IMG/VR virus record: IMGVR_UViG_3300009124_000032
Coordinates: 1-46,435 of that record
Reading direction: 5' to 3' (one strand)
Length of the DNA: 46,435 nucleotides
Source: a virus
The notes beneath the pieces were generated by a model. That model worked only from the letters and a program-made list of their open reading frames with translations, had not been told where the DNA came from and searched no databases. Positions 1-46,435 of the stretch are shown here, in pieces. Positions within the stretch are counted from its first letter, which is position 1; each line of letters opens with the position of its first letter. Both the position numbers and the translations under genes were made by a program.

Positions 1-19
1 AGATGTGTATAAGAGACAG
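1..19 (+). other. Tn5/Nextera mosaic-end adapter remnant
   Basis: The first 19 bases match the Nextera transposase adapter (AGATGTGTATAAGAGACAG) exactly. The halogenase reading frame continues into it only by chance. It is untrimmed library sequence and marks an artificial contig end, not phage DNA. Confidence 0.97.
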
Positions 20-304
20 ACCAAAAGGATAGTCCCAAGTCTCACCTTTCTTGTAGAAATCGTTGAACCTGATATTAACTTTATATGTCGATCCAGTCTC
101 CTTCATCCACATCTCATCTTTAAGATCGAGGATATGAAAGAAGTCATTTATTTGACCCAACGTAGACTCTCCAACACCAATTACAGGATAATTGGGAGAC
201 TCAATGAGTGACGTTTTAACATGTGGACATAATTTAATTAAGGCGGCAGCAGTCATCCAACCAGCAGTACCACCGCCAACAACTAATACATTACGAATAT
301 TCAT
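20..304 (-). CDS. prnA: Flavin-dependent tryptophan halogenase, 5' part only
   Basis: Ninety-five codons from an ATG at 304 are visible before the frame meets the adapter. The N-terminus has the Rossmann FAD motif VGGGTAGWM followed by an ESP element and GVGEST, the diagnostic start of FAD-dependent tryptophan halogenases. The family uses FADH2, halide and O2 to chlorinate or brominate tryptophan-like substrates; members are normally about 500 residues, so roughly four fifths is missing. The catalytic lysine and the WxWxIP motif lie in the missing part, so activity cannot be judged. It follows the fibre genes on the same strand with a 6-nt gap. Halogenase-like genes are known in some cyanophages; substrate and role are unknown. 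Confidence 0.9.
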
Positions 305-310
305 TTTTAA

Positions 311-787
311 TTATTTAGAAGCAAATTTACCAATTTTAAATTCTTCCTGAATCTCGTCAGACATTTGATCTGCTGTCAACCATGCAGGCATTGTTTCATC
401 ATGAGGGAATGGTTCATCAGGATTAATTGAGTTACCATTCTCATCATACTGCACCTCAGGTAAAGTTTCCTTAACATTTTTACAATGCTCATAGAATTTA
501 CCTTCCTTAGCAGCATCACCAAACAATCCTGCATCAATATCTTTCCAAAGATAGGAAAGTTGTACGCCAGGATCACCATATGCTACCACACGAAGCATTT
601 CGGGATCATGTGCTTCAAAGTCAGGAATCCACTCACCTAGTTCTAGTTTCCATAGGTTAGTTGCATCATCAGGAATATCCATCCATTTCATGGATGCGCC
701 TGGACCTGTGTAGATCTCAAACTCTGTGCCTGCTTCAACGATGTCTGTAATGAATCCGTCAGCGCGGACTAATGCTCTTTGTGCCAT
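311..787 (-). CDS. Hypothetical protein, tail-fibre neighbourhood (158 aa)
   Basis: An acidic 158-residue protein with no signal peptide or membrane segment. Its N-terminus looks like a small beta domain (short strands up to about residue 75), followed by a more helical acidic C-terminus. It lies 6 nt downstream of a glycine-rich fibre gene and just before the halogenase, so it may be a fibre-associated or assembly factor. I do not recognise the family; position is the only hint of function. Confidence 0.8.
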   Translation of the reverse strand: MAQRALVRADGFITDIVEAGTEFEIYTGPGASMKWMDIPDDATNLWKLELGEWIPDFEAHDPEMLRVVAYGDPGVQLSYLWKDIDAGLFGDAAKEGKFYEHCKNVKETLPEVQYDENGNSINPDEPFPHDETMPAWLTADQMSDEIQEEFKIGKFASK

Positions 788-793
788 GATAGT

Positions 794-1594
794 TTAATCG
801 AATTCGTAAACAACAACAATACCTTGGCGACCATCGCCACCACGCTCGCTGTTCCTGCCTGAGGAACCACCAGCACCATAAGCAGCATGACTTCTATGCC
901 TTTGTGCCCACTGCTGCTGTCTATGAGCAGTTGGAGAAGATCCACCCCAGAAAGATGTCCCACCGTGACCTAGACCAGGAGGGTTTCTATGCCCTTGACC
1001 AGATCCACCATAGATTCTAACTGAACCTTGGTTAGGACTACCACCAGTAGCACCCTCATGCTGTTGACGACGGTTTGCACCTTGTCCACCACCAGATGAA
1101 CAGTAGTTGCCAAAAGAGGATGATCCTCCATTACCACCACGAGCAGAGTAATTAGTACCACCACCTTGACCGCCAACAGTAACACTAATCGAGTTAATGT
1201 TCTCTACGTTAACGATAGTTTCAGTGTGAGCACCAGCACCAGCAGATTCACCGTAACCCGATCCTCCACCGCCACCAGCAGTACACTTCACCCAGATACG
1301 CTTAATACCTGAGGGTTTGTTCCAGGTAGAGTTACCATTATAGACAGAGATGGATTTAGGTCCGCCACCAGAGGTAACAGTTGCCCATGACATTGTAGTG
1401 CCGTTAGTAGACAGATACTTTCCAGACTGTCCCGACACAGATGGAATCACCTGGGAAGATGATCCGCCAATAGTTCCGTTAATCACAATGTTACTAACGG
1501 TCAGAGTACCGTTCACTGTGATAGAACCAGAACTTAGGTTAAGACCACCAGAACCAGATAGATCTCTGATGGATGATACTTTTAGGGTACTCAT
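794..1594 (-). CDS. Glycine-rich tail-fibre tip/adhesin, copy 1 (266 aa)
   Basis: Residues 1-75 resemble short-fibre attachment segments (ISVYNGNSTWNKPSG follows at about 82). From about residue 105 the protein is a glycine-rich domain with many GG and GGGG runs, RRQQH and RQQQWAQRH elements, and the C-terminus GIVVVYEFD. This composition fits polyglycine-sandwich receptor-binding tips such as gp38 of T2/S16-type phages, and glycine-rich C-terminal domains of fibres; that is inference from composition. It is closely similar to the next gene upstream along its whole length, so the pair is a tandem duplication. A TATAAATA late box lies 24 nt upstream. Likely role is receptor recognition at a fibre end. 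Confidence 0.85.
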   Translation of the reverse strand: MSTLKVSSIRDLSGSGGLNLSSGSITVNGTLTVSNIVINGTIGGSSSQVIPSVSGQSGKYLSTNGTTMSWATVTSGGGPKSISVYNGNSTWNKPSGIKRIWVKCTAGGGGGSGYGESAGAGAHTETIVNVENINSISVTVGGQGGGTNYSARGGNGGSSSFGNYCSSGGGQGANRRQQHEGATGGSPNQGSVRIYGGSGQGHRNPPGLGHGGTSFWGGSSPTAHRQQQWAQRHRSHAAYGAGGSSGRNSERGGDGRQGIVVVYEFD

Positions 1595-1617
1595 TGATTA
1601 CTTGTCTCCTTCCTTGT

Positions 1618-1625
1618 TATTTATA
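1618..1625 (-). promoter_or_regulatory. T4-type late promoter box TATAAATA
   Basis: Exact TATAAATA on the minus strand, 24 nt upstream of the 266-aa adhesin start, at the 3' end of its paralogue. This is the sequence recognised by the gp55 late sigma factor in T4-like phages. Confidence 0.7.
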
Positions 1626-2432
1626 TCAAATAAATTCGTAGACGACGACGATACCTTCACGACCATCACCTCCACGCTCAGAGTTCTTACCTGAGGAACC
1701 ACCAGCACCATAGGCAGCGTGTGCCCTATGCCGTTGTGCCCATTGTTGTTGACGGTGTGAGGTTGGTGCAGAACCTCCCCAATAAGAATGTCCACCATGA
1801 CCTAGACCAGGAGGATTGCGGTGTCCCTGTGAGGATCCACCATAGATTCTAACTGAACCTTGGTTAGGATTACCACCAGTAGATCCTTCATGCTGCTGAC
1901 GACGGTTTGCGCCTTGTCCACCGCCAGATGAACAATAGTTACCGAATGATGATGTACCACCATTACCAGCACGTCCGTTGTAGTTTGTACCAGCACCTTG
2001 ACCACCGACAGTAACACTAATTGAGTTGATGTTAGCAACATCTACAAAGGTTTCTGTATGAGCACCAGCAGCACCAGATTCACCATAACCTGAACCACCT
2101 CCACCTCCACCAGTACACATAACCCAAATACGTTTCACACCTGATGGTTTGTTCCAAGTAGAATTACCATTATATACAGAGATTGAGTTAGGAATACCTT
2201 TGTTACCACCACTTTCTGTCCACGATAAGGTACTACCGTTATTAGTGAGGAATGAACCTGCTGGTATGCCAGATTGGTTAGGAATAATATATCCAGAAGA
2301 TCCTGTCAAATTACCATTGATAACAATGTTAGATACCGTCAAAGTACCATTAGAAGTGATCGCTCCGTTAGAGAACGTCATTCCACCTTGGTTTTGAAGG
2401 TCTTTAACTTGTGCAACCGTTAATCTTGTCAT
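1626..2432 (-). CDS. Glycine-rich tail-fibre tip/adhesin, copy 2 (268 aa)
   Basis: Paralogue of the downstream 266-aa gene with the same layout: a short N-terminal segment, the ISVYNGNSTWNKPSG element near residue 85, a GGGGGG run near 110, then the glycine-rich RRQQH/RQQQWAQRH domain ending GIVVVYEFI. The N-terminal 75 residues differ more than the glycine-rich part. DNA identity is visible too, for instance around 1006-1076 and 1846-1917. It has its own TATAAATA late box, so the copies may be expressed independently. Likely a receptor-binding fibre tip; which fibre it caps is not shown. Confidence 0.85.
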   Translation of the reverse strand: MTRLTVAQVKDLQNQGGMTFSNGAITSNGTLTVSNIVINGNLTGSSGYIIPNQSGIPAGSFLTNNGSTLSWTESGGNKGIPNSISVYNGNSTWNKPSGVKRIWVMCTGGGGGGSGYGESGAAGAHTETFVDVANINSISVTVGGQGAGTNYNGRAGNGGTSSFGNYCSSGGGQGANRRQQHEGSTGGNPNQGSVRIYGGSSQGHRNPPGLGHGGHSYWGGSAPTSHRQQQWAQRHRAHAAYGAGGSSGKNSERGGDGREGIVVVYEFI

Positions 2433-2455
2433 TTTAGAGTATCAACCCATATGTT

Positions 2456-2463
2456 TATTTATA
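2456..2463 (-). promoter_or_regulatory. T4-type late promoter box TATAAATA
   Basis: Exact TATAAATA on the minus strand, 24 nt upstream of the 268-aa adhesin start (2432), in the short gap after the 287-aa fibre gene. The spacing matches the box before copy 1. Confidence 0.72.
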
Positions 2464-2465
2464 AT

Positions 2466-3329
2466 TTACGCCGCTGAGTATCTCGATTGACTACCAAAAA
2501 CTTTCCATGATGCTCCATCTAAGTAGAAGAAGAAGTTAAATACATCCCACTCACCATTACTAAATGCACTCGTCATGTACATATCAGCAGTCTGACCATT
2601 AATTTGCGCCCCAGTAATATAACCATTACCATTAGTTTGATGTACGATTACCTGAGCAGTATACACAAAACCTGCAATACTGGGTACATTAATAAAGTTT
2701 ACAACAAAGTTACCATTAAATCCCGTAGGATTGCTAGTAGTAAATATCGTTGCCTGAGAGTGATCTAGTGCTACTGTACCTGACTTAGCAAAAGCAACTG
2801 ATCTTTCTTTGGTTTGTCCAAATTCAAATGTAGCACCAGTAACAATTCTTAGATGACTGTTAACAGCAGCATTATCAAAGTATCTGTATGTAGATATATC
2901 TTCATCAGTACCAATTAGTGTCCATGTGGCACCATCCTCAATGGTAACTGTATAACCATTAGAAATAGTAATAGGTGCAGCAGAGAATCCGTTAGTGAAT
3001 TCTGCACCATTATTTGCACTAGGTCCAATAGTTACATTTTCACTAATCGTAGTACCATTAGTTCTAATAATAGAATCTTCACCTAATGAAGGTCCACCAC
3101 CACCAACATCATCCCATCCAGGAGTACCAGGACCTACCACATCAGGTAGATAACCCTGAAACATACCCTCAGTAGAGTTGAAAACCATCGTACCTAAGGG
3201 TACAGTTCCCAAAGCATTGATTTGTGTCTGATTAAGGATTGGCAGATTGATTTGTTCTGTTACTTGAAGAGCAGTAACAATTGCTCTCGTAGCAGCATCA
3301 ATCTGATTGCCTATAATTTTGGTGGTCAT
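2466..3329 (-). CDS. Virion structural / tail-fibre protein (287 aa)
   Basis: A 287-residue protein rich in Asn, Thr, Gly and Ala and poor in charge, typical of phage fibre beta structure. The N-terminus (MTTKIIGNQIDAATRAI) is a common start for cyanophage fibre proteins. It is followed by a QTQINALGTVPLGTMVFNST segment seen in fibre and neck-whisker-like proteins. The C-terminal 90 residues form a compact beta domain ending FGSQSRY. It sits between the 1190-aa structural gene and the glycine-rich tips. A fibre shaft or connector fits best; no enzymatic motif is visible. Confidence 0.8.
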   Translation of the reverse strand: MTTKIIGNQIDAATRAIVTALQVTEQINLPILNQTQINALGTVPLGTMVFNSTEGMFQGYLPDVVGPGTPGWDDVGGGGPSLGEDSIIRTNGTTISENVTIGPSANNGAEFTNGFSAAPITISNGYTVTIEDGATWTLIGTDEDISTYRYFDNAAVNSHLRIVTGATFEFGQTKERSVAFAKSGTVALDHSQATIFTTSNPTGFNGNFVVNFINVPSIAGFVYTAQVIVHQTNGNGYITGAQINGQTADMYMTSAFSNGEWDVFNFFFYLDGASWKVFGSQSRYSAA

Positions 3330-3348
3330 TTATTCCGTGGATAAGGTT

Positions 3349-6300
3349 TTAAATCACGAGTTCACGAATGTGGATTTTATCACCTGTTGCAGGAGGAGAA
3401 GCAATAGAGAAATCAACAGCATTACCTGTTACGGTATAATCTGTGCCAGGGATCTGTGCAACACCATTAAGGAATACCAGAACCGAGAAGGCAGTATGTC
3501 CAGGAGAAATACCAAAAGTTTGGGAAGAACCATCACCATTATATGTTACACCTGAATTACTATTAGCAATACCAGTTGCTAATGAATATTTATCAGCGCA
3601 ACCATACTTACCAGTTACATCAATATCACCATCGAAGAATGTATTACCACTAATCTTCAATCGATTAGAGGCATCAGGTGCCATACCAATACCATAGTTA
3701 GTAACACCATTAAATCTATTAGATGTAATAGGGGTGGTATCACTCAGACCAAACTTGTACCATGTACCAGCATCATATACCCAACCAAGAGATTGACCAG
3801 GCACCCAATCGATATTATAACAAAGATCACCACTGTTAAATGCAAGTCCTAAATCGAGATCAGGCAATCCACCAGATTCTTCGGCAAGGAATGTCTGTCT
3901 TAACACAGTACCATCATCGTTAGAGAAGGTAAACTTCAACGATTGAATTTCATCCTGTGATGTTACCTTCTTCTGGAAAGTAACAGGACCAGAGAATACT
4001 GATTCCAATTGGTTAGATGCACCACCAATAACAGTCAGTTTATCAGTCAGCACCAACTCAGAGAATGTCTCGATAGTTGTGCCTTCCTCACCCAACACAT
4101 TCAACTGTGCAATATCTTCGTTAGTGATCTGACCTGTAACTGGGTTAATAACCTGGTTACCAACAAACAACTCACCATCAGAGTTAACACCAGAGTAGTA
4201 TGCAACACCTGCTGCTTCTTTCAGTGACTGAGATAGTCTAACTTGCTCAGGTGAGAGAACCTCAACCTGTGTAGATGGGAATGCAGTTGAATAGTTACCA
4301 GGACCGAAACCAAGATACTCAAACGTGTGACCAGATGCACGAAGAATTGAATAACGACGAAGTTCAATACTCAAAGGAGCAACAGAACTATCTGGATTCA
4401 ATTTAAGAGGAATCTTTCTTTCTTCCTCATCACCTAGTCTAGAAGTAACAACAATGTTAGACAACGTATTAGTTACAGTAGTATAACCAAGGTTGTTGTT
4501 AGATTCTAAGAGGAAGAACTGTGTTGTTTCCTTAGTAATAGATAACTGAGTATCTTCATTAGGTGTAGGTGATGCACCATCGGTAGTTCTAACCAAACCA
4601 AGAACTTGGTTGTCCGCAACTGATACAGCAGCAGCAGGATCAGATACAGGGTTATCTCTATCAAATGCAGGATAAATGTCTACCGACTGCTGAGAGAAGA
4701 AAAAATCATCAAAGTTTGAAGTAATGGGCGATACAGACGCCGACAAGACTGTAATATAGTAAATACCATCAGTTTCACCAACAACTAACTCCTGATATGT
4801 TTCTACATCATACACATAATAGGTTTTACTATATGCAGGTGAGTTTGTTTCAGATGATCTAGGTTGTAATACAAAACCTGTGATAGGTGGACGTGGAATC
4901 GGGAATGCATCCTTATCCAACACATAACGGAAACGATATGTTCTGTCATTCAGGTCACGAGCATCAGGCACACGACGGATAAAGGTAGTAGGTGTGAATC
5001 CAAGGTTCTGATAGATAGAGTTTGCTTGGAGTGTAGTGTAGATAATATTATTTGTGCTATCTACTTGCAAATACCACTGACCACGGTTAGTATCATATTT
5101 GATAGGTGAATCATCATCACCTGCTCTTGTTCCAGTTACAGTAGGACCAGAGGGAGAAATATCAGCATAGTGTGTAGTAGGAGCAGAAGCACCTGATGCT
5201 GTCAATGATACATACAATCTATCAGGTGTATTAACATCATCTCTTCTAGCACCAATAGTATAACCCTGAATCTTACTAGGTGGACGACCTAATTCTGAGG
5301 TGTAACCATATAGATACAGGCGTGAGTTATCTGCTTCTGCTTTGGTTGCTGTGATATCGATTGTAATCCAGTTGATAGAAATCTCTTCCACATCTGAGAG
5401 AGATTTGGGCGGGATAACATGTGTAATCTGCCCTGCTTTATCCTTGGTAAATGCAGTTGCTTTAAATCCTTTTGATCGCAGACTGGTATTACCGAAGTTT
5501 GAGTTACTATTAGTAATAGATAAGTCACCGCCACTATCAGCGAAGAAATGGTCACCAAATCCAACAGCAAAGACAGAAACGACCTGAATAAATGAGTCAT
5601 TACTTGCCTTAATATGTACGTGACGCCAACCTTTACGATACTCTGCTAAACCATTAATGTGAGCACCAGATCCTGCTGCTTGTGGTTCATAGTTACCAGA
5701 TGATTGGTTATAAACAACGAACGCTCTATCGTCTTTTTGAAGGGAGATTCCCGTGAATTGAGCCACAACCATGGATTTAAATCCAGTTGCTCGCGATCCA
5801 TCAGCGTGCATTCCATTGATACCCCACACTGATCGTAGGGACATATTAAACACATATGGTGACGCAGAGTCAACCGTGTCAATCTCAACTTTAACCAGGA
5901 TGTTAGAACCAATAGCATTACCTGATGGTTCAGAACTCATCTGGTAAGTAAACTGGTTACCTTGTGCAGATGTTACCAGGAATGAACCATTATAGAGGAG
6001 TTTATCTTGCTCAGTAGGACCATTAACGCCAGATATATTAACAGCGACACCCACGGAGAATCCATGATTCTTCGGGTTACCAATTTCATCAACTGTAAAT
6101 GCTGTTGCTGTTTGTCCATTTCTGATAATCTGCGAGATGGCAAATTCGTCCGAAATCGGACCCACAATTCTGTTTTCTTCGATTCTTGCCTGCAACTGGT
6201 CCTGTGCAACCACACCAGAGGAGTCAGGAATCGTAGCGTATGCTTTCGAGATCTTCTGATAGTACAGGTTCAGATCTTGTACGTTAGCAAACTCAAAGCA

Positions 6301-6921
6301 AGTGAGTTTGTGGTGAGAGAAGTTTGGAGCAATAGTTGCAATATCATCACCACGATAGTAGACACCATTGGTATCACCATCGAAGAATGAAGACTGCCAG
6401 AAGTAACAACCACCTGTTAGGTTAAAGATCGCACAAGCAGTAGGTTCATTAGCAGCAGTAATACCGAGACTACCCTGTACTGTGGGATACGGGACATATT
6501 TTGGAATGAACTTGGTTCGACGTAGGTCCGAACCAACAACAGAACAACCACGAGGGACAATAATACCACCGCGAGTTGAATTAAACCTATAAAGAACATT
6601 ACTACTACTCGTTAGATCAAAGTTAGTGTTAGAGTCAAAAGGTTGAACATCATTATAGTCTGTAACACCAGGTCTATTATCTAGAACATAATCAGAAGGA
6701 TACAGGTAGATCGAGAATGCGTCAAATTCGTCATTACTCAGACCAACACGATAAGAGAATCTTGCCACTTCAAGAAAGGCACGTTGCAACGTCTTAAACG
6801 GACGAAGAGCAGAGTTTCCTCTGTTATCATACGCATCAGACGCATCAAAGTCGTCAGGGTTGACGTAGATAATACGTCCAGTCCTGGACGTAATGATATT
6901 TTTAAGACGTGTTAGTGCCAT
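3349..6921 (-). CDS. Large virion structural protein with beta-helix-like N-terminus (1190 aa)
   Basis: Residues 35-80 (RPFKTLQRAFLEVARFSY, then IYLYPSDY) match the opening turn of pectate-lyase-like beta-helix fibres, where a PFKTIQ motif precedes repeated coils. The rest is Asn/Ser/Thr-rich beta sequence to about residue 950. The C-terminal 70 residues (LVFLNGVAQIPGTDYTVTG to HIRELVI) form the small domain often found at the ends of cyanophage structural proteins. No transmembrane segment is visible. It lies between the 740-aa structural gene and the 287-aa fibre gene, so it is probably a baseplate-attached fibre or tailspike. Polysaccharide-degrading activity is possible but no catalytic residues can be assigned. 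Confidence 0.85.
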   Translation of the reverse strand: MALTRLKNIITSRTGRIIYVNPDDFDASDAYDNRGNSALRPFKTLQRAFLEVARFSYRVGLSNDEFDAFSIYLYPSDYVLDNRPGVTDYNDVQPFDSNTNFDLTSSSNVLYRFNSTRGGIIVPRGCSVVGSDLRRTKFIPKYVPYPTVQGSLGITAANEPTACAIFNLTGGCYFWQSSFFDGDTNGVYYRGDDIATIAPNFSHHKLTCFEFANVQDLNLYYQKISKAYATIPDSSGVVAQDQLQARIEENRIVGPISDEFAISQIIRNGQTATAFTVDEIGNPKNHGFSVGVAVNISGVNGPTEQDKLLYNGSFLVTSAQGNQFTYQMSSEPSGNAIGSNILVKVEIDTVDSASPYVFNMSLRSVWGINGMHADGSRATGFKSMVVAQFTGISLQKDDRAFVVYNQSSGNYEPQAAGSGAHINGLAEYRKGWRHVHIKASNDSFIQVVSVFAVGFGDHFFADSGGDLSITNSNSNFGNTSLRSKGFKATAFTKDKAGQITHVIPPKSLSDVEEISINWITIDITATKAEADNSRLYLYGYTSELGRPPSKIQGYTIGARRDDVNTPDRLYVSLTASGASAPTTHYADISPSGPTVTGTRAGDDDSPIKYDTNRGQWYLQVDSTNNIIYTTLQANSIYQNLGFTPTTFIRRVPDARDLNDRTYRFRYVLDKDAFPIPRPPITGFVLQPRSSETNSPAYSKTYYVYDVETYQELVVGETDGIYYITVLSASVSPITSNFDDFFFSQQSVDIYPAFDRDNPVSDPAAAVSVADNQVLGLVRTTDGASPTPNEDTQLSITKETTQFFLLESNNNLGYTTVTNTLSNIVVTSRLGDEEERKIPLKLNPDSSVAPLSIELRRYSILRASGHTFEYLGFGPGNYSTAFPSTQVEVLSPEQVRLSQSLKEAAGVAYYSGVNSDGELFVGNQVINPVTGQITNEDIAQLNVLGEEGTTIETFSELVLTDKLTVIGGASNQLESVFSGPVTFQKKVTSQDEIQSLKFTFSNDDGTVLRQTFLAEESGGLPDLDLGLAFNSGDLCYNIDWVPGQSLGWVYDAGTWYKFGLSDTTPITSNRFNGVTNYGIGMAPDASNRLKISGNTFFDGDIDVTGKYGCADKYSLATGIANSNSGVTYNGDGSSQTFGISPGHTAFSVLVFLNGVAQIPGTDYTVTGNAVDFSIASPPATGDKIHIRELVI

Positions 6922-6970
6922 TTATTTGGTGTTCCTACTTTGGGTAGCGTATAGTCTCATGACTATTTAG

Positions 6971-9193
6971 TTAAGGAGCAGCAGCGCCGCCACCGCCATC
7001 ACCAGAAGACTTGGAATTCAAGAGGAATGTGTAATCCTCAGATGCAGTCTCAAAACCATTAATAACGTATGAAAGGTCAGCGGCAGAAGAATAAACTAAC
7101 ACATTTTGACCAGGACCAACAACAACGCCAGTCACTTTATCATAAGCATTTGCAGCAACACTTACATCATATGCGATGTAGTCTTCTGCATTAGTAAATG
7201 TAGTTGCAGTTGCGCCTGCTTTATCGCCAGTACCAATTCCATCAACAGCGAAGGTAAGGTTTGCTGCACCACCACCTGCCAACAATGCGTCAGTAACAGT
7301 GAGAACTTCGCCATCTACATAATTTTTACCACCATTAATCATAGTAACAGTAGCAGCACCAGTAGAAGGAGCAACAACAACTGTTACTTCCAAACCAGTT
7401 CCACTACCACCCGATGGTGATAGATTCTCATAAGTACCTGCTGTACGTGATGCATCAGCAGCAGAAACTGTGTCTACTGCAAGTGCCTTGCCTGTTACAA
7501 CTTCAACAAGAGTGCGATTTGCATCAGTAGTGGTTGGAGTATCATAAAAAGTATTACCAACAGCAAATACTGGTGAAGCACCATCAAGAGAAATCTTCAA
7601 TGTATTACGTGCTTTATCAAAGTCATGAACAAATCCCCAAGATCCAGGTGTAACACCATCCGTTTCAACGGTATAAGTTGTTGCACCAATCACAAATTGA
7701 TCTGCTGCTGCCCATGCAGCGCCGCTTAATTGATAGATAAAGATCTCATTATAAGAAGGAGTCAACTCCGTCGAAATTTGCGTTCCAAATCCAGCATTAC
7801 TATCTTCGGTGTTAGCAACAGCAGGTTCTGCATATGAGTTCAAACTCAATGCAGTTGAAGCAGTTACTTCAATGGTTAGGAAACCATTAGTACCAGCAGT
7901 ACCACCCTTAGTAACACCTGTTGTATATTCAACACCCGTTAAACCTTGGGTTCCATCATTTGTTTCAGAAAGACGGAAAGGATGACCTGTGTTGCTGTTA
8001 TCAGACTGATCATACCTGTAAGTTCTTTCGGCATCAAGACCAGAAACTGAATCCCCAGAGAGTGGAAAACGATATGGATTACCAATCAAATCCTCAGCAA
8101 TAATAAACTTATCAACATTGTCAATGTTTGCCGAACCTTGGGTAAAGTTAAGATCCGTAGTTGCAGAAGATAAACTACCCGCAACACCTTCACCCTCGGT
8201 AAAGAAGTTCAGATAATAATCACCAGAGTCCGTCAGTTGAGTAATTGCAGCACCATCATTATGGTTTACATCAGATGTACCATAACGTCCACGCTGAACT
8301 GTTAAATCATTACCAGCAACAGCATCAATTTGAAGGATTTCATTATCAATCCGAATGAAGGATCCTTCCAAGAATCCAGTGGCATCAGTTACAGTAAGGG
8401 TTAAGTCACTTGCAGCATATGTGCCACCTTCACTAATAGTGGTGGTAGTTGCAGAATCAATAAATGACTTTGCATATGCACCAGCAGGGATAGCACTAGC
8501 ACTAGTACCATACACACCACGAGTGATGGTCAGTACATTAGTTGTTGTATTAATACCAGAGGCATCAATCTGAGCAATTTCAGTTCCTGCTGCCGCTGAA
8601 TCTGTTGAGATTGCTAACAACGTAGCATCTGCTAGTCCAGTGTTACGAGAAACATTAACAGTAGTTGCACTATTACTAACATCTGTGCTGGACAGATACA
8701 GTGTCCCACTCGTTATATCATATCCACGAAGAACACCAGTAACGCCAGAAACTGCACCAGTGATAGTTTCACCAACTTGAAGAATACCGATGAGATTATC
8801 GATAAGAGTTTCAATTGGATATACTTTATCCACCTTAACATATCGATTGACAACCGATGTGTCCTTAAATACATCAAGGAGTTTGGAAACAGCACCGTTT
8901 ACACTATTAATAACTGCACCAGGAACTGCATCAGCAAAAGAGATACCAGGAGCAATTTTTATCTTATATGAACTGATAGGATTTCCTTTCTCAAATTCAT
9001 ATTGCGATGGTTCATTACCATCCAATGTTAGAATCTGATCATAGTCTCTTACAGCAGCACGATATGTCACTGCGCTACCACTTTGGTTAGCAACAGTCAT
9101 TACCGTAGATGCTGTACTTTCAATATCTACTTTATAAAGTTCTGTATTAGTTGTTGCCCCTGGTTTTGCAGCGGCGAGTCTTCCTGCTGTCAT
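6971..9193 (-). CDS. Virion structural protein, tail/baseplate appendage (740 aa)
   Basis: An acidic protein very rich in Thr, Ala, Gly and Asp with no signal or membrane segment. It has two related units near residues 200-240 and 270-315, ending in ITRGVYGTS and VQRGRYGTS, each preceded by an INxxNEILQID-like strand; such repeats occur in phage appendage proteins. The C-terminus is Gly/Ala-rich (SSGDGGGGAAAP). It lies 7 nt downstream of the 444-aa fibre gene, in the run of structural genes after the small-ORF block. Cyanophages carry large structural proteins of this style near the baseplate genes; no T4 counterpart is assigned. Confidence 0.8.
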   Translation of the reverse strand: MTAGRLAAAKPGATTNTELYKVDIESTASTVMTVANQSGSAVTYRAAVRDYDQILTLDGNEPSQYEFEKGNPISSYKIKIAPGISFADAVPGAVINSVNGAVSKLLDVFKDTSVVNRYVKVDKVYPIETLIDNLIGILQVGETITGAVSGVTGVLRGYDITSGTLYLSSTDVSNSATTVNVSRNTGLADATLLAISTDSAAAGTEIAQIDASGINTTTNVLTITRGVYGTSASAIPAGAYAKSFIDSATTTTISEGGTYAASDLTLTVTDATGFLEGSFIRIDNEILQIDAVAGNDLTVQRGRYGTSDVNHNDGAAITQLTDSGDYYLNFFTEGEGVAGSLSSATTDLNFTQGSANIDNVDKFIIAEDLIGNPYRFPLSGDSVSGLDAERTYRYDQSDNSNTGHPFRLSETNDGTQGLTGVEYTTGVTKGGTAGTNGFLTIEVTASTALSLNSYAEPAVANTEDSNAGFGTQISTELTPSYNEIFIYQLSGAAWAAADQFVIGATTYTVETDGVTPGSWGFVHDFDKARNTLKISLDGASPVFAVGNTFYDTPTTTDANRTLVEVVTGKALAVDTVSAADASRTAGTYENLSPSGGSGTGLEVTVVVAPSTGAATVTMINGGKNYVDGEVLTVTDALLAGGGAANLTFAVDGIGTGDKAGATATTFTNAEDYIAYDVSVAANAYDKVTGVVVGPGQNVLVYSSAADLSYVINGFETASEDYTFLLNSKSSGDGGGGAAAP

Positions 9194-9200
9194 TTGTTAA

Positions 9201-10535
9201 TTACCATCCTGCTTGGAAAAATGATTGTAGTCTTAGTTGTCCGCCAAGGACGGGAGCAGATAGTGAACCACCGAAGGCAACACCAACTGCGTCAACGTTA
9301 TTAGTAGATAGAAGTGTAGCATCACCAGCGGGGAAACGAATAGTCACCGCCTCTTCAATGTTAGATGCATCAATACTAATAATACCATTCAGATTATCTG
9401 GGTTGTTAATCTGCATGAATTCCATTGTCTTGAAAGCAAGAGTTTGAGTTGCTCTTTCTGCTACAAGTTTGTTGGCATCCGTTCCATTATTTAGCGGTTC
9501 TGCCAAACTGCCTTCTGGGAAGGTATATTGTAAGTTTGTATTGTCATTGAGGTTACCCAATGCAAAAGTAATCTTCTTAGAAGATTCTACTGTGTCCTCA
9601 AAGATAGCACCCTTATATACTTTGTTAGTAAGTACCTGAGTTGATGCTTCACCAACAACAGTAACGTTCAAGTCTGGGAATGTTACTGTTCTATCACTAG
9701 TAAGGACAGATGAGTCGAAAATAACATATCTTGTAGGATCGTTCTCATCGCCAGAAGGTGTATTAGAGAACGTGGGGTTAACCATGTTCTTGTTATATAC
9801 ATCCTGTTCAGTAATATCATCCAACAACGTTGACTGACTAATACCCGCACCAAAGTCTGGAAGACGATAGATATGCTCACCAGGAGCATCCCAAGCATCA
9901 GTTTCAAACTTAGCGATCTTTGCAGTATCAGTAGAACCAGTGATACTCAACTCACTATCTTTAATGATAATAGTCTTGTTAGTGATAGTTTGGAACGTAT
10001 CAGTAGCAAGAAATGTTGTTGTAGTGTTGCCACCAACAGATGGGAAGTCAAATCTTTTTATACCACCAGCAGTAGATACTGTATCAACATTAAAAACAAC
10101 TTTCTTAGCAGAGTTTTGATCCCCTGTAAAATAAGTTGTAGAGTCATTAAATTGTGCAATTCCACTAACAGAAAAATAACCACTACCCTGTGGTTGAATT
10201 AACATGTTAGAGTTAGCAGATGCTGTATCTTGCACAAGCATTCTAACGGTGGATGATCCGTCAACGTTAGCAATTCTACTTTGATAAAGAGTAGAAGTAC
10301 CAAAGGTAATACCTATTTCATCAACTGCCGATTGAAATAAACCAGTATCCCGATCCAAGTCAAACGCCAGTCCTGGCGCTGATGTTGTTCCCGCAGCAAT
10401 AGATCTAAAAAGTTGATTAACCTTAGTCTTTCTGTTAGGGATGAGAGGATCAGAGATGACGATAGGGAGAATTGCTTCTCCTGTTACTAGTTCATCAGCA
10501 ATCGTATCAAGTTGTGATATTCTTTTAGTTCCCAC
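9201..10535 (-). CDS. Tail-fibre/whisker-like structural protein (444 aa)
   Basis: Starts MGTKRISQLDTIADEL, a frequent N-terminus of cyanophage fibre proteins that links them to the virion. The body contains beta-rich repeats with TITNKTI and VLTNKVYKGAIFEDTV elements, seen repeatedly in fibres of this group. A triplet of FP-G/P-type strands (DFPSVGGN, RLPDFGAG, TFPDLNVTVVG, TFPEGSL, RFPAGDATLLS) suggests a regular shaft. A TATAAATA box lies 30 nt upstream, so this is probably the first gene of the late fibre operon that runs to the left. It is structural with no enzymatic motif. Confidence 0.83.
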   Translation of the reverse strand: MGTKRISQLDTIADELVTGEAILPIVISDPLIPNRKTKVNQLFRSIAAGTTSAPGLAFDLDRDTGLFQSAVDEIGITFGTSTLYQSRIANVDGSSTVRMLVQDTASANSNMLIQPQGSGYFSVSGIAQFNDSTTYFTGDQNSAKKVVFNVDTVSTAGGIKRFDFPSVGGNTTTTFLATDTFQTITNKTIIIKDSELSITGSTDTAKIAKFETDAWDAPGEHIYRLPDFGAGISQSTLLDDITEQDVYNKNMVNPTFSNTPSGDENDPTRYVIFDSSVLTSDRTVTFPDLNVTVVGEASTQVLTNKVYKGAIFEDTVESSKKITFALGNLNDNTNLQYTFPEGSLAEPLNNGTDANKLVAERATQTLAFKTMEFMQINNPDNLNGIISIDASNIEEAVTIRFPAGDATLLSTNNVDAVGVAFGGSLSAPVLGGQLRLQSFFQAGW

Positions 10536-10564
10536 TGATAACCATCGGTGCTGTTCTTCCCAGT

Positions 10565-10572
10565 TATTTATA
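10565..10572 (-). promoter_or_regulatory. T4-type late promoter box TATAAATA
   Basis: Exact TATAAATA on the minus strand, 30 nt upstream of the 444-aa fibre gene. It overlaps the end of the 85-aa ORF and heads the fibre block. Confidence 0.72.
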
Positions 10573-10825
10573 CGTCTTTACAAGTCATCAATGCTTTAAA
10601 GTTTTTGTACTTTTCTAGTGCTTTATGATGATATTTAATGTTCTCTTCTACCTCGTGGAGAATAGATTCATAAAACAATTTAGAAGATACTTCATCATCC
10701 CCTAACCAGTCCATAATCATGTCACCCAAACGATCTCGCCGTTGCTCAGCATACGAGGGCATCGCTCTCCACCTTGAATTCAATTCTGGATCTTTTAAGA
10801 TCTCATTGTAAATAACATCAGTCAT
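10568..10825 (-). CDS. Small hypothetical protein (85 aa)
   Basis: Predicted mostly helical protein with charged segments (YAEQRRDRLGDMIMDWL, then a second helix ending KALEKYKNFKALM). The frame could open four codons earlier at a GTG (10837), but the ATG at 10825 is chosen because GAG/GAGA lies about 10 nt before it. It lies directly downstream of the tRNA-Thr gene. Function unknown; no motif recognised. Confidence 0.65.
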   Translation of the reverse strand: MTDVIYNEILKDPELNSRWRAMPSYAEQRRDRLGDMIMDWLGDDEVSSKLFYESILHEVEENIKYHHKALEKYKNFKALMTCKDV

Positions 10826-10851
10826 AGTAATTCTCACATGGTAGTAATAAG

Positions 10852-10923
10852 AGCCCGATACCTGATTTGAACAGGTAACCTACGCTTTACAAAAGCGTTG
10901 CTCTGCCGTTGAGCTAATCGGGC
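10852..10923 (-). tRNA. tRNA-Thr (anticodon UGU)
   Basis: A full cloverleaf on the minus strand. The 7-bp acceptor GCCCGAT/ATCGGGC is perfect, the D arm is GCTC...GAGC, the anticodon stem ACGCT/AGCGT encloses loop TTTGTAA (anticodon UGU), and the T arm is CCTGTTCAAATCAGG. The discriminator base is U and CCA is not encoded. It reads ACA threonine codons. Its first ten bases are also the last codons and TAG stop of the upstream ORF. Confidence 0.95.
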
Positions 10924-11180
10924 ACATCTTGATAGTTTTCAATCATCTCTGTCATCTCAAATAGAATAGGATGACATTCTTCTTCAATCAAATAATCCGA
11001 CCACTTATAAAGGTACCTCATAGTCATATGAGGATTAGTGTTTGCTTCTGCTACTACATTAGCATCGGTAGGGTCAAACCCTTCATCTTCAAAAGTAAAG
11101 GGTAAACCATGAATCATGAACATCTTAACTATGCCAACATCGTCTAAGTAACAATATGCACTAGTTATTTTGAACTTCAT
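10914..11180 (-). CDS. Small acidic hypothetical protein overlapping the tRNA (88 aa)
   Basis: A Met- and acid-rich 88-residue protein (PHMTMRYLYKWSDYLIEEE in the middle) with no membrane segment or known motif. The final codons VPD and the TAG stop lie inside the 5' acceptor and D-stem entry of the tRNA-Thr gene. It overlaps the preceding ORF's end by 20 nt, suggesting translational coupling. Function unknown. Confidence 0.65.
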   Translation of the reverse strand: MKFKITSAYCYLDDVGIVKMFMIHGLPFTFEDEGFDPTDANVVAEANTNPHMTMRYLYKWSDYLIEEECHPILFEMTEMIENYQDVPD

Positions 11181-11385
11181 GTGCTTCTTCTGCCATTAGT
11201 TTAGCAATTTTATACTCTATTGCAGCAAGAGCAAGTGAATACGTGTCTGCTGTACTACTATGTAGTGTCTTGCCATCTTCAAATGCTAGCAAAGAGTAAT
11301 GCCAGACATTATCAATGTCGGAGAACCACAACTTGATATCAAGTGTTAAGTTCCTTCTGCATTTGACTGAGTTCTTCATTAACAT
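11161..11385 (-). CDS. Small hypothetical protein downstream of the Phd-like gene (74 aa)
   Basis: The conserved-looking part is about 50 residues (LDIKLWFSDIDNVWHYSLL, then a helix ending AIEYKIAKLMAEE). A longer frame opens at 11457, but the ATG at 11385 is preferred because AGGT lies about 10 nt upstream and it leaves less overlap with the Phd-like gene (47 nt). It sits where a toxin would be expected after an antitoxin gene, yet shows no RelE, ParE or Doc motif. Function unknown. Confidence 0.55.
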   Translation of the reverse strand: MLMKNSVKCRRNLTLDIKLWFSDIDNVWHYSLLAFEDGKTLHSSTADTYSLALAAIEYKIAKLMAEEAHEVQNN

Positions 11386-11620
11386 ACTGTTTAACACCTG
11401 CGGGATCTGGTTGCCAACCTTCTGGCAAAGGTAGTGGAGGATTATTGGCAGTCTCAATAGTTTGAACTGCCTTTTGATAATCAGGTAGAGGAACCATCAA
11501 CACTGATGGTTTTCCCTCCTGAGTGATCTTGATTGTATGACCTCTTTCAACTAATGTCAAGCAGAAGTCAAAATTACTTTGCACTTCTTCAAGTGCAAGT
11601 TCTAGGATGCCAGAGTTCAT
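11339..11620 (-). CDS. Phd/YefM-type antitoxin-like protein (93 aa)
   Basis: Residues 5-50 follow the Phd/YefM antitoxin N-terminal domain: a helix with LEEVQSNFDFCL, then VERGHTIKITQEGKPS followed by VLMVPLPDY, matching the family's VERGE-x-I-x-ITRxGKP-x-A-x-LVP pattern. In that family this domain binds operator DNA, and the C-terminal tail neutralises a partner toxin. The tail here is Pro-rich then helical. The adjacent 74-aa ORF does not look like a known toxin, so this may be an orphan antitoxin that blocks a host toxin, or a phage repressor. The motif is clear; the role is inferred. Confidence 0.7.
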   Translation of the reverse strand: MNSGILELALEEVQSNFDFCLTLVERGHTIKITQEGKPSVLMVPLPDYQKAVQTIETANNPPLPLPEGWQPDPAGVKQYVNEELSQMQKELNT

Positions 11621-11621
11621 A

Positions 11622-11816
11622 TCAGTTAAAGCAATAGGTTAGCGAATCAGAAGGCATACGAGATTGAAGAAACTCAACGATCGTGGCAAATCCCTCGGCA
11701 CCTTCTTCTGTCCACTCAAACTGGACAGTCTCATCATATCCCTCATCATCTGAGATAGTCACACGACGCTCAGAAAAATAGAAATAAGCGTGATCAATGA
11801 AATTAGGGGACATCAT
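11622..11816 (-). CDS. Small acidic hypothetical protein (64 aa)
   Basis: A 64-residue acidic protein with alternating aromatic strands (YFYFSERRVTISDD, then TVQFEWTEEGAEGFATIVEFL), suggesting a small alpha/beta fold. It starts immediately after the gp5 stop and ends 1 nt before the Phd-like gene, so all three are probably co-transcribed. No family recognised. Confidence 0.65.
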   Translation of the reverse strand: MMSPNFIDHAYFYFSERRVTISDDEGYDETVQFEWTEEGAEGFATIVEFLQSRMPSDSLTYCFN

Positions 11817-14411
11817 TTAGTTAAGCATGACGGGTAGACCATAAATTTGAGTGGGACCGAGGGCACACCCAAAGGCAGCAAGACCAGTACCACACCCATG
11901 AGAGAGTAGACCAGTTGTTACCTGATTAACAATAGCACCACTGCCGCCCGTTACAATCTCGCCTATGCCACCTGTTGGAGTGGACACTAGGGTCATATGA
12001 GCACCTGCACCAGAACCAGCAACAATGTCTGCCATTCCAGAGGCACCCTTAGTGCCTAGTGCCATACGAACATGCATCGAAGGTGAAACAGAACCGACAG
12101 GAGCATCCATCGTAATATCAACGATCGATCCATTGACCAAACTGTAAGAACCAGTGAATACTGGCATGGTCTGGAAGATCGCGATGACATCCATCCTACC
12201 ACATGCTAGGAACGAAGTGATCCATGATGCTTCGTTGACAATCTCACCCGTTGCCTTGTTAGTGATGGAGGTAGCACTTGTATGGACATCGGGGGCATCG
12301 AAAGTAATACCTGAGATACCTTTAACTTTAACTTGGTTACCCTGAATGGTAACATCACCTTGATATGAGATGGAATGGTCACCTGCTTTGGTTTGTGTAG
12401 ACTTTGCTTCTTTCTCACCTGCCTCAAAATCTAGATTCTTAGACGAAGCAACTTTTGAAAGACCTTCAATAGCATTTGATGCCTGCTTTGACCACTGGTT
12501 ATTATCTTTACCCAGAGGATTGCCAGCACTATTGATACCTTTTGCTCTACCACCAGCACCGTTTGATGTGTGCTCGTTAATTGATCCAGAAACTTCCAGA
12601 TGGAAGTCGCCCATAACTTTCAGATAGTAATCACCTTCCACTGTATGTACAAGGTTGTTCTTAACATTCTGAACCAAGTCGCGACCAATGATCTGTGTTT
12701 CATTACCAGGTACGTTAATATGTTCGTTACCAACTTTATCTTGGAAACTAGTAACACCACCAGGACCTGAGCGAATTCTCTTCTCTTTACCAGGTGTTGC
12801 ATCATCAATATCTCTCGAACCATTCAAGAACATCTTGGTTTCCATTACATATGGATTTAAGTTCTGGAAGAATTTATCAAAGAAATTTCCACCTGTACCC
12901 TCTTCACCAAAATCAGAACAATCATCACTAGTAGAACCACCAGGTCCATACAATGCACCACCAATATCAGAACATTCGGTGGTGCCAATTAATGGCATCC
13001 ACCCCTTCGCTCGTGGTTTTCGTGCTTTCCTTCCACAATCAATGAACGATGCAAGAATATCAACAATTAATGCAATAATATTGAGTACATTACCAAAATT
13101 AACTAATGCAGTAAAATCAATAGTGAAGAACTTACTGACGGATGTTACAATATCGCTAAGTTTTTTGATAGTATCGATTGCCTTGATAATCGTATTGAAG
13201 ATCTTAGACACCATCTTCAATACTTGACAGATCGCTTTCTGGATATTTTTAAGTGCCTTAGTTACATAGTCAGAAATTTGGTTAATAATTTTATTAACAG
13301 CATTCATTATATAATCAAAGATTGAGTCAGCAAAAGATCCAATGTTTCCTAATATATTACTGACTGCATCCAACCAACCAGGAACAGGCATACAGAAAAT
13401 ATTCTGAATGATATTCTTGATTAGTGAAATAATTGTAGTAACCACTGCCAAAGGAATAATCTTGGCAAATACAGATACAACCAAATCAATCTTATCTCTA
13501 ATTTCTCTTGCTAAAACCTCCTTGATAGGAGCAACCATACCTGTAACAGCATTCACAACATAATTTGATACGTTGTTAAGACTACTAAGAATGTTATTAC
13601 CAGATTGCACATGTCCTGAAATAACAGAGATAAGATCTCCTTCATTGTTAGCACCTAAGGAACCAATCTGAACACCAATATCATGTAGCATTCTACTTAG
13701 ATCTTTGGTAAATGAAGCGTTATCGCCACCACCAACAGGTCCATGAATACCATCAGCAATACCACCTTCCATTGATGGTGGACCTAATGGGTTTGTATAT
13801 ACATTAAACGGTGCTTCAACTTCTGCTCTATTAATAGCACCACGCGCCGATTCTTCACCACCATCAGGGCCACCAGGAGTAGCACCTTGACTCTTAGTAA
13901 AAGGATGACCCCCTTCTACATTCTCACCTGTAAATGATTTTCTTTGAGGTGATGTAGTTGCATACTCATCTTTATTTGCTTCGGTATCATCAGCAATAGT
14001 TGTTTTACTAACTTCGGTATCTAGACCATCATCTCCCGATTTACCACCACCTTGATTAGTCTTCTTCTTAAATCCACGGAATGCACCCATCACACATGGT
14101 AGTTGTGCTTCCTCACCATCCATAAAGAAACCCATCACAAATGCACCTACCTGCAATTCACAAGTAGATCCAGCGTTTTTGATCTGAGGTCTATCATTAG
14201 GCAGCAGAACTGTTGCCCATGGTAATGCTTCCGTTGGTAAATCTTCTAAGTATGACGATGATCCATCATCACTAGTCTTACCCTTTTGGTGCCAACCAAC
14301 GATACGAACTTTAACTCTACCAGTCTGAGCAGGATCTTCTACACTTTCGACTTCACCAATCCACCAAGAGAATCCATCTCTACCTGCAAAGTCAGTCTTA
14401 GTTCCAAGCAT
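11817..14411 (-). CDS. gp5: Baseplate central spike protein gp5-like, without lysozyme domain (864 aa)
   Basis: Residues 12-115 form the gp5/VgrG-type OB fold (WWIGEVESVEDPAQTGRVKVR, then ALPWATVLLPND and GAFVMGFFMDGEEAQLPCVMG). Residues 545-720 are short strands with HINVPGNETQIIG and GDYYLKVMGDFHLEVSG, the trimeric beta-prism spike. Residues 720-864 are Gly-rich with Cys/His (SHGCGTGLAAFGC), resembling a PAAR-type tip. T4 gp5 has a muramidase between the OB fold and the prism. Here residues 230-460 are instead a long, hydrophobic helical segment with no lysozyme motif. The protein would cap the tail hub together with gp27 and pierce the host envelope. The start overlaps the cpeT stop by one base. 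Confidence 0.88.
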   Translation of the reverse strand: MLGTKTDFAGRDGFSWWIGEVESVEDPAQTGRVKVRIVGWHQKGKTSDDGSSSYLEDLPTEALPWATVLLPNDRPQIKNAGSTCELQVGAFVMGFFMDGEEAQLPCVMGAFRGFKKKTNQGGGKSGDDGLDTEVSKTTIADDTEANKDEYATTSPQRKSFTGENVEGGHPFTKSQGATPGGPDGGEESARGAINRAEVEAPFNVYTNPLGPPSMEGGIADGIHGPVGGGDNASFTKDLSRMLHDIGVQIGSLGANNEGDLISVISGHVQSGNNILSSLNNVSNYVVNAVTGMVAPIKEVLAREIRDKIDLVVSVFAKIIPLAVVTTIISLIKNIIQNIFCMPVPGWLDAVSNILGNIGSFADSIFDYIMNAVNKIINQISDYVTKALKNIQKAICQVLKMVSKIFNTIIKAIDTIKKLSDIVTSVSKFFTIDFTALVNFGNVLNIIALIVDILASFIDCGRKARKPRAKGWMPLIGTTECSDIGGALYGPGGSTSDDCSDFGEEGTGGNFFDKFFQNLNPYVMETKMFLNGSRDIDDATPGKEKRIRSGPGGVTSFQDKVGNEHINVPGNETQIIGRDLVQNVKNNLVHTVEGDYYLKVMGDFHLEVSGSINEHTSNGAGGRAKGINSAGNPLGKDNNQWSKQASNAIEGLSKVASSKNLDFEAGEKEAKSTQTKAGDHSISYQGDVTIQGNQVKVKGISGITFDAPDVHTSATSITNKATGEIVNEASWITSFLACGRMDVIAIFQTMPVFTGSYSLVNGSIVDITMDAPVGSVSPSMHVRMALGTKGASGMADIVAGSGAGAHMTLVSTPTGGIGEIVTGGSGAIVNQVTTGLLSHGCGTGLAAFGCALGPTQIYGLPVMLN

Positions 14412-14899
14412 TATGTTAACGTGTGATTTAAGTTCCTGGCATTATTTAGACGATCAAACTGAAACATACCTTCATCTGGGGTTTTACCCCATGCAAATTT
14501 ACCAGTATCGACATAATATCCAGTATCCAATGAACGGTATACTTTACCATCAAATTCAATATTACTAATTACCTTGGTATTTCGTAATACACATTCATCT
14601 TGAACTTCACCAAACCACCACCCATTAAAGTATCCGAACTGTAAATTACATCCTGGTTTATCAGTCTGTAAATTATGAGAATGGGTGATCACAGTGTGTT
14701 CATCTAGATGTTCTAATGTTAAACGATAGTGTCGATATGGAGCATCTTCACCTTGATAGTTATACCATTGCTTCAATTCTAACACACTATCATCAATCTT
14801 AGTGTATAAGATATTAATCTGTGGCCATTTAGTAGGATTAGATTGCGCTTGTTTCTTATTCCTATAATGACCAACAATCATACTCTCAAATAAGGTCAT
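14411..14899 (-). CDS. cpeT: CpeT-like phycobiliprotein lyase (162 aa)
   Basis: Matches the CpeT/CpcT (T-type) bilin lyase family. An N-terminal GHYRNKKQAQSNPTKWPQI element is followed by a strand-rich body with YRHYRLTLEHLD, a Cys-Asn-Leu-Gln-Phe segment near residue 104, GWWFGEV, and late YYVDTGKFAWG. The family forms a calyx-like beta barrel that binds bilins; cellular members attach chromophores to phycobiliproteins. Cyanophage versions bind bilin but may not be active lyases, so a role in altering host light harvesting is likely but unproven. The start overlaps the end of the oxygenase gene by 14 nt, and both lie downstream of a strong sigma-70-type promoter. Confidence 0.85.
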   Translation of the reverse strand: MTLFESMIVGHYRNKKQAQSNPTKWPQINILYTKIDDSVLELKQWYNYQGEDAPYRHYRLTLEHLDEHTVITHSHNLQTDKPGCNLQFGYFNGWWFGEVQDECVLRNTKVISNIEFDGKVYRSLDTGYYVDTGKFAWGKTPDEGMFQFDRLNNARNLNHTLT

Positions 14900-15464
14900 A
14901 CCATCCAGTAATAATCATTTTCTCTTCGTTGGGTGCAGGTATACCCTGGTGCATATGTGTCCAATCAGCAGGCCATATAAGAGTCAATCCTTTGGCAGGT
15001 CTAACCTTTGCTTTCTGCTGAGAGAAATATGTTTCCCCACCTTCTTCAATATCATTTAGGTATGTCATCCATGCCATGATTCTACCATTGCATGATGCAT
15101 GATTCCTAGCACGTTCACAGTGTAGTTTCTTAAATCCTCCACCAGGTGGATACCATTGAATATTAAAGTCTTCAATAAGATCCCACTCAAAACTTTTAAG
15201 TTGTGGAAAAAAGTCACAATAATTTTTAGTGACTTGTGCTAACTGATCAATATAATTCGTTATTCGTTTATCTTTAATATATCTAGGAATCGTTAAGTCA
15301 ATTGAATCCTTGATATCTTTATCAACACCACCACCATGTTCACCCTGTTCTTTATCTAGATAGTCGCATGTATTGTAAAAGTCAACAACATCATCACAGA
15401 TATCTGGGTGGATCTTTCCTCCACCAATGAAACTATATGCAGCGTCAATGTCAATGTATTCCAT
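14886..15464 (-). CDS. 2-oxoglutarate/Fe(II)-dependent oxygenase, prolyl 4-hydroxylase-like (192 aa)
   Basis: The C-terminal 95 residues match the 2OG-Fe(II) oxygenase core. YPPGGGFKKLHCE supplies iron ligands H115 and E117, where most members have His-x-Asp. A strand with WMTYLNDIEEGGET precedes WTHMHQG (distal His, H172), and K182 probably holds 2-oxoglutarate, as Lys does in prolyl 4-hydroxylases. The family hydroxylates proline or other side chains using O2 and 2-oxoglutarate; cyanophages often encode such enzymes with unknown substrates. The ATG at 15464 is about 34 nt after the likely transcription start. It is coupled by overlap to cpeT and follows cp12. Confidence 0.82.
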   Translation of the reverse strand: MEYIDIDAAYSFIGGGKIHPDICDDVVDFYNTCDYLDKEQGEHGGGVDKDIKDSIDLTIPRYIKDKRITNYIDQLAQVTKNYCDFFPQLKSFEWDLIEDFNIQWYPPGGGFKKLHCERARNHASCNGRIMAWMTYLNDIEEGGETYFSQQKAKVRPAKGLTLIWPADWTHMHQGIPAPNEEKMIITGWYDLI

Positions 15465-15504
15465 AATAAGCTAAGATACTGCCCTTTCAACCCTGACAGT
15501 GTTG

Positions 15505-15533
15505 AGTATAATACTTTTCTTCTATCTTGTCAA
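15505..15533 (-). promoter_or_regulatory. Near-consensus sigma-70 promoter (TTGACA-N17-TATACT)
   Basis: On the minus strand the -35 box TTGACA (15528-15533) and -10 box TATACT (15505-15510) are separated by exactly 17 nt. The -35 box overlaps the TGA stop of cp12, and the start codon of the oxygenase is about 40 nt downstream. Such a site would be read by unmodified host RNA polymerase early in infection, unlike the gp55-type late boxes of the surrounding structural genes. Confidence 0.8.
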
Positions 15534-15760
15534 TCCTCGTAGATTAGACACTCAGGTTCGGATGGATTACTGTCGCAAAACAGTTCCAATGGGGAAGGAT
15601 CGTGATGATCTCCTGCTACAATCTCTGCCTTATGATTTTTAACATACGTTTCCAGTTCTTGAAGTTCACCTTCAATATGACGACGCTGATTGGGCGAGAT
15701 CATAGGATTATCAAGGATTTGCTTATCTTGTTCGATATGCGTTTCGATATCTTTCATCAA
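15530..15760 (-). CDS. cp12: CP12-like Calvin-cycle inhibitor (76 aa)
   Basis: The C-terminal 20 residues carry the CP12 signature: PLELFC (C62), eight residues, then C71 in PEC and the ending YED, where cellular CP12 has LExYCDxNPxxxECRxYDD. The preceding residues 26-50 are helical (RRHIEGELQELETYV), in the position of the CP12 AWDxVEEL helix, though that exact motif is absent. There is no N-terminal cysteine pair. CP12 under oxidising conditions binds GAPDH and phosphoribulokinase and stops CO2 fixation. Phage copies are thought to push carbon to the pentose phosphate pathway for nucleotides. It lies between gp27 and the oxygenase. Confidence 0.78.
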   Translation of the reverse strand: MMKDIETHIEQDKQILDNPMISPNQRRHIEGELQELETYVKNHKAEIVAGDHHDPSPLELFCDSNPSEPECLIYED

Positions 15761-15785
15761 TCAATACTGTGTAGTTATTGTGATA

Positions 15786-17177
15786 TTATTTATTAGTAGC
15801 AGGTAAAGAGTCTCTGCACAAATACACTTCTGTGGTTATTCCTGTGTTGGTATACACATGTTTTAGACCTTTTACTAGGTATTTCCCTGAAAACATACGA
15901 TCTTTTGGTAGTGTATTCTTGTTCTTTTGCTGTGAAACAGGTATCTTTACCTTAATTACAGCACCTGCAAACAATCTAGTGTTTCCTGGTACTCGAATTG
16001 TTAATGTATGAGTATTCAGTAACATCCAACGCTGAGTTGCATATGATGCTGCATTCAGAATACTTTCACTTTCTTCTTCTGCACCACCATCCATATTGGC
16101 ATTGTCCTGTTGTACCATTTTTGGTAGAATTTTCAAGCGAGTTCTAGTTGGATGCATTTCTAAAAACTCTTCAATTGCATCTACATCATATGGAAATCCT
16201 TTCTCCAATGTAGATGCCTTATCGAATAACCCCATCAGTTGTGTTACGACAGGACCCATTACAGTCCCTTCGGGACCGCCATCACTAGTAGTTGCAGTTG
16301 ATTGTGGTAGCGTACTCATTGTTGGTGCTGCCATCACAATACCAAACGTTGATGTTTTGTATACACCGTTTCTAAGTTTCTCTAATTGGTTTGAACGATC
16401 AGGATACTTAACACTTTCAATCCTATACATGTCATCCACAGGACTATTATCATTTACATTCTTCTGCCCATAGACATACTCATGAATTGGTTGTTGCTCA
16501 CATAACATATCAATGGATACGAAGTTATATCCATTCTTATTATGAAAGAATAAAAACCCTGCTTGTCTTGCAGCAGTTCCATTCTTCTTAACGTTACCAC
16601 TCTTCTTAGAACCCTTAGGTTTACTCAGTCTTGATACTTTATCAGTTAGATAAGCAATACAATCCACAGGTCTCCAATTAGGAGAGATTACATTCATAAA
16701 GGTATGACCTTCAATGAAGATCTCTCTGTTGGGAATTTTTAGATATTTCCTCAACATCTTTTGCACAACATCTTGTTTGCCATTTTTCACACCAAACATA
16801 CCAAATGCTCGGTTTGCTTCGTTGTAATACATTGCTTCTGGTGCAAAGTGTAAGATATACATCTTTGCTCGTTCTTTCTTAATAACAGAACCAATCTTAT
16901 ACATCTTGAATGTTGCTTTACAGCGACCCTCTTTCTTTCCGTCTTCCTGACCAGCAAAGGTTGAGAACTCAATTTCTAGTTTCTCAGTCCCATATAGTCG
17001 AGTGTCTAAGTCAGTAGAATCTAGAATAGCAACATCCAATCTAATAAAGGGTGAATCAATAGATTCAAACCATTGAAACTCACTGATAACTGCTTTAATA
17101 TCTAGTTTTTCCTCTTTACCACCACTACGCAAAAATAGATCTGCTTTTGTAAGTTTAAAGGACTTAGTGTCTGCCAT
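15786..17177 (-). CDS. gp27: Baseplate hub protein gp27-like (463 aa)
   Basis: A gp27/VgrG-type hub protein. The N-terminal beta domain (FKLTKADLFLRSGG to WFESIDSPFIRLDVAILDS) is typical of the tail-hub barrel. It is followed by KERAKMYILHFAPEAMYYNEA and VVQKMLRKYLKI, as in phage late-control D/gp27 proteins. The middle has a Gly/Ser-rich linker around residue 300, and the C-terminus returns to beta structure (TLTIRVPGNTRLFAGAVIKV, then FSGKYLVKGLKHVY). In T4 the gp27 trimer holds the gp5 spike and adapts it to the six-fold tail tube. The gene follows the 1048-aa hub protein with a one-base overlap and precedes cp12. Confidence 0.87.
   Translation of the reverse strand: MADTKSFKLTKADLFLRSGGKEEKLDIKAVISEFQWFESIDSPFIRLDVAILDSTDLDTRLYGTEKLEIEFSTFAGQEDGKKEGRCKATFKMYKIGSVIKKERAKMYILHFAPEAMYYNEANRAFGMFGVKNGKQDVVQKMLRKYLKIPNREIFIEGHTFMNVISPNWRPVDCIAYLTDKVSRLSKPKGSKKSGNVKKNGTAARQAGFLFFHNKNGYNFVSIDMLCEQQPIHEYVYGQKNVNDNSPVDDMYRIESVKYPDRSNQLEKLRNGVYKTSTFGIVMAAPTMSTLPQSTATTSDGGPEGTVMGPVVTQLMGLFDKASTLEKGFPYDVDAIEEFLEMHPTRTRLKILPKMVQQDNANMDGGAEEESESILNAASYATQRWMLLNTHTLTIRVPGNTRLFAGAVIKVKIPVSQQKNKNTLPKDRMFSGKYLVKGLKHVYTNTGITTEVYLCRDSLPATNK
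15787..15794 (-). promoter_or_regulatory. Possible late promoter variant AATAAATA before cp12
   Basis: AATAAATA on the minus strand, 27 nt upstream of the cp12 start, the same spacing as the exact late boxes elsewhere here. It coincides with the last codons of gp27, so it may be chance. Confidence 0.35.
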
Positions 17178-20100
17178 TACGCTATGCTAACAGGTTCGTT
17201 AAAAATTTCTGATGTAAGACCAAACCTGGGTCTGGCGTAATCATTCGCTGGTATTATATATGGAGCACCACTACCACCTGATGATCTAGGAGCAGCAGAG
17301 GCAACAGTATCATTCCCTGGACCACCTTGTGGGGGTAATGTTGCTGCTGTAACTCCACCACCTTGTTTTGCTTCGGCAGTGGCAGCATCTTCCTTCTTCT
17401 GCATAGAAGTAAGTAGATCACTCGTTGATGCTTTACCACCATCCATTATTTTTGCATCCTTAGCATATTGCCCTAAGAGACTCATCTTGCTACCGATGTT
17501 CTCCATGACACTTTCAAAGGTGACAGGTTTCTTTTGTTCTGCATCACTACCTGTTGATGATGTAGTTGCACCCAAAGTATCTGCTGATGTGCCCTGTGAA
17601 GTAGCACTCACACCGTCATGAGCGCCCCAACCCATACCATCAAAGATCTTTTGTTTGCCATCCTTCATGACGATATCACCAGTCTGATATTTCTTATTAG
17701 CATCAAACTTAGGAATACCACCTTTCTTCACTTGCTTCAATGCTGCCATGATCTTGTCAGGAGTCATTGCACTGCTTTGACCTGAATAATGGAACTTACC
17801 ATCCATATTAGGTAGTGACGCAAACTCCTGAGATAATCCTTGCATGAATTCTCTATCAGTCATCTTACCCGCTAACCAGGATTCTGCTCCACGCGCTTTT
17901 AAGTTTGCCTCAATAATAATTTTATCTTGATTAGCAGCATTGTATAGATCTTTATCTGGATCTAAACCTGCCTTTCTTGCTCGTTGAGCAAGGAAACGTG
18001 GAAGTTGTTGATACTTACCTACTGCACCTGATGCCTGACCAATAACCTGAGAAATGGTCATCTTAGTAGCACCTGGAAGAGTGGTACTAGGATACATCGC
18101 TTCATAATTACCACCAGATTCTTTACCAGCAACCAGATTCAACAACGGTGCCCATTTACCACCCGAAGAGAATCCATCCATGGCACTAGCATCTGATGCA
18201 TAGTCTGTCAACATCCCAGTGGATTTACCAAAGAAATCCATAATTGCACCAGTGGACTTATATTGTGCCTCTTCCTGTGTTGCACCCGCCCCAGGGGACG
18301 CGCTAGACACCCCTGAGGGGGATGTAGAGGTGGATCCACTAGGACTGGATACAGTTGTCTTTGCTCCCTTGACTGGTGCTACTGATCCTGATGATTCTGC
18401 TACGGTCGAATCACCACCCATAAATCCTCTCGCCTTAGCGCGAATGATATTACCACCAGATCCTTTCTCTCCGTTCTTAGTGAGGTGCCAGAGATCCCAA
18501 CGTGATCCATCACCACCCCATGCCGTAGGACCATAGTTATCATTCTTAGGAAGTAAACCATCTTTGCCAGATGCTGCCTCAGCATGAGTCATCACATTCT
18601 TAACATTAATATCATTAGGAGACCACCCTCTGTTCTTTGCAATATTAGCAATCTCTTTGGACATTGAAGTGACTTGATCATCACTAGGCCAACGATAATT
18701 ACCTGCCCCGCCTGACATCGCAGCGAGAGACAATCCAATACCTGTACTATTTCTCAAATATGTGTGAGAAACACCACCTCTTTGATCATAAGGGTGTGCT
18801 CGATATACACTACCATCACCTTGAATGATACCGTGATACTTTCCTTTCTGCTTAAAGTTACCACCACCAGCGGTCCAGTGCAAGAACATCTTGCCACCTT
18901 TCGCCATCCTATCCATTCCAGAAAGACGATTCTCTTCCTGTGAACCATCACGACGGTGATTCTTTGTGCCAGATAACTTACCACCCTTAGCAAATGCAGG
19001 CAGACCATAACCGCCTGCTTTCGCCTGCTGCATTCTCATGCCAGTCAGACCATTACCACCCCTGGTTGCAGGAGTGTCAAATGGTACAACGAATGCATCA
19101 CCACCACCAGCACGTTTACCTACCCATTCAGTACCGTGACCGATGAATGATGTAGATCTACCACCATCAAGTGATACAGGATACCCAGATTGTGGACCAT
19201 TGATCCATCCACCACCTGATGCTTTACCAACTTGACCACCTATTGCTTTGCCTTCTAACTTCTCAATTTGTTGTTTGATGGGTTTATCTTTACCCAACAT
19301 CTTTTGAATAAAGTTGAGACTATCAAGTTGCTGCTGTAACTGTTTTGCTGTCTCTTCTTCACCTTTCTCTTTTACTAATTCTGCTACACTTTCGTCGGTA
19401 GGATCTTCATTAAATGCACCAGCAGCGGCAGCAATTGCGCCACCTGCTAAGAATGCTCCTGCTACCCAAAGACCTCTACCTTTAACAAAGGCAAACATTC
19501 CTTTGAATACACCAGTGACAGACTTGAATAGTGTACTAACAAATCCTGAAACACCTTTAACTAATCCACCACCTTTCGCTAGTTTAAAGAATAAACCAAG
19601 ACCTAATTTCGCTACGGCAGCAGGAGCAAATATGAGTCCTAATGCTGTAACAAATTTGATAATACCGAATACACCCTCAAAACTTAATGGGTTATCTAAG
19701 AACTCAATGAGACCGTTAAGTCCCATCTTAACTAATGCACCATAAGTATCAATAAAGAACTTACCAATAGATTTTATTGTTTCTAGTAGTTTCTTTACTT
19801 TCTTGATATTTTGTGGATTACCTAACCATTCCATCAATCCATAAAGGAGTAGTGATTTGAAGATACCACTAAACAACTGAGCAATACCTTCAAAGAAACC
19901 TAATGCCCTTGCAGCAATCTTCTTACTCTTCTCACCAACAGAACTTTTTTCTTTTAATCCCTCTTGCTTACTTTCTGCTTTCTTATCTTGTTCTAGTCCT
20001 GCTGCTCTCTTATCTGCCTTTTCACTCTTCTTTAATAATTTCTTCTCTTCTTTAAGAGCATCTTCACGACTATCGAGCAACCCTTGCTGCAATCCAAGAC

Positions 20101-20323
20101 TTTTCACATAAAAACCCTTGAAGGACTGGTTCATGTCCTCAATTAAGACAGCAATACTGTTGGTAGTCGCACCAAGACTATTGATTGCTTTGATATTTTT
20201 AACATAACCCACTTGGGGTTGAGTGATAGTCTTACCACCAACCTTTACAGTAATACCACCCCCCTTACCTGAAAATGTAGGAGGAGTTACATACTTATAT
20301 AATCTTGCTTTGGTTTCTGCCAT
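17177..20323 (-). CDS. Tail hub/tape-measure-like protein with amidase and muramidase-like domains (1048 aa)
   Basis: Residues 80-135 are a Lys/Glu-rich coiled coil. Residues 138-300 hold several hydrophobic helices, with YGLMEWLGNPQN shared with the adjacent paralogue. Residues 478-613 are an N-acetylmuramoyl-L-alanine amidase (Amidase_2): MFLHWTAGG with ligand H482, MTHAEA with H580 and RWDLWHL with D610. Residues 722-850 look like a lysozyme/transglycosylase domain (LLNLVAGKESGGNY, probable catalytic E735; then ASGAVGKYQQLPRF). A repeated motif (STGAIMDFFGKSTGMLTDYA) lies near 690 and a relative near 935. The enzymes would cut the peptidoglycan glycan-peptide bond and the glycan during DNA entry. 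The gene overlaps gp27 by one base and lies directly after its paralogue. Confidence 0.85.
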   Translation of the reverse strand: MAETKARLYKYVTPPTFSGKGGGITVKVGGKTITQPQVGYVKNIKAINSLGATTNSIAVLIEDMNQSFKGFYVKSLGLQQGLLDSREDALKEEKKLLKKSEKADKRAAGLEQDKKAESKQEGLKEKSSVGEKSKKIAARALGFFEGIAQLFSGIFKSLLLYGLMEWLGNPQNIKKVKKLLETIKSIGKFFIDTYGALVKMGLNGLIEFLDNPLSFEGVFGIIKFVTALGLIFAPAAVAKLGLGLFFKLAKGGGLVKGVSGFVSTLFKSVTGVFKGMFAFVKGRGLWVAGAFLAGGAIAAAAGAFNEDPTDESVAELVKEKGEEETAKQLQQQLDSLNFIQKMLGKDKPIKQQIEKLEGKAIGGQVGKASGGGWINGPQSGYPVSLDGGRSTSFIGHGTEWVGKRAGGGDAFVVPFDTPATRGGNGLTGMRMQQAKAGGYGLPAFAKGGKLSGTKNHRRDGSQEENRLSGMDRMAKGGKMFLHWTAGGGNFKQKGKYHGIIQGDGSVYRAHPYDQRGGVSHTYLRNSTGIGLSLAAMSGGAGNYRWPSDDQVTSMSKEIANIAKNRGWSPNDINVKNVMTHAEAASGKDGLLPKNDNYGPTAWGGDGSRWDLWHLTKNGEKGSGGNIIRAKARGFMGGDSTVAESSGSVAPVKGAKTTVSSPSGSTSTSPSGVSSASPGAGATQEEAQYKSTGAIMDFFGKSTGMLTDYASDASAMDGFSSGGKWAPLLNLVAGKESGGNYEAMYPSTTLPGATKMTISQVIGQASGAVGKYQQLPRFLAQRARKAGLDPDKDLYNAANQDKIIIEANLKARGAESWLAGKMTDREFMQGLSQEFASLPNMDGKFHYSGQSSAMTPDKIMAALKQVKKGGIPKFDANKKYQTGDIVMKDGKQKIFDGMGWGAHDGVSATSQGTSADTLGATTSSTGSDAEQKKPVTFESVMENIGSKMSLLGQYAKDAKIMDGGKASTSDLLTSMQKKEDAATAEAKQGGGVTAATLPPQGGPGNDTVASAAPRSSGGSGAPYIIPANDYARPRFGLTSEIFNEPVSIA

Positions 20324-23300
20324 TTATTTCGTAAGAAGTGGTGATGCGGATGGACTACTAGATCCTCCTCCGCCGCCGCCTGTATTAACTGTATTAGTTT
20401 TCACAACAGGTTGCACAGCAATCATCATATTTGGTTTGCTTGGTTCTTTATCCCGACGAACTTTACTAGTAGACAGAGATTTCAATTTATCTGCTGTTGT
20501 ATTTATCTTACTAGGGGGAGCACTTACCGTAGCAGCAGGTTTTAATGATTCTGCATAAGATGCACCATCAGCAAGAGGTCCAATACCACTCACCTGTGCA
20601 TTTGGCATACTTGTGGTTGTTGGCATAGATGAACCACCCATGACAGAAGTATCCTTAGCATACTGCCCCAATATACCAGCAGACTTCTTGAAGAAATCTA
20701 CAATACTACCAGTTGATCGATATTCTTCTGCTGCTGATGGTTGACCACCACCTGCACCACCACTTTCGGCATTGGTACCACTTTTACCAGAACTAGATCC
20801 ATCGTCAGTAGCAGAAACATCATCTTTACCCGTATCTGTACTAACAGCACCAATGTTTGCTCTCATCCAAGCATTATGAATGGCAGGTGTTCTGCCTTCA
20901 ATATGAGCATGAACATATCCATTACCCATACCAACGGAGTCTTGGATACCGATGATAGTATTAGGTGTAACTTGGTCTCCTACCTTCACTTTAATCCCAG
21001 TCATATGACCAGAACGGAACATAGGACCAGACCCATCTTTAACCCTTACTGCACCCCATCCTTCACCAACAGAATCAACAGTACCAGTAACACCCGCACG
21101 GATAGGATGTCTATCACCCTTAGAGTCAGGTGATGCTGGATTACTCTTCTCAGAGATTAGATAGTCCCTAGGAATACCACCAGAACGAGGTACATTACCA
21201 CCAGGTTTAGGATGATGATGTGGATATGTATCAGCATATCCTTTACCATCACCCATCATTTTGGGAGCGCCAGAAGGTGCTGTGGAGAACACATAGAGAC
21301 CACCACTAGCAAATCTCTTGAATTGTCCCTCACCCTGTGTAGGAATATCAAACTTAGTGACAAGTTTCTTGGAGGTTGTATATCTAGGTTTAGGTAGATC
21401 TTTTTTCTTCTGCGATCCATCTTTCACTATACCACCCACTGCCATCTCAGGGAGATCAGGTGGTTTGATCTCTGCCGTACCATCACCATCATTCTCAGCG
21501 GCACCCATCAATGCCTCCATACCAGGCATTTCGCTCTTAGGATCACGTACAAGTTTCCTTTGTGGGAAATCACCACCAAGTTGCTTAGCAATTGGATCAT
21601 CTATATCTTTTAGACCAGTCTTAGCAAGCAAACCAAGTAGTTGCTCTGCTGCCCACTCACCAGCGAATCCACCAGCAGCACCAGTAATGAAACCAGGAAC
21701 ACCACCAAATGGAGCACCAATAGCAAAACCAGCACTATATCCTAATAAACCACCTAATGCTTTCAGTATAGCGTTGATAGGTGACTCACCAAATACACCA
21801 TAATCTAACAATGCCATGATAGAGGCAATCAGTGTATCAATACCACCAATCTTCATGCTGGATTTCGCAGCACCAAGAAACTCTCGCATGGTCTTGAACC
21901 CAGGATTCTTAAATCCTGATGCCAAGAAACTAACAACAGATTTTCCTGCCGTCTTTACCTGTTGTCCTCTTGGTAACTCAGCAAACTCGGCAATCTTCTT
22001 TGCCTGAGGATTCTTTTCTAATATAGGTTTGATGAAGTCTTTGACTTTTGTAGTTACCTTTGCAGCAAGTGCCTTAGGATTCTTTGCCATTTCGACAACA
22101 TCACCAAGACTTTTCCCTGCTTTCTTACCAAAGTCCCAGATGCCTTGACCCATACCCTTGACACCATCAATCATGGCACCCGCACGAGCACCAAACCAAT
22201 TATTAAGTCTGCCTACCTGCTTTAATGCAAAACTACCACCCTTTTTGAGTTTTGTCTTGGCAACAGCACCCGCATCGACAGCACCACTCCAAAGGTTTCT
22301 GAGAGTGCCTACGACACCCTTGTTCTTTGCTGCTGCTTTTGCAAGTTTCTCACCACCCTCCTCAATGACAACATCAGTAGCAACACCAGTTGTAAGGCGT
22401 TGGGTTGCCTTTTTTTGTGCCTGTTCAAGTTGAAAGGGTGATAAATTTGCTGTTGGTTTTACAGCAGGTGTTGGTGGTTTCTTGAATAGATCATTGATAC
22501 CAGTCGCTGCTGCCCCAAACTTTTTGGTAATCTGACCACGAAGAGCCTTGATTCTCCTAAGTCTCTTCGCTTTCTTTATATCTTTGAGACGTTGCTTTGA
22601 TGTTCTGCCATCTTTACCAATTCTCTTACCTTTCGGTTTTTTTACCTTAGGTCCACACCCCATGGAATCGGCAGCGTCTACCGCCTTGCCGAGACCAAAC
22701 ATAAATTTAGCATCACTTAGCAACTTCCATGGCATTAAGATGCGTGATCCAATGTGGATCGCAGCAAATCCTGCTAAGATTTTGAGAACACCAAACATTT
22801 TGTCGAGACCATTCTCGACCATACTCTTGTCGGGGTCATAACCAAATACATCAGTTATACCGTCCAGAACTGAACCAACACCCCAACGGGTGAACATACT
22901 GGCAAGATTCCAGATACCTTTAAAGAAATTAAATACCTTTGTTATCTTCTCTTTGTTTTTCGGATCGCCTAACCAATCCATCAAACCCATTAAGGCAGGT
23001 ATAGCGACTAACTTAACTAGACCACCAATGAGTAGTGTCATTGGTTTTAGTAGTCCCTTCAACCACCCAAACCTAGACTTCTTTTCCTTCTTTCCTTCTT
23101 CTTTTCCTAATTCGTGTTCACCCTTCTCGTTTAGTGATTCTTGCTTTTTCTCTGCTAATTTATCTTGTTGTAACCCCTTCTGTTTATTCAGTAAATCTGA
23201 CTTTTTTTCAATTATATCTTTTCTATGCTCAGATTCTTTTTCCGATATATCTTTCTCTTGCTCTAAGAATCCAATTGTGGATTCTTGATACATACTAATT

Positions 23301-23458
23301 AATTCTTTGAATTCAGTTAACTGAACTCCAATATTTGTTACAGCACCACCCATACGATTATGGGCAATGGTCATTTTCTTGAATGCCTTGCCCAAATCGT
23401 CAGAACTAACATCAGACGAAGGACTGATGTTAATATATTTTCTAAGAGTTGCTGCCAT
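20324..23458 (-). CDS. Tape-measure-like tail protein with M23-like domain (1044 aa)
   Basis: Residues 55-130 are a long charged coiled coil, followed by hydrophobic helices (LLIGGLVKLVAIPALMG, then LMDWLGDPKN shared with the next gene). A basic stretch lies at 270-312 and a Gly/Ala-rich hydrophobic region at 540-600. Residues 745-860 resemble a LytM/M23 peptidase: HPIRAGVTGTVDSVG, FRSGHMTGIKVKVGDQV and YVHAHIEG (H850, H852). The first zinc-ligand motif is unclear. C-terminal repeats (STGSIVDFFKKSAGILGQYA) match those of the paralogue. Position right after the gp26 chaperone-like genes suggests the tape measure; length 1044 aa would suit a tail longer than 100 nm. It ends one base before the paralogue starts. 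Confidence 0.82.
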   Translation of the reverse strand: MAATLRKYINISPSSDVSSDDLGKAFKKMTIAHNRMGGAVTNIGVQLTEFKELISMYQESTIGFLEQEKDISEKESEHRKDIIEKKSDLLNKQKGLQQDKLAEKKQESLNEKGEHELGKEEGKKEKKSRFGWLKGLLKPMTLLIGGLVKLVAIPALMGLMDWLGDPKNKEKITKVFNFFKGIWNLASMFTRWGVGSVLDGITDVFGYDPDKSMVENGLDKMFGVLKILAGFAAIHIGSRILMPWKLLSDAKFMFGLGKAVDAADSMGCGPKVKKPKGKRIGKDGRTSKQRLKDIKKAKRLRRIKALRGQITKKFGAAATGINDLFKKPPTPAVKPTANLSPFQLEQAQKKATQRLTTGVATDVVIEEGGEKLAKAAAKNKGVVGTLRNLWSGAVDAGAVAKTKLKKGGSFALKQVGRLNNWFGARAGAMIDGVKGMGQGIWDFGKKAGKSLGDVVEMAKNPKALAAKVTTKVKDFIKPILEKNPQAKKIAEFAELPRGQQVKTAGKSVVSFLASGFKNPGFKTMREFLGAAKSSMKIGGIDTLIASIMALLDYGVFGESPINAILKALGGLLGYSAGFAIGAPFGGVPGFITGAAGGFAGEWAAEQLLGLLAKTGLKDIDDPIAKQLGGDFPQRKLVRDPKSEMPGMEALMGAAENDGDGTAEIKPPDLPEMAVGGIVKDGSQKKKDLPKPRYTTSKKLVTKFDIPTQGEGQFKRFASGGLYVFSTAPSGAPKMMGDGKGYADTYPHHHPKPGGNVPRSGGIPRDYLISEKSNPASPDSKGDRHPIRAGVTGTVDSVGEGWGAVRVKDGSGPMFRSGHMTGIKVKVGDQVTPNTIIGIQDSVGMGNGYVHAHIEGRTPAIHNAWMRANIGAVSTDTGKDDVSATDDGSSSGKSGTNAESGGAGGGQPSAAEEYRSTGSIVDFFKKSAGILGQYAKDTSVMGGSSMPTTTSMPNAQVSGIGPLADGASYAESLKPAATVSAPPSKINTTADKLKSLSTSKVRRDKEPSKPNMMIAVQPVVKTNTVNTGGGGGGSSSPSASPLLTK

Positions 23459-23646
23459 TAGAGATAACTTTTACCAGACTGTTGTTTAGACCGTTCTCGT
23501 TCTTCTTCTTGTAAATATGCCAGAAGAAGATTAGTATAAACTTCTCGTTCCCAAGGTATCATGTTTTCCAACTCGGAGAGGGAATACTTATGATGATGCA
23601 TTAAGGCGAAATTAGTCTTGTAGTAATTTTCAAGACTATTATGCAT
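23458..23646 (-). CDS. Small tail-assembly protein at the gp51 position, probable frameshift partner of gp26 (62 aa)
   Basis: A 62-residue charged helical protein with MHHHKYSLSELENMIPWERE followed by VYTNLLLAYLQEEERERS. It sits between gp26 and the tape-measure-like gene, where lambda-like phages place the T part of the G/GT tail-assembly chaperone. Its ATG is 5 nt after the gp26 stop, has no recognisable ribosome-binding site, and its frame is open upstream through the gp26 stop. It lies in the -1 frame from gp26, where a T_TTT_TTC heptamer would allow fusion. T4 gp51 occupies a similar role (hub assembly) but is much longer, so gp51 homology is uncertain. Confidence 0.75.
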   Translation of the reverse strand: MHNSLENYYKTNFALMHHHKYSLSELENMIPWEREVYTNLLLAYLQEEERERSKQQSGKSYL

Positions 23647-23651
23647 CAGGG

Positions 23652-24353
23652 CTATGCGAAAAAAGATGCTAATCCTTCAAGCGTAACTGTATTCATCACC
23701 TTAGTCTTTGGATTCTCAACATCAAACTCATATACGAGTTTAGGCATGGTATCAAAGAATTGTTGAATCAATCCGAACTGTTCATTGTTCATCTGACCAA
23801 GGAAATCCTTTGCTTCCTGTTTAGTAAATGAATCGTAGGTTTCTTCACCTTCATATACTTTCTTGATGCAATTTGCAGCAAGATCAAACACATCATCAAT
23901 ATCAGGTTCGTCTTTCATGTTACGATCAACGAATGATTCCAAAGCGGGATATTTCATTTCCACTTTGACAGTTTCATTAAGTTTAATAATCTTTTTATGT
24001 TCCTTAGGAACAACTACTTCAACTTCTTCCAAGTCAATAGAGACATCAACCTGGGTTTCACCATCATCTTGACAGGTAACCTTAAACTCACTAATTTCAC
24101 CAACTGCCTTGGATCTAATCTTCAAGAATAGATACTCAATTTCAAATGTGGCAAGGTTATCAACTGTTTTAAGGTTAGTACAATCCTTCAAGATAGTCTT
24201 GACTGCTTTAAACATCTCCTTCTCGTTCTGGGTTTCCATAGCAAGATAGAGCAGTTTTTCCTCTTTTACAAGGAAAGGTCTATATATGACCTTTTGACCA
24301 CTGATTGGCATTTTGCACTCATAATCAGGGATAACAAGAGTAGGAAGTGGCAT
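23652..24353 (-). CDS. gp26: Baseplate hub assembly protein gp26-like (233 aa)
   Basis: Matches the T4 gp26/baseplate-protein family: PLPTLVIPDYECKMPISGQ, then YRPFLVKEEKLLYLAMETQ, a hydrophobic FEIEYLFLKIRSKAVGE, and an acidic strand pair (VDVSIDLEEVEVVVPKEHKK). In T4 gp26 acts in assembly of the central hub; by position it equals the G chaperone of lambda-type phages. The last codons TCT TTT TTC GCA TAG contain a T_TTT_TTC slippery heptamer, and a -1 slip there reads RIAL and then the 62-aa ORF. A TATAAATA box lies 22 nt upstream of the ATG, so this begins the late hub operon. Confidence 0.85.
   Translation of the reverse strand: MPLPTLVIPDYECKMPISGQKVIYRPFLVKEEKLLYLAMETQNEKEMFKAVKTILKDCTNLKTVDNLATFEIEYLFLKIRSKAVGEISEFKVTCQDDGETQVDVSIDLEEVEVVVPKEHKKIIKLNETVKVEMKYPALESFVDRNMKDEPDIDDVFDLAANCIKKVYEGEETYDSFTKQEAKDFLGQMNNEQFGLIQQFFDTMPKLVYEFDVENPKTKVMNTVTLEGLASFFA
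23658..23664 (-). promoter_or_regulatory. Candidate -1 ribosomal frameshift site (T_TTT_TTC)
   Basis: The minus-strand heptamer T TTT TTC is in the gp26 frame (Phe231-Phe232), 2 codons before the stop. It has the X_XXY_YYZ form of programmed -1 sites. After slippage translation continues CGC ATA GCC CTG ATG into the 62-aa ORF with no stop, giving a 298-aa fusion. Confidence 0.65.
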
Positions 24354-24374
24354 AGTATGAAATGACGATAAAAT

Positions 24375-24382
24375 TATTTATA
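24375..24382 (-). promoter_or_regulatory. T4-type late promoter box TATAAATA
   Basis: Exact TATAAATA on the minus strand, 22 nt upstream of the gp26 start and just after the gp54-like stop. Confidence 0.75.
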
Positions 24383-24386
24383 CACG

Positions 24387-25142
24387 TTACCCGATACTAA
24401 ACCTCTGAACATCGGGATTACCCGAACCAGCGACTCTTTTACTAACATCTTCATAATTAAAAACTTGTTTTTTGCTCCTACCATTAGATCTCAGTGTTTT
24501 TGGTGATACCTGATCGAAACGATACCTCTCAAAATAGAACTGAACATCCATCTGCAAGAGATTAGTCTGTTCATTATCAAAATTCAGTGTACTGATATTG
24601 GTAGGAAATGCACCATACATCTTCCACACTGCTGTTGCTTGTGAAGGGTGTACACCTGCTGATCTTGGATATCCCTTAGGTTTTAACTTAAAGTTTGCAC
24701 CATGCTCCCACTTAATGATAGACATGTCGGTAACATAGTTATCATAGAATGCCACAGTATTGTCATTATCAGAAGCAGCAGCATTCATCCATTGCTCAAA
24801 AAATTGCCTATGTTGCATATCTTTTGTGACTAAGAATGAAATTGTGATCTCGGAATTAGTCTGCCCTGTCACAAATCGGCGCATCATACCAAAGTTATTA
24901 ACTTCACCAGTCGTAATTGCTCTACTAGGTGCAGTTACAGTAGATGCATAATAATTAATATTTCTAAGAGTTTCTCTTGCACTAGTTTGAACACGTTGAG
25001 ATGTAGTCCCGTTACCTGCAACAGGGTTAAATACTACTGGAACTGGAATAACAATTTGAAACAAATTACTAGTAGCAGGTGCTCCTGCACCAGTCGCTAC
25101 TAAGTCGCGAAAAGCGTTAAATCTGTTAGGACTGTAATTCAT
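24387..25142 (-). CDS. gp54: Tail-tube-fold baseplate protein, probable gp54 (251 aa)
   Basis: Has the tail-tube fold pattern shared by T4 gp19 and gp54: an N-terminal RFNAFRDLVATGAG and FQIVIPVP, a strand loop with YYASTVTAPSRAITTGEVN, ISFLVTKDMQHRQFFEQWMN, then the late strands LLQMDVQFYFERYRF. gp54 starts polymerisation of the tail tube on the baseplate; the length (251 against 320 aa in T4) and the place in the hub operon favour gp54 over the major tube protein, which is normally next to the sheath gene. gp54 is a likely but unproven assignment. The start is 4 bases into the end of the 156-aa gene. Confidence 0.75.
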   Translation of the reverse strand: MNYSPNRFNAFRDLVATGAGAPATSNLFQIVIPVPVVFNPVAGNGTTSQRVQTSARETLRNINYYASTVTAPSRAITTGEVNNFGMMRRFVTGQTNSEITISFLVTKDMQHRQFFEQWMNAAASDNDNTVAFYDNYVTDMSIIKWEHGANFKLKPKGYPRSAGVHPSQATAVWKMYGAFPTNISTLNFDNEQTNLLQMDVQFYFERYRFDQVSPKTLRSNGRSKKQVFNYEDVSKRVAGSGNPDVQRFSIG

Positions 25143-25609
25143 TGTCTACTCCAAATGATACTACCAGGTACGTCAATCCAGCGACCCACCACATCCATCG
25201 TAAATTGTTCTAGCGGTAATGGTACTTTCATTTCCCTGAGATCCACAGAAGGCACACTTTTTATGTTACTTGCGTTTGACATAAAGTATTTATGATGACA
25301 ACGCATAGGATAAGAGAGGGAACCCCCACCCCACGATCTAGCAATACTTGTTCTGGTAGATGGTCGTAGATAATGTATGTTGCCACCCGAAAATTGTTTC
25401 TTAGGTAGATCTATATCAGTAATCAAAACCATAGGATATCTATCATAATATTGCAACCCCTCAGTTTGAGCACTGTATGAAAAAAATATAACATCACCCA
25501 CATTAAATCCTTTGGAATCTTCAAGTCCATACATGAACTGAGATCGATACCAATCTTTGGACTTCTTACTGCCAGCAGCAAGATCTTTAACATCGTTGAA
25601 GATACTCAT
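25139..25609 (-). CDS. Hub-operon protein of unknown function (156 aa)
   Basis: A 156-residue protein with a compact beta core: VGDVIFFSYSAQTEGLQYYD, RYPMVLITDIDLPKK and GGNIHYLRPSTR. The pattern of an aromatic YYDRYP turn before a hydrophobic strand and an N-x-HYL motif is seen in several myophage tail or baseplate proteins; I cannot name the family. It sits between gp4 and gp54 with 4-nt overlaps on both sides, so it is translationally coupled to head-completion and tail genes. A small virion or assembly protein is the best guess. Confidence 0.75.
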   Translation of the reverse strand: MSIFNDVKDLAAGSKKSKDWYRSQFMYGLEDSKGFNVGDVIFFSYSAQTEGLQYYDRYPMVLITDIDLPKKQFSGGNIHYLRPSTRTSIARSWGGGSLSYPMRCHHKYFMSNASNIKSVPSVDLREMKVPLPLEQFTMDVVGRWIDVPGSIIWSRQ

Positions 25610-26040
25610 ACCTTTAATTCTTTTTCGGTCAGTATCATAAAGTTCATTCTTCTGTCAAGACAATACTCAGTTGCTGCTTTCCATTTAGCATCATTTACAG
25701 CATACGTCTTCACTTCACTTAAATAACGTTTGGTAATTCGTTTCTGCTTTTTCGGCGGTACAGTTTGTGCTGCTGGTTTAACTTCAATGATGTACTTCGC
25801 AGTCTTCCCAGTTTTAGTTCGTGCTCGCACATAAAAGTCTGGAAAATAACGATGGGGACGGTTATCGACAGGACTGATATATGGAATGACGATCTCTTCA
25901 CTACCCCATTCAAGAACATTCTCATTTTTATCGCACCACATCATAAACTTTCTTTCCCACAAACTTCTATAAATAATATTTGTGGGATCACCTTTATACT
26001 TATGAGTGTTTGACGGTCTAAATTTTCCTGAATAACTCAT
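25606..26040 (-). CDS. gp4: Head completion protein gp4 (144 aa)
   Basis: Matches T4 gp4 along its length: SGKFRPSNTHKYKGD, then IIYRSLWERKFMMWCDKNEN, WGSEEIVIPYISPVD, and YFPDFYVRART with the nuclease-like ending YIIEVKPAAQ. The WE-x(n)-PDFY-x(n)-E-x-K arrangement resembles TnsA/PD-(D/E)XK nucleases. In T4 gp4 is needed for a finished head before tail joining. The start codon shares the palindrome CATG with the divergent gp48 gene, so the two genes begin on the same two base pairs. A GATAAATA late-like box lies 91 nt upstream, inside gp48. Confidence 0.9.
   Translation of the reverse strand: MSYSGKFRPSNTHKYKGDPTNIIYRSLWERKFMMWCDKNENVLEWGSEEIVIPYISPVDNRPHRYFPDFYVRARTKTGKTAKYIIEVKPAAQTVPPKKQKRITKRYLSEVKTYAVNDAKWKAATEYCLDRRMNFMILTEKELKV
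25968..25975 (+). promoter_or_regulatory. T4-type late promoter box TATAAATA for gp48-gp53
   Basis: Exact plus-strand TATAAATA, 63 nt upstream of gp48, lying inside the opposite-strand gp4 coding sequence. It is the only exact late box seen on the plus strand and fits the only plus-strand genes. Confidence 0.7.
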
Positions 26041-27079
26041 GCCAACAAAATCAAAGACAAAAAAGAATAAACCTTCGACCGCCCAGAAGAAAAAAGGTTC
26101 TGATAAGATTGGTACTGATGGTGCTAGACTTATTTATCCACTGGAATTACCTCGTGGTCCCAAAAGAAGTGGCGATGGTGCTATATCACGTAAAAGTGTA
26201 GCACCTACTCGAAGTATAGATTATTTAAAATTCATGATCTATGATTCTGAAAAGAATAATCAATACACTTATTCTGGAAAAAATAAGGGTAAAGGTGCTG
26301 CTGATCAGATCATGAAATCTGTGTACATGTATCTACCTCATGATCTCACTGAAACATTTAGTACCACATACGATAAAGCAACCCTAGGACCATTTGGTGA
26401 TGCTATTGTCCAAGCGATGGCAACGAATGGGCAGGATATGGACGCAGTGACTGCTGCTATCCAGAGCGGAGCAAATGCAGCAAAACCAGAGATTGCATTT
26501 AGTGCAGTGTCTAATATTTTTAATGGTTTGAATTCTTTTGCTGGTACTGATGGCACTCTAAACAAAAATCAGTTAGCAGCGATTGCAAAAGGTAAAGTAT
26601 TTAACCCATATCAAGAAACTGTATTCCAAGGTGTGAATTATCGTTCGCACAACTTTACTTTTGATATGGCACCACGTAATGCCAAAGAAGCAGAGAACAT
26701 TCAGAAAATTATTCATGTTCTCAGAGATGCTATGCTCCCTGGTACTAGTGGAGATAATTCTCGATGGTTGACTATACCTCGTTTCTTCAAAATTCAATTG
26801 ATTAGATACAACCCTCAGGGAAGAAGTACAACTGCACGAGGAGCGGGGACTATTAGTAAACCAGAAATGATGTCAACACTACTCACTTTTCCTGTGAATC
26901 TTGTATTGACTAATATGCAAATCAATATGACTCCATCGGGTCAACATAGTTCTATTAGAGGACTTGCTGATGATAATACAGACTTTGGACCTGCTTCTTA
27001 TAAAATGACTCTTACATTTGATGAGACTGCATTCATTACTCGTGAAATGTACAAAGACGCCAAAGGAAAAGGAAAGTAA
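26039..27079 (+). CDS. gp48: Baseplate tail-tube cap protein gp48 (346 aa)
   Basis: A Lys/Ser-rich N-terminus (to about residue 50) is followed by YLPHDLTETFSTTYDKATLG, a flexible Ala/Gly region, then the conserved core NYRSHNFTFDMAPRNAKEAE, IPRFFKIQLIRYNPQG and MQINMTPSGQHS, ending TLTFDETAFITREMY. This follows T4 gp48, which caps the baseplate and, with gp54, starts the tail tube. The ATG overlaps the gp4 start on the other strand (CATG). It is followed by gp53 with a one-base overlap (TAATG). The gene is on the opposite strand from its functional partner gp54. Confidence 0.85.
   Translation: MPTKSKTKKNKPSTAQKKKGSDKIGTDGARLIYPLELPRGPKRSGDGAISRKSVAPTRSIDYLKFMIYDSEKNNQYTYSGKNKGKGAADQIMKSVYMYLPHDLTETFSTTYDKATLGPFGDAIVQAMATNGQDMDAVTAAIQSGANAAKPEIAFSAVSNIFNGLNSFAGTDGTLNKNQLAAIAKGKVFNPYQETVFQGVNYRSHNFTFDMAPRNAKEAENIQKIIHVLRDAMLPGTSGDNSRWLTIPRFFKIQLIRYNPQGRSTTARGAGTISKPEMMSTLLTFPVNLVLTNMQINMTPSGQHSSIRGLADDNTDFGPASYKMTLTFDETAFITREMYKDAKGKGK
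26131..26138 (-). promoter_or_regulatory. Possible late promoter variant GATAAATA for gp4
   Basis: GATAAATA on the minus strand, 91 nt upstream of gp4, inside the gp48 coding region. It differs from the exact box by one base. If real it mirrors the plus-strand box on the other side of the shared start. Confidence 0.35.
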
Positions 27080-28011
27080 TGCCACACTATTTTGAATTAA
27101 TTCCAAACGTAAAAGTACGTGTATCGCCGTTTAGGCGTAATAACGTTGAACCTTATGTTGTTGCTAAGAATATCTTCCGAAGAATCAAACTTCGTGAGAT
27201 AATTCAAGACGATATTTTGGGGTTTGACCAATATTCTGTTAGCAACAATCAAAGACCTGATCAAGTTGCTAATGATCTCTATGGAGATCCAGAATTGGAC
27301 TGGGTAGTGTTGCTATGTAATAATATTATCAATGTGTATAATGAATGGCCCATGGATGAGCAGGAGTTATACAAATACGTTGAATCTAGATATAAAGGTG
27401 TTAATAGTCATGATCAAATTCATCACCATGAGACATTTGAAGTAAGATCTGATGATGGTACTATTCTTCTAAGTGAAGGCACTATTGTTAATAGCACTTT
27501 TAGATATACAAGATCAGATGGATCATTAGTAAACCCCATCGTATATCCAGTATCTAACTGGGAACACGAAAGGGCGTTAAATGAAGAGAAAAGTAATATT
27601 TGGACTTTACGGTCTTCGTATATAGAACAATTTGTTGATGAATTTGAAAGTCTTCTTGAATATGCACCCAATGAGGAAGTTGGTGATGGTGATAATGTTA
27701 AGATGACAGCAAATGCTGTTGAAGAGATATTCATTACCAGAAAAGCAACTTATTCGACAGAATATGGTATTACACCATCTGTTACTTTTGCTGGTCAACA
27801 AGAACTTGGTTTGAGAGAAATTACTACAACTATTAATGCATCTGGTGCCTCAGTTTCGTCTTCTGTATCTGGTTCGGGAACATCATCGACAGTAGTTAAC
27901 TCTTCTGGTGTTATTGCTGGAACCACAGATGCTAGCAGTACAACTAACACTAATAGTAGTAGTAGCAGTTCCTCTTCTAGTTCCTCTTCTGGATCTAGTG
28001 GTGGGTACTAA
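27079..28011 (+). CDS. gp53: Baseplate wedge protein gp53 with serine-rich tail (310 aa)
   Basis: Residues 1-110 match T4 gp53: YFELIPNVKVRVSPFRRNN, NIFRRIKLREIIQDD, and the LysM-like GDPELDWVVLLCNNIINVYNEWP. In T4 gp53 joins neighbouring wedges and locks them to the hub. T4 gp53 is about 196 aa; here residues 240-310 are an extra low-complexity tail of Ser, Thr, Gly and Asn, ending in a run of 12 Ser and GSSGGY. The 3' end overlaps the opposite-strand glutaredoxin-like gene by 17 nt. It is the last plus-strand gene. Confidence 0.87.
   Translation: MPHYFELIPNVKVRVSPFRRNNVEPYVVAKNIFRRIKLREIIQDDILGFDQYSVSNNQRPDQVANDLYGDPELDWVVLLCNNIINVYNEWPMDEQELYKYVESRYKGVNSHDQIHHHETFEVRSDDGTILLSEGTIVNSTFRYTRSDGSLVNPIVYPVSNWEHERALNEEKSNIWTLRSSYIEQFVDEFESLLEYAPNEEVGDGDNVKMTANAVEEIFITRKATYSTEYGITPSVTFAGQQELGLREITTTINASGASVSSSVSGSGTSSTVVNSSGVIAGTTDASSTTNTNSSSSSSSSSSSSGSSGGY
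27954..27998 (+). repeat. Serine-codon microsatellite in the gp53 tail
   Basis: Consecutive AGT, AGC, TCC and TCT codons encode the poly-serine run near the gp53 C-terminus. The mix of AGY and TCN serine codons suggests selection for serine as well as slippage. Confidence 0.7.
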
Positions 28012-28243
28012 GTAGACCGTTTTCACCCAACCAATGTAGAGTTTCCTTCATATCCCCCAGATGCTTGATACCAATCGAGACCTGGGGGTATGTTGCGTTT
28101 GGACCAAATTCTGCTTCAAATGATCGTTGAGTGAAATGATGATTTAGACGATATTCTAGAAATTCACCACCTAATGAGGATAGCAAAGATGCCATGCGCT
28201 CACACTCTTGACTACCATTTGAATAGATTACTGATTTCATCAT
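27995..28243 (-). CDS. Glutaredoxin-like protein lacking the CxxC site (82 aa)
   Basis: Shares the glutaredoxin fold pattern with the true glutaredoxin at 36888-37139: a first strand VIYS, a helix, FTQRSFEAEFGPNATYPQVS (compare FGANATFPQV), and a final helix. The active site is NGSQEC instead of GCPYC, so only the second cysteine position is kept and the nucleophilic cysteine is gone. Thiol-disulfide exchange is therefore unlikely; a binding or regulatory role is possible. The ATG overlaps the stop of the next upstream gene. Its 3' end runs into gp53 from the other strand. Confidence 0.7.
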   Translation of the reverse strand: MMKSVIYSNGSQECERMASLLSSLGGEFLEYRLNHHFTQRSFEAEFGPNATYPQVSIGIKHLGDMKETLHWLGENGLLSTHH

Positions 28244-28434
28244 AGTTTTTCTTTATAAGTGATAGTAATTTGTTTGTGTACTTCGTCTCGATTATCACTA
28301 TTATATACACGACAACGTTCTACCTTAGCATCCAATAGTTTCTCAATATTATTGAGTTGCCATTCAGCAGCATACTTCTTAAAACCATCGTCCATCCAAC
28401 TTTTGTTAGATCCTGGTGTATTAAAATCATCCAT
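28240..28434 (-). CDS. Small hypothetical protein downstream of purS (64 aa)
   Basis: A 64-residue charged, helical protein (SWMDDGFKKYAAEWQLNNIE). A longer frame opens at 28461, but the ATG at 28434 overlaps the purS stop (ATGGATGA) and has AGG about 11 nt upstream, so coupling to purS is likely. The C-terminus ITITYKEKL forms a strand. Function unknown. Confidence 0.6.
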   Translation of the reverse strand: MDDFNTPGSNKSWMDDGFKKYAAEWQLNNIEKLLDAKVERCRVYNSDNRDEVHKQITITYKEKL

Positions 28435-28708
28435 TGTCAATACCTTTGGGGAAACTTTCAATCTCAGTCAATTCATAATCCCAGTCTTCCATGACTGTGT
28501 TAGCAAGAAACCTATCAGAGAGCATTTCAAGTTCTTTCTCAGCATACTCTCTGGTCTCTGCTTCCAACCAAACATCAATCACCTTACCAAGTCTAAGTTT
28601 CTTGATATTCAACTCAGACAATCGCTTACAGGCATCTCTCACAGCATTACCAGGAGAGTCATCAACCTGTGACCGTAGACGGACGAATACTAGTGCTTTA
28701 AATTTCAT
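28427..28708 (-). CDS. purS: PurS subunit of phosphoribosylformylglycinamidine synthase (93 aa)
   Basis: Matches PurS: N-terminal strand KFKALVFVRLRSQVDD with the GNAV-type turn and helix (GNAVRDACKRL), then KKLRLGKVIDVWLEAE and the LSDRFLANTVMEDWDYEL ending, as in the family's LLANPVIEDY. PurS is a small structural subunit that bridges PurQ and PurL and aids ammonia transfer in the fourth step of purine synthesis. No purL or purQ is in this window, so the phage subunit must work with host proteins or with phage genes elsewhere. purM and purC lie at the right end of the window. Confidence 0.88.
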   Translation of the reverse strand: MKFKALVFVRLRSQVDDSPGNAVRDACKRLSELNIKKLRLGKVIDVWLEAETREYAEKELEMLSDRFLANTVMEDWDYELTEIESFPKGIDNG

Positions 28709-28998
28709 AATGTTCTTTCTAATCGATTTGTTGCTTGGTCTGGGAAATCCCTAGGGCGACTATCACCAGCATTATCAGTCCTAGCAGAACCTTCGTTTGC
28801 TTTCATCGTATGCTGAAAGTTTGCTCGCTTGTATCGTAACCCCAGTGGATCAGGCATCCAATATGTTACCTGCCACTCTTGGTCAGGACATAATTCAAGA
28901 TGCTTTTCTACCGTATGATTAAAGATACCCATTTGAACATGTCCATCATGTGTAACACATCTTCCACCACCGATATCAACTAAGAACAATAATTTCAA
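28705..28998 (-). CDS. Hypothetical protein (97 aa)
   Basis: Begins at a TTG that overlaps the TGA of the preceding 43-aa ORF (TTGA). A beta-strand start LLFLVDIGGG is followed by QVTYWMPDPLG. The C-terminal third is Arg/Asp/Asn-rich and probably disordered. It overlaps the purS start by 4 nt and is probably coupled to it. No family recognised. Confidence 0.6.
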   Translation of the reverse strand: MKLLFLVDIGGGRCVTHDGHVQMGIFNHTVEKHLELCPDQEWQVTYWMPDPLGLRYKRANFQHTMKANEGSARTDNAGDSRPRDFPDQATNRLERTL

Positions 28999-29126
28999 AG
29001 AACTACCTCAGATGGATTGAGGTTTTTTACGAATTGCATAGGATCCTTTTCAGACTTATGTACCCAATGATACCGCATCTGCTGAAAAATAGGGTCCCAT
29101 GTCGGGATGCAGACATAATCCTTCAT
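28995..29126 (-). CDS. Very small ORF (43 aa)
   Basis: Frame MKDYVCIPTWDPIFQQM followed by a helical, charged tail ending SEVVL. The ATG overlaps the stop of the upstream 34-aa ORF (ATGA), and its own TGA overlaps the TTG of the next gene. The chain of coupled starts and the lack of other coding here favour a real gene. Function unknown. Confidence 0.5.
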   Translation of the reverse strand: MKDYVCIPTWDPIFQQMRYHWVHKSEKDPMQFVKNLNPSEVVL

Positions 29127-29227
29127 GTGTATTTTACTACCAGTGCTTTCAATTGCTTTGCTGACAATTTGTTCAATTGCTCTGTAAAGTGATCTAGTAG
29201 CAACTGCTTATACTCTTTCTTGGTCAT
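29123..29227 (-). CDS. Very small ORF (34 aa)
   Basis: Encodes a single amphipathic helix, starting MTKKEYKQLLLDHFTEQLNK. It starts 4 nt after the end of the 75-aa gene and ends in an ATGA overlap with the 43-aa ORF. Called from position and coupling only. Confidence 0.45.
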   Translation of the reverse strand: MTKKEYKQLLLDHFTEQLNKLSAKQLKALVVKYT

Positions 29228-29230
29228 ATT

Positions 29231-29458
29231 TTACCAAAAGTTGTGTTTTAGTGAATTTACAGCAAGTTTCTCGTGAAATTTAATTAGTCTTTCAACTTGT
29301 TTCTTATCAGAACCACAAGGAGCATTTTTTAAACATCTAATAATACACTCCTCATCACTGATAGAGGGTTTAATAGTAAACCCCCATTTATCAACCTTTT
29401 CATGGGTTGGTGCTTCGCATGGATCAAATTCATGTGGCATTAGTCTCGCTGTCTCCAA
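29231..29458 (-). CDS. Hypothetical protein (75 aa)
   Basis: A 75-residue protein with a central SISDEECIIRCLKNAPCGSD segment carrying three Cys, then a Lys-rich helix. The cysteines do not form a recognisable zinc knuckle. The start overlaps the end of the 104-aa gene by 19 nt. Function unknown. Confidence 0.6.
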   Translation of the reverse strand: METARLMPHEFDPCEAPTHEKVDKWGFTIKPSISDEECIIRCLKNAPCGSDKKQVERLIKFHEKLAVNSLKHNFW

Positions 29459-29754
29459 TCATCAGGTTTGTCTTGGTGAAACCAACTCTTGATATCGTCA
29501 GCATCAGTAAATCCCTTTTTATGATTGGATGGATCGGGATCTCCTAAACCCATCCTATTCAGAAAATCGTCGGTACTACCTTCCTCAATCTGTTGGGTGA
29601 TTTGACGACGGGCCATCTTCAACATTTCATTAGCAGAAGTATTTGCTTTTGCTAATTTATTCGCCCAAATCATATCTTCTAGTTTTACTTGTTCTCCGTT
29701 CGCAATGCATTTGCAGATAAACTCCATGCGTAGACGATAAGCAGTTGATAACAT
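29440..29754 (-). CDS. Hypothetical protein (104 aa)
   Basis: Mainly helical N-terminal two thirds (YRLRMEFICKCIANGEQV, then MIWANKLAKANTSANEMLK), followed by an acidic, Asp-rich tail. It resembles small proteins found near gp32 in cyanophages, but no function can be given. A CATAAATA late-like box lies 23 nt upstream, and the terminator of the preceding gene lies just beyond, so this probably begins the block of small genes that ends with purS and the glutaredoxin-like gene. Confidence 0.7.
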   Translation of the reverse strand: MLSTAYRLRMEFICKCIANGEQVKLEDMIWANKLAKANTSANEMLKMARRQITQQIEEGSTDDFLNRMGLGDPDPSNHKKGFTDADDIKSWFHQDKPDDWRQRD

Positions 29755-29776
29755 TAATTATACCCTTTATCAGTGG

Positions 29777-29784
29777 TATTTATG
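29777..29784 (-). promoter_or_regulatory. Possible late promoter variant CATAAATA
   Basis: CATAAATA on the minus strand, 23 nt upstream of the 104-aa gene and just after a terminator. It differs from the exact box at one base but has the usual spacing. Confidence 0.4.
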
Positions 29785-29800
29785 AAAAACCTCTGGGGTA

Positions 29801-29829
29801 AAAAAACACCCCGAAGTTTTTTTCGGGGT
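29801..29829 (-). terminator. Rho-independent terminator after the His-rich gene
   Basis: An 8-bp stem ACCCCGAA/TTCGGGGT (29808-29815 and 29822-29829) with a 6-nt loop. On the minus strand it is followed by a T run (29806-29801). It ends the gp32-His-rich transcript. Confidence 0.85.
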
Positions 29830-29838
29830 ATTTGGTAA

Positions 29839-30087
29839 CTAAAAGTCGAATTTCAAAATCAAGTCAGTACGATGATCATAGTAGTGACCATGATCATGGT
29901 CACGGTGAGGGCGTGTGATATGCCTGTGACCTGGGTGATCCCACTTACTATGGGGGTGACAATGATAGAGATGTTTACGTGGGTGTTCATGACAATGGTT
30001 GTGCCTGTGTCCGTAACGTCCATGTGCCTGAGCAGGTGCTGCTACAAGCAGAGCAGCACTAGCGGCGAGTAACAATACTCTTTTCAT
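29839..30087 (-). CDS. Secreted histidine-rich protein (82 aa)
   Basis: Residues 1-21 (MKRVLLLAASAALLVAAPAQA) are a textbook signal peptide with an AQA cleavage site. The mature part of about 61 residues holds 18 His and 2 Cys, in patterns such as HRHNHCHEH and HDHGH. It then ends TDLILKFDF, which resembles the terminal strand signal of outer-membrane proteins. The composition implies binding of divalent metals (Ni, Zn or Cu) in the periplasm or at the outer membrane. It overlaps the gp32 stop (TGATG), so it is co-translated with gp32, and ends at a strong terminator. The physiological role is unknown. Confidence 0.75.
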   Translation of the reverse strand: MKRVLLLAASAALLVAAPAQAHGRYGHRHNHCHEHPRKHLYHCHPHSKWDHPGHRHITRPHRDHDHGHYYDHRTDLILKFDF

Positions 30088-30995
30088 CAGTCCTCAGCAA
30101 GTTTAGCAAAGTAAGAGAGGTCGGGGTCTTCGTCCTCTTTCAATGATTCTACACTAGAACCAAACCCACTGTTGAAATCAGGGGTCGCTGCTTTAACTGT
30201 CTCCTCTACGTTGAAGACTGGTTCTTGCTCTTCCTCTTCCTGCATACGAGCAGTGCGAGTCTTACCTAGCACAAGATTCAAACGAGTTTCAAGATCGGTG
30301 TATGACTTGAAGTTCTTTTGATCTGTGAAGTCAGCAAGAGAATACTGACTGTTGTAGATCTCTTCAAGACGATCGTCTTCAAAGTCTCCTAGCACAGAGG
30401 CAGAGGCAAATTCTGAACGATCGTAGTTCCAATAACCATCTTGCTTGACGATCTTCAATTTGAAATCAGCACCTTGCCAGAAATCAAAAGGATTGATAGG
30501 AGTTTCATCTTGGAACTGAGGTTTCATTGACTCAACAATCTTGTCATGAATCTTCTTACCATACTTATAGAGGAAGACACGACCTTCGTTCTCAGGATGC
30601 AGAGGATCCTTCACAACGTAGATGTTTGAGTAGTAAGACAGTTTACGCTTCTGCTTACGTGCAACCTCTTTGTCAGAATCTAGACCGCTGTTCCAAAGAA
30701 CGCGATTCAGATCACCAACAGGATCTTTCTGGTTAAGAGTAGTCAATGAGTTCTCAATGTACCAACCACCAGGACCTTGGAATGCGTGGGACCAGATCTG
30801 TGCCCAAGGCAAGTCTTCGCCAGTAGGAGCAGGAAGGAAACGAATCACAGCGTAACCGTTGCCTGCCTTATCTACCTCGGGTTTCCAAAGGCGTTCATCG
30901 GGACCATTACCTCCCGAACCTTTACTCATCTTGTCCAGTTCCTTAGTCAATGCAGCGATAGAACCGCTGGACTTTTTGAGTGATGAAAATGACAT
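30087..30995 (-). CDS. gp32: Single-stranded DNA-binding protein gp32 (302 aa)
   Basis: Matches T4 gp32: a basic N-terminal region (SFSSLKKSSGSIAALTKEL), then ERLWKPEVDKAGNGYAVIRFLP, YSNIYVVKDPLHPENEGRVF, LYKYGKKIHDKI and NPFDFWQGADFKLKI, and an acidic C-terminal tail that in T4 binds other replication proteins. The protein contains no cysteine, so the T4 zinc site (one His, three Cys) is absent. gp32 coats ssDNA in replication, recombination and repair. An A-rich leader and a 6-bp hairpin precede the gene. The stop overlaps the His-rich gene start. Confidence 0.93.
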   Translation of the reverse strand: MSFSSLKKSSGSIAALTKELDKMSKGSGGNGPDERLWKPEVDKAGNGYAVIRFLPAPTGEDLPWAQIWSHAFQGPGGWYIENSLTTLNQKDPVGDLNRVLWNSGLDSDKEVARKQKRKLSYYSNIYVVKDPLHPENEGRVFLYKYGKKIHDKIVESMKPQFQDETPINPFDFWQGADFKLKIVKQDGYWNYDRSEFASASVLGDFEDDRLEEIYNSQYSLADFTDQKNFKSYTDLETRLNLVLGKTRTARMQEEEEQEPVFNVEETVKAATPDFNSGFGSSVESLKEDEDPDLSYFAKLAED

Positions 30996-31063
30996 CGTAT
31001 TCTCCGTATTGTTTGTATTTGGTTTGATTGTTGGGTCTTACGCTAAATGCTGTGCTGCCCAAC
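30996..31063 (-). promoter_or_regulatory. gp32 leader with hairpin and unstructured A-rich stretch
   Basis: On the minus strand a GTTGGG...CCCAAC stem (31058-31063 with 31030-31035) is followed by an almost G-free, A-rich run to the GGAGA ribosome-binding site. T4 gp32 represses its own mRNA by binding a structured 5' element followed by an unstructured region; this arrangement would suit the same control. Confidence 0.4.
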
Positions 31064-31075
31064 GAATGTATGGTA

Positions 31076-31459
31076 TCAGTCTCTTGGGTCGGTGTCAACC
31101 CCTGATTGTAAATTCTTTTTCCACCCAAGCAATTTGTCTTCCATCACTTGGAGGATTTGTAGGAGGTTGCCTTCCCCGTTGGTGTAAAGATTAGACACGG
31201 TGTCGATGCGTTGCTTCATCTCTTGCACCTCAGTCTCTTTATCACCATCTTCTTCGACATAATTTGCCATCATTTCTATTCTAGAATAGAATACTTTCTG
31301 TTTGGCGATTAGTTCGAGTGTCTTATTTATATGTTCAATCTTCATATCAGTATCAAAACCCCCAAAGTCCTGAGACATTTGGAGGAGTTCTGTATATGTG
31401 GATTGCAAATCGTTTAGTTCTTCTTGAACAATTTCTGATTTAAAAAATTCTTCTGTCAT
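31076..31459 (-). CDS. Hypothetical helical protein upstream of gp32 (127 aa)
   Basis: Almost wholly helical and acidic, with heptad-like patterns (LNDLQSTYTELLQMSQDF, then IEHINKTLELIAKQKVF), so probably a coiled coil. It lies between the 88-aa gene and gp32. In T4 the helicase loader gp59 occupies this region but is longer and basic, so it is not assigned. A TATAAATA occurs inside the gene. Function unknown. Confidence 0.7.
   Translation of the reverse strand: MTEEFFKSEIVQEELNDLQSTYTELLQMSQDFGGFDTDMKIEHINKTLELIAKQKVFYSRIEMMANYVEEDGDKETEVQEMKQRIDTVSNLYTNGEGNLLQILQVMEDKLLGWKKNLQSGVDTDPRD
31324..31331 (-). promoter_or_regulatory. Possible internal late promoter TATAAATA upstream of gp32
   Basis: Exact TATAAATA on the minus strand inside the 127-aa gene, about 330 nt before gp32. 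It could give late gp32 transcripts, but the distance is much greater than at other boxes. Confidence 0.35.
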
Positions 31460-31722
31460 AGTTTAACTCCTGCTAGATCTGATACATTACCTACTACTCT
31501 TGTGTATAAATGAAGGGTACCATCTTGCTCGCATTTAAGATGCCAACGAGACATCTGCAATACTCCATCATAAGTGGCACCTGTTAAAAAGTCTTCCCCA
31601 GATTTGAGGATAGACTTATACATTCCATACTTTGTTTCTACCATACGAAATGCATCATCGATCCACTCATAGGGGGAGGACTCCCCTGCTGGTTCGTTTG
31701 ATGCAATTGAGGTGTTGTGCAT
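31456..31722 (-). CDS. Hypothetical protein (88 aa)
   Basis: An alpha/beta protein with SPYEWIDDAFRMVETKYGMY, then QMSRWHLKCEQDGTLHLYTR. The frame from 31722 overlaps the gp33 end by 56 nt; an internal ATG at 31644 would avoid this, but the overlapped segment looks coding in both frames. It overlaps the 127-aa gene by 4 nt. Function unknown. Confidence 0.6.
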   Translation of the reverse strand: MHNTSIASNEPAGESSPYEWIDDAFRMVETKYGMYKSILKSGEDFLTGATYDGVLQMSRWHLKCEQDGTLHLYTRVVGNVSDLAGVKL

Positions 31723-31912
31723 TTGCTTTGATTTTATCTTTAAGTGGTTTGCTAATTAATTTACTTACCATTTCCAACTCTATCTCATACTCTTCACAAA
31801 CAGACGCTACTGCTTCGATGTAATTGATAAGTCCATTGTTGTTTTGTACTGTGTGTTCCACCAGAGCACTGAATTTGTTCTGAGTCATGAAGTTTTCTTC
31901 TAATTCTTTCAT
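31667..31912 (-). CDS. gp33: Late promoter transcription co-activator gp33-like (81 aa)
   Basis: Matches the conserved part of T4 gp33: NKFSALVEHTVQNNNGLIN, then YIEAVASVCEEYEIELEMVSKL and ISKPLKDKIKANAQHLNC, as in T4 (IEKMVEEFGMSYLEATTAFL, then a KIQSEA-type helix). gp33 bridges RNA polymerase and the gp45 clamp to activate late promoters. The T4 protein is 112 aa; this one is shorter and ends TSRGVLPL, a possible clamp-binding hydrophobic tail. Presence of gp33 fits the TATAAATA boxes seen in this window. It overlaps the nuclease gene end by 4 nt. Confidence 0.75.
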   Translation of the reverse strand: MKELEENFMTQNKFSALVEHTVQNNNGLINYIEAVASVCEEYEIELEMVSKLISKPLKDKIKANAQHLNCIKRTSRGVLPL

Positions 31913-32592
31913 CGATTAATACTCTCCTGAAAGTAACGGTATTCTTTGATCCACTTACAAAGAGTATCAATATAAGGTATCTTATCATACTTCTGAACAA
32001 CTTGCATCTCTCCATTCTCAGCGACAGAAAGTGTAACAAGTTTAGTCACTTCACATCCAGTCAACTCCCAATACATGTATGCATAGGCAGATTCCTGAAC
32101 AAAATACTTATCAAGAAAGGATTCTTTCTTTAAAGAACCAGTTGTTTTGAAGTCAATGATTGCTAACTCACCATCAAACTCAGCAATGCAATCAACACGA
32201 CCAGCAATGCATAGGTCAGTAGAATAAAGAGGGGCTTCAATAATATGAATATTATCAATACGATCGAGAGTCTCACGAGCAAACCCAAAAAGGTACGAGG
32301 GCAGACCTTTGCTTTCCTTAACCTTTTGCAAGTCGCCTTTAAGGTAGTTCTCAACGATGCCATGATACTTTGTTCCTCTCCATGATGATGTACGTCTGAT
32401 GTTCTGTGCCTCAGTCCACCCTACTCGCTGTTCCCACTTACGGATGCCTTCAATAGATTGATGACCAACAACAGTAGTTACTGATGGATACCAGTCACCA
32501 TTAGGTGACTTATAAAAACGACCTTTCTCACTAGTCCTACTTTCGAGTTCATTGATCTCACCAGCAGGACCTACATAATTAAATGTCTTCAT
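31909..32592 (-). CDS. PD-(D/E)XK exonuclease, RecB/Cas4-like (227 aa)
   Basis: The core AGRVDCIAEFDGELAIIDFKTT contains the D...(E)xK site (IIDFKTT) of RecB-family nucleases; an upstream HGIVENYLKG carries a His as in the family's QxxH/YHxxVE element, and a later QESAYAYMYWELTG supplies the Q-x(6)-Y motif. These enzymes process DNA ends, often 5' to 3'. Cyanophages commonly carry such an exonuclease between phoH and the gp33 region. It overlaps phoH by one base and gp33 by four. Likely used in recombination or host DNA degradation; no Fe-S cysteine cluster is visible. Confidence 0.83.
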   Translation of the reverse strand: MKTFNYVGPAGEINELESRTSEKGRFYKSPNGDWYPSVTTVVGHQSIEGIRKWEQRVGWTEAQNIRRTSSWRGTKYHGIVENYLKGDLQKVKESKGLPSYLFGFARETLDRIDNIHIIEAPLYSTDLCIAGRVDCIAEFDGELAIIDFKTTGSLKKESFLDKYFVQESAYAYMYWELTGCEVTKLVTLSVAENGEMQVVQKYDKIPYIDTLCKWIKEYRYFQESINR

Positions 32593-33344
32593 TAACTAAA
32601 TCCAAGGTTGATTTTACTGACCAGGTACTCGCGAACGAGTCCAGATCTAACGATGTCTTCGATACCAAACTCAACACACTCAAATGATGGCATAGTTTGC
32701 AAGATCTTCATGAAGTCTAGCACACCTGTGCGTTCATTGCTCTTAATAAGGTCAGATTGAGTGTAGTCACCAGAGAAAATGATCTTTGCATCCTCACCAG
32801 TACGTGTGATGATGGAATCAAGTTCGTGGAAGTTCAAGTTAGAGAACTCATCCACAATGATAACGCATTTGTCAAGGGTGACACCACGAATGAATGATGT
32901 AGACCAGAACGATACAGTCTCCTGTGCTCTAAGATTATCGTAGAGCATCTCGAATGAATTATCATCAGGCATAGTGAACATGTACTTGACCATGTTCTTG
33001 TAAGGAATCTGATACAGATTACTCTTATCTTCATGGTCACCAGGCAAGAAACCAATTTCTCTGGTAGGAACCAGAGAGCGTACCATGTAAATTTTATCGT
33101 AAGGTGTCTCAGGATCTAACACCTGTTGCATAGCAAGGTAAAGACTAATGAAAGTCTTACCTGTACCAGCAGCACCATGCAGGACTAAGTTTTTACCCTC
33201 AGCGTATGCTTCAAACACTTTCTCCTGATTCTCAGTGAGAGGTTCAATAGTTTTTAGATGGTCTAAATTGATTGGTTTCTTCCTACGCATCTGCTTTGCA
33301 GTCATATTAGTGTTAGGAGTCTTACGCTTACGGGCGGCAGGCAT
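32592..33344 (-). CDS. phoH: PhoH-like ATPase (250 aa)
   Basis: Residues 57-64 are the Walker A site (GAAGTGKT) after TENQEKVFEAYAEGKNLVLH. The Walker B strand is KCVIIVDEFSNLNFHELDSI, and FSGDYTQSDL carries the sensor motif, all characteristic of the PhoH family. The N-terminal 40 residues are basic. The family has ATPase and predicted RNA-related activities, and phoH is widespread in marine phages; its link to phosphate is by name and is weak. It lies one base from the nuclease gene and one from the 76-aa gene. Confidence 0.93.
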   Translation of the reverse strand: MPAARKRKTPNTNMTAKQMRRKKPINLDHLKTIEPLTENQEKVFEAYAEGKNLVLHGAAGTGKTFISLYLAMQQVLDPETPYDKIYMVRSLVPTREIGFLPGDHEDKSNLYQIPYKNMVKYMFTMPDDNSFEMLYDNLRAQETVSFWSTSFIRGVTLDKCVIIVDEFSNLNFHELDSIITRTGEDAKIIFSGDYTQSDLIKSNERTGVLDFMKILQTMPSFECVEFGIEDIVRSGLVREYLVSKINLGFS

Positions 33345-33345
33345 A

Positions 33346-33576
33346 TCAAGTATATCGTGAAAGGTTTGCTCGGGGGTGTTCTGATTGAATCTTAGACATC
33401 ACTTCTTTGAAACCATCAGATTGTTTGGGTTTACCATAGGTAGTGCCAGCGATACCCGCTTGCCAATCCTTGTCCCAGTCAGGGTTGTCTTTCCTCCATT
33501 GATCATATGCTTTCATAGTCATGGAGAATTCTTTTTTCTCGCCTGTGTTCTTATTTATTACGTTATATGTCGGCAT
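33346..33576 (-). CDS. Small hypothetical protein (76 aa)
   Basis: Begins MPTYNVINKNTGEKKEFSMT, the start of the FmdB-like small regulatory protein fold, but the zinc-ribbon cysteines are missing; it continues DQWRKDNPDWDKDWQAG. Small proteins of this type are common next to phoH in cyanophages. Function unknown. Confidence 0.75.
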   Translation of the reverse strand: MPTYNVINKNTGEKKEFSMTMKAYDQWRKDNPDWDKDWQAGIAGTTYGKPKQSDGFKEVMSKIQSEHPRANLSRYT

Positions 33577-33578
33577 GG

Positions 33579-33755
33579 TCAGATGCTCCTGTTTTGTGGT
33601 AGTGCGCTAGCGCAGATGTATTTACACAATGGCATGTCTGCTTCAAATAGTTTCTTTGCCTCACTCTGACAGGATGCCATGTAACCTTTGAAATGGTGGC
33701 GGTTACCTGTGCTGGTCATAGTGTAGCAAATCTGATAGGGATACTGTTTCATCAT
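33579..33755 (-). CDS. Small Cys-containing hypothetical protein (58 aa)
   Basis: A short frame, MMKQYPYQICYTMTSTG to NRSI, with four Cys and many aromatic and polar residues. It fills the gap between thyX and the 76-aa gene; its ATGATG overlaps the thyX stop (ATGA), supporting coupling. No family recognised. Confidence 0.6.
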   Translation of the reverse strand: MMKQYPYQICYTMTSTGNRHHFKGYMASCQSEAKKLFEADMPLCKYICASALPQNRSI

Positions 33756-34453
33756 GGGATAAGAAGTGCAGATTGATAGCAGGGGTCGTCGTCATGGCAT
33801 TCACAGTCCTCTGAGCACCACCCAAGCGCCTCTGAGACGACGGGAAACTGACATACGAAGTGTCGCTTACAAAGTTCAGCGATATCCATATGCTCCTTCT
33901 GGGTGCCGTTGGCGGTCCTCAGATTTATATAATGGATCCATGATCTAAGATTTCCTGTCATGTAAAGTTTGGTCCCTACGGCGAGGGGAAGCACAAAACG
34001 AGCACACTCCTTTGCAATCCCATCATCAAGCATCTTCTTATACAGATCCATACCATGCTCGAAGTGATCCTGCATTAGAATCTCATACTTCTGAATCAAG
34101 AATGGATCTACATCATCAATACTATTCTGCCGATTCTTAGTGTCCTGTCTACGCAATTCAGGTAGAGTGATATTATCACCTAGTGCAGATGAATCTGCAT
34201 AGCGTTGGGAAAACTCTTGGAAGCAGAATGAACGGTGCCTCAGGATTTGAGCTGCCAGTCCCCTGGTAGTCTCAATTTGTAGTGTCATTGATGCTTGCTC
34301 AAACACAGACCAGTGTCCATGTTGAATACAATACTTCAACAGACCTGCAATCTTAGGGTTGTCCTGGTTTGCAGGATTACTAACTCTGGCAATATATCCA
34401 ATAGTTTTCTCTGCATCAGGAGTTACAGAGATTAAGCAGACTTGTGGTTTCAT
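33752..34453 (-). CDS. thyX: Flavin-dependent thymidylate synthase ThyX (233 aa)
   Basis: The ThyX signature is at residues 72-85, RHRSFCFQEFSQRY, matching RHRxxSxxxxSxRY except that Cys stands in the first Ser position. A second block GHWSVFEQASMTLQIETTRG and the late TGNLRSWIHYINLRT are typical. The enzyme makes dTMP from dUMP with FAD and methylene-tetrahydrofolate. It supports phage DNA synthesis and is standard in cyanomyoviruses. The stop overlaps the 58-aa gene and the start overlaps the 79-aa membrane gene. Confidence 0.93.
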   Translation of the reverse strand: MKPQVCLISVTPDAEKTIGYIARVSNPANQDNPKIAGLLKYCIQHGHWSVFEQASMTLQIETTRGLAAQILRHRSFCFQEFSQRYADSSALGDNITLPELRRQDTKNRQNSIDDVDPFLIQKYEILMQDHFEHGMDLYKKMLDDGIAKECARFVLPLAVGTKLYMTGNLRSWIHYINLRTANGTQKEHMDIAELCKRHFVCQFPVVSEALGWCSEDCECHDDDPCYQSALLIP

Positions 34454-34689
34454 TTAAATAATGTTCTGAAAAGAATATAAAGAGCAAGAGATTTGATATA
34501 ACCAATAGCAGGCAGTCCAAACAGAAATGGCATAGATAAGTTCCACGACAACCAGACTATGAAGGGAGCGAAGATAACACCAGCAATACCTAAGAGTATA
34601 GCAGATGCCTGCTGTCGTGATTCTACACTAGGTTCATCCGTATTGCCATCCTCCTTGTTTAAATTAAATGTATACATTGAGTTCTTCAT
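34450..34689 (-). CDS. Small membrane protein (79 aa)
   Basis: An acidic N-terminus of about 28 residues is followed by two hydrophobic segments (SAILLGIAGVIFAPFIVWLS and FLFGLPAIGYIKSLALYIL), so a two-pass inner-membrane protein with both ends inside is likely. It overlaps thyX and the 84-aa gene by four bases each. Function unknown; a holin is possible from its shape, but no lysis gene is adjacent. Confidence 0.72.
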   Translation of the reverse strand: MKNSMYTFNLNKEDGNTDEPSVESRQQASAILLGIAGVIFAPFIVWLSWNLSMPFLFGLPAIGYIKSLALYILFRTLFK

Positions 34690-34940
34690 TTCTTCTTCTT
34701 AGTTTCCTGCTGCTGGGGTCCCCATAGTTTGGGGTTTGCTCGACCCTCTGTTTGAGTGAACTTAATAAAATCCTTCTTGTACTTGTCGTAATAATAATCA
34801 AACATTTCTACCTGGTTTCTACCAATAGAGATATCAAAGTGACTGATACCATCAATGATATACTCAATTAAGTATGCGGTGTAAGGTAATGATTTGTCTA
34901 GCGACAGCGAAGGATCGCAATCTTCATGTACAATCTTCAA
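34686..34940 (-). CDS. Hypothetical protein (84 aa)
   Basis: Contains LPYTAYLIEYIIDGISHFDI, then YYYDKYKKDFIKFTQTEGR and a Lys-rich end (ETKKKK). Probably a small alpha/beta protein. It overlaps the neighbours on both sides by four bases, in a chain of coupled genes from RNase H to thyX. Function unknown. Confidence 0.7.
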   Translation of the reverse strand: MKIVHEDCDPSLSLDKSLPYTAYLIEYIIDGISHFDISIGRNQVEMFDYYYDKYKKDFIKFTQTEGRANPKLWGPQQQETKKKK

Positions 34941-35368
34941 CTCCGATTACCCCACACGATTTCAGGAAATGCCTCTTGGACACATGATTTAGTTACTTTA
35001 TAACGTTTCCCAAGGACTTTATCCTTTGCTTTGATTAATACATCTGCTTCATCAGGATGCAGTCCTTCTAGAAGTTGGATGAACATTTGCTCACGCTTAA
35101 TTGATTTAACACTGGAACCACCTTTAAAGAAGTGGTGCAGGATACGTGCTTCATGAATCAGATTGGTGTGTTCAGTACCAGCAGGTGCTTCATTCTTATT
35201 GAATGGAGGAGCACCCTCGGGCATGAGGGACACAATAGATTCATCATAGTTGATGATGAGAATCATACGCAACGCTGCTGAGTTATTCTGTTGCAGAATT
35301 TGAATCTTTTCTGCCTTAGTCTTTGCGTTGTGCGCCTTTTGAAGGATCTCAGAGATAAGCAATTTCAT
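34937..35368 (-). CDS. Conserved cyanophage protein of DUF6433 type (143 aa)
   Basis: A helical protein starting MKLLISEILQKAHNAKTKAE, followed by KIQILQQNNSAALRMILIIN and ILHHFFKGGSSVKSIKREQM, with VLGKRYKVTKSCVQEAFPEI near the end. This is the layout of a T4-like cyanophage family (DUF6433) found near the rnh gene. It is likely a DNA-metabolism accessory protein by position only. It begins 1 nt after the RNase H stop. Confidence 0.72.
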   Translation of the reverse strand: MKLLISEILQKAHNAKTKAEKIQILQQNNSAALRMILIINYDESIVSLMPEGAPPFNKNEAPAGTEHTNLIHEARILHHFFKGGSSVKSIKREQMFIQLLEGLHPDEADVLIKAKDKVLGKRYKVTKSCVQEAFPEIVWGNRS

Positions 35369-35369
35369 T

Positions 35370-36248
35370 TCAAAAATCAGTAATGTGGTCTAGCATTTCT
35401 TTCAACTCATGTTTACCAAAGTAAACATACATCTGTCCTCTACTAGGAGGTTCAGTAGTTTCAAATGTATTTAGGATGTCAGTAGAAACCTGTGATGGGA
35501 TGTAATCAAAGTCAATTAACTTTTGATTACGTTCATAGTTCTGAGTAGTAATGTCATCACAGAACTGTTCAGGTGACATCTCCAACCATCGTTCGATCTT
35601 TACCTTGGACAATGGTCGCTGACGCTTACCAGCAATAAAGGTATCATCATCAGAGAGATAGTTAGGAATACCATCTCCACGATCACCCTTAATAATATGT
35701 TCGAGAAGATACTTCTTAGGATCTAGACACTCAACAAACTTCTTTTGTACAGGATTGAACTGATCAACAAAATTATACCGTTGAAGTTGTTGGAAGTCTT
35801 TGTCACCGCTGAGGATGAGCACCTTCTGTGGTGGTTGCATATTATTCTGCAACCTGATGTTCCTATGTGCTTGGTCTTTAACCAGAGATGCAATCACATC
35901 ATCTGCCTCAGCACCATCAACTTCGATAACTTTATAAGGAAGGAACTCTCTGATCTCATCTCGAATAACATTCAAGACTTCAAAGATTTCATTCCAGTCG
36001 AGAGATGATTTCTCTCTGTCCCTCTTACGAGTACCTTTGTAGTAAGAAAATTCCTTACGACGCCAGTAATGCTTACTGTCATAACAAAGGACTAGTTCTC
36101 CATATGTCTTGAAAAACTTCTTGCGATAGAAACGCAATGAGTTCATAACCATATGACGAACTAGTCGCTCGCTAATCTTAGAATCGGTACTTGTGAGGGA
36201 CACCATCAGGTTGCTGATGCAGACCTGATTCATATCAACAAGAATCAT
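35370..36248 (-). CDS. rnh: RNase H / 5'-3' exonuclease, T4 Rnh-like (292 aa)
   Basis: FEN-1-type nuclease. MILVDMNQVCISNLM carries the first metal-binding Asp, LVCYDSKHYWRR a second, and EVDGAEADDVIASLV supplies the EADD cluster, followed by KVLILSGDKDFQQLQ with the second Asp pair. The helix-hairpin region is IIKGDRGDGIPNYLS. T4 Rnh removes RNA primers from lagging-strand fragments. The length matches T4 (305 aa). It lies 6 nt after the 79-aa membrane gene. Confidence 0.92.
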   Translation of the reverse strand: MILVDMNQVCISNLMVSLTSTDSKISERLVRHMVMNSLRFYRKKFFKTYGELVLCYDSKHYWRRKEFSYYKGTRKRDREKSSLDWNEIFEVLNVIRDEIREFLPYKVIEVDGAEADDVIASLVKDQAHRNIRLQNNMQPPQKVLILSGDKDFQQLQRYNFVDQFNPVQKKFVECLDPKKYLLEHIIKGDRGDGIPNYLSDDDTFIAGKRQRPLSKVKIERWLEMSPEQFCDDITTQNYERNQKLIDFDYIPSQVSTDILNTFETTEPPSRGQMYVYFGKHELKEMLDHITDF

Positions 36249-36254
36249 TAGACC

Positions 36255-36494
36255 TCAATCGTCTTCATCATGCATCATATCATCTTCCTCGCGGAAGCGC
36301 AAGTAGATCAGTGGATCATCTGTCAGTTGCCCATTCTCATCATACATTTCAGGATGCATAACGATCTTGGCATACTCTGCTTGCTCTGCCCAAACATCAA
36401 AAATATTCTTCAAGTTCCATGATACAAGGAACCCCAAAGCAAAACTTCCCAGTGTTAGGAAGAAAGCGATGTAAAGAAATGTTGCATCTGCCAT
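36255..36494 (-). CDS. Small single-pass membrane protein (79 aa)
   Basis: A hydrophobic segment (FLYIAFFLTLGSFALGFLVS) near the N-terminus is followed by an acidic cytoplasmic-type tail rich in Asp, Glu and Met (ending MMHDEDD). A conserved-looking small protein next to rnh in cyanophages; function unknown. Confidence 0.7.
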   Translation of the reverse strand: MADATFLYIAFFLTLGSFALGFLVSWNLKNIFDVWAEQAEYAKIVMHPEMYDENGQLTDDPLIYLRFREEDDMMHDEDD

Positions 36495-36525
36495 GGTCGT
36501 TTCTCCCTAGGTAACATTATTTAGA

Positions 36526-36888
36526 CTACTTTCGTTTGAGCGTGGTTCCAAGTTTTCTACCTGGTTTACGTTCAGCATGGTACTGCCAAGCATCCTGCAA
36601 TATACTATACAAGTAATCTTTAATCTTACGTGCCTTTGGTTTTGGGATGTGACCGTATGCTTCTCGCAACTGTTTGTCACCACCTCTAAGGTAGTCTTCC
36701 AACTCTAAGATGACAAAGTTTAAATTGGCAGCAGTAGTAGACTCAATGAATACATTAGTCTGCCGCCTTGTCCACTTGTTCATCTTCAAGTATGGATATA
36801 GTTTGAAGAGAAACTTTTGTTCTGTCATAGCAAGATCAATTGATCTTTCTACTAGTTGATAGAGTTCTTCTTCATTAATGTCAGTCAT
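36526..36888 (-). CDS. Hypothetical helical protein (120 aa)
   Basis: Mostly helical: EEELYQLVERSIDLAMTEQK, then KMNKWTRRQTNVFIES, and a basic C-terminus (RKPGRKLGTTLKRK) that may bind nucleic acid. The start overlaps the glutaredoxin stop by one base. No family recognised. Confidence 0.72.
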   Translation of the reverse strand: MTDINEEELYQLVERSIDLAMTEQKFLFKLYPYLKMNKWTRRQTNVFIESTTAANLNFVILELEDYLRGGDKQLREAYGHIPKPKARKIKDYLYSILQDAWQYHAERKPGRKLGTTLKRK

Positions 36889-37139
36889 CAGATAAAAGAG
36901 TTTTCACGAAGATACTTAACCGCCTCGGTACAACCACCGATACGTTGTCCATTGATCAAAACCTGTGGGAAGGTAGCATTAGCACCAAACTCTTGCTTGA
37001 ATTGTGTGCGAGTGAACTGCTGGTCAAGGACATGCTCACTATACGTCCAACCACGCATTCTGTAAACCTCTTTGATCTTGGTGCAGTAGGGGCATCCAGG
37101 TCTCGTGTAGATGACTGTGCCGCCAGGATTATTTGCCAT
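36888..37139 (-). CDS. grx: Glutaredoxin (83 aa)
   Basis: A complete glutaredoxin with VIYTRPGCPYCTKIKEV, the CPYC redox site at residues 16-19, then FGANATFPQVLINGQRIGGC with the cis-Pro loop (TFPQ) and GG glutathione site. It reduces ribonucleotide reductase and other disulfides. The family is common in T4-like phages. A terminator for the upstream gene lies 20 nt before the start. Confidence 0.92.
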   Translation of the reverse strand: MANNPGGTVIYTRPGCPYCTKIKEVYRMRGWTYSEHVLDQQFTRTQFKQEFGANATFPQVLINGQRIGGCTEAVKYLRENSFI

Positions 37140-37157
37140 GATAATTATTAATAAAGA

Positions 37158-37182
37158 TTAAAAAAGGGGAGCATTGCTCCCC
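37158..37182 (-). terminator. Rho-independent terminator after the porin-like gene
   Basis: A 7-bp stem GGGGAGC/GCTCCCC (37166-37172 and 37176-37182) with a 3-nt loop. On the minus strand it is followed by six Ts (37165-37160). It ends the porin-like transcript and insulates the glutaredoxin gene. Confidence 0.88.
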
Positions 37183-37209
37183 CTATATAGCGTCAAGTTA
37201 TCTTGATGA

Positions 37210-37581
37210 TCAGAAAGAATACTTCACACCCAACTTAGCACCATAACCACGATCGATGTCGCTGTCGCCACTACCAGCGAAGGAGACTTCGCCGTATGCG
37301 CCAAGAGCATCGGTCAAACCGATACCAACACCTGCTTTACCAGAAGGAACGGTGTCAGCGTCACCACCATCAGGAGTCAGCACAGTGGCACCACCCTGGA
37401 CATAGTAGGAAGCAGACTCACCCAGAGCACCTTCGTATCCAACGTGAAGGTCAGTTCCAGCACCGTTATACTCGGAGCCAGTCCAACCAGCATTGGTTTC
37501 TACGTTCACGTAGGGACCAGCGAAAGCAGCGCCAGCGGAGACAGAGAGTGCAGCGGTTGCTACAAATACAGATTTGATCAT
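37210..37581 (-). CDS. Small secreted porin-like outer-membrane protein (123 aa)
   Basis: Residues 1-21 (MIKSVFVATAALSVSAGAAF) form a signal peptide; the ATG at 37581 is chosen over an in-frame one 39 nt upstream because it begins that peptide. The mature part alternates polar and hydrophobic residues in strands (YVNVETNAGWTGSE, LHVGYEGAL, SYYVQGGATVL, AGVGIGL, AYGEVSFAGSG, GAKLGVKYSF) and ends in Phe, the outer-membrane beta-barrel signal. About eight strands fit an OmpX/OmpA-like small barrel. A TATAAATA late box lies about 100 nt upstream and a terminator follows, so it is a single late gene. It may change the host envelope or sit in virions; role unknown. Confidence 0.75.
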   Translation of the reverse strand: MIKSVFVATAALSVSAGAAFAGPYVNVETNAGWTGSEYNGAGTDLHVGYEGALGESASYYVQGGATVLTPDGGDADTVPSGKAGVGIGLTDALGAYGEVSFAGSGDSDIDRGYGAKLGVKYSF

Positions 37582-37681
37582 TTTATTTAAATGTTTGTTT
37601 ACTTGTGGAGTTAAACCCACAGATGATAGAGGGATCGACTTTCCCTCGTTTGTTACAAACTGTTAAGTACAGTTCGCTTTT

Positions 37682-37689
37682 TATTTATA
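37682..37689 (-). promoter_or_regulatory. T4-type late promoter box TATAAATA for the porin-like gene
   Basis: Exact TATAAATA on the minus strand, 101 nt upstream of the porin-like start. The rest of the 37582-37798 gap shows no other ORF or hairpin that I can support. Confidence 0.68.
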
Positions 37690-37798
37690 ACCCTACATGG
37701 TTGAAATGTGTTTCCCTTGTGCCAGTTTGGTTAGAGGAACATCACAACCGTGTGGATTACCTAGAAAGTATAGCAGGTTCTCCAACCTCTGTCAACCC

Positions 37799-38128
37799 TC
37801 AGTCCTTACCAATAGCATTTCGGATCTGCTCAATCTGCTCAGCAGTGGGAGTCTGATTAATCTCAATAGGTTCTGTTGGCATGTCGGGCATCACATCTTT
37901 AAGTTCTTCTAGTGCTAGTGGAATGTTTTCTAGTTGATCTTCCGTCTGTTCAAGGCGATCCATTTCACCCATCCATCCATAATGATACTTCTTCCACTGT
38001 TTAAGCATCTTCTTACGACCGACAGGATCGTTAGGATACTTACGCAAGATCTTTTGAAGACCTGTAAGTTTCTTAACACCGTCCACAATTGAACGATCGG
38101 TATTCCTTTCACTAAATCCTTTACTCAT
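37799..38128 (-). CDS. Hypothetical protein (109 aa)
   Basis: A helical protein with a basic N-terminal half (GLQKILRKYPNDPVGRKKM, KQWKKYHYGWMGEMDRL) and an acidic, Pro-rich C-terminal half (DVMPDMPTEPIEI). It overlaps the stop of the 1528-aa gene by four bases and may be its assembly chaperone, as small genes after large fibre genes often are. This is inference from position only. Confidence 0.68.
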   Translation of the reverse strand: MSKGFSERNTDRSIVDGVKKLTGLQKILRKYPNDPVGRKKMLKQWKKYHYGWMGEMDRLEQTEDQLENIPLALEELKDVMPDMPTEPIEINQTPTAEQIEQIRNAIGKD

Positions 38129-41100
38129 TCGACTTCCTCAATTTCAATTCTAAATTTAATACGTTTAACTTTTCTATCAGTCTGACACATATACCAAAGA
38201 TTAGAATCTCTGTTATGGGATTCTTGATAGAAAACTTCCTTAGGTGAGTAAGTATTTTCGTATCTATCATTGATATCAGTACCAATAGTATTGACATTAA
38301 GTCTCTTTGGATGTACGTGACCTGAATTCTTGTCCCTAGGGTAGAAAGGAGACGGTAGACTGCCATCATTGGCATTACCATACATGTCTTTCTGCTTTTG
38401 ATATGGCGGCCAATGCAAGTCAAATGTTTGACCCGCCTGGTATGAAGTTCCCCGATCTAATAGACCAAACATCTCAACACCACATGCCCAGTATATAGAG
38501 TTACCAAACCTAGGTGCGCTCGGACTCATATCAGAAGATTTAACTGAATAAGGCCAGAAGGCAACACGAACTTTCGCTTGTGGTCCTAGATCATCCTCAT
38601 CCAATAATCTTTCTTCCGAATCAACCAGACCTAAAACATAGTCATGCATAAAGGACATCTTACTATACTGCCCATTACTGTTTACCGCAACCCCCCTAGG
38701 ATAATTAGACTGAGTGCCAGAATCAGTGATACCTTTTGCATAGTATTGATCATATGCATCAACTATCTCTTGGAAATTTCCAGATGTATTGGACTGGGTA
38801 AACCACCCCATGAATCCATTTGAGTTAGATAGGTGTCGATATGAACTCAAATTCCCACCAATATTGTTTGATGGTTGGCAAATTAATCCTCTACCATGTT
38901 CAAACAATGAGTTATAGAATATGCCACGACCATTACTAACGTTTGGAGTGCCAGTAAATCTACCTCTGTTATCAATGTTACTACTTAGAACAACACCTCT
39001 ACGATTTCTGCTACCACCCTCATAGAATCCTGATCCGAACCATTCATCACCATCATAATACATATCAGACCAAGAAACATCTTGACCATTAGCACCATTA
39101 GTATCAAGTTGACCATTGTCCCATACAGTTACTTTCTTAGACCATGTTTTTGCCTCAATGTCCCACAAACGAATGCTCATCTTTTTGATACGACCACCTG
39201 TGGTGATTGATAATCCAGATTGAGTACCAACCCTAGGATTATCTGAGGTGATCTGAGATCTCTGCTCTACCTCTCCTGTAATAGCAGTAGTACCAAGATC
39301 TACATTCCATGGTTTCTCAAAAACATTATCATCGCGATCAAAGATAGCAAGACCAAGTGATGCCAGTCCTGTTCGTGGTCCTCTTTGGATCTCAACAACC
39401 TGAAATTTAATAACATCACCTTTAACAACAGTAAAGTCAGTTAAAGTAGAACCAACAACTGGCCAGTCACCAACTAGAATAGAATCTTCATGTAAGATCG
39501 TACCATTTTTAACTAATCTATATTTGAATCTAAGATCCTCAATCTCTGGCGATCGAATGATACTACCAAATGCTTTTAGACTAAGATTACCACTACGTTG
39601 TGCTGTAAGTCTCTGCTTTCTATTGATAGTAGTGCTGTACTCTCCACTACAAACACCAGCAAGAGAATATCTGTTAACGTTATTTGAGTTGGGTGGTGTT
39701 CTAGATCCACATTCAGTGCGTGTAACTATGGCATCACGGAAGGTGCCATTGAACAATGGATCCTCACAGTTCTCCCTAACAAGAATAGGAATCATGATTG
39801 GTGGTGGTGCTGGTTGTCCGAATACATAACAAGCAATGCCTTCATACAACCACTCACTACCAACCCAAGCAACGCGATACGTTACTTTAAAGTCATCATA
39901 GTCTTCATCACTATCAGAACCGTGAAGGTCTTCCCACCACTGCTCGTGACCAGCATGGAACCTAACCTTGTTCCTCTGATCAGGATTCATCTTATGGTTA
40001 GAGAAGAAGACCCAGTTGCTTTCGACGGAAGCACTATTCGTAAAAGCATTACCATTGGAAGAGAAACTAATACTCTGCCCATTACTAAGACCATTACTTC
40101 CACCATCAGGAACCAAGAAGAATACAACTTCTTTGTTCTTATACTGATTCAATACATCAACTGGAATCTGATACTGCTGCATAGGAATATCAGCAGTTGT
40201 GTTCGCTTCAATGACTCTCGCCCAATAGATTTGATCACCATCCTTATTAGTGATCGCGACACCCCATGAGTTTTCATAAGAAGCACCACCTTTCTTAATC
40301 TGATATGAGATAGTCATAGGACTTTCATTATCACTAGGAATCTGATAAGAAAGTCTACTAGGATCGTATGATGGTGGTGTTTCTGTATTGTTTCTCTTAA
40401 CAATTGAATATTTGTGGTCGTCTTTCTGACTGACACCAGCAGAAATAGCACCAATTCTTACACTAGCATTACAATCACTACCATCACCATCCTCCAAGCA
40501 TAACTTTTTATTATTATCTTGACGTGATATACCGCCACCCTGTGCATTAGATCGATTGTAACTAACTGTATTAGTACCGTTAGTCACATCCATCAACAGT
40601 GATCCTGATCCTTTCTCACCACTTCTTCTCACTGTATTACCAGAAGCAGAAATAGTTTCAAAAGAAGTACCAAAAGTGCTTGGATTATCATCCCAAGATA
40701 CTTCTAACTTTAATTTAGCAGTACCACTACCAGTACAAACAACATTCCCATTACTATCAAACTCACATGACATATCCGAACCATTTCCGTTGTAGTAACG
40801 GTGTAGTTCTTGGATCCGTTCACCCTCAACAAGACTTGAACTTGCTTTATCTTTATTCTGGAAAGCATATCCTAATGGCATACCTTCTGACATGCCAGCA
40901 GCGTCCATAGTTGCACGTTCACCAGCACCCTGACTCTCAGGACTACCAGGATTCATAGTAAGAAATGTATCTACTGTTGAATCGGAATAAAATCTCCACA
41001 GAGTTTTTGCATTTGAATCAGGGTTCTTCAACAGATAGAAGACAGGTTCTCCATCATTAGTAACAGTGTATCCAGGTTTATCTGGTGTAGGTGTGAGACC

Positions 41101-42711
41101 ATACCTATGATCACCACCAACAGGAGCACCACCAATAACTTGCAACGTAACAGTACAGTCTGCTCTTCCTCCATTAAAAGTATAATCAGTCTCCGTTCCA
41201 ATGGAAGGTAAAGATCCTGAGAAACTATCTACCCACCAGTTACTATCAAAGTCACTACCATCAGCAATAGGTTGCACTTTAAAAGTAACACTAGCACCAC
41301 CCAAACTTGTAGTATATGTCTGCACAGAAGTGCTGTTGAAGAACTTAGCGCCTGCCTCACAAAATACTTTTCTACCAGTATAGTTACCAGCAGAATCTGT
41401 GGTCACAACACGAAGGTTATGTTTAATAAATCCACCACCACCATTAATGTCACCACTAATTGGTTTGAGCATCACGTTTTTAGTATCATTCCCACCTAAA
41501 AGATATTCGTAAATGGGTATACGTTCTCCCTGACAGTTGGCGATACATATCTCCTTACTAGTAGAGTTCTGTCCACGGAAGTAAAAGTTATCACAAGAAA
41601 CAGGAGGTGTTCTATATGTACCAGTAGCATATGGTTTGAATAAACAATCCAAGAAATCTGTGACGCATGGCGTCACACCAGTATCTTCATCAGAAGATCT
41701 ATTACATGTAAGAATGTCACCCTTTCTAGGTCCTGAAATAACTTTCCACTTGTCCTTAAACTGAGGAAATTTATGTCGCTTTACACTACCATTACGAAGA
41801 CCAAACTCTACCTCAGCACAGTCTGGACCATCAGGAATTATTGGGGGGAATACATCCTCACCAAGTGTCGGGAAGGGTCCATAATTTGTATCACATATAG
41901 GTAGATCAGGGAACAGTTCACACAACCATTTCCATGGTGGTGGATCTGGAAAGAGTCGAGGAAGGACTCTCCCTTTCTCTTCTGGTGGAGGTTCAGGAGG
42001 TGGTTCAACCGTAGGATAACATCTCTGAACAATCAATCGAATTGCTTCGCCAGGGGGATCAGTTGGCGGTGGATCTACAATTCCTATTCGAGTAGGGGGA
42101 GGAAAGTATGGACCTAAATCAGGAGTAAGTGGTATACGAGGACCATAACAATTATCAACTAGTTGCCTAATAATATCAGCAGCCTCAGGTGGTGCAGGCA
42201 AAACTTCAATTGTTTTCTTAGGTCTTGGGAGATATGGACCTTCGTCTGGACTTAAAGGTATTGAGTCTGGACCATAGCAGTTATCAACAATCGCTCTAAC
42301 AAGATCTCCTGGTTGTGCAGCAGGAGGTGTAACAATAGTACCTTGTTTTGGTTTAACGTTAACGATAGCAGGTGAGTCTGGTTCCTGAGGTACAACTACT
42401 CTCGGAGGTTCACCAGGAATATAACAATTACCAACCGTAATTCTAATGTCAGCACCAGGAGTTGGTGGTTCTGTTGGTGTAACTACACCCTGCCTTGCAC
42501 GAGGATAAAGAATATTACCACCCACCTGAGGCAGTGGAGACTCAGGACCATAACATGATCCAACAGTAATCCTAACCTGCTCCCCAGGTTCTGGTGGGAG
42601 GATGGGTGGTACTACACCCGTTCTTGGTTTAATGTATAAAGTCGCAGCAGATGTTGTCCTCTCTGGGAGAGAGGGTGGAAACGTGGTATAACAAGGATTG
42701 CCAGCGACCAT
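38125..42711 (-). CDS. Very large virion structural protein with Pro-rich repeats (1528 aa)
   Basis: Residues 1-250 are six Pro-rich modules of about 43 residues, most with a strand ending in Cys-Tyr (VRITVGSCYGP, IRITVGNCYIP, VRAIVDNCYGP) and a P-rich linker. Residues 250-700 are Asn/Ser/Gly-rich beta sequence. Around residue 900-985 a DUF4114-like segment is visible (HEQWWEDLHGSDSDEDYDDF, then VTYRVAWVGSEW). The C-terminal third resembles adhesin-type beta domains. No signal peptide or enzyme motif is seen. It is probably a long fibre or adhesin; paired Cys in the repeats might crosslink. A late-like AATAAATA lies 23 nt upstream. Confidence 0.82.
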   Translation of the reverse strand: MVAGNPCYTTFPPSLPERTTSAATLYIKPRTGVVPPILPPEPGEQVRITVGSCYGPESPLPQVGGNILYPRARQGVVTPTEPPTPGADIRITVGNCYIPGEPPRVVVPQEPDSPAIVNVKPKQGTIVTPPAAQPGDLVRAIVDNCYGPDSIPLSPDEGPYLPRPKKTIEVLPAPPEAADIIRQLVDNCYGPRIPLTPDLGPYFPPPTRIGIVDPPPTDPPGEAIRLIVQRCYPTVEPPPEPPPEEKGRVLPRLFPDPPPWKWLCELFPDLPICDTNYGPFPTLGEDVFPPIIPDGPDCAEVEFGLRNGSVKRHKFPQFKDKWKVISGPRKGDILTCNRSSDEDTGVTPCVTDFLDCLFKPYATGTYRTPPVSCDNFYFRGQNSTSKEICIANCQGERIPIYEYLLGGNDTKNVMLKPISGDINGGGGFIKHNLRVVTTDSAGNYTGRKVFCEAGAKFFNSTSVQTYTTSLGGASVTFKVQPIADGSDFDSNWWVDSFSGSLPSIGTETDYTFNGGRADCTVTLQVIGGAPVGGDHRYGLTPTPDKPGYTVTNDGEPVFYLLKNPDSNAKTLWRFYSDSTVDTFLTMNPGSPESQGAGERATMDAAGMSEGMPLGYAFQNKDKASSSLVEGERIQELHRYYNGNGSDMSCEFDSNGNVVCTGSGTAKLKLEVSWDDNPSTFGTSFETISASGNTVRRSGEKGSGSLLMDVTNGTNTVSYNRSNAQGGGISRQDNNKKLCLEDGDGSDCNASVRIGAISAGVSQKDDHKYSIVKRNNTETPPSYDPSRLSYQIPSDNESPMTISYQIKKGGASYENSWGVAITNKDGDQIYWARVIEANTTADIPMQQYQIPVDVLNQYKNKEVVFFLVPDGGSNGLSNGQSISFSSNGNAFTNSASVESNWVFFSNHKMNPDQRNKVRFHAGHEQWWEDLHGSDSDEDYDDFKVTYRVAWVGSEWLYEGIACYVFGQPAPPPIMIPILVRENCEDPLFNGTFRDAIVTRTECGSRTPPNSNNVNRYSLAGVCSGEYSTTINRKQRLTAQRSGNLSLKAFGSIIRSPEIEDLRFKYRLVKNGTILHEDSILVGDWPVVGSTLTDFTVVKGDVIKFQVVEIQRGPRTGLASLGLAIFDRDDNVFEKPWNVDLGTTAITGEVEQRSQITSDNPRVGTQSGLSITTGGRIKKMSIRLWDIEAKTWSKKVTVWDNGQLDTNGANGQDVSWSDMYYDGDEWFGSGFYEGGSRNRRGVVLSSNIDNRGRFTGTPNVSNGRGIFYNSLFEHGRGLICQPSNNIGGNLSSYRHLSNSNGFMGWFTQSNTSGNFQEIVDAYDQYYAKGITDSGTQSNYPRGVAVNSNGQYSKMSFMHDYVLGLVDSEERLLDEDDLGPQAKVRVAFWPYSVKSSDMSPSAPRFGNSIYWACGVEMFGLLDRGTSYQAGQTFDLHWPPYQKQKDMYGNANDGSLPSPFYPRDKNSGHVHPKRLNVNTIGTDINDRYENTYSPKEVFYQESHNRDSNLWYMCQTDRKVKRIKFRIEIEEVE

Positions 42712-42720
42712 ACTATAAAT

Positions 42721-43389
42721 TTACTTTACAATGTATTTATTGTTCTCCAACCACTCCCTCGTCATAGGTGTTGGTGGATATACTTCCCACATACGACCAC
42801 GCTCACACGCTTCTAGTGCTGCCATAGTCATACCTTCTGTCTTACCTGCCCAGGTTGCTTCTGCTTCCCATGGCACAGCACTTTCTGGATAGGTACGCTC
42901 CACCATCTCACGCCAGAATGCTGGCACGTCTTCCTCTGGTTTGATGATGGCAATCATACTATTCTCGATAGTGCCTGCCATACAATCTTGGGCAGCGTGC
43001 CACCCTTCATGACGCATGACACTCATCAATACACCTGGATTATGCATGTAAGCACGATTGAGAAAGAAGTTATTAGTCACAGTATGATAGACACCACGAT
43101 GTCCTACGGGGAAATACTTACTGTCAGCAAGAAATACTTGAACATCAATCATCGTAAGAGCATTCAACATACGCTGAAACTCTTCTGCAACTGGATTCCA
43201 ATCTGCAAGTGGGTATTGACTCGCAAGATAATCAATACCCCAGATTGGTTCTACATCGTCAGTACATTCACCAAGAATCATACATCCCATAGAGTGCATA
43301 GTCTTGTATTCATTATCCTGTAACGGTGCCGCAGATGCAGGAACGATGAGTGCTAGACCAGCAGCAAAAGCGAGGAGTTGTTTTCTCAT
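42721..43389 (-). CDS. Secreted HExxH metalloprotease-like protein (222 aa)
   Basis: Residues 1-21 (MRKQLLAFAAGLALIVPASA) are a signal peptide. The zinc-peptidase motif HEGWH (H127, E128, H131) lies in VMRHEGWHAAQDC, and an acidic WEAEATWAG (E175 or E177) gives a possible third ligand, as in gluzincins. Cys at 36, 42 and 136 could form disulfides in the periplasm. Proteins of this type occur in many cyanophages, but no substrate is known; periplasmic action on host envelope proteins is likely. A terminator hairpin directly precedes the ATG, and no ribosome-binding site is visible. Confidence 0.78.
   Translation of the reverse strand: MRKQLLAFAAGLALIVPASAAPLQDNEYKTMHSMGCMILGECTDDVEPIWGIDYLASQYPLADWNPVAEEFQRMLNALTMIDVQVFLADSKYFPVGHRGVYHTVTNNFFLNRAYMHNPGVLMSVMRHEGWHAAQDCMAGTIENSMIAIIKPEEDVPAFWREMVERTYPESAVPWEAEATWAGKTEGMTMAALEACERGRMWEVYPPTPMTREWLENNKYIVK
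42734..42741 (-). promoter_or_regulatory. Possible late promoter variant AATAAATA for the 1528-aa gene
   Basis: AATAAATA on the minus strand, 23 nt upstream of the 1528-aa gene start, within the last codons of the HExxH gene. One base differs from the exact box but the spacing is typical. Confidence 0.45.
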
Positions 43390-43390
43390 T

Positions 43391-43411
43391 AAAAAAGAGG
43401 GTCGTTGACCC
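43391..43411 (-). terminator. Rho-independent terminator after purM, abutting the next start codon
   Basis: A GGGTC/GACCC stem (43399-43403 and 43407-43411) with a short loop. On the minus strand it is followed by six Ts (43396-43391). The ATG of the 222-aa gene begins two bases after the T run. Confidence 0.8.
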
Positions 43412-43472
43412 CCTCAGTATAGCACAGTCCTCTGGATTTTGCCAGTGAACTTTTAGCGGCGACGATATGTAT

Positions 43473-43480
43473 TATTTATA
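43473..43480 (-). promoter_or_regulatory. T4-type late promoter box TATAAATA for the HExxH gene
   Basis: Exact TATAAATA on the minus strand at the end of purM, 84 nt upstream of the HExxH gene. Transcripts from here must cross the terminator hairpin before the gene. Confidence 0.65.
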
Positions 43481-44405
43481 CAATCTCACCAATAACCCAA
43501 GATCTCATGCCAAATGGTGTATCAGCAATCAAGCTCTGAGTTAATGTTGCCACCTCTGGCGGCACTACCAGACAGAATCCAATACCACAGTTGAACACAT
43601 TACGCATCTCCTCTTCGGCAATCTCTCCTGCCTCCTGAATCTTGTTAAAGAGTTCTGGTCTCTCCCAAGCATCATAGTCAACATCAACTGTAAGACCTGC
43701 TGGAAGGCACCTAGGAAGGTTCTCAGGGATACCTCCACCAGTGATGTGTGCCATGCCTAGGATAGGAACTTCGTCCAACAGGTGATGGATTAGGGGGGAA
43801 TAGATGGTGGTTGGTGTAAGCAACTCTGGCATCTCTTTGTAGTAAATGTGATTTCTCCACAACATATCATTGACCAGTGTGTATCCATTACTATGAAGAC
43901 CACTGCTCTCAATACCGATGACTACATCACCTGCTCTGATGTTACTGCCATCAACAATCTCATTCTTCTCTACAATACCAGTACAAAAACCAGCAAGGTC
44001 ATAGTCATTTGTTCTAAAATGCTCTGCTGTTTCTCCACCTAGTAGTTCCATTCCAGCAATCTCACATCCCTTAACGATGCCTACCATAATCTCAGCAACA
44101 TTACAATCAATAGACTTAGTAGAGATATAGTCTAGAAAATATAATGGTTTAGCGCCAGAACATATAACGTCATTGACGCACATAGCAACGAGATCCTGAC
44201 CAATAGTGGAGTAATCACGGGCAATCCTACAAATATTAATTTTAGTTCCTACACCATCAGCACCAGATACTAATACAGGTTTCTCATATCCTGATGGAAC
44301 TTCCATCATTCCATTGAACCCACCAATGTTAGGTGCCATTAGTTTCAGGTGCTCTACAATTGCTCGGCCTTTTTCAATATCAACACCAGAAGTTTTGTAG
44401 TCCAT
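43476..44405 (-). CDS. purM: Phosphoribosylformylglycinamidine cyclo-ligase PurM (309 aa)
   Basis: Typical PurM: start DYKTSGVDIEKGRAIVEHLK, then LVSGADGVGTKINIC (the D-G-x-G-T-K metal/ATP loop), MCVNDVICSGAKPLYFLDYI, GGETAEHFR, DVVIGIESSGLHSNGYTLV and AHITGGGIPENLPR. The enzyme closes the imidazole ring to form AIR in step five of purine synthesis. The length (309) is a little short of the usual 340. It ends with a late box and terminator and lies beside the methyltransferase and HNH genes, with purC beyond. This phage enzyme would boost nucleotide supply with PurS and PurC. Confidence 0.95.
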   Translation of the reverse strand: MDYKTSGVDIEKGRAIVEHLKLMAPNIGGFNGMMEVPSGYEKPVLVSGADGVGTKINICRIARDYSTIGQDLVAMCVNDVICSGAKPLYFLDYISTKSIDCNVAEIMVGIVKGCEIAGMELLGGETAEHFRTNDYDLAGFCTGIVEKNEIVDGSNIRAGDVVIGIESSGLHSNGYTLVNDMLWRNHIYYKEMPELLTPTTIYSPLIHHLLDEVPILGMAHITGGGIPENLPRCLPAGLTVDVDYDAWERPELFNKIQEAGEIAEEEMRNVFNCGIGFCLVVPPEVATLTQSLIADTPFGMRSWVIGEIV

Positions 44406-44674
44406 TAGTGAATTTCTCCTTTTGCAATTTGTTCACGACGTTTTAATTTCCATACTATGTAATCCATCGTTGGGATACACATAGGGTTCCAACCAACAAA
44501 GGTTGTTGATTCCTTACTTGGGATCTTCCAACAGGGAGCATCATCATTGTCAAGGTCTAATGATTTACGATACTCATCCTCACCAAACATAACAACTGCT
44601 CTCTCTGCCTCATTCAAACTCTTGAAGCAATCAAAAGAATTCTTTCTAATGATATCAGGGATGTGGTGTTTCAT
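44405..44674 (-). CDS. Hypothetical protein (89 aa)
   Basis: Contains DIIRKNSFDCFKSLNEAERA, then FGEDEYRKSLDLDNDDAPCW and a helical C-terminus (YIVWKLKRREQIAKGEI). It shares one base with the purM start and lies between purM and the methyltransferase, probably in their operon. No family recognised. Confidence 0.68.
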   Translation of the reverse strand: MKHHIPDIIRKNSFDCFKSLNEAERAVVMFGEDEYRKSLDLDNDDAPCWKIPSKESTTFVGWNPMCIPTMDYIVWKLKRREQIAKGEIH

Positions 44675-44682
44675 TTTTTTAG

Positions 44683-45471
44683 TTATATAAAAAATTTAGC
44701 AAGAGGATTAAATTTGGCAATTCTATTTTCTGCCATATCAACATATTCTTGATGCAACTCTACTCCAAGATATTGTCTATCATTATCCACACAAGAAATA
44801 GCAGTAGTTCCAGATCCCATAAAAGGATCTAAAACCAAGTCACCAACATAAGAATAATATTTTACAATCTTATCACTCAACTCCTTTGGATATGGTGCAA
44901 GATGTTTGGATGCAGTCTCTGGATTAATCTTCCAAACATTAGATCTTTCATATTTATCCTTTACAAGAGATTTTTCCAGCACGTCACCTTCATATGATCT
45001 AACAACTTTATCAATCAAGAAGTCTGCTGGTTTCTGAAAGATAAAAATAGTCTCACTTACAATATTAGGTTTGTATGCTACTGGTTTGCGATGTTGATAA
45101 AAACCTCCATTACGATTGATAGCCGCACCTTCTGGTTTTACCCAGACAATATCATCAATATATTTCCATCCCATCTTCTCCATCAAGGAAAAGAAATGAA
45201 ATGGAATAGCAAGTCTCTTACTCTCATGTGCTCTACTTTCTCTTGCCTGAATCACAGGAGATAGATTGACGGCACACATTCTTCCAGGTTTAGTAATCCG
45301 CAGAACTTGTTCAAATACATTAGTAAGAAACTGCAAATACTCATCATAAGTGGGCCAAATAGAATAAGACCTCGCATTATAATATGGAGGAGAAGTGCAA
45401 GTAAGATGCACAGTCTCATCATCAATTGTTTTGAGAACTTCTTGACAGTCTCCTAGTAAAATTTTATTCAT
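44683..45471 (-). CDS. DNA methyltransferase, TSPPY class (262 aa)
   Basis: An amino-methyltransferase of the beta arrangement: the catalytic TSPPYYNARSY lies near residue 31, KPGRMCAVNLSP forms a later strand, and the AdoMet loop DPFMGSGTT lies near residue 215, followed by NDRQYLGVEL. The SPPY form is common in N4-cytosine and in some N6-adenine enzymes, so the base methylated cannot be told. A target-recognition region likely lies between residues 95 and 190. It overlaps the HNH gene by four bases, so the two are coupled. It could protect phage DNA from a nuclease or alter expression. Confidence 0.9.
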   Translation of the reverse strand: MNKILLGDCQEVLKTIDDETVHLTCTSPPYYNARSYSIWPTYDEYLQFLTNVFEQVLRITKPGRMCAVNLSPVIQARESRAHESKRLAIPFHFFSLMEKMGWKYIDDIVWVKPEGAAINRNGGFYQHRKPVAYKPNIVSETIFIFQKPADFLIDKVVRSYEGDVLEKSLVKDKYERSNVWKINPETASKHLAPYPKELSDKIVKYYSYVGDLVLDPFMGSGTTAISCVDNDRQYLGVELHQEYVDMAENRIAKFNPLAKFFI

Positions 45472-45890
45472 TGAATATTGCGAGCAGAAGATTTATTAGA
45501 GTTGCAGTCACCATTTTCAAGTGACTTTTTACCATGACAAAGTTTGCAGAAAGTCTTCACATTACCTGGCACATTATTATAGTGGTCTCCATCAAGATGG
45601 TCAAGATCAAGAGAGTTTTGGAAACCAATCCAACCATCACGAGGAACAGGACACTTGAATCCAAGTTGTCCGTCATGGTTTTCACAGTGGTCCTTCTTGT
45701 GAATATTTACACCAGGAATAGTTTTTCCTTTTTTACGAGCATTAGTGCAACGAGAGCACTCGGATTTGAAGGACCAATACTTCCATTCACGGACAGTCAC
45801 TTTATTACAGCAACCATCATTTACACAATCAGGAAGTTCATGCCCTTCGGCAAAGAACTTTACTTTCTGTTGCTGTGAGAGAGAAGTCAC
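45468..45890 (-). CDS. HNH endonuclease (140 aa)
   Basis: The HNH core is LDLDHLDGDHYNNVPGNVKT followed by FCKLCHGKKS (H-N-H with a zinc-binding Cys pair). The N-terminal half carries further Cys motifs (CVNDGCCNK and ECSRCTNARKK, then KDHCENHDG) that probably bind zinc and DNA. This layout suits a free-standing homing endonuclease or a phage restriction-like nuclease. It starts in the gap after purC and is translationally coupled to the methyltransferase. Either it was inserted between purM and purC as a mobile nuclease with the methyltransferase, or the two form a restriction-modification-like pair. Confidence 0.88.
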   Translation of the reverse strand: MTSLSQQQKVKFFAEGHELPDCVNDGCCNKVTVREWKYWSFKSECSRCTNARKKGKTIPGVNIHKKDHCENHDGQLGFKCPVPRDGWIGFQNSLDLDHLDGDHYNNVPGNVKTFCKLCHGKKSLENGDCNSNKSSARNIQ

Positions 45891-45914
45891 TCGGTTTGAT
45901 TTCGTATGAAGTAA

Positions 45915-45943
45915 GTATAGGGCAGAGTGGGGCAGAGTCAGGG
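45915..45943 (-). promoter_or_regulatory. Possible sigma-70 promoter for HNH-methyltransferase
   Basis: On the minus strand CTGACT (4 of 6 bases of TTGACA) is followed 16 nt later by TATACT just after the repeats, about 25 nt before the HNH start. The weak -35 makes this tentative. Confidence 0.35.
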
Positions 45944-45950
45944 GCAGAGT
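45921..45950 (-). repeat. Three direct repeats ACTCTGCC in the purC-HNH gap
   Basis: The 8-mer GGCAGAGT (plus strand) occurs at 45921, 45931 and 45943, with starts 10 and 12 bases apart, in the purC-HNH gap. It could be an operator; nothing else like it is seen in the window. Confidence 0.6.
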
Positions 45951-45970
45951 GGACAGTTCCTAGATTGGTT

Positions 45971-46435
45971 TCATTGGATTGCCAAGGGTTGTAGTCGGTC
46001 AAGGATCTCACGATAAGCAGGGACAATATCACCTTCATCGTTTCTGAATAGATCCTTATCGAATCTTTCATCACTACCAATCTTCCAGAGTCTCATACTA
46101 TCAGGACTGATCTCATCGGCAAGTAGCAACTCACCATAAGCAGTATAACCAAACTCAATCTTAAAGTCAATCAAATCAATGCCCATGATGTAGAACATCT
46201 GACGGAGATAATCATTGATTCGCAATGTCATTTCAATGAAAGGTTCAGGATCGTATCCCATCAGACGTACACGGTCTGGTGTCAGGAGAGGGTCATGCTT
46301 GGTATCATCTTTCAAAAAGAATTCAACAATAGGATGGGGTAGTGAGTAACCTTCTTGCAGAGTTGTCTCACGAACAATAGATCCAGCAGCACGGTTCCTG
46401 CAAATAACTTCTAGTGGAACAATGTCTACCTTCTT
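45971..46435 (-). CDS. purC: SAICAR synthetase PurC, C-terminal part
   Basis: The frame enters from the window end with VDIVPLEVICRNRAAGS, the ATP-binding segment of PurC (VPLEVIxRxxAAGS), then GYSLPHPIVEFF, KHDPLLTPDRVRLMGYDPEPF and LIDFKIEFGYTAYGELLLAD, and ends LQPLAIQ at 45971. About 154 residues are present of a usual 240. PurC joins aspartate to CAIR in step eight of purine synthesis. The N-terminal ATP-grasp part lies outside. With purM and purS it forms a set of purine genes. Confidence 0.93.
   Translation of the reverse strand, partial: KKVDIVPLEVICRNRAAGSIVRETTLQEGYSLPHPIVEFFLKDDTKHDPLLTPDRVRLMGYDPEPFIEMTLRINDYLRQMFYIMGIDLIDFKIEFGYTAYGELLLADEISPDSMRLWKIGSDERFDKDLFRNDEGDIVPAYREILDRLQPLAIQ

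Follow-up and report, generated by a model that had tools for sequence, protein, structure and literature searches.

A -1 slip site conserved at the 3' end of gp26 points to a tail assembly chaperone probably made in two forms in T4-like phages

Genes and slip site at the gp26 junction

Here we describe the junction between gp26 and the open reading frame (ORF) that follows it in DNA of 46,435 nucleotides from a T4-like ocean virus of cyanobacteria (IMG/VR record IMGVR_UViG_3300009124_000032; hereafter the window). The gp26 ORF (233 amino acids; 24353..23652, minus strand) was assigned as the short form of a tail assembly chaperone (TAC-N) from the ORF list, its matches to PF12322 (T4_baseplate, E=3.8e-64) and phrog_150 ('baseplate hub', E=5e-69), and its fold. 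Its final codons on the minus strand are TCT TTT TTC GCA TAG. They contain the slippery heptamer T_TTT_TTC (23664..23658, minus strand; identified from sequence and conservation), which lies in the gp26 frame in the X_XXY_YYZ form, one codon ahead of the zero-frame TAG stop (23652..23654, minus strand; from sequence). Read in the -1 frame from the heptamer, the DNA continues as CGC ATA GCC CTG ATG... (R-I-A-L-M-H-N-S-L-E-N-Y-Y-K) and is free of stops to 23458. This extension of 66 codons after the slip (RIALMHNSLENYYK...; 23458..23658, minus strand) was assigned as the C-terminal part of TAC-NC on the basis of its open frame, its alignment and a match to phrog_634 (E=7.8e-30), and the predicted gp26-gp51 fusion is 298 amino acids long. 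The ORF of 62 amino acids that is annotated as gp51, 'baseplate hub assembly catalyst' (23458..23646, minus strand; phrog_634, E=1.5e-27), has an ATG that is probably internal to the extension. A sequence-only reading of this DNA had proposed an in-frame heptamer at the end of gp26 and a stop-free -1 passage through RIAL into the 62-residue ORF, giving a fusion of 298 residues; direct reading of the heptamer and of the frame as far as 23458 agrees with both proposals. As a word, TTTTTTC is not rare in the window (11 occurrences against 12.3 expected; no excess), so the case must rest on relatives.

Directly past the -1 extension, an ORF of 1044 amino acids starts at 23458 (20324..23458, minus strand), for which position and length suggest a tape measure protein. 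Its family matches are to phrog_12696 (unknown function; E=7e-124) and to 'endolysin' families, with no named tape-measure family among them, and a weak match to Peptidase_M23 falls below the Pfam cut-off. The earlier description of a tape-measure-like gene at this place thus agrees with position and length but finds no backing in the family matches. In Caulobacter phage Cr30, a gene annotated as tape measure comes one small ORF later. The 1044-residue ORF and the adjoining ORF of 1048 amino acids (17177-20323, minus strand) share 29% identity over 157 residues (E=2e-11), and their lytic-type domains differ (the weak M23 peptidase match in the former, Amidase_2 in the latter); the two may represent a duplicated tape-measure or tail-lysin gene. 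Elsewhere in the window, genes for a CpeT-like antenna protein and a 2OG-Fe(II) oxygenase (14411-14899 and 14886-15464, minus strand) adjoin a baseplate hub/tail lysozyme (gp5-like) gene, and an ORF of 310 amino acids (27079-28011, plus strand) has a long serine-rich, low-complexity C-terminal stretch.

Conservation of the slip site and the -1 frame

Homologues of gp26 were gathered from viral contigs and reference phages, yielding 157 readable junctions (the window included), 71 of them distinct, from 17 lineages at <50% gp26 identity. When a Vibrio gp26 was used to scan viral contigs, no match was obtained. An in-frame T_TTT_TTN lies 0 to 3 codons ahead of the gp26 stop in 157 of the 157 junctions, mostly as T_TTT_TTC and in a few cases as TTTTTTT or TTTTTTA, and the -1 frame is open into gp51-type sequence at every one of them. 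The gap between heptamer and stop is 0 or 1 codon in 51 of 53 representatives (90% identity). Where the extension is complete (152 junctions), it is always 55-68 codons long; the other two frames past the stop are open for at most 29 codons. Within the rest of gp26, T_TTT_TTN occurs in frame at 10 of 12,438 codon positions. As these junction sequences are related rather than independent, we claim no formal probability; position and conservation are what set the heptamer beyond chance. The sequence-only reading had suggested aligning this junction across relatives, and both the heptamer and a constant -1 relation of the frames are found to be kept throughout.

Heptamer and -1 extension are present in Kyanoviridae, in straboviruses of Vibrio, Aeromonas and Cronobacter, and in phages of Stenotrophomonas, Acidovorax, Rhizobium, Pseudoalteromonas, Caulobacter and Sinorhizobium; in three phages that were added (Caulobacter Cr30, Sinorhizobium phiN3 and S-PM2) the heptamer agrees. 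The closest named relative of the window among the matches listed is Synechococcus phage S-WAM1 (72.5% gp26 identity), in which the extension carries no annotated gene and the annotated gp26 begins at an internal start.

At its C terminus gp26 almost invariably has Phe-Phe, and the heptamer might be no more than a by-product of these two residues. However, the codons used are fixed: the first is TTT, preceded by T, in every representative of all lineages, and the second is TTC or TTT, whereas use elsewhere is mixed (TTT accounts for 53-64% of Phe codons in gp26 bodies). Moreover, two lineages have TTT TTA, which makes the second residue Leu and leaves the slip site intact, and T4 and two other phages with separate long and short genes (see below) write Phe-Phe in another way. 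We give this reading next to no probability. The long form could instead come from RNA polymerase slippage on the T6 run. Transcriptional slippage usually requires longer runs, about 8 or more, and although 6 or 7 T are found at every junction, in 69 of the 71 distinct junctions it consists of exactly six T with C or A after them. The run always stands in the X_XXY_YYZ register, which is set in part by the Phe-Phe codons, and is then followed by local structure. Polymerase slippage is, in our view, exceedingly unlikely.

The annotation of gp51 as its own gene in public records implies a third possibility, in which a separate protein of 62 amino acids is made from its own ATG by re-initiation past the gp26 stop. 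In the clade of the window this ATG (at 23646 in the window) lies 5 nt past the TAG, which makes re-initiation possible there. No Shine-Dalgarno site is present before the 62-residue ORF. The sequence-only reading had been correct in this, but the absence carries no weight as evidence because gp26 itself has none in this clade. The relatives are more informative. The first 8 codons of the extension contain no ATG, GTG or TTG in 11 of 17 lineages at 50% identity (16 of 25 at 70% identity and 18 of 50 at 90%), and in some the first start codon comes as late as codon 14 to 31. In the alignment, the extension peptide is conserved from Phe-Phe on, before any start codon; among 559 phage records with a match to the extension, most of the tblastn matches listed begin at the Phe-Phe of the slip site. 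A separate gp51 would also leave the conserved heptamer and the continuous chain of T4 gp51 (described below) unexplained. From these sequences, the downstream ORF usually cannot stand alone, and we regard a separate gp51 as very improbable. The records examined either give gp51 as an independent 'assembly catalyst' or miss it.

We then consider the RNA downstream of the heptamer as a possible stimulator of slippage (z scores computed against dinucleotide shuffles). In the window, a two-stem structure is predicted at 23594..23648 (minus strand; minimum free energy -15.1 kcal/mol, z -2.90), with an outer stem pairing 23641-23648 with 23594-23601 and an inner stem pairing 23631-23638 with 23613-23620. 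Across 25 lineages, the 50 nt past the heptamer are more stable than the shuffles (mean z -1.57, s.e. 0.35), and this is the strongest signal in a scan from -250 to +150; the next windows of the scan reach -0.8 to -1.2 and most others are near 0. In the group of P-SSM2, a phage with the same heptamer as the window, a hairpin lies 5 nt past the heptamer. Several of the 25 lineages show no structure signal in the fold scan, the predicted structures show weak covariation (two clades, each with one compensatory pair), and the outer stem of the window is not kept in register by its relatives. Given the weak covariation and the lineages that lack the signal, we grade a downstream RNA stimulator at the slip site as likely only. 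An upstream Shine-Dalgarno-like stimulator was not found in the window (p 0.945).

Taken with the heptamer, the constant frame and the missing start codons, the RNA structure supports the earlier proposal that -1 frameshifting operates in this T4-like lineage. We conclude with high confidence that the end of gp26 carries what is, judged by its sequence, a conserved programmed -1 frameshift site.

The predicted long form, T4 gp51 and phages with two genes

Compared with phrog_150, the fusion of 298 residues matches in one stretch (residues 1-277) with 271.2 bits, against 233.8 bits for gp26 alone; its match to phrog_634 covers residues 208-294. T4 gp51 (249 amino acids) has the same composition, matching phrog_150 over residues 3-248, PF12322 over 1-201 and phrog_634 at its end, and T4 gp26 also matches PF12322. 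Since T4 gp51 holds PF12322 and the same tail in one ORF, it is the counterpart of the whole fusion, and T4 gp26 that of the short form. The profile comparisons thus make T4 gp51 homologous to the entire fusion and not to the 62-residue ORF alone. The earlier reading had noted that T4 gp26 and gp51 are usually described as separate proteins; they are indeed encoded by separate genes, and its account is corrected here by matching T4 gp51 as a whole to the fusion.

In T4, the long and short chaperone genes are separate and divergent. A long gp51 together with a separate short gene is also found in Muldoon, Acinetobacter Tonic, Aeromonas 50AhydR13PP, Yersinia fHe-Yen9-01, Klebsiella 146055 and 146002, KFS-EC and fDHCT2. 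T_TTT_TTN was not found at the end of the short gene in nine of these nine two-gene phages (T4 and the eight others), and three of them (T4, Klebsiella 146055 and fDHCT2) keep the Phe-Phe pair but write it TTC TTT, which is not slippery. From this contrast, the slip site is present where the extension lies in the -1 frame and absent where there is a separate long gene. In Klebsiella phage phi1_146002 (2501-3794), the long and short chaperone genes run in the same direction and overlap, with the long gene first, unlike in T4.

A model of the gp26 structure obtained with AlphaFold2 (mean pLDDT 85.4) was compared with known structures by VIA-align. The top match is the HK97 tail assembly chaperone (2ob9; Z 7.4, r.m.s.d. 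4.0 over 83 residues), followed by Bacillus YqbN (3klu; Z 6.9, r.m.s.d. about 4 over 83-84 residues), and the next match has a Z of 4.7. The HK97 match lies below the caution level of the program (Z 8) and is confined to residues 1-84, and gp26 is about twice as long as these two proteins. Foldseek alone gave no significant match for the model, and the gp26 and extension sequences had no meaningful match among solved structures. The modelled fold is therefore suggestive of a tail-chaperone-like N-terminal domain, over about residues 1-85 only.

A probable chaperone in two forms and its relation to known systems

Together, the one-stretch phrog_150 match, the loss of the heptamer in two-gene phages and the tail-chaperone-like fold favour the G/GT-like chaperone that the sequence-only reading had proposed: from its sequence, the short chaperone is probably gp26, with gp26-51 as a minor long form made by -1 frameshifting. 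A tail assembly chaperone would thus be produced in two forms from one locus. Most ribosomes would stop at the TAG and release gp26. A minority would slip by -1 on U_UUU_UUC, with tRNA-Phe re-pairing with UUU in both sites, possibly with help from an RNA structure downstream and from the stop codon close by, and would read on to produce the 298-residue fusion. If the locus works as lambda G/GT does, the domain common to both forms may coat the tape measure protein, and tube or hub subunits may be recruited by the rare C-terminal extension. We infer the occurrence of slippage, its efficiency, its stimulator and its role in assembly.

The lambda heptamer is G_GGA_AAG, and family searches revealed no similarity in sequence to lambda gpG. 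In lambda G/GT (Levin 1993; Xu 2004; PMC5009743), a -1 slip at the 3' end of the chaperone gene likewise gives a short and a long form. It lies just upstream of the tape-measure gene, as that of the window lies upstream of the candidate tape-measure gene; the ratio of the forms and their role in assembly were measured in lambda only. A second parallel is found in Vandenendeviridae / Andersonviridae (phage Adele, PMC12846349), where a myovirus chaperone also has a conserved -1 frame and a poly-T slip site; in phage Adele, too, the downstream part was misannotated as a gene, but the slip motif (GTTTTT) and the phage families differ. A further comparison is with gp26 (TAC-N) and gp51 (TAC-NC) of T4-like phages, which belong to the same family as the genes of the window (PF12322, phrog_150 and phrog_634). 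T4 has two separate, divergent genes and no slip site, whereas the long form of the window requires a -1 slip.

Chaperone genes of T4-like phages were identified by Vladimirov, Gautam and Davidson (2022, Virology 566:9-15; cited in PMC10885494 and PMC12846349). In the citing papers, that study is given as a source both for T4-like phages with one short and one long gene and no frameshifting (PMC10885494) and for TAC-N genes of T4-like phages that carry poly-T -1 signals (PMC12846349). As cited there, it makes both the mechanism and its presence among T4-like phages prior knowledge, and part of the T4-like frameshift finding appears to have been reported by 2022. As far as the literature found shows, what is added here is the present instance, the count of start codons, the contrast with two-gene phages and the scan for RNA structure.

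According to a 2016 review, long-tailed phages widely share the G-T tail frameshift, 'except T4' (PMC5009743). The present junctions place a conserved -1 slip site in many lineages of T4-like phages beyond the T-even branch, and the exception is therefore a narrow one. We lean slightly towards a history in which frameshifting, with clade-specific downstream hairpins, was ancestral in T4-like phages and the T-even branch switched to separate short and long genes and then let the slip site decay (Phe-Phe becoming TTC TTT). Such a replacement, if true, would offer a natural experiment on what makes phages retain frameshifting.
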